Virus record (IMG/VR): IMGVR_UViG_3300035698_010598
Location: 1-42,058 of that record
Strand: one strand, 5' to 3'
DNA length: 42,058 nt
Source of the DNA: a virus
A program made the position numbers and the translations under genes. The notes beneath the pieces are model-generated. The model ran no database searches, was not told the DNA's origin, and worked only from the letters and a program-made list of their open reading frames with translations. Positions 1-42,058 of this stretch are shown here, piece by piece (within the stretch, counting starts at the first letter, position 1; every line of letters starts with the position of its first letter).

Positions 1-11
1 CTGACGGACAG
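1..11. repeat. terminal direct repeat, left copy
   Basis: The first 11 bases (CTGACGGACAG) are identical to the last 11 bases of the window (42048-42058). This suggests a contig that closes on itself, or a very short physical repeat. Eleven bases is too short to prove either, but the gene layout reads naturally across the join. Confidence 0.7.
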
Positions 12-16
12 TATTA

Positions 17-48
17 GGGGGGTATGGGGTACCCCCTCCCCTGGGGGG
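17..48. other. G/C-run hairpin, possible G-quadruplex
   Basis: The stretch has a run of six G (17-22), a run of four G (26-29), C runs (32-36, 38-41) and six G again (43-48). It includes the perfect palindrome GGGGTACCCC at 26-35. It can fold as a hairpin on either strand or as a G-quadruplex on the + strand. It lies in the non-coding gap between the end of the lysis genes and the terminase genes, so a terminator or a packaging-site role is possible. No function is shown. Confidence 0.45.
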
Positions 49-64
49 TTGTGAGGACACATAT

Positions 65-325
65 GCAAGGTGGTTGATACGTTGATATCAATACATGTTG
101 ATACGTAGACAAGAGGGCATATCAATGGATGTGTATATGTTTATATGTTGATATCAATATATGTTTGGTTGTTGATAAGAGGATATCAAGAAAGGTTGAT
201 GTGTGTGTATCAATGGATGTTGATATCCAGATATGCACATATCAAGACTCGTTGCTTTGGGGTATATGTGGCCAGGCACCGTGGTTAATATGTGGATATG
301 TGGATATGTGTATATGCGTATAGGT
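65..325. repeat. non-coding region with GTTGATA / TATCAA repeats
   Basis: This region has no credible gene. It holds about seven GTTGAT motifs (near 73, 81, 97, 147, 171, 195 and 217) and about six inverted TATCAA motifs. Two copies form the perfect 10-bp palindrome TTGATATCAA at 82-91 and 148-157, and the block ATATGTGGATATGTGTATATG follows near 290-315. On a circular map it lies upstream of the leftward terminase operon and downstream of the lysis genes. Clustered short repeats in both orientations suit an origin, a packaging site or a binding array for a regulator. Which one cannot be told from sequence. Confidence 0.6.
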
Positions 326-336
326 GGGCGTGCTTC

Positions 337-477
337 TTACTCAGACTTTATGAACATTACAAGTGCACCCAGGATCATAAGCGCCGCATCGTCTTGACTG
401 ATAAAATATAACCCGCCAGCTAAACAGGACAGGCAAACAATAATCGTGACGTTGGTCGTTGGTACGAATTTGCTCAT
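337..477 (-). CDS. small two-helix membrane protein (holin/antiholin-like)
   Basis: The product is 46 residues. Its ATG overlaps the stop of the upstream lipase-like gene as ATGA, which indicates translational coupling and fixes the start; the longer in-frame start at 558 would lie inside that gene. A hydrophobic helix (about residues 9-26) is followed by QDD and a second, shorter hydrophobic segment ending in KSE. It is the last gene of the lysis cassette. A second holin, an antiholin or a spanin-like accessory are possible. No family was recognised. Confidence 0.6.
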   Translation of the reverse strand: MSKFVPTTNVTIIVCLSCLAGGLYFISQDDAALMILGALVMFIKSE

Positions 478-1094
478 AGCTTGTGGTATCCTTGGTTGGG
501 TTGTGGCTTGGTGTCTGGCCTTGTGTCTGGTTCCATGTCCTTGACGAACGATAACCACCTGCCCATGAGGTGGTCTGATATACTAATGCCACAATGGTCA
601 TCAAGCGCTTGGATTGTTTTACATGTAGGATGCCGGAACGATACACAAGCAAGCTTTGAAACAATATCGTCCGGGTCAAGGAAAATGGTACAATTGTCCA
701 TTGCTTTGTCGGTCCATGGTCGCAAGGATCTGGCCGGTGCAAACGCCACACAATATTTAGGTAGGAATAATTTATTGAAAGCTATTGCTTCAGCACCGCC
801 CTTTGAGTGGCCGCATACCAGGATATCAACAGTAAACCGTGGACAGTGATTGTGTATATCCATGGCTGCTTGGTACGCCGAACTCTTGACACCCTTGGTT
901 GACCATAGGTTAAGATTCTCCCACCAGTCAGCCAGCTCGTTGGTCCCTGGTATCGCCAGCACCATCAAGGGTTTCCCACGATACATGGTTATTTTATACT
1001 GATACTCTGTGGTACCAAGGTCGCGATTGTTTTTATACGCTGCCTGGATTGCCTTTGCTGCTATTAGATATAAGTTTTTTTGGTCTTGATCCAT
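474..1094 (-). CDS. lipase-like alpha/beta-hydrolase (class 3 type)
   Basis: The 206-residue protein has the nucleophile elbow GHSKGG at about 95-100 (Ser97), an upstream IPGTN loop (48-52) that fits the oxyanion hole, a FLDPDD segment with candidate acids (140-143), and SDH with a candidate catalytic His175. This order Ser-Asp-His fits class 3 lipases and phage lipase-like proteins. The start is placed at the second ATG because GGAG lies 9 bases before it; the ATG at 1109 has no such site. The 5' end overlaps the holin-like gene and the stop overlaps the next start. Position in the lysis cassette suggests action on host membrane lipids or esters. No signal peptide is visible, so it would need release by the holin. 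The substrate is unknown. Confidence 0.75.
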   Translation of the reverse strand: MDQDQKNLYLIAAKAIQAAYKNNRDLGTTEYQYKITMYRGKPLMVLAIPGTNELADWWENLNLWSTKGVKSSAYQAAMDIHNHCPRFTVDILVCGHSKGGAEAIAFNKLFLPKYCVAFAPARSLRPWTDKAMDNCTIFLDPDDIVSKLACVSFRHPTCKTIQALDDHCGISISDHLMGRWLSFVKDMEPDTRPDTKPQPNQGYHKL

Positions 1095-1243
1095 TGTTTG
1101 AGTCTCCATATCCAGTGGATTATTTGTATTACGCCCAGGATTGTCGACACAAAGATCAATCCTTCTTTAGGTGTAGCCGGGCAGATTGAAACTATAAAGC
1201 CCCACAGAGCTGTGAACCAGGGGTTATTTTTAAGAAATTCCAT
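1064..1243 (-). CDS. holin-like small membrane protein
   Basis: The 59-residue product begins MEFLKNNPWF. It has two hydrophobic helices (about 9-21 and 29-46) separated by a short CPATPKEG turn, and a basic tail ending RLKQWIKTKKTYI. Size, two-helix layout and charged C-terminus match phage holins. GAGG lies about 10 bases upstream of the ATG. Its 3' end overlaps the lipase-like gene, typical of a lysis cassette. The holin role is inferred from topology and place, not from a recognised family. Confidence 0.65.
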   Translation of the reverse strand: MEFLKNNPWFTALWGFIVSICPATPKEGLIFVSTILGVIQIIHWIWRLKQWIKTKKTYI

Positions 1244-1363
1244 ATACTAAACACCTCGTTGCATTATTTAAACAAACCGTGAAAAAAATAAACTCCAAAA
1301 CCTATTGTTTTTGCCATGTTCAATACTTTTTAGGCCTACGTTGTGCATAGTAGCGCAACCCCT

Positions 1364-1765
1364 TTAAAACGTTGATTCAATAGACAGTGTGGCGATGTCA
1401 CGAAAACAAGACAGAACTTCACCCAGGCATTTTGATGACATATTTGTTTGTAGGATGCCATGAGTACCCGTTCTTAATTGCATACCAGGCAGGATACAAC
1501 CCCTTGTATGTGATATCTTATTGCCTGGATGGATGGAAATATCAACTCTATCGTGGACATTGCATACTTTTATACATGTTCGATTAAACCGACTGGACCG
1601 GTATTTTTTTATTGCGTAGTTACCTGGAGGGATGCAGGATATTGATTGCTGGTTCTGGCGATAGGGAAGCTCAAGGGTAAAACCTTTTGTGATTGTGTCA
1701 ACCGATATGACACCAATAGTATAGAGGTGAGTCTGTTCTACCCGTAGGATTTTTATAATCGTCAT
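1364..1765 (-). CDS. DUF5675 family protein, possible cell-wall enzyme
   Basis: The 133-residue protein shows the pattern I associate with DUF5675: a tLELP stretch near 30-34, a CIPPGNY motif at 44-50, ISIHPGN at 76-82 and TRGCILPG at 87-94. The spaced His79 and Cys90 recall L,D-transpeptidase-like folds, so a role on peptidoglycan is plausible but unproven. It is the first gene of the leftward lysis cassette, with AAGGGG 9 bases before its ATG and a good promoter about 60 bases upstream. No muramidase or amidase gene was found elsewhere in the window, which makes this a candidate endolysin substitute. Confidence 0.6.
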   Translation of the reverse strand: MTIIKILRVEQTHLYTIGVISVDTITKGFTLELPYRQNQQSISCIPPGNYAIKKYRSSRFNRTCIKVCNVHDRVDISIHPGNKISHTRGCILPGMQLRTGTHGILQTNMSSKCLGEVLSCFRDIATLSIESTF

Positions 1766-1828
1766 TATTAAACCCCTTTTGGCTGTTGGTTATTATTTAT
1801 TTGTTTGTTGGCTTAAAAACATACCATG

Positions 1829-1857
1829 TTTATAAAGTTTTTTTGGATGGATTGCAA
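1829..1857 (-). promoter_or_regulatory. sigma70-type promoter of the lysis cassette
   Basis: On the - strand TTGCAA (1852-1857) and TATAAA (1829-1834) are separated by exactly 17 bases. Transcription would begin near 1822, about 57 bases before the DUF5675 gene, with its ribosome site in between. It is one of the best promoter matches in the window. Confidence 0.55.
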
Positions 1858-1975
1858 GAGGATAATATATAGTTATTTTAGTGGGTTGTGGTTGCTTGGT
1901 TGGTTGTGCTTTGTGTAACGTATATAATAAGGTATAAATAAATGTAAATAAAATGAAATTAAATGATATTTAGGG

Positions 1976-2003
1976 TTGACTTGTACGTTATACAGCGTAT
2001 ATT
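1976..2003 (+). promoter_or_regulatory. sigma70-type promoter of the rightward early module
   Basis: TTGACT (1976-1981) and TATATT (1998-2003) are 16 bases apart, just before the first rightward gene. The spacer holds the imperfect dyad TACGTTATACAGCGTA, and TAACGTA occurs inverted at 1917-1923, so a regulator, perhaps one of the two XRE proteins, could bind here. It is divergent from the lysis promoter. The region 1858-1975 shows only AT-rich sequence. Confidence 0.6.
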
Positions 2004-2045
2004 GGATACATGGAAAACAAACAGAGAAACAACAAGGGTGACAAA

Positions 2046-2210
2046 ATGACAAAAAAAGAAATTGTTTTTAAAATTATGGTCGTATTATATGGCTATGTAG
2101 ATGAAACAAATATTGAAAAGTTTAACGAGTTAATGAACTGCAAAAGGTCCGAATTAACTCATAACTACAATTATTTTTTAAATCCACAACCACAAATAAC
2201 AGGAGAATAA
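2046..2210 (+). CDS. hypothetical protein
   Basis: A 54-residue product beginning MTKKEIVFKI with no recognised family. It is the first gene of the rightward module. The start at 2046 is preferred because AAGGGTG lies just upstream; an in-frame ATG at 2010 would fall at the predicted transcription start and have almost no leader. The body is mixed charged and hydrophobic with a Tyr/Asn-rich C-terminus. Probably a small early phage protein. Confidence 0.5.
   Translation: MTKKEIVFKIMVVLYGYVDETNIEKFNELMNCKRSELTHNYNYFLNPQPQITGE
2191..2210 (+). repeat. 20-bp repeated leader with Shine-Dalgarno site (copy 1)
   Basis: The 20 bases CACAAATAACAGGAGAATAA occur here and again at 2552-2571, each time carrying the ribosome site of a rightward gene. 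In copy 1 the ATG follows after 5 bases. In copy 2 it follows after 9 more bases, at 2581. The duplication suggests that the two small genes arose with a shared leader. Confidence 0.75.
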
Positions 2211-2214
2211 AACA

Positions 2215-2469
2215 ATGACACAAAGAATTACAAACCAAATGTTAGATGCAAGGGTTTCCTATCTAAACAGTATAGTCGGTATCAAAGAACCAGTATCATA
2301 TAAAACAATTGGCGGGTATGCTGTCTATTCTGCTTATGGTTCTACTGGCATAGAAAAGGTTGTATCTGATTCTGGAGCTGTTACCACAATCGTACCATTG
2401 GGGACCAAAAAAGTAACCTTTAACAGGCTTTGCTCTTTTATCGACGGAATAGTGGCAGCTAAAAAATAA
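2215..2469 (+). CDS. hypothetical protein
   Basis: The 84-residue product begins MTQRITNQML. AGGAG lies about 10 bases before the ATG, inside the repeated 20-bp leader. It looks like a small soluble alpha/beta protein with a Gly/Tyr-rich centre (GGYAVYSAYGSTG) and a C-terminus NRLCSFIDGIVAAKK. It belongs to the early module; no family or function was recognised. Confidence 0.65.
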   Translation: MTQRITNQMLDARVSYLNSIVGIKEPVSYKTIGGYAVYSAYGSTGIEKVVSDSGAVTTIVPLGTKKVTFNRLCSFIDGIVAAKK

Positions 2470-2486
2470 TTGGTCTGCTCCTGATA

Positions 2487-2532
2487 ATAGACACAATCAC
2501 CCACAATCACATTGATAATTGATTGTGTCTAT
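2487..2532. other. 13-bp perfect inverted repeat (stem-loop)
   Basis: ATAGACACAATCA at 2487-2499 is the exact reverse complement of 2520-2532, with a 20-base loop that itself repeats CACAATCA. It follows the stop of the 2215-2469 gene. There is no T-run after it, so it is more likely an RNA-stabilising or attenuating stem than a full terminator. Confidence 0.5.
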
Positions 2533-2580
2533 CCTTGAGAAGTTAACCAAACACAAATAACAGGAGAATAATTAAAATAA

Positions 2581-2754
2581 ATGGATTTTTTAACAGCTAA
2601 ACAATTAATCGAATACGAGAATAAAAAGAGTTCAATAACTATTTATCCTATAAAACATATGGTCTGTATTAATGGTTTTAAATATTTTAAAGTATCTCAT
2701 GGTACCTTGAACAGATTTAAGTATTATAAGAAAACTGGTTTTTTGGTCAAATAG
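2581..2754 (+). CDS. hypothetical small basic protein
   Basis: A 57-residue product, MDFLTAKQLIEYENKKSSIT onward, rich in Lys, Tyr and Phe and ending KKTGFLVK. The second copy of the 20-bp leader with AGGAGA lies upstream, though the spacing to this ATG (about 13-14 bases) is long. The N-terminal LTAKQLIEY resembles the start of small DNA-binding or excisionase-like helices, but that is only a hint. Downstream, AAAGGAG for the next gene begins right after its stop. Confidence 0.5.
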   Translation: MDFLTAKQLIEYENKKSSITIYPIKHMVCINGFKYFKVSHGTLNRFKYYKKTGFLVK

Positions 2755-2770
2755 TTTAAAGGAGAATATT

Positions 2771-3091
2771 ATGATAAAACTAAATAGTAAAAAGTTTGCT
2801 GAAAGTGAAAAAGAGTTTACCAATTCTTTGTTTGAAAAAGATGGTACTTGTGTCGGTTATGCTAAAAGGCTTAAACGTAAAATAAAATTAATGGATCATA
2901 ACAAAGAATTGATTGGAGTTATCGCAAAGAATAACGTTTTAGGGCTTGCTACAAAACAAAAAGACGGTAAATATTGGTATTCTTATGGTGATATCCCATT
3001 AATAGGCAAATATGAACCTATCAGATTTCACAACGATATTGCTCCTCTTGTTTTGGGAGTGGATAGTTTAGGTAGGTATTTTAAAGGATAA
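2771..3091 (+). CDS. hypothetical protein
   Basis: The 106-residue product has AAAGGAGAATATT directly before its ATG. It is lysine-rich, with a charged N-terminal half (KKFAESEKEF) and a C-terminal half with aromatic residues (YWYSYGDIP, GRYFKG). No domain was recognised. A clear intrinsic terminator follows it, so it ends a transcription segment of the early module. Confidence 0.6.
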   Translation: MIKLNSKKFAESEKEFTNSLFEKDGTCVGYAKRLKRKIKLMDHNKELIGVIAKNNVLGLATKQKDGKYWYSYGDIPLIGKYEPIRFHNDIAPLVLGVDSLGRYFKG

Positions 3092-3103
3092 CCATCCAAA
3101 AGC

Positions 3104-3130
3104 GCCCGGTCTAACAAGCCGGGCATTTTT
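3104..3130 (+). terminator. intrinsic terminator
   Basis: The stem GCCCGG (3104-3109) / CCGGGC (3119-3124) has a 9-base loop and is followed by ATTTTT. It lies 13 bases after the stop of the 2771-3091 gene. The GC-rich stem stands out in an AT-rich region. Confidence 0.8.
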
Positions 3131-3180
3131 ATATTTAAATATTAACAACCACTAAACCCTTTAAAGGAGGTATATCTAAA

Positions 3181-3447
3181 ATGAAAACAATAAAAGCAGG
3201 TAATGTATATAATGATAAAAGACAAGACTTTATTGTCATAGACAATGAATATATAGATCCTGAATTTGATGACAACCTTGTTGTGGTTGGAATGACTGTA
3301 TCTGAATTAACTGATAAAAAAGCACTTGAGTCAAGATTGAATGATCTTATCAGCGACCGGACAGGATTATCAGAATGTAATATTGACATGAATAGTATTA
3401 ATGAAGCTATTGAGTTTTTACAAGATAAAATATCTGTTATAATGTGA
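3181..3447 (+). CDS. hypothetical acidic protein
   Basis: The 88-residue product is acidic (YIDPEFDDNLVVVG) with a long C-terminal helix (ALESRLNDL through EAIEFLQDKISVIM). No family was recognised. AAAGGAGG precedes the ATG within the palindrome CCTTTAAAGG, and the same CCCTTTAAAGGAGGTAT leader stands before the next gene, so the two probably share control of translation. Confidence 0.6.
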   Translation: MKTIKAGNVYNDKRQDFIVIDNEYIDPEFDDNLVVVGMTVSELTDKKALESRLNDLISDRTGLSECNIDMNSINEAIEFLQDKISVIM

Positions 3448-3490
3448 AATAATAAAAACAAATAAACAACCCTTTAAAGGAGGTATCTCT

Positions 3491-3703
3491 ATGCTTTTTA
3501 AACGATTGTCGTTGTATTTTTGTGTCTTAATTCTGGGCATTGGTTTAGGTTATTCTTGGCGAATCTATCACAATTCTATCCAACCGATTAACAGGTTGCC
3601 TATTGCTAGTGTATATTATGCTGATATTGCTTATGATGCTACCAACATTTTAACTCATAAGATTGCCAGAAAATACTTAACAGGAGGAACCAGACATGAG
3701 TAG
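3491..3703 (+). CDS. small membrane-anchored hypothetical protein
   Basis: The 70-residue product has one N-terminal hydrophobic helix (about 6-22, LSLYFCVLILGIGLGYS) followed by a soluble tail. The charge pattern suggests the tail faces the periplasm or, if the helix is cleaved, is exported. The leader CCCTTTAAAGGAGGTAT repeats that of the previous gene. Its end overlaps the XRE gene by 8 bases. Confidence 0.6.
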   Translation: MLFKRLSLYFCVLILGIGLGYSWRIYHNSIQPINRLPIASVYYADIAYDATNILTHKIARKYLTGGTRHE

Positions 3704-3911
3704 GTCGTTAAGATATAAATCAAAATACAAACCGATTAAAGACTTAGCTGTTTTTCTAAAAGCTTTTAGAGCAAAGAAAGGATTTACTCAAGCACAACTG
3801 GCAGAAAAACTCGATATTTCCATTAGGACGATACAACAGTGGGAACAAGGATACAACCACAACCAGGCCATTTTGCCGTTGTTAAACCTTGCCATAGAAT
3901 TTATCGAATGA
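3696..3911 (+). CDS. XRE-family helix-turn-helix regulator
   Basis: The 71-residue protein is one HTH_3 domain: TQAQLAEKLDISIRTIQQWE (31-50) gives the two helices of the DNA-reading motif, preceded by a basic N-terminus. AGGAGG lies 9 bases before the ATG, inside the overlapping upstream gene. As a short Cro-like protein in the rightward module it probably acts on the promoters near 1829-2003 or on the palindrome at 17829-17860. The target is inferred. Confidence 0.85.
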   Translation: MSRSLRYKSKYKPIKDLAVFLKAFRAKKGFTQAQLAEKLDISIRTIQQWEQGYNHNQAILPLLNLAIEFIE

Positions 3912-3940
3912 TGGAAAAAAGCCGAAAGGGTGGATAAAAA

Positions 3941-4210
3941 ATGATAACACAACCAGGATTTGGAATTTATCAAAAAGAAAATAATAGCCCGTTAAAATCA
4001 GAAATAAACCATGAACCAATAGAAGGAACTCCGCATACTGGGTTCGGCTGGTGTGCTGGATGTTTACAACACCATTTTTATAACTGGTTAGAATTAAACC
4101 AAAAGGATGATCGTTGTCAAATTTGCAGCGAAAGGAGGGTTGAAATTGCTATAAATGAAGAAAGAAGAGTAGCAAAAATAATAGAAAACAGATATAAAAG
4201 CAAACGATAA
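3941..4210 (+). CDS. zinc-finger protein
   Basis: The 89-residue product has CxxC (38, 41), a HH pair (44-45) and a second CxxC (59, 62), a likely zinc-binding cluster, followed by a charged helix ending RYKSKR. AAAGGGTGG precedes the ATG. Its last eight codons and stop form the beginning of the 52-bp tandem repeat, so the repeat array grew out of this gene's 3' end. A nucleic-acid or protein-binding role is likely; no family was recognised. Confidence 0.6.
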   Translation: MITQPGFGIYQKENNSPLKSEINHEPIEGTPHTGFGWCAGCLQHHFYNWLELNQKDDRCQICSERRVEIAINEERRVAKIIENRYKSKR

Positions 4211-4342
4211 TCTAATAATAAAAAAGCAGACACTTATTAACAGATATAAAAGCAAACGATAATCTAATAATAAAAAAGCAGACACTTATTAACAGATATA
4301 AAAGCAAACGATAATCTAATAATAAAAAAGCAGACACTTATT
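4187..4342 (+). repeat. three perfect 52-bp tandem repeats
   Basis: Copies lie at 4187-4238, 4239-4290 and 4291-4342. Each starts with AACAGATATAAAAGCAAACG and includes the end of the 3941-4210 gene (last codons plus stop) and the stretch AAAAAAGCAGACACTTATT. The latter is the 5' arm of the terminator just downstream, so the array holds three possible left arms for one right arm. Confidence 0.95.
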
Positions 4343-4370
4343 AACGAAAAATAGAATAGTGTCTGCTTTT
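4326..4370. terminator. bidirectional terminator between converging modules
   Basis: The arms AAAAGCAGACACT (4326-4338) and AGTGTCTGCTTTT (4358-4370) pair perfectly over 13 bp with a 19-base loop. On the + strand the stem ends in CTTTT; on the - strand it ends in CTTTTTTATTA. It separates the rightward early module from the leftward HNH/primase genes. Bases 4371-4462 hold a CGCGCGCGATCG stretch and no gene. Confidence 0.8.
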
Positions 4371-4462
4371 CTATACCACTAAATACAAACAACCGGCACC
4401 CATTATAGGTTATTGACGCGCGCGATCGAAAAAAACTGTCTGGTACTCTCTCTCTATAATCA

Positions 4463-4738
4463 TTAAAGCTCCCTCAACCTTTCGTACAAAAAGTGTTTTC
4501 TTCTTATCTCCGCTTTTGTCGGGTGTCTGTGGCCTTTATTCAGATTACACAATGGATGGCACAAAACCATGTTATTTCTTAACTTGTTGCCTTGGGATTT
4601 GGGATAAAAATGATCAAATGTATAATTATTTTCATCGTCCCCGTGGATATCATTCATTTTTTTCAAGCAATAAAAACACCTTTCGTTTTGTGCGCCATAC
4701 ATTTTTTTTTCTTGTTTTTTAGAAATGTTTATTATCAT
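4463..4738 (-). CDS. HNH endonuclease
   Basis: The 91-residue protein has CFYC (21-24), FDHFYP with the catalytic DH (42-43), an Asn-rich NKLRNN (51-56) and CHPLCNLNKG (60-69). This is a complete HNH fold with a structural zinc site. The start at 4738 overlaps the primase stop as ATGA, with GGGGTG just upstream; a longer reading from 4777 has no such support. It is the last gene of the replication block. It could be a homing nuclease or act in DNA processing; HNH genes next to replication genes are common in phages. Confidence 0.85.
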   Translation of the reverse strand: MIINISKKQEKKMYGAQNERCFYCLKKMNDIHGDDENNYTFDHFYPKSQGNKLRNNMVLCHPLCNLNKGHRHPTKAEIRRKHFLYERLREL

Positions 4739-6102
4739 TTTTTCACCCCAGGACCAAGAATAATTTCGGTTATACACCCAGATTTATGTTTATACCAATA
4801 GTCCCGAGGGCATTTATCCAACAACCAAACCTTTTCTTTGTTTATAAGGCAAAAATCATCCCTGAGCGACCCACAAAAAAGAAAATGAATACATTGTTTG
4901 TTCGTATATGCTTTTAGCGTTTTTTGGACTATTTTTGGCTTAATTGGTTCTTTTTCGGGTGTTTTTTGTCTATTTTTGTATTTATCGAGCGTTTTTTGTT
5001 TAAAACTGGTGTTTGTTATCAATTTTTCGGTTGTTTCTGGGTTAGAAGACAGAGTGGCAAGCCCTTTCTTAACCCAATTTTTAATATTCACATCTTTTTG
5101 AAAGTCTTCCCCTGGATCTTTCTTGTGGGATAATAGCTGCTTTATTTCTGGGTATTGTCCAGACCACCACGGAAGTTCTTTCTTCCCGGCCTCATCGTTA
5201 TCTAGGTTTATTAATCCAGATTGGTTTCTGGCATTTAGCAAGTCGTGTGTTGCCGTGTCAGGCTTGGCAGATGCGCTACCAGAAGCGAAAACTTGGCACA
5301 ACCCTTTAGACTCTTGCCACAACAGCCAACCGTCAAGCTCTGACTCTGTAATTAATGACGGATAATAATTTTGCATAACTGTTTTATCGAAGGTGTTTAT
5401 GTGCGCTTCATAATTAAAAAACCCGGTCGCAGATCCAGAAACAATGACAAACCGATTAATGGATAATGGGCTTTCCTGTCTAATCCTTAATCTAATGAGT
5501 TTTTGATTATAGAACTGCGGGATAATTAACCCTTTAGGAAGCCATAACAGCTTGTTTTTGCCGTTTTTGTGTCTTTCGGAGGGTAATCCCCACGATTCAA
5601 GGTTAAAGTTGATTGTGGCAGGGTTCCAGCCTAACCGGGCTTTTTTTATCGTCTCGTCTTTTATCCCTCTCTGGTTAAGCCATTGTCTATGCGGGATCCC
5701 GTTCGCCGACATGAGAAACTTAAAAGAAGCGAATAAAAACGTTTGAGCCTTTTGTTGCCAGACTTCTGGGGGAATTGTAATGTCTTTTGGCTTCCAAACA
5801 ATTTCGTTCTGACCCGGTTTTTCTGTTGCCGTATTCAAAGATTTAAAGCTTATACTTGGGGTTATACCAAGGTGTGTGCAAGCTTGCGTGTATGATTTTG
5901 AATGATAATCCATTATGAAGTGTATGGAGTCACCAGCTTTTTTGCATTTACGGCAAACATAGTGATTTTTGTATGGATGAATAGAAAACCTGTCATCACC
6001 AAGGCACCATGGACAGGGACCTGAGTGTTCTGCTCCACGGGTTGAAGCTTTCTTTTTATACGCTATCCCGGTGTCTTTTGAAATCAGATCTAAGATATCC
6101 AT
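4735..6102 (-). CDS. DnaG-type DNA primase (CHC2 zinc finger plus Toprim)
   Basis: The 455-residue protein begins with a CHC2-type zinc domain (CPWC at 30-33, CRKC at 50-53, then KAGDSIHFI). A middle region follows, then a Toprim-like part with ITESELDGW and the acidic LINLDNDEAGK. Such proteins make RNA primers for replication forks. The ATG at 6102 has GGAG 7 bases upstream and overlaps the stop of a 36-residue membrane peptide as TAATG. The C-terminal 130 residues are Lys-rich and unassigned. The helicase is separate (7961-9565). Confidence 0.85.
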   Translation of the reverse strand: MDILDLISKDTGIAYKKKASTRGAEHSGPCPWCLGDDRFSIHPYKNHYVCRKCKKAGDSIHFIMDYHSKSYTQACTHLGITPSISFKSLNTATEKPGQNEIVWKPKDITIPPEVWQQKAQTFLFASFKFLMSANGIPHRQWLNQRGIKDETIKKARLGWNPATINFNLESWGLPSERHKNGKNKLLWLPKGLIIPQFYNQKLIRLRIRQESPLSINRFVIVSGSATGFFNYEAHINTFDKTVMQNYYPSLITESELDGWLLWQESKGLCQVFASGSASAKPDTATHDLLNARNQSGLINLDNDEAGKKELPWWSGQYPEIKQLLSHKKDPGEDFQKDVNIKNWVKKGLATLSSNPETTEKLITNTSFKQKTLDKYKNRQKTPEKEPIKPKIVQKTLKAYTNKQCIHFLFCGSLRDDFCLINKEKVWLLDKCPRDYWYKHKSGCITEIILGPGVKK

Positions 6103-6212
6103 TATTTTTCTCCAATATGAAAATTTAATAATAAATAAGCGCAAGTTGTTATGGTTCCTAAAAAAATGAAGACTGTGAAAAAACGGTTCGTTAAATCTGT
6201 AATAATTTTCAT
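6102..6212 (-). CDS. 36-residue membrane peptide
   Basis: The peptide begins MKIITDLTNRFFTVFIF and has one hydrophobic helix (about 11-30). ACGGAGG stands upstream of the ATG, a near-perfect ribosome site, and the stop overlaps the primase start as TAATG. These two signals make it a credible gene despite its length. Its translation probably feeds the primase start. Function unknown. Confidence 0.55.
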   Translation of the reverse strand: MKIITDLTNRFFTVFIFLGTITTCAYLLLNFHIGEK

Positions 6213-6689
6213 ATTAAAAACCTCCGTTATTTAATGTTAATTGCGCTTTCCATCAACCACCAAATTAAACTTGCTGTATTCCACAAAAAAAACCTAAGCC
6301 ACCAGTAAACCTACAGGTAAACAATCATGTTCTCCACCAAAATTGGAATCTTTAACTGCTTGTTTTTATTTGTCTTGTGCATTATATTGAGGTTTTCATC
6401 ACACCGCTTTTCATTTTTCAAAAACTATTCTCATCCTATGGCCTATGTGATAGCCTTGCGCATATGTAATAGTTTTATGCGTGTGCATAAACATTATGAT
6501 GCCTGCATATTATATATATTATATAATAATAATAGTATGTTAAGTAAGAATATATATAGAAGTTTTGCTGGTGTTTTTGTGGTGTTTTTGTGGTGTTTTG
6601 CTGGTTGCTCCTGAATTTATTTATGGATATTCGGACAAAAAAATACATTTTCACCAAAAACCCACCAAAAATTGTTTCACCAAAAACCA
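6213..6689. other. AT-rich gap with CACCAAAA motifs, possible replication origin
   Basis: No credible gene lies here. Four CACCAAAA motifs sit at 6652, 6663, 6678 and 6699 (the last just inside the next gene's 3' end), two of them as TTGTTTCACCAAAA; another is at 6335. A purine/pyrimidine-skewed block of GGTGTTTTTGT units lies at 6562-6605, beside a strongly AT-rich track (TATATATTATATAATAATAA near 6508-6530). Short iterons beside an easily melted stretch, next to the primase, fit an origin. This is inference. Confidence 0.4.
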
Positions 6690-6968
6690 TCATTGTTTCA
6701 CCAAAATTGTAATATTCTCACTTTTTTTATATTTTTTGTTGTGAATACGTTTTTGAGAAATTATAAAATTAATTAAATATTCGATTTTTTCATGGTAAGA
6801 TAATTCTAATCTGGCTTCAAAAAACGCCATGGCAAGAGTTTTTTTTGTGAGATTATTCCTTTGTTTTATCTTTTCGTTTACAAAGTCATAAAGGTTATCA
6901 GATTTGATTTTTTTGTTTAGAAATTTATTGGAATGTTTTATTACTCTCATTAGCGGAGAACTCATCAT
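6690..6968 (-). CDS. hypothetical basic protein
   Basis: About 92 residues, starting at one of three consecutive ATG codons after ACGGAGG; the second or third has the best spacing. It is Lys/Asn-rich and predicted helical (FLNKKIKSDNLYDFVNEKIK, then a helix around AMAFFEARLELSYHEKIEYL). No family was recognised. It lies between the replication genes and the repeat-bearing gap, so a DNA-binding role is possible but unsupported. Confidence 0.5.
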   Translation of the reverse strand: MMSSPLMRVIKHSNKFLNKKIKSDNLYDFVNEKIKQRNNLTKKTLAMAFFEARLELSYHEKIEYLINFIISQKRIHNKKYKKSENITILVKQ

Positions 6969-7019
6969 CATCACCTCCGTATTTAATAAATATATTACCT
7001 ATTTATTATTTTTCAGTCA

Positions 7020-7196
7020 TTAGTTGAAACTGAACCCAAATATCTTAAAACAAAGAGAAGCAAGAACCCTTTCCCCGCTTTTTGATTCTATCCTTGCGGT
7101 TCTCCAGCCTTTAACCTCTATTACTTTATCATGGCACTGGTAGAAATCATTCCAAAGCCAGTGTCTATAGGCCAAACTATAAACTTTCTTAACCAT
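7020..7196 (-). CDS. hypothetical protein, 58 residues
   Basis: The product begins MVKKVYSLAYRHWLWNDFYQ and continues with a basic, strand-like half ending CFKIFGFSFN. AGGGG lies about 10 bases before the ATG and the reading frame is clean. It is followed by the strong ribosome site of the 6690-6968 gene. No family was recognised. Confidence 0.5.
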   Translation of the reverse strand: MVKKVYSLAYRHWLWNDFYQCHDKVIEVKGWRTARIESKSGERVLASLCFKIFGFSFN

Positions 7197-7285
7197 CTTT
7201 TATAAACCCCTGTAAAAATAATGCCCACGATCACCGGCGAGCGTAGCGATGACCGCATGCATTGTGTTATTGGTTTTTGCGTGAT

Positions 7286-7516
7286 CTACAAGTTTGCAAA
7301 CAACTGTTTTTCACCAGCATCAACGATTCTGTACGCTTTTTCAAAAACTTCTTTTGGGGACCATGAGACATAACCATCTGGATATTTAACCAAATAGCCT
7401 GGGCGGTCTTCTCTGTTAGTTGTGTCCTCTCCCTTTTCGATTCTTAGAAAATTACACTCACTCAGTGAGTAAGCTCCGATAATTTTACATCCGATATACA
7501 ATTTTTCTTCTGGCAT
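7286..7516 (-). CDS. small phage protein with DGYVSWSPKEVFEKAYR motif
   Basis: A 76-residue protein beginning MPEEKLYIGCK. AAGGA stands 9 bases before this ATG, so it is preferred to a GTG at 7591 that has no ribosome site. The core PGYLVKYPDGYVSWSPKEVF followed by EKAYR is a pattern I know from many unnamed phage proteins of this size. No biochemical role is known to me. Isolated in the gap between the SF3 helicase and primase genes. Confidence 0.6.
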   Translation of the reverse strand: MPEEKLYIGCKIIGAYSLSECNFLRIEKGEDTTNREDRPGYLVKYPDGYVSWSPKEVFEKAYRIVDAGEKQLFANL

Positions 7517-7573
7517 TTTTCTTATCCTTTTTGTTTTAGGTTCGCTCTGCGGTTTATCCGTAGTAGCGTTGTG

Positions 7574-7606
7574 ATTGGTTAATTTTGGCACAAATATTTA
7601 ACCAAT
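7574..7606. promoter_or_regulatory. 9-bp inverted repeat
   Basis: ATTGGTTAA (7574-7582) and TTAACCAAT (7598-7606) form a perfect inverted repeat with a 15-base spacer. It sits between the 7651-7824 gene and the 7286-7516 gene. A second, weaker pair (GGTGTAA/TTACACC) follows near 7629-7658. Either could be a stem in the leader RNA or an operator. Confidence 0.35.
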
Positions 7607-7650
7607 ACGCCGTTCACTATCTCGCCTGGTGTAACTGCTGATTAGCGGTT

Positions 7651-7824
7651 TTACACCGCATTCCTGTACTCTTTTAATCTCGGACAAGTTTCGGTGGTAT
7701 AATGTTCTTCATATCCGGCAGGGCAACAATGTAAAAACATTCCCTCACATTTACCCCCGTCAACCCCAAAATAATAGTTTTCACATATAGGTCCATCAAT
7801 GCCTTCTTGCTGTCCTGGCTCCAT
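7651..7824 (-). CDS. cysteine-rich small protein
   Basis: The 57-residue protein begins MEPGQQEGIDGPICENYYFG and has five cysteines (14, 26, 33, 34, 47), including a CC pair. AAGGAG lies 8 bases before the ATG, an excellent site. Spacing of the cysteines suggests a small metal-binding or disulfide-bonded fold. No family was recognised. Bases 7825-7960 upstream show no gene. Confidence 0.55.
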   Translation of the reverse strand: MEPGQQEGIDGPICENYYFGVDGGKCEGMFLHCCPAGYEEHYTTETCPRLKEYRNAV

Positions 7825-7960
7825 TTTGTTTGCTCCTTATAACCAGCTCGTCTGGTTCATGCAGTTGATTAGCCTGGCTTGCCCAGAGCTAATAAGGTGT
7901 TATCCAGTTCACGCATGTTCTATATTGCAACGCACATGCCAAACAACTAAATTTTAATAA

Positions 7961-9565
7961 TTAACAAATAGGATGGTCAAAAATAGTTACCCCCCTGAAA
8001 AACTTTTTCCCGTTTGTCGAAACCCGTTTACTAAACCTTTGTTCCATCTCTAAAAGAACTTTATCCTTTGCCATGCAATAATGTCCGACATCGTTACACC
8101 ACTCTTTGTAGTTGATATACAGCGCCTTTAAATCGACCCTGAGTACATGATCACCAATCAATAAACACTCGTCAATGTAATGTCCAAATATGTCTTGGCT
8201 TTTCTGGTATTCTTTTGTCGCTACTAAAACCTTGTCAGGAGGTAAAAGTCCCAATTCCTGCCACAAAAGACAGCCTTCTACTAACCAGGCCAATATACCC
8301 GGCGCTTGTTTTTTTAGTTTTGGAAGCAGGTTTTTATCAACCGGCAATTGTTTTTTATTTTTCGGGTCAGGATTCGGAAGAAATTGCATATCAAGAGGTA
8401 TTAAGTGTGTTCTAAACCAAACCGCCGGGTCATCAGCGGGCATTTTTGGCCGCTTGTTTGTAATTGTAATTGTAAGTTGCGTTTGTTGAAATTGAGTTTG
8501 TTTTTTTGCATAGTGACCACGGGTTGAAATCGTATCCCCTCCCGATAGTTCTTTAAGTTTTGCAACGTCTATTCTATCGTTTTTGTTTGTTTCGGAAAAC
8601 CAGACTATCCTACGACCCCTGAAGTTCATCATAACAGCATCAGGTGCCGTGCCAGAGTTGTTTAGTTTTGTTTCCATTAAAAAATTTGATGGCGCTTTAA
8701 ACATTAAATCGTCTAATATAAATTTCAAAATCTCAAATAATGTTGACTTGCCGTTTCTGCCTTTTGGACCCCAAAAAATTGGGAAAATATGTTCGGTTGT
8801 TAACCCGGTTATCCCATACCCTAAAAGCCTTTGGATATAGTCAACCATATCTTGATCGTTATCAAATATCTGTAATAAAAAAGATTTTAAAGCGCTACAA
8901 TCCTCATCTTCGCCTTTCCATTCTATCGGAGAAGACAACCTTAAATAGTCTTTTGGTTCGCCTGGTTTAAACGTCCCTTCTTTTAAATTTATACAGCCGT
9001 TACGGACAGCTAATAACATTGGCTTTGTGTCCCATTCGGTTCCCATTATTCCTAGTGATTTCAAGCCAGACCTGGAAAGCTTTAACACTTTTTCTTTACG
9101 GGTTAATTTCCTCAACCCATTAATCCTTTCTGCCAACATCTTAGAGTTATATTTGTGTCTTGACACGGCTTTACTGTCCTCTTCTTTTTCTGCCGCCTGG
9201 ATAGATAAATTTTCAAATACTAACTGCTGTCCATAAAGATCAATAACCTCTTTAATAAGGGTTATAACGTGGCCTATCCCATCTAACCGCCAAAAGTTAT
9301 CATTCCAGTAATACCAATTCTTTTCCATGTGGTCATAAACGTATCGGTTTTCAAGCTGTTTTATTAATAGATAAGCGTCTCCGTCCTCTTCCTCCTGTGA
9401 AGCTTTCAAGACCGTTTTGTTTGACCTCGGCATATCTGATTTTTTCTCTGACTTGGTTTTCTCCACGCTGTTTATAATTTGTTGCTCAAGAGATGTGTCT
9501 TTGGCGTTGGTGGTGGTGGTGGTGGTTGTTTCCTTGTCAAGAGAACCTTTAGGGTCCTTAGTCAT
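7961..9565 (-). CDS. SF3 replicative helicase (P4/D5 primase-helicase family)
   Basis: The 534-residue protein carries the superfamily 3 Walker A GPKGRNGKST (266-275), a Walker-B-like IVWFSETN further on, and the sensor ITITNKRP, in the arrangement of the phage/plasmid P4-type and poxvirus D5 helicases. The N-terminal 60 residues are low-complexity (seven Thr in a row). There is no visible primase active site, which fits with the separate CHC2 primase at 4735-6102. The ATG overlaps the stop of a 53-residue gene as ATGA, which supports this start although the ribosome site is weak. It should unwind the origin as a hexamer. Confidence 0.85.
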   Translation of the reverse strand: MTKDPKGSLDKETTTTTTTNAKDTSLEQQIINSVEKTKSEKKSDMPRSNKTVLKASQEEEDGDAYLLIKQLENRYVYDHMEKNWYYWNDNFWRLDGIGHVITLIKEVIDLYGQQLVFENLSIQAAEKEEDSKAVSRHKYNSKMLAERINGLRKLTRKEKVLKLSRSGLKSLGIMGTEWDTKPMLLAVRNGCINLKEGTFKPGEPKDYLRLSSPIEWKGEDEDCSALKSFLLQIFDNDQDMVDYIQRLLGYGITGLTTEHIFPIFWGPKGRNGKSTLFEILKFILDDLMFKAPSNFLMETKLNNSGTAPDAVMMNFRGRRIVWFSETNKNDRIDVAKLKELSGGDTISTRGHYAKKQTQFQQTQLTITITNKRPKMPADDPAVWFRTHLIPLDMQFLPNPDPKNKKQLPVDKNLLPKLKKQAPGILAWLVEGCLLWQELGLLPPDKVLVATKEYQKSQDIFGHYIDECLLIGDHVLRVDLKALYINYKEWCNDVGHYCMAKDKVLLEMEQRFSKRVSTNGKKFFRGVTIFDHPIC

Positions 9566-9723
9566 TTTTTTATTCTATACGGGAAAAGGGTGTAAGAAGA
9601 CGATAAATTTAATGGGAATAGGCGATATGACAAATCATTCAAAAGTCTTTTTTTGTGAAGACGGACAAGGTTTATTATCTGGTGTGGTTTTAAACGTCTT
9701 GGTTTCTTTCTTTCGTCTTCCAT
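9562..9723 (-). CDS. 53-residue basic protein coupled to the helicase
   Basis: The product begins MEDERKKPRRLKPHQIINLV and is strongly basic (RLHKKRLLNDLSYR). AAAGGA stands 8 bases before the ATG and its TGA overlaps the helicase start as ATGA. Both signals point to a real gene. A nucleic-acid-binding partner of the helicase is possible; no family was recognised. Confidence 0.55.
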   Translation of the reverse strand: MEDERKKPRRLKPHQIINLVRLHKKRLLNDLSYRLFPLNLSSSYTLFPYRIKK

Positions 9724-9741
9724 GGTATTAATCCTTTTGTT

Positions 9742-10314
9742 TTATTCTTCTGTTTTCTTGACATCACTTCTGTATTCACAAAACAAATCAGAGATAGCCA
9801 TTTTTCTGATATATTCGATTGATTCTTTAACACCACCAGAACAATTTTCTATATCCAATTTTGCTACATGGTGAATCAATTGGGCTACAAGCCGGTCATC
9901 TGACTTTGCGCCAAAAGAACCACAGTGCAATGGCCAAGAAGAAAAATCAAGATTGGCATACCTGAGATTGGCAGACCTGAGATTGGCATACGTGAGATCG
10001 GCATTCCTGAGATCGGCATCCCTGAGATTGGCAGACCTGAGATCGGCATTCCTGAGATTGGCATCCCTGAGATTGGCATACGTGAGATTGGCATACCTGA
10101 GATTGGCAGACCTGAGATCGGCATCCCTGAGATCGGCATCCCTGAGATTGGCATACCTGAGATCGGCAGACCTGAGATCGGCATCCCTGAGATCGGCATC
10201 CCTGAGATCGGCATTGTTGTTTATTGCCATTTCAACACAAATCCTAAAACTTTCACATTTAAATTCAAAAATAACTTTCCCGTCCAACCGATTTTTAATT
10301 TCAAATAATTTCAT
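9742..10314 (-). CDS. pentapeptide-repeat protein
   Basis: The 190-residue protein has 18 consecutive A(D/N)LxX units (about 35-124), which predict a right-handed square beta-helix. A 34-residue head and a C-terminal helical domain (SSWPLHCGSFGAKSDDRLVA onward) flank it. Some pentapeptide proteins mimic DNA and inhibit gyrase; many have no known role. The 15-bp DNA periodicity leaves other frames open, so several ORFs here are artefacts. It lies between the ERCC4 nuclease and the helicase pair. Confidence 0.9.
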   Translation of the reverse strand: MKLFEIKNRLDGKVIFEFKCESFRICVEMAINNNADLRDADLRDADLRSADLRYANLRDADLRDADLRSANLRYANLTYANLRDANLRNADLRSANLRDADLRNADLTYANLRSANLRYANLDFSSWPLHCGSFGAKSDDRLVAQLIHHVAKLDIENCSGGVKESIEYIRKMAISDLFCEYRSDVKKTEE

Positions 10315-10340
10315 TTTTAACCTATCCTTTAATTAAGGCA

Positions 10341-10832
10341 TTAAATATTATTAAACTCACACTTGCCGCCAGCTTGCCTATCATTCCAAAATTTAACCAA
10401 CGTCAAATATGTATGATTCTCCGCAAAAGCCCTGTCAGTACACCACCAAACCTTAACACCATACCGTTGTGACCAACTCAACACAGTCATGTAAACAGAT
10501 ATCGATTTCATCATAGAGAGAGGTGGTGGAGCATGAAAACAAGCCCTTAGATCGGACTCTATTACCAATTCGGCATGGTCAAAATATGACATCCTATCAA
10601 ATTCTTTTTCAAACCGGACCCGGCCATTTCCACAAGATCCAAATAAATCGGTTAAAGATTTTCTTTCAATTGTGATTGAATGGTGGTGGGAGGATGAAGA
10701 CATTTCTTTTATAGAATAATCACCGGTTTTAAGGGTGTCAAACTCAATGGTCCCTTTTTGTTCGTCAAAGATAAAAGGGTTTTTCTCCCTGGTATCTATT
10801 ATTATGGTTGGTTGAATTTTTATTTTTTTCAT
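10341..10832 (-). CDS. ERCC4-family nuclease
   Basis: The 163-residue protein has the ERCC4/XPF nuclease signature: IIDTREKNPF (Asp13), GDYS (37-40) and IERKSLTDLF (55-64, the ERKxxxD core), followed by RFEKEFDRM. The family cuts branched or flap DNA. It is a stand-alone nuclease without helicase or HhH domain. It lies directly after a small zinc protein (2-base gap, TAATATG) in the replication/recombination operon, so processing of recombination intermediates is likely. Confidence 0.85.
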   Translation of the reverse strand: MKKIKIQPTIIIDTREKNPFIFDEQKGTIEFDTLKTGDYSIKEMSSSSHHHSITIERKSLTDLFGSCGNGRVRFEKEFDRMSYFDHAELVIESDLRACFHAPPPLSMMKSISVYMTVLSWSQRYGVKVWWCTDRAFAENHTYLTLVKFWNDRQAGGKCEFNNI

Positions 10833-10833
10833 A

Positions 10834-11055
10834 TTAATTCATTCCGTTTGCCAAACTCAAAAAAGTGCTTCTTATTGCTTTCTTTTTTTCTTTTGTCGGT
10901 TCGATCAACCGGAACGCTTCGAGCCTGTTTTGTAATAAAGAAATTGCGTTATTGAACTCCCGACAAGACGGGTGTAGTTTCGCTGGCCTCCCTGTTTTTT
11001 GATCACCGGAACCTATGATTTCATTTCCGCAAAGTGTGCAAATAGTGTCTGACAT
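10834..11055 (-). CDS. small zinc-ribbon protein
   Basis: The 73-residue protein has CTLC (6-9) and HPSC (28-31), a probable zinc site, then a helix (AISLLQNRLEAFRL) and a basic tail. AAGGA lies 8 bases upstream of the ATG. It is nearly contiguous with the ERCC4 nuclease and may assist it. No family was recognised. Confidence 0.65.
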   Translation of the reverse strand: MSDTICTLCGNEIIGSGDQKTGRPAKLHPSCREFNNAISLLQNRLEAFRLIEPTKEKKKAIRSTFLSLANGMN

Positions 11056-11072
11056 GCCAGCTTCCTTTAATT

Positions 11073-11105
11073 CTGGTTAAAAATATAGTTTAGACGTACA
11101 AAACC
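11073..11105. repeat. 33-bp inverted repeat, copy A
   Basis: This intergenic stretch, starting CTGGTTAAAAATATAGTTTA, is the exact reverse complement of 28331-28363. It lies 18 bases upstream of the zinc-ribbon gene, within the 93-base gap that follows the RecD-like helicase. A TTGACA occurs on the - strand just upstream (near 11120), but no convincing -10 goes with it. Confidence 0.9.
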
Positions 11106-11148
11106 ATGTATTTAATTTGTTGTCAAGGTATTTGATAGATTATTTGTT

Positions 11149-12513
11149 TTAAATATCCCCAAACTCAATTTCACGATACCGGCTAACTATCCGTTCTTTC
11201 AACATCGTGTACCTATTATTTGGGACTCTATTTCTAATCGCTTTCTCAATGGTTCCAAACTGCCCAATCGTAATAACCAACTCCTTACCCCTTGAAATTG
11301 CTGTGTATATCCATGGATTGTCTATGAAATAATTAAACTGACAGTGAACCGGAATAATTATCACTGGTGCCTCACTACCTTGAAATTTGTGGCATGTAAT
11401 ACAATATGCGTGAAGTAAGGTTTTTGTGCTTTTTGAAAGAATAACTTCCCTGTCAGGATCAGAGAACAAAACGATTATTTTTTTGTCAGTCACGGATTGA
11501 ATAATACCAATATCACCATTTACAATGGCAGATTCAAAATTGTCCGTTTTCATAACTTTTTCGTTCTTTGTGTTAATTACTTTATCACCGGCCCTGAAAA
11601 CTTTTTTCTTTTTTTCTTTGGTAGATTCTGGCCCTGACAAGGCCTCCTTTTTTTCTAATTGTTCAAATAAATTGATATCAGGAACACAATCCTTAATATC
11701 TTTTTCAGTTCTGTCAGGGTTCAATTCAGCTTGTAATACCTCGTTAATACTATCACAACTTAACAATCCTTTAGAATTAACCGGGGAGAGAACCTGAACG
11801 TCCTCAACCGGATCATACCCCCTTAACGGCATCCTCTCACACACGATTTTCTTAATATTTTCAAGGATTTTTACCGGGTCAGAACAAGAAATATGGATTA
11901 AATTATCAGGGTTTTCTTTTTCAAGGTCGATTTTTTTGGATGGGATATAAATCCGGCTGTTTTTAATTTGGTCGCAAGCTTTTACAATCAATCCAGAATT
12001 GCGATGGATGACGGTTAATTCAACTCTTGGCACGATTTCAGACGCTAATAAATCACGAAGTATTGCACCAGCACCCACGGACGGCAATTGGTCTTGATCA
12101 CCTACTAATAAGACTCTGGTTCGTTTGACATCCACGGCTTCCATAAGCCTTGCCATGAGGTTGTTGGTTATCATGGATGTTTCATCAATTATCAATAGAT
12201 CACACGGTAGGGGATTATCTTTATTGTATCCAAATACAAATCCTTCTTTCTGATCAAACGTGCAACCAAGGAGGGTGTGGATGGTGGAGGCGAACCGGTT
12301 AGTTGCTTCTGTCATCCTCTTTGCCGCCCTGCCGGTTGGTGCCGCTTGAAATATTCTTAGGTTACACGACATTGCCCATTCTATAATGGCATAAATAGTG
12401 GTGGATTTTCCAGTTCCAGGGCCGCCCGTCATAACCCCTATCCTGTTTTCTTTCATCATGGTGATTGCCGAAAGTTGCTGATCTGTGTATTTAATTGTGG
12501 CTGGAATGGTCAT
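11149..12513 (-). CDS. RecD2-like helicase, motor half
   Basis: The 454-residue protein is a superfamily 1B helicase motor: Walker A GGPGTGKST (30-38), LLIIDETSM with DE (110-111), GDQDQLPSVGAG (138-149), YCITCHKFQGSE and the late motif YTAISRGKELV. It matches the C-terminal two thirds of RecD2. Its ATG shares a base with the stop of the upstream gene (TAATG), and that gene encodes the missing N-terminal part. Together they make 756 residues, close to a one-piece RecD2. It would unwind DNA 5' to 3' in recombination or replication. Confidence 0.88.
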   Translation of the reverse strand: MTIPATIKYTDQQLSAITMMKENRIGVMTGGPGTGKSTTIYAIIEWAMSCNLRIFQAAPTGRAAKRMTEATNRFASTIHTLLGCTFDQKEGFVFGYNKDNPLPCDLLIIDETSMITNNLMARLMEAVDVKRTRVLLVGDQDQLPSVGAGAILRDLLASEIVPRVELTVIHRNSGLIVKACDQIKNSRIYIPSKKIDLEKENPDNLIHISCSDPVKILENIKKIVCERMPLRGYDPVEDVQVLSPVNSKGLLSCDSINEVLQAELNPDRTEKDIKDCVPDINLFEQLEKKEALSGPESTKEKKKKVFRAGDKVINTKNEKVMKTDNFESAIVNGDIGIIQSVTDKKIIVLFSDPDREVILSKSTKTLLHAYCITCHKFQGSEAPVIIIPVHCQFNYFIDNPWIYTAISRGKELVITIGQFGTIEKAIRNRVPNNRYTMLKERIVSRYREIEFGDI

Positions 12514-13421
12514 TATAAATAACCCTCCCTTAAAACCAAATCAACGATTTTTACACTGATATAAAGCTCGTCGTCGGACGGCTTAAATAAAGAATACCCA
12601 ATTCCGTCGAACACCACCACACCCTCTTCCTCCAAGGCATCCAACCCCTGTTTTAATTTCGGCACTTGGATTAAACCTTTTATAGCCTCTAATAATTGCT
12701 CACGCACCACCCAAACACTTCCATTGGTTTGCATGTTTTCCTTTAAACAATGGAGCGCTGCCGCTTTTTTCCGTTCAATGTCGGTCCTGGCTACCCCGTT
12801 TTTCATAGCCACTTGATCAGCCAACGGGAAACCAATACCCCTGAAATTAGTTAGGATATACGGATTAAACTCCACAATATCAGCCGCCTTGTCTTTATAC
12901 GCCTTGATTAGGTCACCCGCTACGCTTTTCCACATACCAGGCACATCAAGAAGCGCCTCAAGCCTGATCATAACCTTTTCATTCATTTCATTTTCGACTA
13001 AAGATTTTTGAATTTCTTTTGCTCGTTCAAGGGTTATACCGGATATTTTCTTGACCACCTCCTCAGGATGGTATTTCAACATTTTTAAGGTCCGGTCCTG
13101 GTAAGTATCAATCAACATATTCCCGGTCTTTGGCCCAACCCATCGACAAATTTTCGTTAAGTATTTAAAGATACCGTTGGAATCTATTGGTAATATTGAT
13201 TCATAGGAATGGAACTTGAATTGCTCTCCGAATTTTGGATGGTCTGAGTGGGTTCCTGATAAAATATAATCCATGCCGTGTTGTGGGTTTATAATATCAC
13301 CCAGGCAAATTATATGGTTCCCTTGTTTGTCGATAAACTTACCTATCAGAAAATTGTTTTCATCACTTTTGAATTTTATCTGAGAGAGGGAACATTCTAT
13401 TTGTTCGGTGTTTTTGTCCAT
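12513..13421 (-). CDS. RecD2-like helicase, N-terminal half
   Basis: The 302-residue protein resembles the N-terminal region of RecD2: an OB-like start (CSLSQIKFKSDENNFLIGKF), helix-hairpin-helix-like stretches around KYLTKICRWVGPKTGNMLI and ISGITLERAKEIQ, and a winged-helix-like end. It has no ATPase motif. It is directly followed by the motor half through a TAATG overlap, so the two are made together and probably form one enzyme. Splitting by a recent frameshift is less likely, since the overlap is a neat coupling signal. Confidence 0.75.
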   Translation of the reverse strand: MDKNTEQIECSLSQIKFKSDENNFLIGKFIDKQGNHIICLGDIINPQHGMDYILSGTHSDHPKFGEQFKFHSYESILPIDSNGIFKYLTKICRWVGPKTGNMLIDTYQDRTLKMLKYHPEEVVKKISGITLERAKEIQKSLVENEMNEKVMIRLEALLDVPGMWKSVAGDLIKAYKDKAADIVEFNPYILTNFRGIGFPLADQVAMKNGVARTDIERKKAAALHCLKENMQTNGSVWVVREQLLEAIKGLIQVPKLKQGLDALEEEGVVVFDGIGYSLFKPSDDELYISVKIVDLVLREGYL

Positions 13422-13437
13422 TTTTTTTAAACCCTAT

Positions 13438-13620
13438 CTATGATGTTGTGTGAGATAAAACGTCCCTACCTTTAAACGTCACCATAGCCCCTGGTTGCTT
13501 CATATACAAATCAATGGCACATGAAGCACATCTTGTTTTTCCATCACCATTACTAAATGGCTTTCCAAGTGGTGGTATTATTTCTTTTTCACAATCATGA
13601 CAAATAATTTTATCATTCAT
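13438..13620 (-). CDS. zinc-ribbon protein, 60 residues
   Basis: Two CxxC pairs (7/10 and 31/34) form a zinc ribbon, followed by a short helix. Its ATG lies 4 bases after the stop of the PD-(D/E)XK gene, and its ribosome site (GGGGAT) overlaps that stop. The last residues (MVTFKGRDVLSHTTS) are unassigned. It may be an accessory to the nuclease or helicase. Confidence 0.65.
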   Translation of the reverse strand: MNDKIICHDCEKEIIPPLGKPFSNGDGKTRCASCAIDLYMKQPGAMVTFKGRDVLSHTTS

Positions 13621-13624
13621 AATT

Positions 13625-14383
13625 TTATCCCCTATCGTTTAAAATTTCGTTAACCTCATAATTATAATCTTGTAACGGAATTGTTTTTACCCTGTCAGGA
13701 AGCAAATGGATGATCGACCTTTTGTACCTGACATTCTCTGGGAAATACCCACCAGTTTTCAACAAAAACTCATAGAACGATAATTGGATTGAATAATGGT
13801 TTATGTCCGTGTCCTTGAGATGGTGTATGGGTTTTAACCCCGATTGGAACGTGTTCTTTTTTGAAATTTCTTTATTTTGTTTCCAATCAAATATATAAAC
13901 AACATTCTCATCAGGACCATACATCACCAAATCTATCGTGCCAGCTATACTAAATTCAGGAGAGAACACAATTAACTCAGCCGCAATGAAAATATATTTT
14001 TTTAAAAGTTTAGAAACTACTTTATCAACTTGCTTAAATAACAACCCACACCTTTCCGACATGGGCTTTAAAATAGTTTCTTGCCCTGATATAAGCAGTT
14101 CCGCATAAAGGTGGACGTTAGACCCTTCGGAGGTCCCCCTTTCTGACTCTTTTTTCCATTCTGCTCTAATATCTGCCGGGTCCCGGCCAAAATATTTTTC
14201 GTTAGATTTATTCCTTGAACATTCTTCTGACACGGTAATTTTATTGAATTTTGGAAAGTATGAATCAATTATAGTCGTAACGGAAGAGTAAGCCACTCCA
14301 AACCTATCAACATAAGAGTGGTCACTCTCCCGAAACGAAATAGCATTTATCCCGCTGGGATGATATGCAGTTTTAACAGGCAT
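13625..14383 (-). CDS. PD-(D/E)XK nuclease (RecB/Cas4-like)
   Basis: The 252-residue protein has the RecB-nuclease motifs in order: GSNVH (His91), AELIVF (Glu136), AGTIDLVM (Asp151), FDWKQNK (Asp166, Lys168) and IQLSFYEFLL (Gln200, Tyr204). These make a complete metal-dependent nuclease core. No four-cysteine iron-sulphur cluster is seen, so it is not a full Cas4. Near the RecD2-like pair and the SSB-like protein it probably serves in phage recombination as a 5' end exonuclease. Confidence 0.82.
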   Translation of the reverse strand: MPVKTAYHPSGINAISFRESDHSYVDRFGVAYSSVTTIIDSYFPKFNKITVSEECSRNKSNEKYFGRDPADIRAEWKKESERGTSEGSNVHLYAELLISGQETILKPMSERCGLLFKQVDKVVSKLLKKYIFIAAELIVFSPEFSIAGTIDLVMYGPDENVVYIFDWKQNKEISKKNTFQSGLKPIHHLKDTDINHYSIQLSFYEFLLKTGGYFPENVRYKRSIIHLLPDRVKTIPLQDYNYEVNEILNDRG

Positions 14384-14389
14384 TATAAA

Positions 14390-15094
14390 TTAGATCCCGT
14401 CAAGGTCATCGTCTGAAAGTTCGGGTTTAGTGGCTCCCGTCCCGGCAGATTCGCTTGACAAAAAGGCACTGACAGCATCAGGGTAATTGCCGGGGAAATC
14501 GAAACCAGACCACCCCACTTTAACGTTGTGCTGCTTGTTGCCGTCTTTATCTTCCCAATTGTTATGCTCAGTTATAAGGATGGTTTGTTTTCCTGGGGAT
14601 TGTGACCAGGCAGACGTTTTCAGCTCTGTGGCTGTAGGTGACATTATACCAATACGCTTCGCAACAAAAAGCCGTCTGTTTTTCTTTGACTCTTTTTCTT
14701 CAGGGTGGGGAAGGTGGACTTCAATGGGGATAACGATCCCGGTATAAAGCTCTTTTGTTACTTCAAATACGTCAAGGCCGGTTGGCATAACTTTAAGAAG
14801 CGGCAACCCATCTCTTAAAACCGGCATCCCGTTTGCGTCGTGGACTTCCTGTTCAATTTCAATTACAGACTGGATGCAACACTTCAGCTTGGCAACATAG
14901 CACGTATATTCCTTTACTTTTTTGCCTTTTGCCCACTCTGTTATTTCTTTTTCTTCAGGGACGCATTCCAAAATGTTACAAAGAAAAATCCCAACCGGAT
15001 AAGAGGTGTCAAGGCTATTTGATGCCTTTTGATCTTTTTCAGAAACTTCCTCGTCTGCATTTACATCGTCCCAATTTAACTCTTCTCTTGCCAT
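14390..15094 (-). CDS. putative single-stranded DNA-binding protein
   Basis: The 234-residue protein has acidic ends (NWDDVNADEEVSEKD at the start, ELSDDDLDGI at the end) around a strand-rich core. An acidic C-terminal tail after a flexible Ser/Gly/Thr linker is typical of phage SSBs such as the T7 gp2.5 type. Its place beside exonuclease, nuclease and helicase genes agrees. AAGGAG stands before the ATG. I did not recognise the family by core motif, so the call rests on tail and context. Confidence 0.5.
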   Translation of the reverse strand: MAREELNWDDVNADEEVSEKDQKASNSLDTSYPVGIFLCNILECVPEEKEITEWAKGKKVKEYTCYVAKLKCCIQSVIEIEQEVHDANGMPVLRDGLPLLKVMPTGLDVFEVTKELYTGIVIPIEVHLPHPEEKESKKNRRLFVAKRIGIMSPTATELKTSAWSQSPGKQTILITEHNNWEDKDGNKQHNVKVGWSGFDFPGNYPDAVSAFLSSESAGTGATKPELSDDDLDGI

Positions 15095-15166
15095 TTTTTG
15101 ATCTCCTTGGTTAGTGTTATTTGGTATTATTTAAAGATTATTTATAAAACGATCAACAAACTGTTT

Positions 15167-16768
15167 TCAAAACGGAAGAACCCCTTTTGCCTCTTTGCGG
15201 AGCATTACAATGAAGGTGTCTCCTTGAACGGTTGTCAAACCCTTGGCGGTTATCACCGGATCACCGGCCTGGTCAAGAAAAAATGCAACGTGTTTTTCCC
15301 ACACTTCCCTGGTCGGTGCAAGTTTTCCGGTTGTGTTCAATTCTTTTTTAAGGGTGATTATAGTTCTCAGTTGATCGTTTGTAATTGGGGCGGAAGAATC
15401 CCACTCCCTGGTGTGTTCTTCTTTCTTTTCTGTCGGATCTGGGGCGTGGTCTGGTTGAAGATCGTCTTCCCCTCTCTCCTGTCTTGTCGCTGTTTCTTGT
15501 GGGTCTTTCCCGGCAGATCTTAAAACCGACTCAAGAACATTTTTTACAATCTCAAGTATTGCCGGCTTCTGGTCCGTTTTTTCAAACTCAACATCAGGGT
15601 AATTTGTAACAAGATAATACTTCAACCCATGAACGGTTATCCGGTTAGCAAGCTTACACGCTTTGCCAATGTCGGTTTCTTCCAGCATTCGTTCATACAA
15701 AAGTCCATATTGTCCAACCGGTTTCATTTTTTCAAGGTCTTCAGGGGTATACATGGGGGGAATGGGGTATTGGGGATCGGTGCCGGTTGCATCAAGGGTT
15801 CTTGGCAATAGCCCAACCGTGTCAAGAGGAATATCTTTTTCTTTGTTCTGGTTATATCCATGTTCGTCAAAGTCAGCACCCGTTTTCACAGGTCCTTTGG
15901 TTCGGGGAATATCAATCGCATCAGAATCACCACACCCATTATCCTGACCTGGAAAATATTCTTCAACAAATTCCTTTTCGTCTTCAGGATCTTTAAAGCT
16001 GGCATCAAAGGCAATGTCAGTGATATATTTTTGTTCGTCCTGATACAACTCGATTGCATCTTGTCTAAGGTCAACAAGCGAACCGTTATAACAAATGGAA
16101 ACCACCTGGATTGTGGTCTTTGTTCCAGTGCCGGGAATGGTTGTTGTTTTTGAAGTTAAAACCAAAACCAGGGGGACTCCGGCCAGTCTTCCCTTGGTCA
16201 CTGTTTTAACAAGATTCATTCCACCCAAAATACCGTTGATCGAGTTGGCGCTCGTGGTCCTAAGTGTATGGACCTTACCGAACAAATCAACCCCGTCGAT
16301 TATACAGGTAAATGTGCCAAACGGCTTGCACTTATCATCCCCGTCATAACCGGGTTCGATCCTGGAGCATGGGCATTTACACGGAGTTTCAAAGTTTGAT
16401 ATTGCCTTGAAAGATTCTTTCCCGTTCCCCGTACAATTCAGCTTGCCAAAAATATATGAAACCAGTTTTGTGGGAAAGTTCCGTTCAACATCATCGAATA
16501 GCAATCGAATGGGGATGCCTGTCAGCTTGCCATCTCCATTTACAATGTTCCCAGGCTCAAGCCCAATGATATCCATTAACTCTTCATCAACCACATAATC
16601 CCCGGCATCGTCCCTCTCTGTCGTTGTGATTTTAAAATGGTCCCATTTTTCAGGAAGGCGATATTCACCACCCCCCTTTGATTTCCTGACTTCCTTTCCT
16701 TTGCCGCCTATCTTAATTTTCCCGGCTTCGTTTAATCTGCCGGATAACCCTAACCCGTGAATTCTCAT
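15167..16768 (-). CDS. Gp3-like / recombination directionality factor-like protein
   Basis: The 533-residue protein has the layout of the phage Gp3-like (phiC31 RDF-like) family: an N-terminal GKIKIGGKGKE, WDHFKITTTERDD, a metal-binding CKCPC...CKPFG region (about 130-150), a GVHTLRTTSANS-like core (VHTLRTTSANSINGIL) and LAGVPLVLVL. In integrating phages this family switches a serine integrase to excision, but many members sit in replication operons without an integrase. No integrase was found here. The C-terminal third, charged and with a KEEHTREWDSS linker, is an extra region of unknown role. Confidence 0.55.
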   Translation of the reverse strand: MRIHGLGLSGRLNEAGKIKIGGKGKEVRKSKGGGEYRLPEKWDHFKITTTERDDAGDYVVDEELMDIIGLEPGNIVNGDGKLTGIPIRLLFDDVERNFPTKLVSYIFGKLNCTGNGKESFKAISNFETPCKCPCSRIEPGYDGDDKCKPFGTFTCIIDGVDLFGKVHTLRTTSANSINGILGGMNLVKTVTKGRLAGVPLVLVLTSKTTTIPGTGTKTTIQVVSICYNGSLVDLRQDAIELYQDEQKYITDIAFDASFKDPEDEKEFVEEYFPGQDNGCGDSDAIDIPRTKGPVKTGADFDEHGYNQNKEKDIPLDTVGLLPRTLDATGTDPQYPIPPMYTPEDLEKMKPVGQYGLLYERMLEETDIGKACKLANRITVHGLKYYLVTNYPDVEFEKTDQKPAILEIVKNVLESVLRSAGKDPQETATRQERGEDDLQPDHAPDPTEKKEEHTREWDSSAPITNDQLRTIITLKKELNTTGKLAPTREVWEKHVAFFLDQAGDPVITAKGLTTVQGDTFIVMLRKEAKGVLPF

Positions 16769-16788
16769 TAGTTGCTCCTTTTAATTGT

Positions 16789-17466
16789 TTATATTAGTCC
16801 CGCCGTTTCCACCATTAAAGAAAGGTCCCACATTTTTTTAACTTCGTCTTGATTGTATTTTACAATATCGTCAATCAATCCAAACTCCCAATATTCCTGA
16901 ACTAACTCCCCGTCAATCCCTTCCATTTTACCTTCACCCAGGAATTTTTTGCAAAAGAAATCGAGTTTACCACTCGCGAATTGATTGTCTCCGGCCAATA
17001 TCTGTCGCAAATCAATATGATTACCTTTGTTATATCGCCCAGAGTCAATACTCACCCCACACCTGATACCGTGGGTAATCCCGTGGAGCATCATAACCCT
17101 TAGATCAAAATTCCTGCCATTAAAAGTTATAAACTTATCATATACTGACAGGGCATCCCAGAAATCAATTAACAGTTTCTTTTCAGCTTTCAAGATATTC
17201 TGAGGGGAGTCTACCGGGTCAGCATCAAGCTTGACGAATTGTGGTCCGTTTTTATCACACCATCCAGCCATGCAAATAATATTGAACATCGGGTCCAGCC
17301 CCATTTTATTAATTTGCTCAACCTTTTTTTTAGAAATGTCGGCTTGAATTTTCACGGGGTCTTTTAAATTACCGTTTGGCTTTATGTCGGGCATGATATC
17401 CAACATGGTTTTATCGGCTATTGTTTCAATATCAAATACCACCTGATTTTCGTATTGTCCTGTCAT
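16789..17466 (-). CDS. PolB-like 3'-5' exonuclease
   Basis: The 225-residue protein has DEDD exonuclease motifs: FDIET (11-15, Asp12 and Glu14), FNGRNFD (115-121, Asp121) and a late YNQDEV (about 204-209). It matches the exonuclease domain related to that of family B DNA polymerases; no polymerase domain is present. The ATG overlaps the XRE gene's stop as ATGA. It likely trims DNA ends during replication or recombination. Confidence 0.8.
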   Translation of the reverse strand: MTGQYENQVVFDIETIADKTMLDIMPDIKPNGNLKDPVKIQADISKKKVEQINKMGLDPMFNIICMAGWCDKNGPQFVKLDADPVDSPQNILKAEKKLLIDFWDALSVYDKFITFNGRNFDLRVMMLHGITHGIRCGVSIDSGRYNKGNHIDLRQILAGDNQFASGKLDFFCKKFLGEGKMEGIDGELVQEYWEFGLIDDIVKYNQDEVKKMWDLSLMVETAGLI

Positions 17467-17825
17467 CCTATTTCCCTCCAGTCAGCCCTAACACCTTGCA
17501 AGACATTCTGTTTATCAATATACCGGTTAAAATTCTCCCTCAACGTATCGTCCGCTTTTTTAGTTTCAGACATACGGCCAAATAACCCAAGACGTTTTTT
17601 TAATTCAAACGGGTCTTCCTTGCCGTTAGAAACATCCAACCAAAGATCTTTTTCAATCCCTGTTATAGTTTCTAACCCAAACGCTAAATTAAATGGAATT
17701 CGTCTTTTGCCTGTACCGGATAAGTAATTGGAGAGGGTGCCTTGAGTGACCCCTATTTCAACAGCTAATAAAGTTATTGTCACTCGCTCGTTTTCTGCTA
17801 ATTTTTGCTTGAAATGATATTTCAT
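17463..17825 (-). CDS. XRE-like helix-turn-helix regulator heading the replication operon
   Basis: The 120-residue protein has an N-terminal HTH (about 15-36, ITLLAVEIGVTQGTLSNYLS) and a longer C-terminal region of charged helices. The gene starts 3 bases from a perfect 14-bp-arm palindrome that contains its own -35 and a candidate -10, so it probably represses itself. It is the first gene of the leftward replication block and is coupled to the exonuclease gene by ATGA. It may decide when that block is expressed. Confidence 0.75.
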   Translation of the reverse strand: MKYHFKQKLAENERVTITLLAVEIGVTQGTLSNYLSGTGKRRIPFNLAFGLETITGIEKDLWLDVSNGKEDPFELKKRLGLFGRMSETKKADDTLRENFNRYIDKQNVLQGVRADWREIG

Positions 17826-17828
17826 AAT

Positions 17829-17860
17829 GACATACTATTTCACGGTTGAAATAGTATGTC
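17829..17860 (-). promoter_or_regulatory. palindromic operator/promoter of the replication operon
   Basis: GACATACTATTTCA (17829-17842) is the exact reverse complement of 17847-17860, with a 4-base centre. On the - strand TTGACA (17857-17862) and TAGTAT (17832-17837) lie 19 bases apart within or at its edge. The XRE start codon follows the -10 almost at once, so the mRNA may be leaderless. The dyad is a likely binding site for the XRE protein. Bases 17861-17903 hold no gene. Confidence 0.7.
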
Positions 17861-17903
17861 AAGATGTTTTTTTATTTTTGTTTTATATTATTTATGAGTA
17901 TAC

Positions 17904-20213
17904 TTATGGTGTAGCTGAACTCTTTATAGTTGCCCACTCTGTACCCGTCCAAATTAGTACAAGAGTTTCATCTACATTAGCGAATACAAAGGTTTCTGGA
18001 TCACTTGTTTCATGGCTCAAAACAGAAAGAGTATAGTCACCATTATCAACGCTCATAACTGTAGTCTTTACCACACCAACAATTTTACCAGAGCTGAGTG
18101 TACCACCTAATGCCCCAGAAGTTGTATCGAAATATGTGACACCCCATGGTCTAAGTGTTTGTGCATCGGTTGTTAAGGTTTCAATATCAGCACTGCCATT
18201 ATTCCCGATTTGTAATCCTGTGCCAGAGGTTGATATCGGTGTTGTGCAAGTTAGTATATTGTTAGCATTTACGATAGCGCCACTTGCTGCGAATATGCCA
18301 ACATTGCAACCATCTATTTTGTTTCCGACAGCCCCGCCACTAGTAACATATATACCACTTGCGCCGCCTGATCTACAGTCTATTGTGTTTCCGTTCGCTT
18401 GTCTTGTATATGCAGTAACTCCGCCCATATTATATATATTATTGTTAGAAAACTGTCTAATATAGGATGATCCACCACCTACCGCTGCATGGATATTTGC
18501 CGCTGCACTTGACCTGAAATTATTGTTATTTATACTCAGGACACCACCACTCGCAGATATCAAAGTTGCAGAAACAACACTTGGGCTTGAAGCATAAAAC
18601 GAGTTGCCGTTAATGATAACTGTCCCGCTTGTGACATCAATAAATTCATTAACTGTGTTATAAAACGAATTTCCCATTATTATCGTTGTAAATATATCAC
18701 TTGTAGATATAACAACGCTATTACCAGCCGGGCAACCAGATGCAATAAATAAATTATTTGAAATGTTTGTAGCCTTGCCAGACTCAACCTGTATAAAATC
18801 CCCTCCAGTATCTCCAATATGACCAAATCTGTTTTTTGCAATTATCATGCTACCGCTACCGGTTGCATGTGTAATGTGTGCTATAGCATTTACAGAGCTG
18901 CCAGACTCGAACCAATTGTTTTCTATAACTAAATTATCACCCGCAGAATGTATTCCGATTGCTCCATCGCCCTCAGCAATATCGCAATCCTTTATTGTTA
19001 CATCAGTTGTGCTTTCGTGGCAGAATACTCCGTACACTGAAAACAACTGCATCCTGACCCTTTCTATTTTCGCGGCGTAACTGTCTTCGCCAACCTCTAT
19101 TGCGGTCCCACCAGAAGCAAATTCACAATCTCTAACCACAACACGCCATGTTTTATTAAGAACTAATATGCTATTAACAGCATCACTTGAAGTTAGTTTC
19201 AATCCTTCGACTAATCCACCCCTTACCCATGTTGGCAATGTTACCGTTATAAAGTCACCAGTCCCCGTAAAGGACAATTCGGTTTCTGACATACCAACGC
19301 CGTGTAGGTAGATAGGTGCTGTCGCTGTAACCCCATCTGTGAAATCGTATGTACCAGGGTAAAAATTAATCACGTTATGCGTAGTTAAGGCTTTTGCAAA
19401 TGCTGTATCGTTTGTTGCTGCTGCAGCCCCAACACCACCACCCCACCATTCTATATTTATATAAGGGACTAAATCCCCAAACGTAACATCAAACACAGAA
19501 TCAAACATTTGATAAGGCTTAGGTTTAAAGGCCCCGTTCACTACAAGCGACCCGGCTCCGTCAATAATAGACCCAGGATTTATATCTAATGTGATATTAC
19601 TGTCCACGGTTTCAGCAGTGTCTATGCTGAAGCTGTTTGTAGCTTTAAGTGTAACCGCCTCAGTCTCAATCCACACTAAAGCCTTAGCCAAGGTCCCGCA
19701 CCAAGACACCAACAACTCAGTACCATCAAGGAAATCAAAGTCTCCAGCACCAGAAAAGATTTGATAATCTCCGGCTTTTATGTTTTTTGGTAAAGTTACC
19801 ACCACCCCAACCAACACATCAATGATTACACCAGCATCCATCTTGAGGATGCTATTGGCCGAAAACGTTACATCATTAGAAAATGTCCAAGTGCCTGGTG
19901 TCAGCCTTATAATAGCCGATCTTGATCCTATTTGTGAAATGGCTAAATTGACACACGCTTCAGTCTTTGTTGACCCATCCCCATAAACCTGAAGAACATC
20001 AACGGCATCAGTCTCTATTTTATTATATGTAGCTGTCCCACCAGTTGATGTTTTCCTGGTAAAAGTGGTGGAAATGCCATCATAAAGCCGTTGGTCTTCT
20101 TTGCCAATCAACCCTTTTGTGGCACTTGCAAAACAAAGAGAGTGTGCCAAAAAATATAGAAACCATACAACCCCGAGCAATATCCATTGCCAACCTATCC
20201 ATGATTTTTTCAT
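17904..20213 (-). CDS. right-handed beta-helix protein with signal peptide
   Basis: The 769-residue protein starts with a signal peptide: basic MKKSW, a hydrophobic core (about 10-28) and a SLCFASA cleavage region (to about 31). The rest is low-charge and rich in Asn, Gly, Thr and Ser with repeated short strands (GDNLVIENNWFESG, SNNLFIASG, NGNSFYAS, INNNNF), the picture of a pectate-lyase-type parallel beta-helix as in tailspikes and depolymerases. A signal peptide is unusual for a virion part, so it may be secreted before lysis. It is the last gene of the structural block; AAAGGA precedes the ATG. Confidence 0.7.
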   Translation of the reverse strand: MKKSWIGWQWILLGVVWFLYFLAHSLCFASATKGLIGKEDQRLYDGISTTFTRKTSTGGTATYNKIETDAVDVLQVYGDGSTKTEACVNLAISQIGSRSAIIRLTPGTWTFSNDVTFSANSILKMDAGVIIDVLVGVVVTLPKNIKAGDYQIFSGAGDFDFLDGTELLVSWCGTLAKALVWIETEAVTLKATNSFSIDTAETVDSNITLDINPGSIIDGAGSLVVNGAFKPKPYQMFDSVFDVTFGDLVPYINIEWWGGGVGAAAATNDTAFAKALTTHNVINFYPGTYDFTDGVTATAPIYLHGVGMSETELSFTGTGDFITVTLPTWVRGGLVEGLKLTSSDAVNSILVLNKTWRVVVRDCEFASGGTAIEVGEDSYAAKIERVRMQLFSVYGVFCHESTTDVTIKDCDIAEGDGAIGIHSAGDNLVIENNWFESGSSVNAIAHITHATGSGSMIIAKNRFGHIGDTGGDFIQVESGKATNISNNLFIASGCPAGNSVVISTSDIFTTIIMGNSFYNTVNEFIDVTSGTVIINGNSFYASSPSVVSATLISASGGVLSINNNNFRSSAAANIHAAVGGGSSYIRQFSNNNIYNMGGVTAYTRQANGNTIDCRSGGASGIYVTSGGAVGNKIDGCNVGIFAASGAIVNANNILTCTTPISTSGTGLQIGNNGSADIETLTTDAQTLRPWGVTYFDTTSGALGGTLSSGKIVGVVKTTVMSVDNGDYTLSVLSHETSDPETFVFANVDETLVLIWTGTEWATIKSSATP

Positions 20214-20228
20214 AATATTTTCCTTTGA

Positions 20229-21299
20229 TTATTTTGTTGATCCCTGTCTTGATCCCATTGTGTCTATTGGATAGTGAAAATCAACCTCAACCAAATAAAC
20301 ATCATTATTATAATTATTAGCGACACCCACATCTCTGGTAAGGCTACAAATCAACATACTAGATACCCCACTAATACCAGATCCATCTATCGCTGCTGCA
20401 ATCTCCATTAAATAATGAATATCAGCAACATCGCTTTGAACATCTCTTGTAACTGTAACTGTCGTTTCTGCTGGCATTGCTGCCCCGATATCTGCCCAGG
20501 AGTGCGTAAGATCAAACTTAACATTTTCAGCACCAGCACCAACACCAGCAATCGGTAATATAATGTGAATATGAAATTCTATGTCCTCACCAAGTTTATA
20601 AGCATGTGGTAATTGCACATTAAATGCTATTGCTTGGTCGGCCCCATCCTCAAATTTTAGTATCACCCCACCTTTATACACCTGATCTTTAGCCTCTTTA
20701 CCTGGGACTTTCTTTGAATTATTGGCTGGTGTCCGCAAATCATCCCATACTACTGTATCAAGTTCAAGAGTCTTTGCTGTCCCTGTGATTAATCTTAAAT
20801 CACTTGGCGCAACCTCGTTTGTTTTTAAATTCAAATCAGTCCCGTCATATTCAATACTTGCATCGTCACCAGCACCAAAAAATATCTTTAGTGCATCTGC
20901 TTTTAAATGTAAGCCAGCATCCCATAAAAAAGTGGCTATATCACTGATCAAGCCACCTACCCCAAAAAATGGGATGTGGGTTTGTGTTGAATCCCCCAAT
21001 GTCAATGTGTCAAACTCAACATCTGCATCCGTGTCAATATCTTGTGGGGTCGAAAGCGTGATTGTTTCCCCGTCTTCACTTGGTGTAACAATGACTTGAT
21101 TTTCCGTCCCAATTACGTCATCGGCCTCAAGGGGAGCGTTTGATGTTGTAATGATTTTCCCATCAATTAATTTATAATAACCGCTTTCAAGCTCTGGCCG
21201 CAACGCTTCCATTAAATCAAGACGGTCTGACAAGCTGTTTAATATTTGATCAACCGCCGTGTTCCCGGTTATATAAACCCTTTTGCTTTGCCTTGACAA
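20229..21299 (-). CDS. structural protein, probable tail-fibre/adhesin
   Basis: The 356-residue protein begins with a helical stretch (AVDQILNSLSDRLDLMEALR), followed by strand-rich repeats with GDDASIEYDGTDLNLK, common in phage fibres, and a compact C-terminal domain. The start is TTG at 21299: AGGAG overlaps the preceding stop 9 bases upstream, and no ATG offers a better start. It lies between the internal virion protein and the secreted beta-helix gene. Confidence 0.55.
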   Translation of the reverse strand: MSRQSKRVYITGNTAVDQILNSLSDRLDLMEALRPELESGYYKLIDGKIITTSNAPLEADDVIGTENQVIVTPSEDGETITLSTPQDIDTDADVEFDTLTLGDSTQTHIPFFGVGGLISDIATFLWDAGLHLKADALKIFFGAGDDASIEYDGTDLNLKTNEVAPSDLRLITGTAKTLELDTVVWDDLRTPANNSKKVPGKEAKDQVYKGGVILKFEDGADQAIAFNVQLPHAYKLGEDIEFHIHIILPIAGVGAGAENVKFDLTHSWADIGAAMPAETTVTVTRDVQSDVADIHYLMEIAAAIDGSGISGVSSMLICSLTRDVGVANNYNNDVYLVEVDFHYPIDTMGSRQGSTK

Positions 21300-21311
21300 T
21301 ATGGGTGTCTC

Positions 21312-22931
21312 CTATATGCCTGGGTCGTTATCGTCTTTGGAAAAAACACTTCTACCACCAAGGCGTAAACCTGTTTTGGTGGCTGGTTTTATGGTTTTTC
21401 CTACCGGCCTTAGCATTCTTTTTAATATATTTTTTTCCGAGTCAGCAAGTAAGGCCCATGCAGCCGTTAGGCCAATCCCTTCAGCGCCGACAGCACCGAT
21501 AGGACCAAACAAAACCCCACCAACTGTGCTTCCAACACCACGGCTTATAATTGACCCTGTTCCAGACTCAACGCCAGTTTCCTCTAATCTTTTAACCATA
21601 GCTAATGCATTGTCTGCTTCTGCTTTTAGTTGGGGCCAAATCTCTCTTAAGTTGGAATCGTCCAAAATTCTTTTTTTATTTTTGTATATTTCTTCATGGA
21701 GAGTGGCTGGTTGTAGTGCCTTTCTCCCTGTGTTTTTATTGGCAACAAAAAGGGCTTTGTTGTATAACCTCCTAAGAGAATTAAATTTTGACAACGCCTT
21801 AACCTGTTCATCCGCCGCAATCTTAAACCCGGCTGCTTCAGACGATATACTTTGATCAAGATCTTTCATTAAAGATTCTTTTAATAATTCTCTTGCCTCT
21901 TGCTTAGACGGGCCTAATTTTTTCCAACCCTTGTTTTGAAATACTTCTGCAAGAATAAATTTTAATTGGGCGGGCTTTAAAGACTCGTTCCCAGCTAATT
22001 TCCCAATCTCGTTTTTCATCCCTGGCAAATATCCGAATTGACTAAAGGCCCTATTTGCTATGGATAATGAAGAGGCACCTTTTGGTGCATTTTTTTTGGC
22101 TTCATTCCACAAATCTGTTATTGTTTTTGACGTTTCAGGAAGGGACACAACCCCGCCTGAGATTTCCGCAACCCGATCAACCTCTCCTTTATATAAATCG
22201 AAAATGGCTGAATTTTCATTATAGGCTTCACTAACCATGATATTCAGGTTTCTATTCTTTAAGCCTTGTTTTTTTATTGATTCAGGGGCAACATCCACAA
22301 GGAAATCTTCAGCTCTTTTTGTTATGGTTTTTTTAATATCATTGTTAACAGATTGTTTAAAAAGTGTTCCCGAAACGGTAATCTTTGGTAAGAACTCAAA
22401 AAGTGGCTTAAATTTACGAAGCACACCCTTTCCAAGACCAGAAGCCGCCGATGTTACTAATTCACCCCCGGCACCAAAAGCCGCTTCTCTATCTGCTCGT
22501 TCCATATCAAATTCTGTCCCGGTTGCAATATCTGACACGGCAGCACCACTACCAGACCCAAGGGCAGACGCAAGCGCTCTTATTAAAGCATTCCCACCAA
22601 ACACCCCGGCTTTTGCTAATTTACCAGCCTTTAAGGGCAAGGAGACTTGAGGGGCAAGCGCTGTTAAGGCAATATCTCCCACAACCGGACCAACGCCACG
22701 AATAATATCTTTCACCCCTAACTTGGCTTGTTCTCCCGACTCTTCCCCGGTTGGGACCTGTTTACCCGTTATAGTGCTTATCGGACGCGAACGAGAAGCC
22801 GGAACAAAACCCTTCATAACCGCTCCTGATTTCAATTCCTGACCTTGTTCCAACCCGGTCCTTTTTAACGCTTGAGAAGCCGGAACAAAGCCTTCTATAA
22901 CTGTACCTGATTTTATTACGGGGCTACCCAT
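21312..22931 (-). CDS. putative internal virion / DNA-ejection protein
   Basis: The 539-residue protein is helical, with alanine/glycine-rich hydrophobic stretches near residues 95-160 and near 470-500 (GVGSTVGGVLFGPIGAVGAE). These suit a protein that inserts in membranes during ejection, as in P22-like and T7-like phages. The N-terminus carries a short duplication (SGTVIEGFVPAS and SGAVMKGFVPAS). It overlaps the upstream gene by 16 bases. The role is inferred from composition and gene order. Confidence 0.5.
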   Translation of the reverse strand: MGSPVIKSGTVIEGFVPASQALKRTGLEQGQELKSGAVMKGFVPASRSRPISTITGKQVPTGEESGEQAKLGVKDIIRGVGPVVGDIALTALAPQVSLPLKAGKLAKAGVFGGNALIRALASALGSGSGAAVSDIATGTEFDMERADREAAFGAGGELVTSAASGLGKGVLRKFKPLFEFLPKITVSGTLFKQSVNNDIKKTITKRAEDFLVDVAPESIKKQGLKNRNLNIMVSEAYNENSAIFDLYKGEVDRVAEISGGVVSLPETSKTITDLWNEAKKNAPKGASSLSIANRAFSQFGYLPGMKNEIGKLAGNESLKPAQLKFILAEVFQNKGWKKLGPSKQEARELLKESLMKDLDQSISSEAAGFKIAADEQVKALSKFNSLRRLYNKALFVANKNTGRKALQPATLHEEIYKNKKRILDDSNLREIWPQLKAEADNALAMVKRLEETGVESGTGSIISRGVGSTVGGVLFGPIGAVGAEGIGLTAAWALLADSEKNILKRMLRPVGKTIKPATKTGLRLGGRSVFSKDDNDPGI

Positions 22932-24415
22932 ACTCCACCCCCCGTATACTTAGCTTTATTCCCATCGGCATCAGTTTCTATCTGACCAATTTCAAAATCG
23001 TCAACCTTGTCAGAAGAGGGTTGGGGCATTGATCCGTCACCCTTTGGGAGGACTATAGCCTCCCTTTCTCCCTTAAAGTGACCGTTTTTATTCTCAGTAT
23101 ATACCCTTATAAACACGTCTTCTTTTTTATATAAGTGCAGGTTTTGGGGATCTATCGCCTGAACACTACCGGAAAGAATGGTTTCAAGCTCGTCCATTCT
23201 GAATTTTATAGTCGCGTCGCCTTGTGTCCAATCGATACCATACCTAATGGCTAACCTAACTAACTCTTCAGGGGGTACAGCCGCACCAGACTCCCCACGA
23301 ATCAGAGACTCCATGGCTTGATTATACATAGAGGCCATTCTTTGCCCAACTGGTGGTTGATCGGAAAAACCGGGAATGGCCTTAACCATCCAATCTGGAA
23401 TTGGCCTACTCGATAAAAATGGGATCGGTTTTAACTGTGCAAGTTTCTTTTTGTTGATTGTACCGTCTGGGTTGGTTATCATTTTTCTTACTTTTTTCAC
23501 ACCACGAATACCAGACTTCATGGACTCAGATTTTGCCGCCGTTTCAACAGACTGTCCCTTCTTGCCTTTTGTCTTGATTCTCTCTATGGATTTTATTTCG
23601 TTGCCCTGTTTGGTAAAAGGAACGTCCCACTCAACCCCATCAATCATACGCCGCTTCCAAACAACCTCACTTTCACTGAAATCTTGTTTTCTTTTGTTTA
23701 GGGCATTTTGAATATCGTTTTGGCTTTCAGTTTCAATTTGACTCGATTTGGTAAGCGCCCGTCTTTTCTCTCCACTTGATATCCGTTCGTCAAGGCTCGC
23801 CTGGGAAACATCTTCCCTTACTTTATTGCTTCTACGGGTTTCTCCTAATCTCAAAGCCCCTGGAACATCAATACCAGTTATCTTTTTAGCAAATGCGGCC
23901 ACCAACGGGTTCATTTGGCCTTGTACTATTTGATCAACAGCGCCGCCTCCACCTTGACCGGGTTGGCCTGGTACCGCTTGTTGGTTTTCGCCACCCGACA
24001 ACGCCCCGGTTAGAACGGCAGGATCAACACCACCAGAACCGGTACCAGGGCCACCCGCCTTGTCAAGATTAAATGAAGATCCGAATTGGGGGCCACTTGT
24101 TTGGCCTGGGGTTTGCTTGGATGGCTGTCCAGGAGAAGTTGGCCCGGCCCCTGGTGATTGACCACCACCCAACGCACCTGCCAACCCCTCCATGCCCGGC
24201 AACCCGCTTATATAGTCTATCATGGCCTTGTTTGTGGCAGCGTCTTGTTCCGCTTTTATCTGAGCAGTTTTTCCAGCTTGCAGTTGAAGTTTAAAAAGCT
24301 GATCTTGCATGGTATCTTTTTTTTTTTGTATAACCTCTCGGGCTTTTTTTTCTTTGTTTTGAACAAAACCCTTCATAAAGCCAGCCGCTAAGGTCTCAAA
24401 ATTTTTATTTGCCAT
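22916..24415 (-). CDS. putative internal virion protein
   Basis: The 499-residue protein has a coiled, Lys/Gln-rich N-terminus (NKEKKAREVIQKKKDTMQDQ), a Gly/Pro/Gln low-complexity region (about 75-160), and a helical middle and C-terminus ending GVWVAP. GAGGT lies before the ATG. Place between the Gly-rich protein and the ejection-like protein makes it a virion component. No family was recognised. Confidence 0.45.
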   Translation of the reverse strand: MANKNFETLAAGFMKGFVQNKEKKAREVIQKKKDTMQDQLFKLQLQAGKTAQIKAEQDAATNKAMIDYISGLPGMEGLAGALGGGQSPGAGPTSPGQPSKQTPGQTSGPQFGSSFNLDKAGGPGTGSGGVDPAVLTGALSGGENQQAVPGQPGQGGGGAVDQIVQGQMNPLVAAFAKKITGIDVPGALRLGETRRSNKVREDVSQASLDERISSGEKRRALTKSSQIETESQNDIQNALNKRKQDFSESEVVWKRRMIDGVEWDVPFTKQGNEIKSIERIKTKGKKGQSVETAAKSESMKSGIRGVKKVRKMITNPDGTINKKKLAQLKPIPFLSSRPIPDWMVKAIPGFSDQPPVGQRMASMYNQAMESLIRGESGAAVPPEELVRLAIRYGIDWTQGDATIKFRMDELETILSGSVQAIDPQNLHLYKKEDVFIRVYTENKNGHFKGEREAIVLPKGDGSMPQPSSDKVDDFEIGQIETDADGNKAKYTGGGVWVAP

Positions 24416-24427
24416 GGTATACCTCTA

Positions 24428-25345
24428 TTATTTATCACTTAAAATGCTAGAAAGGAAAACACCAGCTCCCATCATATTTGCATTGTCTTGCGCGTCCTCT
24501 TGTGCCTGTTTATTTGCATTTAATAATGAGTTTCGATTATTTGTGCTTGTTTGGGCAGAAATAGAGCTTGGCACCATCCCAAATGCCGCTTGTTGAGTTT
24601 TATTAAACATATCCTGTTGTATATTATATATAACATCCGTCAAACTTTTTGCTTTCCCCGTTTCTAGATTAGAAAGTGAGTCTATTAAAGAACCACCTTC
24701 TGGGATATTCCCTAAAATATTATCTCTTGCGTTCGCAAATTGGTCTTCTATGGCAGACTTTTCACTGTCAAACATCGGATGGGATGCAAAATCAAAATCT
24801 CCAGAAGAAAAATCTTCGAGACTACCTACAAAATTACCCCGCAACTTAGATGTTAAAGCAAATATTTGATCAGCAATAGAACCAATAGGTACTGGGCTTT
24901 GCCCACCACCAGATCCACCAAACCCAGATCCAGATCCACCAAACCAAGGTCCAGATCCACCAAACCCAGGTCCAGATCCACCTGGACCACCAAGCCCACC
25001 AAAACCAGATCCAGATCCTTCACCACCAAACCCACCAAACCCACCAAACCCAGACCCAGATCCAAAACTACCACCAATCATACCACCGAGTGCAGAGCCA
25101 AGAGCGCCGGCCAAAGGCCCACCAGCTAACGACCCTAACGCCCCTCCAAGTCCTTGCCCGATACCTTCACCACTAAACCCACCAACCCCACCAAACCCAC
25201 CAAACCCTGGTGCTGCCCCAACACCTTCACCACTAAACCCACCGCCTGCCCCACCACCGCCACCACCGCCCGGCGCTGCCCCAACACCTTCACCACCGAA
25301 CCCACCGCCTGCCCCACCACCGCCACCACCACCGCCACCACCCAT
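24428..25345 (-). CDS. glycine-rich virion-associated protein
   Basis: The 305-residue protein starts with ten glycines in a row and continues as a Gly-rich repeat region to about 160 (units such as GGFGGEGVGAAPG and GGSGSGFGG), then a helical domain to the end. The start at 25345 follows GGAGG and overlaps the neighbouring stop region (TGATATG). The DNA of the repeats is almost all GGT/ACC-type triplets. The helical domain (residues 170-300) may be the functional part; role unknown. Confidence 0.55.
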   Translation of the reverse strand: MGGGGGGGGGGAGGGFGGEGVGAAPGGGGGGGAGGGFSGEGVGAAPGFGGFGGVGGFSGEGIGQGLGGALGSLAGGPLAGALGSALGGMIGGSFGSGSGFGGFGGFGGEGSGSGFGGLGGPGGSGPGFGGSGPWFGGSGSGFGGSGGGQSPVPIGSIADQIFALTSKLRGNFVGSLEDFSSGDFDFASHPMFDSEKSAIEDQFANARDNILGNIPEGGSLIDSLSNLETGKAKSLTDVIYNIQQDMFNKTQQAAFGMVPSSISAQTSTNNRNSLLNANKQAQEDAQDNANMMGAGVFLSSILSDK

Positions 25346-25346
25346 A

Positions 25347-25859
25347 TCACACCTCCCTTTCAACAAATGTTATCATTACATCTGTCTTTTTTTTTGTGTA
25401 AAAATTTGTAGAATAATTTGGTATTACCCCCAACCTTTTCCCACCACAAGCCAAAGCCATCTTTATAGCCAAACGGTTTCCCAACGGAGTGACTCCAATA
25501 ATTGTGTCTAAAAACGGAAAAGAAAAAAAATACTTTAATGATATTTTGCAAAGATCAACAGAAGTTTTTCCCCATGTTTTTTTAAAACAATTGAAATGGC
25601 CGCAAGCAGAGTTTTCGCTGAATGAATTTATCCACCCTATAAAAATAATATCTGTTTTATCCCATATCGTAACAACACTATTACCTTTTGTTTGTAAAAA
25701 AGAATGAAACTGTTCAAATGTCCTGACAGATCCAGCGTAAAAAACGACTTTGTTAGTCCCTTCATTCACCATTTTAGACCAAATATATTTTATAATATCA
25801 TAAGACAAAGACCATTGGTCTTTAAAATAAACATACGGGATTATTTTTATATCTTCCAT
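25347..25859 (-). CDS. GNAT-like phage protein
   Basis: The 170-residue protein (start at the ATG with GGAG 10 bases upstream) ends with IGVTPLGNRLAIKMALACGG followed by KRLGVIPN. That pattern resembles the acetyl-CoA loop and helix of GNAT-fold proteins. P22 gp14-like assembly proteins (DUF2824) share such a layout and a similar place among tail genes, so an assembly role is plausible. No clear catalytic residue can be named. Confidence 0.4.
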   Translation of the reverse strand: MEDIKIIPYVYFKDQWSLSYDIIKYIWSKMVNEGTNKVVFYAGSVRTFEQFHSFLQTKGNSVVTIWDKTDIIFIGWINSFSENSACGHFNCFKKTWGKTSVDLCKISLKYFFSFPFLDTIIGVTPLGNRLAIKMALACGGKRLGVIPNYSTNFYTKKKTDVMITFVEREV

Positions 25860-25860
25860 T

Positions 25861-27897
25861 TTATTCAAACTCCAATGCGTAAATAGCGACTGGCCCTGAT
25901 CCTATTATTCTCACACTCACTTTATCACCATTGCCTGTTGTAATCAACCTTCTCCGCGTTTGCCTGTTACCGGACAGGGTATGGTCTTGTAAAACAACCT
26001 TGTCAAGATAAATAGATCCTTTCGTGGTTCCAGCTACACCGGACGCATCAACATCATATTTGGCGTACCGTGGAAAATGCTTCCTTGTTTGCCTGGTGAA
26101 ATCTTTTGTTTCAACTTCCCAATCAATTTCGGTTGAATTATCGTCATCTGTGTCTGGGTTTTCAATGTGATACACGTTCCCGGCATTGTCCCCGGCTAAT
26201 AGTTTTTCGTTTGTTCTGTCAATCCCAAGAACCATGATTTGAAACGGATATTTGTAATACATGACTTTCGCAGACGTATAGTCAAAAACGATGACGTTGG
26301 TTGGGTAGGTATCCGCAGACCCGCAATATCCAAAATATATTTTGCCACGAAAATGGTCTATCCATGAGTTGCCTAATTTGGTCTTATCAACCCCAGGAAC
26401 GTCGTTCACAGCCTGGCCGGTAAAAAGTTTTTCTAATATCTCTTGAGTTAATTTGGTGTCTTTTTGGTTGGAAAATAAATAAATACCGTCTGGCCCGATA
26501 TGATAAATACCCCGACCGTCCACCGCCACTGCCCCGCGATTACTTTGTGACCCGGTTGCCCCTGACATCCTGGCTGGGAAAAAAGAAGTTGATCCGGTTC
26601 CCTGTATTAAATAAATATCAATCTTATTAAAATAGTATAATTGACCATTCCAGAAAACGGCACATTTACCAGGAAATTGCTTTTGTGAAACCTCAATAAA
26701 ATTCCCAACCGGCCAATATTCCGGTTGTTTCGGTGAACAATAATAAACCAGATTGTCTTTAATTATAAAGCAAGTCCCATTGTAATTCGGGCCTATTACA
26801 AAAGTTCCGAGTGGGGGCCTGTCGTAGTCGGTTTCAACTTCAGACCCTAAAGAAAGATCCCCCGTGTTAGAATCCACGGTTAACGTCCCGATGGCAACGT
26901 CCTGATCAAAATAATATATCAACCCATCAGAAAGCGTCCTGTATATTCTAACATGTGTTACTTGGGGGTCTGTAGATGCTACCCAAACAATCCCCAACGG
27001 CTCGTTTTCCAAAGCAACCGCCGCAACCGCAGCCGGGGATGGATCAGACTCAGAAACAATAACTAACGACTCTTTCCTTAGATATGTATACTTTGTGTTA
27101 TAATCGCCTATCAACCCATTTTGAGTCAATGCCGAATCTTCCGTATTGCTATCAATGGTAACTATTCCCACTGCCACCTCTTGATCATAAAAGTAAGCAG
27201 ATCCTCCGGCCTCGGTCCGATATATCCTAACGTGTGTTACTTGGGGATCTCCTGAAGCAGTCCATGTAATATCTAAAGACTGATCCGCAAGCGTTACCGC
27301 CGCCACCCCAACAGGAGATGGTGCTGATTCATAAGTGACAACACTCCCTGTTTTTTTTACATATGTATATCTTGCATTGTAATCACCTGTTAACCCCGTT
27401 AAAGCTCCAATAATTATAACTGGAGCTATGGTCGGGGCAGCAATGGCAGAAGAACCAACGGTGATAACAGGTGCGACCGATGGTGGGTCCATTCCCCATT
27501 CATTTACATCTGATCCGTCTATTCTTTTTCTATCGGTCCCGTTCAAGGCATAAATGCTTTCTAACAATGAATTAAAGGCATTGTATAGAACGCCCGACCA
27601 CTGTATTTGTGACAACCCAGAAGCTATGGAAACACCGTCTTTATATATTTCATCGCCAGCAAAGGCATATCTGGACCCTCCCTGTTCTAATATCTCATAA
27701 ATCAAAGAGTCTAAACCAGAATCTAAAACGCTTGAGCCGTCCCGAGTGACCGCCACCCCGTTTTCGTCCAGCTTCAAGTTTTTGCACCTTTGCATAGCCC
27801 CTGAAGATTCGTTCCCGTTTTTATCAACGGTTACAGGAAGGGAAGCCGGGTCAGTGCTTAAATCTAACGATCCAACTGGTTTCCAAAAAGTTGCCAT
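25861..27897 (-). CDS. tail hub / gp10-like stabilisation protein
   Basis: The 678-residue protein begins MATFWKPVGSLDLSTDP. An early stretch names ligand-like repeats (CKNLKLDENGVAVTRDG), followed by two similar copies of a strand-rich domain (about 165-255 and 255-345). Each copy has DPQVTHVRIYRT and a TIDSNT-type end, suggesting duplicated fibronectin-III-like domains. A propeller-like C-terminal half with GNVYHIENPD follows. The beginning and general layout recall P22 gp10 and tail tubular protein B. The ATG overlaps the upstream stop as TGATG. Confidence 0.5.
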   Translation of the reverse strand: MATFWKPVGSLDLSTDPASLPVTVDKNGNESSGAMQRCKNLKLDENGVAVTRDGSSVLDSGLDSLIYEILEQGGSRYAFAGDEIYKDGVSIASGLSQIQWSGVLYNAFNSLLESIYALNGTDRKRIDGSDVNEWGMDPPSVAPVITVGSSAIAAPTIAPVIIIGALTGLTGDYNARYTYVKKTGSVVTYESAPSPVGVAAVTLADQSLDITWTASGDPQVTHVRIYRTEAGGSAYFYDQEVAVGIVTIDSNTEDSALTQNGLIGDYNTKYTYLRKESLVIVSESDPSPAAVAAVALENEPLGIVWVASTDPQVTHVRIYRTLSDGLIYYFDQDVAIGTLTVDSNTGDLSLGSEVETDYDRPPLGTFVIGPNYNGTCFIIKDNLVYYCSPKQPEYWPVGNFIEVSQKQFPGKCAVFWNGQLYYFNKIDIYLIQGTGSTSFFPARMSGATGSQSNRGAVAVDGRGIYHIGPDGIYLFSNQKDTKLTQEILEKLFTGQAVNDVPGVDKTKLGNSWIDHFRGKIYFGYCGSADTYPTNVIVFDYTSAKVMYYKYPFQIMVLGIDRTNEKLLAGDNAGNVYHIENPDTDDDNSTEIDWEVETKDFTRQTRKHFPRYAKYDVDASGVAGTTKGSIYLDKVVLQDHTLSGNRQTRRRLITTGNGDKVSVRIIGSGPVAIYALEFE

Positions 27898-28304
27898 CAG
27901 AACATTTCTCCCAATTTTTCTATGCCGAACCGAATAGGATCTAAGAAGTTGCTGACATCTTTGCCAAGGTGTTTGTCTGTTATCCCTTTTAAAAGATCTC
28001 CAAAAGGATCAAGAAATTGCAGGGCAACACCAGGGGTTCTACCACTTCCTGTACTACCAACACCCCCAAAATCAAAAAGACTAGAAGAACCACCCTCGAC
28101 ATTACCAAGAAGTTCATTCCCACTGCCACCACCAGAAAATTGTTCAACTAAATCCATTATGCTTTGCATAGACGGGGAGTTTGAATCCTTGCCGCCGCTA
28201 TTCCCCTGATTAAGTTGCAAGGCCAACCGTTCTTGGTTTTGTTCTTCCTGTATCCGAATTATAAAATCCAAAAACGGTTCATCTGGTCTTTGTATTGCTG
28301 CCAT
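27897..28304 (-). CDS. hypothetical virion-associated protein
   Basis: About 135 residues from an ATG with GGGTGG upstream (a TTG at 28325 lacks support). It has an N-terminal helix (PFLDFIIRIQEEQNQERLAL), a Gly/Ser-rich middle and a C-terminal amphipathic stretch. The stop overlaps the next start. It probably interacts with the gp10-like protein. No family was recognised. Confidence 0.45.
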   Translation of the reverse strand: MAAIQRPDEPFLDFIIRIQEEQNQERLALQLNQGNSGGKDSNSPSMQSIMDLVEQFSGGGSGNELLGNVEGGSSSLFDFGGVGSTGSGRTPGVALQFLDPFGDLLKGITDKHLGKDVSNFLDPIRFGIEKLGEMF

Positions 28305-28330
28305 TTTGCCACCCATTGTTTTCAATTTAG

Positions 28331-28363
28331 GGTTTTGTACGTCTAAACTATATTTTTAACCAG
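28331..28363. repeat. 33-bp inverted repeat, copy B
   Basis: This is the exact reverse complement of 11073-11105. It fills most of the 60-base gap between two structural genes. A degenerate relative (CTGGTTAAATTAGTTTAGAC) lies at 32154-32173, also intergenic. The end bases GGTT and AACC are themselves inverted. Confidence 0.9.
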
Positions 28364-28365
28364 TT

Positions 28366-29418
28366 TTAAGGATATGTCGCGGGATAAGTGTCCGGTAAAC
28401 GTGGACCCTTTCTATTTCTATTGTTCCCGCCATCCTTAGAAACTAATCTATAATCCCTGTCGGCTGTTCTTTTAGCTTTGAACTTTTTAACCAAGTTTAA
28501 ACCCAACTCTTTTCGCCACTTCCAATAATCTTTTAAGCTCCCAATCCTACCATCGGTATTGGTGGAGTATGCCAATTCGAGAGTTGCTTGCTCAATATAT
28601 TTTTGCAGAAATTTTGGATAGCTGCTTTCATCGTCCTGGGACTCAATTTCAACGGGATATCCATTATAGATCATTAATATGTTGTTTTCATGCTCAACAA
28701 CATCTGTGACAATCCCCTCATTCTGATTATCCACAATCCCCAACATGTCAAAGATAGTCCCAATTTCTGCCGTTGGATCTTGATCATCTGTAAACAAAAC
28801 CTGGCCGTCTAAAGCGTCCCCATCAATCCCATCCCAAACAACCGTGGAGGGTCGTGGATAAAGATAAAATTCATTTGAATAAGCATCTTCACGGTAATAC
28901 GATTGAACCTTTCCTGACTGGCTTTTCCAGCTTGCATCGTCACTTTGAATAATTTTTTTAGGGACAAAAGAGATAGGTTCTTTGTCATATGCAATAAATT
29001 TCATTGTGTTGAAATCATACGGAAACCAAAACGGTATTCTTGAATTCGTGTTGGAAACCATAAATCCTTCCCATGGTTGGGTAAACGCCGTACCTTCGTC
29101 TGTTCCTGACCCGGTTCCCAAACCAAGTTGTTGGGTTTCCCATTTGTTCGTACACACCCACGCCCCTTGCTGGTGAAATTTAAAGCAGACATAATTTTTG
29201 CCGTCATGGTTTGCATATTTATATTCCCACGGGTACATATACGACATTTGATACATTGGTGGGACTCTCAAGGTGTCAAGTTTTTCAAGCATCCCAACCA
29301 TTTCATTAAAGTCAACGTGGCTATCATTAAAAAGGCGCTTCAGCAATCCATCAGACCAAATGTTTCCGTCTGGATCTCTTAAAAAACGCCTGATTCTTTT
29401 TTTGTTATCTCTCCACAT
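28366..29418 (-). CDS. structural protein, head-tail region
   Basis: The 350-residue protein begins MWRDNKKRIRRFLRDPDGN and is aromatic-rich (KYANHDGKNYVCFKFHQQGA), with an ordered, strand-and-helix composition and a basic C-terminus (KAKRTADRDYRL). It lies between the adaptor gene and the gp10-like gene, so it is a connector or tail component. No family was recognised. Confidence 0.5.
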   Translation of the reverse strand: MWRDNKKRIRRFLRDPDGNIWSDGLLKRLFNDSHVDFNEMVGMLEKLDTLRVPPMYQMSYMYPWEYKYANHDGKNYVCFKFHQQGAWVCTNKWETQQLGLGTGSGTDEGTAFTQPWEGFMVSNTNSRIPFWFPYDFNTMKFIAYDKEPISFVPKKIIQSDDASWKSQSGKVQSYYREDAYSNEFYLYPRPSTVVWDGIDGDALDGQVLFTDDQDPTAEIGTIFDMLGIVDNQNEGIVTDVVEHENNILMIYNGYPVEIESQDDESSYPKFLQKYIEQATLELAYSTNTDGRIGSLKDYWKWRKELGLNLVKKFKAKRTADRDYRLVSKDGGNNRNRKGPRLPDTYPATYP

Positions 29419-29426
29419 TATATATA

Positions 29427-30089
29427 TTATCCAGTGCTTTTAGGCCATGGTTCTTTGGTTGATTGAAATCTATTTACACTTTCAGCCGCAAATGGATATT
29501 TAGCATCCACACCCAGTTTCTTTAAATAATTATTATGGTGATAAATAGCGGTCTTGGCATCGCCCCTGGAAGCCCAATACTCACCAACGGCATAATGAGC
29601 CGCCGCCCACTCCCAATTCTTTCTTAAAGTGATACGCCCTGTGTCCTCATCGTATCGTTGGGGGATAGCTATCACGGTTATTTCTAAAAGATCCGTGTCA
29701 GAAGAAGGAGCTGGCCAAACTCCCAAATATCCTAAGCCGATTTGAAAATAAGCTTCAGGGGGTCCGTTGTTAAAAAGCCACCGCCAATTATAATGGTTCA
29801 ACCGGGTAAGGTCTGTTTGTTCGAGCCGCCGTTTTTGTGCAACCAACCAAACATCAGTTACCCATGCAAAAGTGTCCTGGCTGAAGTCAAGCCGATAAAA
29901 ATTTTTGTTTTTTCGTAATGCAAGATAATATTTTTGGGAATAACTGCCGGTTATCATACAGATTTCTTCAATGGCATCGTTTATGCTATCTCTAACCGGT
30001 TCCATGCCATCTGTCGTGTCTTTAAATACGTCTGGGTTTTCAGGGTCTTCGCCTATCATTTCAAGAACATACGTTTCTATTTTGTTCAT
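29427..30089 (-). CDS. head-tail adaptor protein
   Basis: The 220-residue protein resembles the phage adaptor (P22 gp4 / T7 gp11-like) group: a helical N-terminus (DSINDAIEEICMITGSYSQK), a strand region with WVTDVWLVAQKRRL and GYLGVWPAP, and a C-terminal helix with WEWAAAHYAVGEYWASRGD. These adaptors sit below the portal. GGGGG lies before the ATG. Confidence 0.6.
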   Translation of the reverse strand: MNKIETYVLEMIGEDPENPDVFKDTTDGMEPVRDSINDAIEEICMITGSYSQKYYLALRKNKNFYRLDFSQDTFAWVTDVWLVAQKRRLEQTDLTRLNHYNWRWLFNNGPPEAYFQIGLGYLGVWPAPSSDTDLLEITVIAIPQRYDEDTGRITLRKNWEWAAAHYAVGEYWASRGDAKTAIYHHNNYLKKLGVDAKYPFAAESVNRFQSTKEPWPKSTG

Positions 30090-30123
30090 AGATGACCCCC
30101 GTTAAATTTTAAAGAAAACAGGC

Positions 30124-30146
30124 TAGTGAAGGATAGGGCCTCACTA
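30124..30146 (-). terminator. hairpin between structural genes
   Basis: TAGTGA (30124-30129) pairs with TCACTA (30141-30146), and GG/CC extends the stem past a one-base bulge. On the - strand TTTTCTTT follows a few bases later. It lies between 30173-30457 and 29427-30089 and may weaken transcription of the distal tail genes. Confidence 0.35.
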
Positions 30147-30172
30147 ATTAAGGCTTTGCCACCCGTTTTTTA

Positions 30173-30457
30173 TTATCTTCCAACCCTTGGCATTAGGTTT
30201 CCACCAGTTACGACCCCAACACCACCCGACAAAATTACCTTTTCTTTGTCCATGTCGATACTTTGCATATCGTCTATTCTTGACATTTCATCCGTTGAGT
30301 CAAACGCCTGGACCTCTCCTATATTCCGGTTATGGAGAAAATTAAAAGGTTCCGCACAAACACCAAGGGGTGTTGTAACTAAGGCCCAATCGGAAAAACG
30401 AATTACATTATTTTTCCGCTTTTCAAACAATAAGGTTCTCTTCTGAATCGTTGCCAC
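30173..30457 (-). CDS. hypothetical protein
   Basis: About 94 residues, starting at a GTG that has GGAGG 9 bases upstream (a TTG at 30463 is too close to it). It has a charged N-terminal half and a glycine-rich end (ILSGGVGVVTGG). The 5' end overlaps the glycosyltransferase-methyltransferase gene. No family was recognised; probably a small virion or assembly protein. Confidence 0.5.
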   Translation of the reverse strand: MATIQKRTLLFEKRKNNVIRFSDWALVTTPLGVCAEPFNFLHNRNIGEVQAFDSTDEMSRIDDMQSIDMDKEKVILSGGVGVVTGGNLMPRVGR

Positions 30458-31844
30458 TTTCAAATCCCTCCCTCTTTTGGAATATTGCTGAATTTATAGG
30501 CCACAATCCTAACTTTGTGACATACTCCATGAATTTCGGTCTATCCATGAAGATGTGTTCTTTGTTCGTTGTGTCACCCAGAAGCATGAAATTGGTAATC
30601 AGGCAACCGGAGTTTTTTAAGCACGTTGACAACCAGGCTAACTTTTCTTTCCAGTTAACTATATGCTCAATTGAATCAAGGCACAACACATAATCAACTT
30701 TTACATCAACCGGGGAAAACATTGCCTTGGTTCCATAAATGTTATATTTTTTAGCTCTCCACTTCAAAAATTCAAATGGGATACTACCTGGAACATCATA
30801 AAAATAGATCTGTTGACCCCTCATGGCAAGCTCAAAGCCTACAGGGGCAGCGCCACATCCAAAGTCAATCCCGACCCCTGGATAGTCGCTCTTTACAGTT
30901 TGAAAAACAAAATCGTCAAAGTCTTTGTGGTTTTGTTCGCTTCGGATAAAACACGCCCTGGCAAGATATGACGGGCCAGACTCAACGTAATAATCTTCAA
31001 GCCTACCCTGTTTTTCATACTCAAAGAATTTTACATTGTGAACCTGATACTGATTAGCAAGCTCAACCAATTGCCCGTAATCTTCAATGTTTAAATACTC
31101 CATAATATCAAGACGAAAATTATTATAAATTTTGTCCAGCATGGAGTTTGACCGGATCTTATCTGAATTGTCTGTTGTCTTGGCATAGTGTTGGTGCCGG
31201 TTGGAGCTGGTGACAATTTCCCTTGAACTTTTAAGGTGGCCGATTTCAATAGCCGTGTCAGAAGCAATGCCAAACCCGGCTTTTTTTGCTTTTCTGCAAA
31301 TTTGAAAATCGGTGCCATATTCAAATTCAGGCTCAAAAGGTGAAGACCCTATCTTGTCAAAGACTTTCATCCTGATCAGCATACAGCCACCACCCTGAAC
31401 GTCAACCGGCTGCAAGTCGTGCTTTATTTGATCGTCACGCAGATAAAAATAATCCCCGTCCCGTTCTTCCATTAAAACTGGCCGACATTCGCCGCCACGA
31501 TGGAAATAAAGGCCACCCACAATACCAAGGGTTTTGTCGGCCTCAAGATGAGACACAAGCTTTTCTACAAACCCATATTTATCTGAAACTTCGTTGGTGT
31601 CTTCAGGATCAAAGATTTGATCATCGTCAATCATTAACAAATAGTCGGCCCCAACCTGATAGGCCGCCTGAACGATTGCATTCCTGGCCCTGAATTGTTC
31701 TGACTTTGTTTTAATGCCAAGAAAGAAATCAAAATCTAAACATCTACGGCCAAGGTGGAAGGCTAATCTCATATAGTCCTGAAGGACTTCAGGGGCCGGG
31801 TTCGAATAACATGGGATGCCAATAAATATTTTTTTATTCATCAA
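30423..31844 (-). CDS. glycosyltransferase-methyltransferase fusion
   Basis: The 473-residue protein has two enzyme domains. The N-terminal one (about 1-230) is a GT-A glycosyltransferase of family 2 type: FIGIPCYSNP, a LLMIDDDQIF with the metal-binding DDD (73-75), and a IGHLKSS with a candidate metal-binding His. The C-terminal one (about 300-460) is a Rossmann SAM methyltransferase: VGIDFGCGAAP (324-334), an acidic Asp350 after strand 2, and DYVLCLDSIEHI (384-395). It lies inside the capsid/tail operon and overlaps both neighbours. The product may decorate virion or host surface glycans. The substrate is unknown. Confidence 0.8.
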   Translation of the reverse strand: MMNKKIFIGIPCYSNPAPEVLQDYMRLAFHLGRRCLDFDFFLGIKTKSEQFRARNAIVQAAYQVGADYLLMIDDDQIFDPEDTNEVSDKYGFVEKLVSHLEADKTLGIVGGLYFHRGGECRPVLMEERDGDYFYLRDDQIKHDLQPVDVQGGGCMLIRMKVFDKIGSSPFEPEFEYGTDFQICRKAKKAGFGIASDTAIEIGHLKSSREIVTSSNRHQHYAKTTDNSDKIRSNSMLDKIYNNFRLDIMEYLNIEDYGQLVELANQYQVHNVKFFEYEKQGRLEDYYVESGPSYLARACFIRSEQNHKDFDDFVFQTVKSDYPGVGIDFGCGAAPVGFELAMRGQQIYFYDVPGSIPFEFLKWRAKKYNIYGTKAMFSPVDVKVDYVLCLDSIEHIVNWKEKLAWLSTCLKNSGCLITNFMLLGDTTNKEHIFMDRPKFMEYVTKLGLWPINSAIFQKREGFESGNDSEENLIV

Positions 31845-32100
31845 TAGCCTCCCATGCCTTTGTCCAAATTGTAGAAGACGCTTTCCCTGACCCTAAAATT
31901 TTTGGATCAAAACACAGTGCAAAATCAGGAAACTTTTCTTCAACCACTTCCATTTCGTCCTGGGTCAAAAGCAAAACATTTTTCACTCGTTTTGTTCCAC
32001 ACCCTGGACACATTCCAAAAACGTGAATTTCTGACCTTGAGACGACCCTTTGGCAGTCAACACAACGAACAACCGGGTCATTAAACGTTCCATGTTCCAT
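31834..32100 (-). CDS. zinc-ribbon protein
   Basis: The 88-residue protein has CVDC (13-16) and CPGC (31-34), a typical ribbon, then a helical C-terminus. AGGAG lies 7 bases upstream of the ATG, just after a 6-bp palindrome (CCTATC/GATAGG). It overlaps the glycosyltransferase gene by 11 bases. Confidence 0.65.
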   Translation of the reverse strand: MEHGTFNDPVVRCVDCQRVVSRSEIHVFGMCPGCGTKRVKNVLLLTQDEMEVVEEKFPDFALCFDPKILGSGKASSTIWTKAWEAIDE

Positions 32101-32121
32101 ATTCTATCTCCTATCAGATAG

Positions 32122-32154
32122 GGGCCAACGGGGTTTTGCTTCTCCCGTTGGCCC
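32122..32154. other. 11-bp-stem hairpin after the decoration-protein gene
   Basis: GGGCCAACGGG (32122-32132) and CCCGTTGGCCC (32144-32154) pair perfectly with an 11-base loop. It follows the gene at 32177-32632 and lacks a T-run on the - strand. It could be an RNA-processing or stabilising stem that keeps capsid mRNA abundant. Confidence 0.55.
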
Positions 32155-32176
32155 TGGTTAAATTAGTTTAGACTTA

Positions 32177-32632
32177 TTAAAGCGCCTTTATAAACGCTGC
32201 AATTGTTTTCGTTGTCCAAGAGGCCTGGGCAGCAAGGGCAAATCCACACGGGGCGACCTGAATATGGGTTGATCCTGTTGCATAGTTTTCAAGACAAAAA
32301 ACAGACCCGGCAACATTTAAAGACAGTGGAGACCCTGCACCGATAGCCGGAGATCCGCCCGTAAAGTTGCGAACCCTTACTGCTGCATGATAACCATATG
32401 CCTGGACAAGACCATAGGCCCCAATCGCAATTGCTTCAGCCGCAATCCCGGCCACTGCCGTTCCCATGTTCGTAGCTCTGGCAAGGGGCATTGTAACCCC
32501 AACGCCATCTGCATCCGTGATAAAGTCCCAAATAACTGCTTGCCCGTTTGTGAGCGCCGCCGTTGAATAAGAATTTTTTACAACGATAAAGATCTTTTCG
32601 GGATCACTTCTTTTTATTCTCTGAAATAACAT
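32177..32632 (-). CDS. capsid decoration-like protein
   Basis: The 151-residue protein is Ala/Gly/Val-rich and strand-like, with GAGSPLSLN and AGIAAEAIA stretches, as in small DUF2190-type head decoration proteins. It lies directly after the major capsid gene, where cement proteins usually sit. GGGAG lies before the ATG. The family assignment is by resemblance only. Confidence 0.5.
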   Translation of the reverse strand: MLFQRIKRSDPEKIFIVVKNSYSTAALTNGQAVIWDFITDADGVGVTMPLARATNMGTAVAGIAAEAIAIGAYGLVQAYGYHAAVRVRNFTGGSPAIGAGSPLSLNVAGSVFCLENYATGSTHIQVAPCGFALAAQASWTTKTIAAFIKAL

Positions 32633-32712
32633 TTTGCATACTCCCTTTTGTGACTGTCGGACCCCTACCGTCCCGTTTTGTTAAGAGTGGACCCCATTGG
32701 TCCGATTAATAA

Positions 32713-33819
32713 TTAAGCTACGATTGACTGTGAAATACCGCCAATCACACCATGTTTTCTGAGGTTTGAAACACCGGCCTGTCCCATGAATAAAATCTTT
32801 GCCGTTTTTGCGGTCTGGTTTTCTGGCTCAATAAACGGCGTTGTAACGATATCGGTTTCGGAATCAATGACCAGATTGTAAAACATGGTATTCAGAAAAA
32901 AAGCGGTGCCGACTGTAACGGCTTCTGTGCCGGTATAGATATCAGGAACAACTTCGTCCCAAATCATGGTTGCCCCACGGAGCTTAATATTATCAAACCC
33001 CATATCTGCCATTTTGATGTTTGTGTATCTTACTTTTTCGTCAAGAGCATTTTCATATGTTTCATATGAAATTTGATCCATGATACACACATCAGGATTA
33101 CCACCACTTCCACGGGAACAAAAATTATACATACGGCGCAAAGCCGCCAATAACCCTGCATGTGTTGTAACACTCAGCTTAAAATCCTGACCAGAAACAA
33201 CTTGGTTGTTAACGTATCCGGTGTGGTGTCTCCACCAATCATTTGTCGCCCCAGAAATATTGCCGATGTTGTTGGTCGTGGGATCTGTGGCGTTTAATTT
33301 CCGCAAGAACATCCCCAACGGAACAAGGCCAAAAGAACCTCCCACTGAAGTTTCTTCAACAAACGTTGCCCCTGAAACCTTACCTAAAAGAAGACCACTG
33401 TTCAACGTCTCTCTCATGGTCATCTCGGCCTGTTTGGTTTTGGCTTCCAGCAAATTTAAAAGTCGGCCCTCCCCTGAGTTCTGCCGTTCTTCTTTTCTGG
33501 AAATTGATATGGTCCCGGCGATTTCTGCCCACTCATCAAAGGCCGTTGTCATGCCTTCCTGGGGAGTTGTGTCCAGAACTTCATACCCGCCTACGACCTT
33601 AACTGTATCGTTTTTGCCATACATCAGGGGGGTTGCAACCCGTTCGCCGCCATTCTGTTTTCTAACGGCTTCTGACAGCCTCAAAAATGCAAGAAATGCG
33701 CTGTCTTTAAAAATGTTGTCGTACATGGTTTTTCTATACGCCATCAGCGTAGTCGAAAGCAAAGCATCATAAAAAATTGTGTTTTGGCTGGGAGCGCCTG
33801 GATCACCGATTGTTGCCAT
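32713..33819 (-). CDS. major capsid protein
   Basis: The 368-residue protein has a helical N-arm (DALLSTTLMAYRKTMYDNIF), a strand-rich body, and no visible enzyme motif. Its place after the scaffold gene, and its order relative to portal and terminase, make it the HK97-fold capsid protein. AAGGA lies 8 bases before the ATG. Confidence 0.78.
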   Translation of the reverse strand: MATIGDPGAPSQNTIFYDALLSTTLMAYRKTMYDNIFKDSAFLAFLRLSEAVRKQNGGERVATPLMYGKNDTVKVVGGYEVLDTTPQEGMTTAFDEWAEIAGTISISRKEERQNSGEGRLLNLLEAKTKQAEMTMRETLNSGLLLGKVSGATFVEETSVGGSFGLVPLGMFLRKLNATDPTTNNIGNISGATNDWWRHHTGYVNNQVVSGQDFKLSVTTHAGLLAALRRMYNFCSRGSGGNPDVCIMDQISYETYENALDEKVRYTNIKMADMGFDNIKLRGATMIWDEVVPDIYTGTEAVTVGTAFFLNTMFYNLVIDSETDIVTTPFIEPENQTAKTAKILFMGQAGVSNLRKHGVIGGISQSIVA

Positions 33820-33832
33820 AATTCAAATCCTT

Positions 33833-34705
33833 TTAAATTTTATGGATGCCTTGATCTGCTAAAGTTTTTTCAGCAAACTTAACAGATTCAGCAAACGTTA
33901 GCTGTTTATCCGGCAAGCCACTTGGTTGTCTGGTTGTTTTTGATGCACCGGAGGGTCTACCACCCTCAAGTTTTGATTGCATCTTATTTAAAGCCGCTTG
34001 TGTAGCCCTTGACTCTGCGACTTCAGAGGGAACACTCATTCTATAAAGTAAAGACGGATCTTTTGCCAGCGTTGGATGAGATTTTATGTTCTGCATCATT
34101 ACATCTTCATACTGGTTCCAAGTCGGGTCAATCTCCGAAAGCTGAGATTCAATCGACGTTTTTTTCATCCCCTGGACTTCGCTCAATAAAGGGGAAAGTT
34201 GTTGCATAATTGTTTTTGTAACATGGTCAGTTACTTCACTCCAAGATTGTGGATCAAAATCACCGCCCTCTTGTCCACCATCGCTTTGAACGCCATCACC
34301 GGGCCGGGTCAGGGAATAACCTTGTTGTTCTGCCATCCGTTTCATCTGGCCCATAGGGTCTGCTATAAAAGCGTCATACGCTTCTATTTTTTTGTTCGAC
34401 TCTGATATACCTTGAAACTTTTTCGTATAGTTACCTTGAAGCCCTTTCTGTAGGGCCTCTACCTGTGATAACATTTCTGGGGATAACCCCTCCGACAATC
34501 GTTTAAATTCTGCCGGGTCGTAAACCGTCTCTGTCTGGTGTCCACCCTCCGAGCCTGGAAGGTTGGTTATACCATCAGCGCCGCCTGTCTGGTTCGGATC
34601 AGATTGTCCGGTTAAACCTTCGGGTCCGGCCTGGGTTGTCGTTTCCGATCCCTCGCCTGGTTGTCCTGTGGTCCCACCGGGTTCTAATGTTTGTTCAAAG
34701 GCCAT
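33833..34705 (-). CDS. scaffolding protein
   Basis: The 290-residue protein has a disordered Gly/Thr/Gln N-terminus, a helical centre (SEGLSPEMLSQVEALQKGLQ and onward) and a Lys-rich C-terminus. These features, with the position immediately upstream of the capsid gene, fit a phage scaffold. AAAGGAG lies before the ATG. Confidence 0.7.
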   Translation of the reverse strand: MAFEQTLEPGGTTGQPGEGSETTTQAGPEGLTGQSDPNQTGGADGITNLPGSEGGHQTETVYDPAEFKRLSEGLSPEMLSQVEALQKGLQGNYTKKFQGISESNKKIEAYDAFIADPMGQMKRMAEQQGYSLTRPGDGVQSDGGQEGGDFDPQSWSEVTDHVTKTIMQQLSPLLSEVQGMKKTSIESQLSEIDPTWNQYEDVMMQNIKSHPTLAKDPSLLYRMSVPSEVAESRATQAALNKMQSKLEGGRPSGASKTTRQPSGLPDKQLTFAESVKFAEKTLADQGIHKI

Positions 34706-34739
34706 CTGGACTCCTTTGTTCTTGGTTGTTGGTTATTGG

Positions 34740-34973
34740 TTATTTTTTCTTAGTCGGCACCGGGTTTTTAGACGATGCCTTTTTTTCTCCATAATATTCT
34801 TTTTCAAACTTGATTCTCAAGGCTGCGATATCGAGGTCCTTGTTTTCCATGAAAGATGTGTGTTTCACAAAACATGATTCACACAAGGCAAACGCCTGAT
34901 GGTCGCTTGACGTTATTTTTTTAGTGCTTGGCCTATACTCTCCCCGGTTGAAACATCTGTCACAAATTTCCAT
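34740..34973 (-). CDS. zinc-ribbon protein
   Basis: The 77-residue protein starts at the ATG that overlaps the FmdB-like gene's stop (TAATG). CDRC (4-7) and CESC (31-34) form a ribbon, and the tail is Lys-rich. It lies between the FmdB-like gene and scaffold. No family was recognised. Confidence 0.6.
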   Translation of the reverse strand: MEICDRCFNRGEYRPSTKKITSSDHQAFALCESCFVKHTSFMENKDLDIAALRIKFEKEYYGEKKASSKNPVPTKKK

Positions 34974-35230
34974 TAAAGCCACCCCTTGCCGTAAGACTCT
35001 GCGACACCCTGTTCAGCCATTATTCTTTTTTTATCGGCATTGGTGCCAACATACGCTTGAAGATTTTCATCGTAATATCCATAAGGACCAACGCCCATGG
35101 ATATTCCCACTCTTCCCGATATTACCCTGTCCATTGGTTTTTTGCAAGAAGGGCAAGATATTTTTTTGTCCCACTTACAAAATTCTTCTGTGGTGGTTCC
35201 ACATTTGCATTTATAATCATAGACTGGCAT
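34973..35230 (-). CDS. FmdB-like zinc-ribbon protein
   Basis: The 85-residue protein begins MPVYDYKCKCG and has CPSC at 26-29. That is the FmdB/zinc-ribbon pattern (two CxC/CxxC pairs about 16 apart) often seen in phage structural operons. GGAG lies before the ATG. The role in phages is not known. Confidence 0.7.
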   Translation of the reverse strand: MPVYDYKCKCGTTTEEFCKWDKKISCPSCKKPMDRVISGRVGISMGVGPYGYYDENLQAYVGTNADKKRIMAEQGVAESYGKGWL

Positions 35231-35258
35231 ATATTGTTTTCTCCATTATCTCCTGTTT

Positions 35259-35696
35259 TTATCCGATCCCGTACCAAACGGAATCTTCATCAATTTTAGT
35301 TATCTCGGTTTTCACTTCTGCTCCGCCTTCGCCTACTGAGATAATTTCAATTGTTCCGGTGGTTTGCGGGAATTTTTTCTTTATGCTGGCTATGTCAAAG
35401 AATACCTTTGCTTCAATATCGCAGGCCTTAAGAAACGCTTTAACGTTTTTGGGTAAGGTAGGATTTTCAATCTCCACGTCCTCTGATAATATTCTTTCAA
35501 TGTGTGGTGATATCAACACTTTCAGCACCATCAACATTTTATCAACTTGACCAGGCCTGGGATATATCTGCAAAGCATTGTCAAATATATCAAGCCCTAT
35601 ATTTTCATCGTTATCACTGCAAAAAGTAAACCCGTATTTGCCTTTTTTATGTTCTGGCTTGACGCAAAAATACCAAATAATTGTTTCTGGGATCAT
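35259..35696 (-). CDS. hypothetical protein
   Basis: The 145-residue protein has a strand-rich N-terminus (TIIWYFCVKPEHKKGKYGFT) and a helical centre, with a C-terminal strand pair. It overlaps the upstream structural gene as ATGA. It sits in the head operon between a fibre-like protein and FmdB-like protein, so a structural or assembly role is likely. Confidence 0.5.
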   Translation of the reverse strand: MIPETIIWYFCVKPEHKKGKYGFTFCSDNDENIGLDIFDNALQIYPRPGQVDKMLMVLKVLISPHIERILSEDVEIENPTLPKNVKAFLKACDIEAKVFFDIASIKKKFPQTTGTIEIISVGEGGAEVKTEITKIDEDSVWYGIG

Positions 35697-37249
35697 AGGG
35701 CCACCTTCGACCAGCCTGGTTGGTTTAATGGCTGGATGGTTAACTCTCCGGTTGATATTGGATACTCGCCCGCACCGAAACCATATACCAGTTTGTTCTC
35801 AGTTGTGTCAATTGGCCATCTACCTGTGAAATCTGTAACTGCTGATTCGATCCAGGTTGTTGCTCCTACTGCTCGGACTCGGGCGTACATTGCCCATTTT
35901 GCGGCTGCATCATTCCAGCCCCAGAATATATCGTATTCGTATTCGATGTCTTTTAGCCAATCGAGAGTGATGCTGGCAGTGTTGGTGCCATCGGTTACAT
36001 CGAGGGTTCTGGTTGCGCCAGATTTTACAAGTTGGAGGTTCCCGGTTGCTGTCTCATTTGTGCTGGCGATATTATACGTTCCATCGTCCATATCATCAGC
36101 ACTAACCCAAGGTGTGAAACTTCCGTGGATTTGGCCTTGGGCAGGTAGTAAGGATTCTATTGATAAATTATCTAAATATACCCCACCGTCATCTTCAGGA
36201 TTGAATTCTCTGAAAACTAAATATTTAGTTGTGTCAGTTATGTGAGTAAAACTGTAAGTTACTTTTTGAAAAGTAATATTTGTTTTGTTAACTGACGTTA
36301 ATATAGCTATCCCAGTCCCCGAATTATCAGGGCCGATCTTGCTTAACCAAACTCCCGTACCGGCTGCTGTGCCACTGTGACGAATATAAAAAGTAATTGC
36401 ATACCGGACACCATTAACTAGCGAAAAATCATCTTGGATATTTTTATGTATCCGGCCGCTCCCTGTCGATGTTACCAAGAAGGCATATGCACTGTTTGCT
36501 GTAATGCTATTTTGTGATGTAAGGACTGCACTAGCTTCAGTCCATCCAGTAGTTGTGTCTGTTTCGTTTATGATGCCAATAGCATTGGCATCTGTGTTTA
36601 TATCAACCCCATCAGCCACCCCGTCCAACCTATCCAGCATCGCTGCGGTGATTGCGCTTGAGGATGTGCCGGAACTGGATGCTGCTGTAGCTGCACTATC
36701 TATATAAATCGGATAAAGAGAATTGGCACCTGAGTATAACTGGAATCTTGTGCACACTCCAGTTATTACTACATTTACCGTTCCCGCTCCAGTTACTTCA
36801 ACAATGACTGGGGTTCCTTCTGTAGCTGACCCTGCCCCGGTGATGGTCGCTGTCCCGGCTGAGATGGCTACTGACCCGGCACCGATCATTTCTAGCGTAT
36901 AAAATCCAGTTCCCAAACTTGCAGTGGTCTGGTTTGCGGGTGTTGAAGGTGTTGTCAGATATTGTGAAAAAGCCCCAAGGCTCGTAATACCTTTTTCATA
37001 AACAACAAACGGTGTTTCTGCTGCGGTTGTTTCCTGCTCGCCGGTGGTGGGGTTTATTTGTGAGATAGGCCCGGCGCTGGTATCTACAACCCTGATCTTA
37101 GATGTCAAATCGACTTGGAAGCTTCTGCCAACAATAAATTTAATATAAAAATCATACTTTAAAAGACCAGAAGGAACAAACCCAACACCGCCCCGGCTAA
37201 TCCTTGTGTCAAAGTTTGCTATCCCACTAATTGTTTCAATTCCACCCAT
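35693..37249 (-). CDS. large virion surface protein (fibre/adhesin-like)
   Basis: The 518-residue protein is Thr/Ser/Gly/Ala-rich with beta-sandwich-like modules. About 225-375 resembles a carbohydrate-binding jelly roll (FSLVNGVRYAITFYIRHSG, GVYLDNLSIESL), and the C-terminus has another strand module with IEYEYDIFWGWND. This suits a capsid- or neck-attached adhesin. It is unusual in being between portal and capsid genes. The ATG overlaps the upstream stop (TAATG in the neighbouring junction at 37249). Confidence 0.5.
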   Translation of the reverse strand: MGGIETISGIANFDTRISRGGVGFVPSGLLKYDFYIKFIVGRSFQVDLTSKIRVVDTSAGPISQINPTTGEQETTAAETPFVVYEKGITSLGAFSQYLTTPSTPANQTTASLGTGFYTLEMIGAGSVAISAGTATITGAGSATEGTPVIVEVTGAGTVNVVITGVCTRFQLYSGANSLYPIYIDSAATAASSSGTSSSAITAAMLDRLDGVADGVDINTDANAIGIINETDTTTGWTEASAVLTSQNSITANSAYAFLVTSTGSGRIHKNIQDDFSLVNGVRYAITFYIRHSGTAAGTGVWLSKIGPDNSGTGIAILTSVNKTNITFQKVTYSFTHITDTTKYLVFREFNPEDDGGVYLDNLSIESLLPAQGQIHGSFTPWVSADDMDDGTYNIASTNETATGNLQLVKSGATRTLDVTDGTNTASITLDWLKDIEYEYDIFWGWNDAAAKWAMYARVRAVGATTWIESAVTDFTGRWPIDTTENKLVYGFGAGEYPISTGELTIQPLNQPGWSKVAL

Positions 37250-37542
37250 TACGCCTTCCCATAAATGACAGAAACTAACACCGGACTGGCCGTAACTGGT
37301 TTTAAGACTCGGTACTCACCAGGGGCAGAAAACCACCTAATATTTCCAGTTGAAGTTAATTTAAAAAAATCATCATACACAAAATCAAACAACGGAACCC
37401 ACACCCCTTCCTTGGCTTCAATCTCAAACGTAACAGCTTCACCAGAACTTAGATCAGCAGCAACTACCGTGGCGGTTGATCTGTTTTTGACGGAAAACTC
37501 AATCGTATCAGCTTCCTTTTTTGGTCCTATGACATCACCCAT
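37249..37542 (-). CDS. small structural protein
   Basis: The 97-residue protein is strand-rich (TATVVAADLSSGEAVTFEIE) and overlaps the large adhesin-like gene through TAATG. GGAG precedes the ATG. It may be a subunit or partner of the adhesin. No family was recognised. Confidence 0.5.
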   Translation of the reverse strand: MGDVIGPKKEADTIEFSVKNRSTATVVAADLSSGEAVTFEIEAKEGVWVPLFDFVYDDFFKLTSTGNIRWFSAPGEYRVLKPVTASPVLVSVIYGKA

Positions 37543-37574
37543 AATATCACTCCATTATTTTTATAAATCTTTTC

Positions 37575-39503
37575 CTATCCTGCTATAGCTGCATTTCCAG
37601 TTACTAAAGATTGCCCACCACCAGCCTGTCCACCCATGGCGCTTTCTGGTCTATCCTCACTCACCCCAGCCTGACTACCGCCTCCGCCACCACCTGGGGT
37701 TGGTATCTGGCCGCCCATCATTTTTTGACCAATATCATACAATTCGTCAATCAAAGCCTCGTCTTCAATATGATGCTGTTCAGCCGTAGACTTTAAAAGC
37801 CTCTTAGAAAGCATCAATTGTGGGAACTTAGAAAGCAAACCCAAAAAAGCTTGCCAGCTTGCCCTTTCCATTTGGGGGAGTTGGGGGATGGTGGACCCAA
37901 CGTTCACGCTATATTGATATTCCCCTGCAATCTCATCATAATCTTCAACTTTAACAATCTCCCAAAACTCGCCTTGTGGTCCGGTTATTTTAACCGCTTC
38001 GTCCCGGTCAATATGGGTCTGAACTAACCGGTCAAGCTTCTCTGCAATGTCTGTTACAAAATCAACTACCATAGACATTGCGTCACCTTCTTTGAGATTC
38101 AGCCGGCTATTTAATATCCCGGCCTCCGTTGCTGAGTCTGACCCGGCAATACCCCTGGCCGCTTCCGCGGTACCTCCCAACATTTCAACCATTTCCGATT
38201 TAAGGAAACCAAGCTCTGTGTATCTTGTTTGATCACCAGGGGCATCTTTTATAGGCTGGATGCCGCCGGTCTGGTTGACTTTTATAATAGTACCGTCATC
38301 ACCAGACTCTAATTTACTAAGCTCAGAATCATCGTTTCCAGCAATCGCCAAGTTGACTTCATATTTTCTATTAAACCTTTTCCTGTGTTTTTGTATATCA
38401 GACCTGGCCCGGTTATATTCCTTGGCCGGATCAAGGCCCTGTGACACGCTTGGTATCGGATATGGAGAATCTTCCCTTAGCGTAAATCTAAGGAAAGACA
38501 ACGGGTGTTTCACTATACCAGGAGGCAACGGGCTTTCGTCCATCATGGGAATTGTCCCGTCTTCAGCTATGATAAGCCAAGTCAAGTTCTCAAGGTTATA
38601 AATTTCCCAAAAAGAAATTAAGTCGCTCTTTTTTCTTGGCTCCCCTTTTTTTTCTGGTTGCATTTCTGCCCGACCCGAAATATTGTTCCCTTTTTTTCTT
38701 TCGTCCCGTTCTTTTACTTCTGGGTCTGAGGTGCCGCCCTTTCCCTGTAATTCTTTTAAAGCTTTTTTGCTGAAATTCTTATTGTTTTCAGCCTCTCCCA
38801 ATGTTTCTCTGACCCGGCAAGCTACCCACTTCCAAGAGTCTTCCAGGGAGCTTGCATCTTCATCAAATAAAACATCGTCAGGGAGAAGGCGGGTTAGCTT
38901 GTATCTACAATGAACAGGGATAAATTCAGGCTCTTGAAGGTCAGCGCCTTGATTGTCTTTTAGTTTTGTTTTTCCGTCCTTGGCAAAAATCGGTTTTCCA
39001 TAATCAGGATTTTCAGCAGATTCGCTATGGTAATGGGTCTTGATAACGCCATATTTAAAAAACGCATCTTGGATGGACAATCTCATTTTGGCTTTTAGCT
39101 TCAAAGATTCTTTAAGATAATTTAAATATCCACCACGGATTTTTCCACGTTGGTCCCACGCTGCAATCATAGCCGGGTCAGGATCAAAAGATCGTCTGAG
39201 TTTTACATAAAAATATGGGTCTGAAGAATACAGCGCCGGAAGTTGGGCCTTAACATGAGAATAAATGTTGTTAATCGTAATCCAGTCAGCATCAGAATAG
39301 GTTGAATCTTTTTGTCTACCCTCGTAATATTCATAGCCGAGATCAACGTTGAAGTTTTCTTTCCATTTATTCCTGACAGATTTTGACCGTTGAATTTTAG
39401 CCTCCCAAGTCTCTTGGATTGCCAATTGTTTTTTCGTTGAAGATTTGTTTTCTGACTTTAATTCAACTTGGCCCGAATCTTGTTTTTTTTGTTTTTTCGC
39501 CAT
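37575..39503 (-). CDS. portal protein
   Basis: The 642-residue protein has a Lys/Gln-rich N-terminus, a central DPAKEYNRARSDIQKHRKRFNR helix and a long helical C-terminus, with a Gly-rich end. Size, composition and position directly after the large terminase identify it as the portal. The terminase stop TAA is immediately followed by this ATG. No nuclease or ATPase motif is seen. Portal dodecamers form the DNA channel. Confidence 0.82.
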   Translation of the reverse strand: MAKKQKKQDSGQVELKSENKSSTKKQLAIQETWEAKIQRSKSVRNKWKENFNVDLGYEYYEGRQKDSTYSDADWITINNIYSHVKAQLPALYSSDPYFYVKLRRSFDPDPAMIAAWDQRGKIRGGYLNYLKESLKLKAKMRLSIQDAFFKYGVIKTHYHSESAENPDYGKPIFAKDGKTKLKDNQGADLQEPEFIPVHCRYKLTRLLPDDVLFDEDASSLEDSWKWVACRVRETLGEAENNKNFSKKALKELQGKGGTSDPEVKERDERKKGNNISGRAEMQPEKKGEPRKKSDLISFWEIYNLENLTWLIIAEDGTIPMMDESPLPPGIVKHPLSFLRFTLREDSPYPIPSVSQGLDPAKEYNRARSDIQKHRKRFNRKYEVNLAIAGNDDSELSKLESGDDGTIIKVNQTGGIQPIKDAPGDQTRYTELGFLKSEMVEMLGGTAEAARGIAGSDSATEAGILNSRLNLKEGDAMSMVVDFVTDIAEKLDRLVQTHIDRDEAVKITGPQGEFWEIVKVEDYDEIAGEYQYSVNVGSTIPQLPQMERASWQAFLGLLSKFPQLMLSKRLLKSTAEQHHIEDEALIDELYDIGQKMMGGQIPTPGGGGGGSQAGVSEDRPESAMGGQAGGGQSLVTGNAAIAG

Positions 39504-41027
39504 TTATCTTATCCTCGAATATGAAACGGCTAAACTCACACCGTGACGAATAGCATATTTTTTTGCCCTGATTAATTTGTTCCGTTCGGACTTAAACGTA
39601 CCTGTGGGTTGAGTTGAAATAATTTTTGGTGTAATAGGTCTACTCATAAACATATACCTCGTACAATCGTACCCTTCGTCTGGTTGATCCGTGTCCACAT
39701 CTTCAGGGTTTTTAGGATCTTCATATAATGCTTGTACCTCTTCCCACCATCTTTTGCAAGAATTAAACGCAACGAACTGTGGGACCTCGCTGATTAACTC
39801 CCCGGTTTCGTGGTGGATATTTTCCAAAAGGGCAAACCTTTGGTGCATTTGTTGCTTGCCACGAAGCCTGTCATTATCTGCTTTTAAAAAGTACAAACCA
39901 AACTGTGTGGCATCGTCAACAAAAGAAGGACCCAAAACCGTGTTGCTGCCTTTTATTTTTGTTGGACCCCAACACGCCGGGTCGGCGATACGCATAGTGA
40001 TTTTTTCAGTTTCTTCCAGCTTTAAAATTTCCCTGCAAATCTCATCGTTGTTTTGACGGACCCCTTTGTTCGGGTCTATCCCAACCATGCCATATTTTTC
40101 CCGATATAAATAAATTGTTCCGTCGTAGTCAACAGCGAAATACAAAGCGCACCAGGGCCTCGCATAACCCCAATCGAATATCATATACTTTTTCCATTCT
40201 GGTGGGATCTGAAAGTCTTCTGAGCCGTGTTTGAATTGGGTAAGTTCCGTGAAGACTTGACCTTCAAATATATCCCAAACACCGTCTAAGAAACGCATAC
40301 GCTCTATGGGTGGCAACATTTCAAGTCTTTTGACGTACAAAGGGTCGTTGATCATAATAGATGGATTATCATAAACCGTGGCAGGGACAAAACATTGGGA
40401 CATACCCGTGTCAGGATGAATTCTGGTTTCTGGTATTAACATTTCTCTGATAGTCTTGTCCCCGCTTACATAGTTTCTTTTTCTTGTTGGATTGCAGGGA
40501 TCAACCAGTCGTGTTTTAACCCAATTATGCCCTTTGCCGCCTGGGTTGCTTGTGGACCTTACCCGAAGCGACAATCCCGGCACCGACATTCTAACGTTGG
40601 CTATAATAAACAGATAGACCGACTCTTCAAATTCTGTTAACTCATCGAACCCTAAAAAGTGGAACTCTTTCCCGTGATAATTATATTTATCAGCTTCATG
40701 TTGGCAATGGCCCAAGGTTATTCTTGCCCCGTTCTCGAACACCCATCGGTTAGTCTTTGCAACGAACGTGCCACCAAGGGACGGGTACAACAACCAACAC
40801 CTATCTATAATTTCTTGAAGTCTTGGGAACGTTTTCCGAATTATCAGGCCATGATATTTTGGATGCCATATGTCCCGTGTGGCTTCAGCTATAAGACAAT
40901 CCGTTTTGCCTGGGCCTTTCGCGCCGCCAAAGAAAACCTCAAACTCCCCACGGGTGCAAAATTCCCACTGTGGTCCTGGATGTGGGGACCATGGCTGTAT
41001 TTCCGTGTCAGGAGAAAAATCTTGCAT
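39504..41027 (-). CDS. terL: terminase large subunit
   Basis: The 507-residue protein has Walker A GGAKGPGKT (34-42), Walker B FLGFDELTEF with DE at 128-129, and a C-terminal RNase-H-like nuclease with MIFDWGY (Asp285) and RIADPACW (Asp349). It packages DNA through the portal. The ATG shares a base with the terS stop (TAATG). Confidence 0.93.
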   Translation of the reverse strand: MQDFSPDTEIQPWSPHPGPQWEFCTRGEFEVFFGGAKGPGKTDCLIAEATRDIWHPKYHGLIIRKTFPRLQEIIDRCWLLYPSLGGTFVAKTNRWVFENGARITLGHCQHEADKYNYHGKEFHFLGFDELTEFEESVYLFIIANVRMSVPGLSLRVRSTSNPGGKGHNWVKTRLVDPCNPTRKRNYVSGDKTIREMLIPETRIHPDTGMSQCFVPATVYDNPSIMINDPLYVKRLEMLPPIERMRFLDGVWDIFEGQVFTELTQFKHGSEDFQIPPEWKKYMIFDWGYARPWCALYFAVDYDGTIYLYREKYGMVGIDPNKGVRQNNDEICREILKLEETEKITMRIADPACWGPTKIKGSNTVLGPSFVDDATQFGLYFLKADNDRLRGKQQMHQRFALLENIHHETGELISEVPQFVAFNSCKRWWEEVQALYEDPKNPEDVDTDQPDEGYDCTRYMFMSRPITPKIISTQPTGTFKSERNKLIRAKKYAIRHGVSLAVSYSRIR

Positions 41028-41389
41028 TATTCCTCAATCTTTTTAATCGAGTCGGCCGGGTCTTCTTTTTTTTGGGGTAGCATTATCCCAGGACCTTTTG
41101 TTTCTGACACCTTCAGGTTTGTATCAATTTTTTTTGTAGCGAAAATTTCTTTATAAGTTTTAAACAAAGATGCTTTCACCGCCGATTGGGTATCGTCATC
41201 ATACATCATGCCAAACGCCACCTCAAGAAAGTCTACACCATGTTTTTTTTTGAGCTTCTTGAGAACCTTGGCAACATCTTTTTTAAATTTTTCGTCATAG
41301 TCTATGGGTGGGTCTTTCTTTCTGCCCGCCCCACTTCTTGTCCCACCATGATTTGGGGTCTTGTCTTGATTCTTTGCTGTTTTGACCAT
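41027..41389 (-). CDS. terS: terminase small subunit
   Basis: The 120-residue protein begins MVKTAKNQDKTPNHGGTRSG, with the GGTRSGAGRK segment typical of small terminases, a helical centre and an acidic end. Starting at 41389, it is preceded by GGGGG; another ATG at 41401 is possible. Its first eight codons and ribosome site are duplicated at 41945-41979 upstream of the methyltransferase gene. It couples to terL and recognises the packaging site. Confidence 0.8.
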   Translation of the reverse strand: MVKTAKNQDKTPNHGGTRSGAGRKKDPPIDYDEKFKKDVAKVLKKLKKKHGVDFLEVAFGMMYDDDTQSAVKASLFKTYKEIFATKKIDTNLKVSETKGPGIMLPQKKEDPADSIKKIEE

Positions 41390-41399
41390 TTTTACCCCC
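41365..41399. repeat. 35-bp direct repeat, copy at the functional terS start
   Basis: The 35 bases, which on the - strand encode the ribosome site, ATG and first eight codons of terS, recur without mismatch at 41945-41979, 580 bases away. The methyltransferase gene lies between. On both sides the match ends abruptly (41364 T vs 41944 A; 41400 A vs 41980 T). Confidence 0.95.
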
Positions 41400-41937
41400 A
41401 TTGTTCTGCCATTGCATCTGCTATACCTTGAAAAGTTTGGGCTCTTTCTTTCGACCTGATGGAGCTCATATTGTGTACCCTTTGTACCCTTCCTGAAACG
41501 ATCTTTGTTGGTTCTATTTTTGGGAGGCCCTTTAACCACAATCCTGTTTTTTTTGTTTCTCCATGTCCAAACTGCCAAGGCTGAATATACTGATCCGGTT
41601 TCCTATAGTTTTTTGACATTATCCCAACAGGGTTTTCAATTGCAACACGACTACAATTGACAGTAACAAAAACAAGAAAAAATTTAATCCCTTCCTTTTG
41701 CCTCCCGTCTTTTCTTTTTTCATCAAACCACCTTGCCCCACTTGAACATAGATGGGTACAAGGTGGAAAGGCAATTATCATATCCCAATGTTCATCAAGT
41801 CTGTCTAAAACATCCCCTTGATAATGCAACCCTGGGATGTCTGTTGGCAAAATATCACAAGACACGGCATAGTGACCCTTCTTTTTAAAGGCTTCACGAA
41901 CCCTACCAGAATATTCACAAGCTATTAATATTTTCAT
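41392..41937 (-). CDS. cytosine-C5 DNA methyltransferase-like protein
   Basis: The 181-residue protein begins MKILIACEYSGRVREAF (SAM-binding start) and has AFPPCTHLC with the PPC motif (about 58-62) and VAIENPVGIM with ENP (about 98-106), the motif I, IV and VI pattern of C5-methyltransferases. It is shorter than a full enzyme and lacks an obvious target-recognition region; such short phage members are common and often unproven. Its stop overlaps the terS start region. The cassette is bounded by a 35-bp direct repeat, and a 10-codon terS leader is coupled to its ATG by TAATG. Confidence 0.78.
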   Translation of the reverse strand: MKILIACEYSGRVREAFKKKGHYAVSCDILPTDIPGLHYQGDVLDRLDEHWDMIIAFPPCTHLCSSGARWFDEKRKDGRQKEGIKFFLVFVTVNCSRVAIENPVGIMSKNYRKPDQYIQPWQFGHGETKKTGLWLKGLPKIEPTKIVSGRVQRVHNMSSIRSKERAQTFQGIADAMAEQWG

Positions 41938-41969
41938 TATAAAACTTGATTCTTTGCTGTTTTGACCAT
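41937..41969 (-). pseudogene. terS leader remnant (10 codons) coupled to the methyltransferase
   Basis: An ATG after GGGGGTAAAA reads MVKTAKNQVL and then stops. The first eight codons equal those of terS. The TAA shares its last base with the methyltransferase ATG (TAATG), so ribosomes starting on the duplicated terS site could reinitiate on that gene, which has no ribosome site of its own. Confidence 0.75.
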
Positions 41970-41979
41970 TTTTACCCCC
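41945..41979. repeat. 35-bp direct repeat, upstream copy
   Basis: This is identical to 41365-41399. In this copy the terS reading frame is cut after eight matching codons and meets a stop two codons later. Recombination between the copies would remove 580 bases, deleting the methyltransferase gene and leaving an intact terS. Confidence 0.95.
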
Positions 41980-41999
41980 TTTTGGTTGTTTTTTTATAC

Positions 42000-42029
42000 A
42001 AATATGGCACACCCCGCCAAAAAAATCAA
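42000..42029 (-). promoter_or_regulatory. candidate late promoter upstream of the terminase operon
   Basis: On the - strand TTGATT (42024-42029) and ATATTT (42000-42005) are 18 bases apart, followed by TATAAAAA. They would start transcripts about 25 bases before the terS leader. The match to consensus is only fair. Confidence 0.3.
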
Positions 42030-42047
42030 GTTGGTCGAGTGTCGATG

Positions 42048-42058
42048 CTGACGGACAG
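42048..42058. repeat. terminal direct repeat, right copy
   Basis: Identical to bases 1-11. Joining the ends would bring the non-coding repeat region directly upstream of the leftward terminase operon. Confidence 0.7.

Follow-up and report, generated by a model that had tools for sequence, protein, structure and literature searches.

A duplicated small-terminase start brackets a C5-methyltransferase-like gene in a phage of an uncharacterised clade

The window analyzed here, an entire IMG/VR virus record of 42,058 bases, carries a C5-methyltransferase-like gene between one genome end and the small terminase gene terS, bracketed by an exact 35-bp direct repeat of the terS translation start; judged by gene content and position, an insertion next to terS is well supported by comparison with related phages. 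The entry of single genes into compact phage operons without breakage of a neighbor is seldom visible, since the scars decay, and here the scar is intact and the ancestral position can be compared with that in relatives. The structure itself suggests an answer, namely that the neighbor’s start signal is copied, with the newcomer taking one copy and the resident keeping the other, and the comparison shows that the cos-terS stretch serves an uncharacterised clade of phages as a slot for variable cargo. The features discussed below are, in window coordinates:

1 to 11, no strand assigned: other genome end, 11 nt identical to 42048 to 42058
39504 to 41027, minus strand: TerL, large terminase subunit, 507 aa (Pfam PF03237, E 9e-9; phrog_979, E 3.5e-43)
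41027 to 41389, minus strand: terS-like small terminase subunit, 120 aa, intact (26-32% identity to relatives’ terS-position genes, GGxRxGAGRK motif, synteny with TerL)
41365 to 41399, minus strand: downstream repeat copy (copy 2), comprising the last 8 nt of the methyltransferase gene, SD and the working terS start
41392 to 41937, minus strand: inserted 181-aa C5-methyltransferase-like gene, PHROG 757 (phrog_757, E 7e-65; alignment; AlphaFold2)
41937 to 41969, minus strand: leader ORF of 10 codons, MVKTAKNQVL, plus TAA (41939-41937), from translation, with an SD energy of -12.1 at its ATG
41945 to 41979, minus strand: upstream repeat copy (copy 1), comprising SD (GGGGG), ATG and the next 22 nt of the terS frame
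42048 to 42058, no strand assigned: genome end, probable cos cohesive end, 11 nt identical to window positions 1-11 (CTGACGGACAG)

The whole arrangement (both repeat copies, methyltransferase and terS) lies on the minus strand and, read from position 42058, begins with 79 nt of end-proximal DNA, followed by copy 1 (GGGGGTAAAAATG plus 22 nt of coding sequence), the heptanucleotide TTTTATA and the methyltransferase ATG at 41937. The last 8 nt of the methyltransferase gene (GGGGGTAA) fall within copy 2, which also contains its stop codon TAA (41394-41392); the terS ATG follows at 41389, and TerL from 41027. The initial annotation had placed an exact 35-bp repeat at 41365-41399 and 41945-41979 with a spacing of 580 bp, both of which we confirm: on the minus strand the repeat consists of a strong Shine-Dalgarno (SD) sequence, an ATG and the next 22 nt of terS, and the downstream copy is, as had been proposed, the working start of an intact terS gene, whose name rests on genomic context and on homology to the terS-position genes of relatives, no family library naming it. 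The unique insert measures 545 bp (41400-41944) and begins just 7 nt before the ATG of the methyltransferase; it holds the methyltransferase ORF and no other ORF, in agreement with the earlier remark that no transposase is present.

At 35 bp this repeat surpasses all other dispersed repeats of the genome, the next ones measuring 20, 19 and 18 bp; all other repeats in the window that are neither tandem nor of low complexity are at most 20 bp long, and over 60 dinucleotide shuffles the longest exact repeat averaged 15.4 bp and was never longer than 17 bp. A search for a 24-nt core of the repeat that tolerated up to 3 mismatches found the two copies and no other site in the window (expected 0.00). 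Among the 633 control genes of the fetched loci, one is bracketed by exact repeats of at least 30 bp, a case of N-terminal module duplication; among 58 methyltransferase relatives none is, the bracketing repeats found there being a 19-bp 5'-UTR repeat (L063) and a 13-bp repeat (L008). Nor is bracketing significantly enriched in the methyltransferase family (1/58, at 19 bp, vs. 1/633 controls at 19 bp or longer): the repeat-bracketed architecture is rare and no general property of these genes.

To place the locus in an evolutionary context, relatives were sought by several routes. A TerL octapeptide search of IMG/VR returned none, a capsid scan of 84,980 prokaryote genomes likewise found no relative, and a broad TerL profile yielded large terminases of at most 39% identity with no common neighborhood, which were set aside. 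The clade itself was reached through the major capsid protein, a TerL Walker-motif pattern and a TerL clade profile, and comprises some 25-30 contigs with 55-75% capsid and 42-68% TerL identity; terS homologues with a GGxRxGAGRK-like motif lie ahead of TerL in about 20 of them, and the remaining contigs end before terS. In one contig (L188:4308-5432) an open-frame stretch of about 1.1 kb, intein-like in appearance, splits TerL at its Walker A motif.

None of the about 20 relatives in which terS and its upstream side are visible has this methyltransferase gene between the genome end and terS. Furthermore, tblastn of the clade loci detected no methyltransferase of the window’s family, and a phrog_757 search of 29 clade records, some of which are fragments where absence says little, gave no match in 26 and weak or distant C5-methylase matches in three (G015, G021 and G027, the last at 26% identity), all of them outside the cos-terS slot. 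What relatives do carry between cos and terS are different small genes (L203, L206, L207, L208, L209, L213, L214, L217, L218 and L266), with small genes also found between terS and TerL (L203 and L204); the stretch is thus a site of variable cargo in this clade. No direct repeats of 16 bp or longer accompany the cos-terS cargo genes of the other relatives, and the 35-bp repeat is not conserved at the relatives’ terS starts.

A further comparison concerns the contig ends. The two ends of the window share exactly 11 nt (chance about 2.4e-7), and relative G003 likewise has exactly 11 nt common to its ends, with a sequence that differs from the window’s. The terS-side ends of 13 clade contigs, the window and 12 others (L180, L184, L204, L217, L251-L254, L256, L257, L264 and L266), all align at the same point, save that L256 is offset by 3 nt and L254 by 6 nt; they are gap-free internally over the first ~40 nt and share a conserved TTGA ~30 nt in from the end. 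IMG/VR labels the contigs with aligned ends as linear, and several resemble complete cos genomes. Fixed ends upstream of terS, as expected for cos-type packaging, are hence seen in 13 contigs, two genomes having the 11-nt overlap, and the alignment suggests that the aligned ends are probably physical cos ends, in which case the window contig would be the full unit genome and the methyltransferase the first gene after cos. A reading of the repeat as a terminase-binding element beside cos was dropped, as the repeat is unconserved in relatives and the conserved TTGA lies outside it.

With the ends aligned, the ancestral layout comes within reach. Five relatives have a bare stretch from end to terS, with the terS ATG at nt 50, 62, 64, 84 and 89; for the first of these values the contig stops about 6 nt before the aligned end. 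Counted from the window’s genome end, copy 1 has its ATG at nt 90, a distance matching that in the bare relatives, so that copy 1 occupies the old position of the terS start, and the methyltransferase and copy 2 have been added. Together with the lack of the methyltransferase in the slot of any visible relative, these bare sites indicate that the gene was gained in the window’s lineage. The view put forward in the initial annotation, that a cargo gene was added beside terS with duplication of the terS start and with terS left intact, is thus borne out by relatives that lack the gene and by bare sites at a matching cos-to-terS distance. The comparison with relatives that it had called for extends to such bare sites; a nucleotide-exact site with a single repeat copy lies beyond these diverged phages, the closest of which has a TerL 68% and a terS 32% identical to the window’s. 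A degenerate terS-start pattern run against IMG/VR found no empty form and no contig besides the window that holds this terS start; its single match, in L088, was discarded as a chance match in a 147-kb contig. The precise excision envisaged in the initial annotation is accordingly hypothetical.

The inserted gene had been called C5-methyltransferase-like, and three lines of evidence uphold this. Residues 1-181 of its product align with positions 15-219 of the 247-position PHROG 757 profile (E 7e-65); PPC at 58-60 and ENP at 101-103 are conserved in an alignment of 44 sequences; and an AlphaFold2 model built from that alignment (mean pLDDT 87) finds its best PDB match in the C5-cytosine methyltransferase M.HaeIII (1dct, E 2.6e-5, TM-score 0.57 of query). 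By sequence, no Pfam or NCBIfam model and no PDB chain matches the protein. It thus combines the catalytic motifs with a predicted Rossmann-like, C5-methyltransferase-like fold, and with M.HaeIII and the PHROG 757 enzymes it shares family, PPC and ENP motifs and this predicted fold. M.HaeIII has 324 aa, whereas the window’s protein has 181, too few for the usual target-recognition domain between motifs VIII and IX, which, judged by length, would be absent. Sequence-specific protection from restriction consequently cannot be assumed, the anti-restriction role raised in the initial annotation is conjectural, and the protein is a putative DNA methyltransferase.

The duplicated start appears to have been put to use. 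The leader ORF opened by copy 1 ends in a stop codon that shares one base with the ATG of the methyltransferase (TAATG), and SD duplex energies are -12.1 at the leader ATG, -9.8 at the terS ATG and only -0.9 at that of the methyltransferase. The window’s methyltransferase ATG is hence without an SD, unlike those of most relatives, where the median over 72 genes is -6.35 and only 11% are at -3 or weaker. The weak SD and the overlapping stop and start favor translational coupling from the leader to the methyltransferase as the simplest reading, and copy 1 probably serves as translation start and leader for the inserted gene. The earlier description of the upstream copy as a cut-off remnant is apt insofar as it retains just the terS start, with 22 coding nucleotides, but it misses that this copy opens a leader ORF and is the probable start of methyltransferase translation. 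A consensus scan gave no excess of terminators; in the region upstream of the methyltransferase (41940-42058) it detected no promoter-like match, and the promoter-like matches within the gene are near chance level.

How the gene arrived can be reconstructed with less certainty, and we consider it reasonably probable that a PHROG-757 gene was inserted at the terS start via short-homology recombination or copy-choice, with translational coupling through the leader thereafter. In the ancestor, terS would have begun about 90 nt from cos, as is the case in several living relatives, and a PHROG-757 C5-methyltransferase-like gene would have been placed at its start either by illegitimate recombination through short homology or by copy-choice, that is, template switching. 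Synthesis would have left the phage template within terS codon 9, continued along the donor gene and come back to the phage template at the terS SD via a G-run (GGGGG) common to the SD and to the gene’s last codons, CAA TGG GGG, such that the 35 bp between the exit and re-entry points were copied twice and became the direct repeat. The upstream SD and ATG would then drive the 10-codon leader and, through coupling at TAATG, synthesis of the methyltransferase, and the downstream copy would restore terS, with the methyltransferase’s own last codons forming the terS SD. Such a route would account for the observed sequence without any transposase. A G-rich CAR-TGG-GGN 3' end is common among PHROG 757 relatives, so that a G-run able to serve in junction formation is usual for this gene; the QWG codons have an ATG within the next 17 nt in 55 of 80 relatives, and the end of the gene may often sit at the SD position of the next gene, for which tight gene packing alone could be the explanation. 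The same regularity weighs against template switching, as the G-run match is only 5-8 nt long in a family nearly always G-rich at its end; moreover, the protein closest to the methyltransferase is 67% identical, so that neither junctions nor microhomology can be checked against a donor.

A tandem duplication followed by loss would also give the identical final sequence. Here the methyltransferase would already have stood beside terS, or been captured with a second terS start, and unequal crossover would have duplicated the start, with the upstream terS later shrinking to its first codons. L051, where a 61-bp duplication of SD, start and N-terminal codons surrounds one gene, sets a precedent, but no relative has two terS genes or the window’s methyltransferase beside terS, and the 7 nt that separate copy 1 from the methyltransferase start hold nothing further of a second terS, which leaves this history rather unlikely in our judgment. 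The perfect identity of the two copies and the almost gene-sized insert would also fit a Campbell-type homologous crossover with a donor, circular or linear, in which the 35-bp terS start was already present, and would make the gene a removable cassette whose loss by recombination between the copies regenerates terS exactly. By our own calculation, though, that identity bounds divergence only to about 8%, no other IMG/VR contig holds the terS start in either donor or empty form, and the insert lacks an integrase or transposase; we regard such an integration as quite improbable.

Two further explanations would do away with the insertion altogether. Were the repeat a regulatory element, start-associated or of promoter/stem-loop type, set before several genes, one might point to two other short genes of the genome that are bracketed by SD-region repeats of 20 and 19 bp; the 35-bp element, by contrast, occurs twice only, takes in over 20 nt of coding sequence and is unconserved at relatives’ terS starts, and we give this interpretation very little weight. 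That the structure is an assembly artefact or strain chimera is scarcely credible even for a single metagenomic contig: collapse or duplication would not double just 35 bp around an intact, family-typical gene, and the contig spans the genome end to end with ends supported by 12 others.

Like the moron and other cargo insertions of tailed phages, the window’s locus has an extra single gene in one lineage that is missing at the same place in relatives, with unbroken neighbors. It is set apart by its use of the neighbor’s duplicated start and by its place in the variable cos-terS slot; a promoter-terminator pair proper to the gene did not come to light. Transposition fits poorly: the insert encodes no transposase and has no inverted repeats at its ends, and the target-site duplications of transposons and insertion sequences span about 2-14 bp vs. 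35 bp here. PeSL cassettes of T4-type phages are reportedly treated by Arbiol et al. in 2010 and Comeau et al. in 2014. In two reports, PeSLs mediate repeat-based module shuffling as mobile regulatory cassettes of T4-type phages (PMC4503421, PMC3950731), and repeated expression signals around small genes could, on that account, permit shuffling by homologous recombination. As portrayed there, PeSLs consist of promoters and stem-loops and accompany many genes, whereas the window’s repeat consists of SD, start codon and coding sequence in two copies; a PeSL reading was rejected on copy number and for want of a promoter-like site in the repeat. The SAS/ESAS of cluster K mycobacteriophages, which recur genome-wide at the starts of many genes (PMC3203893), are similar in their position at gene starts, but the window’s repeat is 35 bp long, extends into codons and is present in two copies even with up to 3 mismatches, the copy number on which this reading failed. 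Our literature search, which covered mostly sources outside subscription journals, surfaced no report of a gene whose insertion doubled the SD and start codon belonging to a terminase gene.

Repeats of several kinds occur elsewhere in these genomes. Genes 2215-2469 and 3181-3447 of the window are bracketed by exact SD-region repeats of 20 bp (2191-2210 and 2552-2571) and 19 bp (3155-3173 and 3468-3486), neither of which has further copies in the genome even with 3 mismatches, and these brackets are possibly older events of the same kind as the methyltransferase insertion. One could go further and propose that an SD-anchored route has brought genes into the phage time and again, each arrival duplicating the start of its downstream neighbor and creating start-sharing, potentially excisable single-gene cassettes, with the methyltransferase the youngest and these two genes older; we think this generalization unlikely. 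On the reverse strand of L051 (381-955), a 61-bp exact repeat (SD, start and 16 codons) gives two adjacent genes the same N-terminus, apparently through N-terminal module duplication. In the window, three head-to-tail copies of a 52-bp unit occupy 4187-4345, and the AAAAGCAGACACT of this unit could pair with AGTGTCTGCTTTT just downstream, as would a multiplied terminator arm. Dense TTGATATC-like repeats and palindromes lie at 60-330, beside the other genome end, and 9742-10314 encodes a pentapeptide-repeat-like protein (ADLRDADLRDADLR) with many internal DNA repeats.
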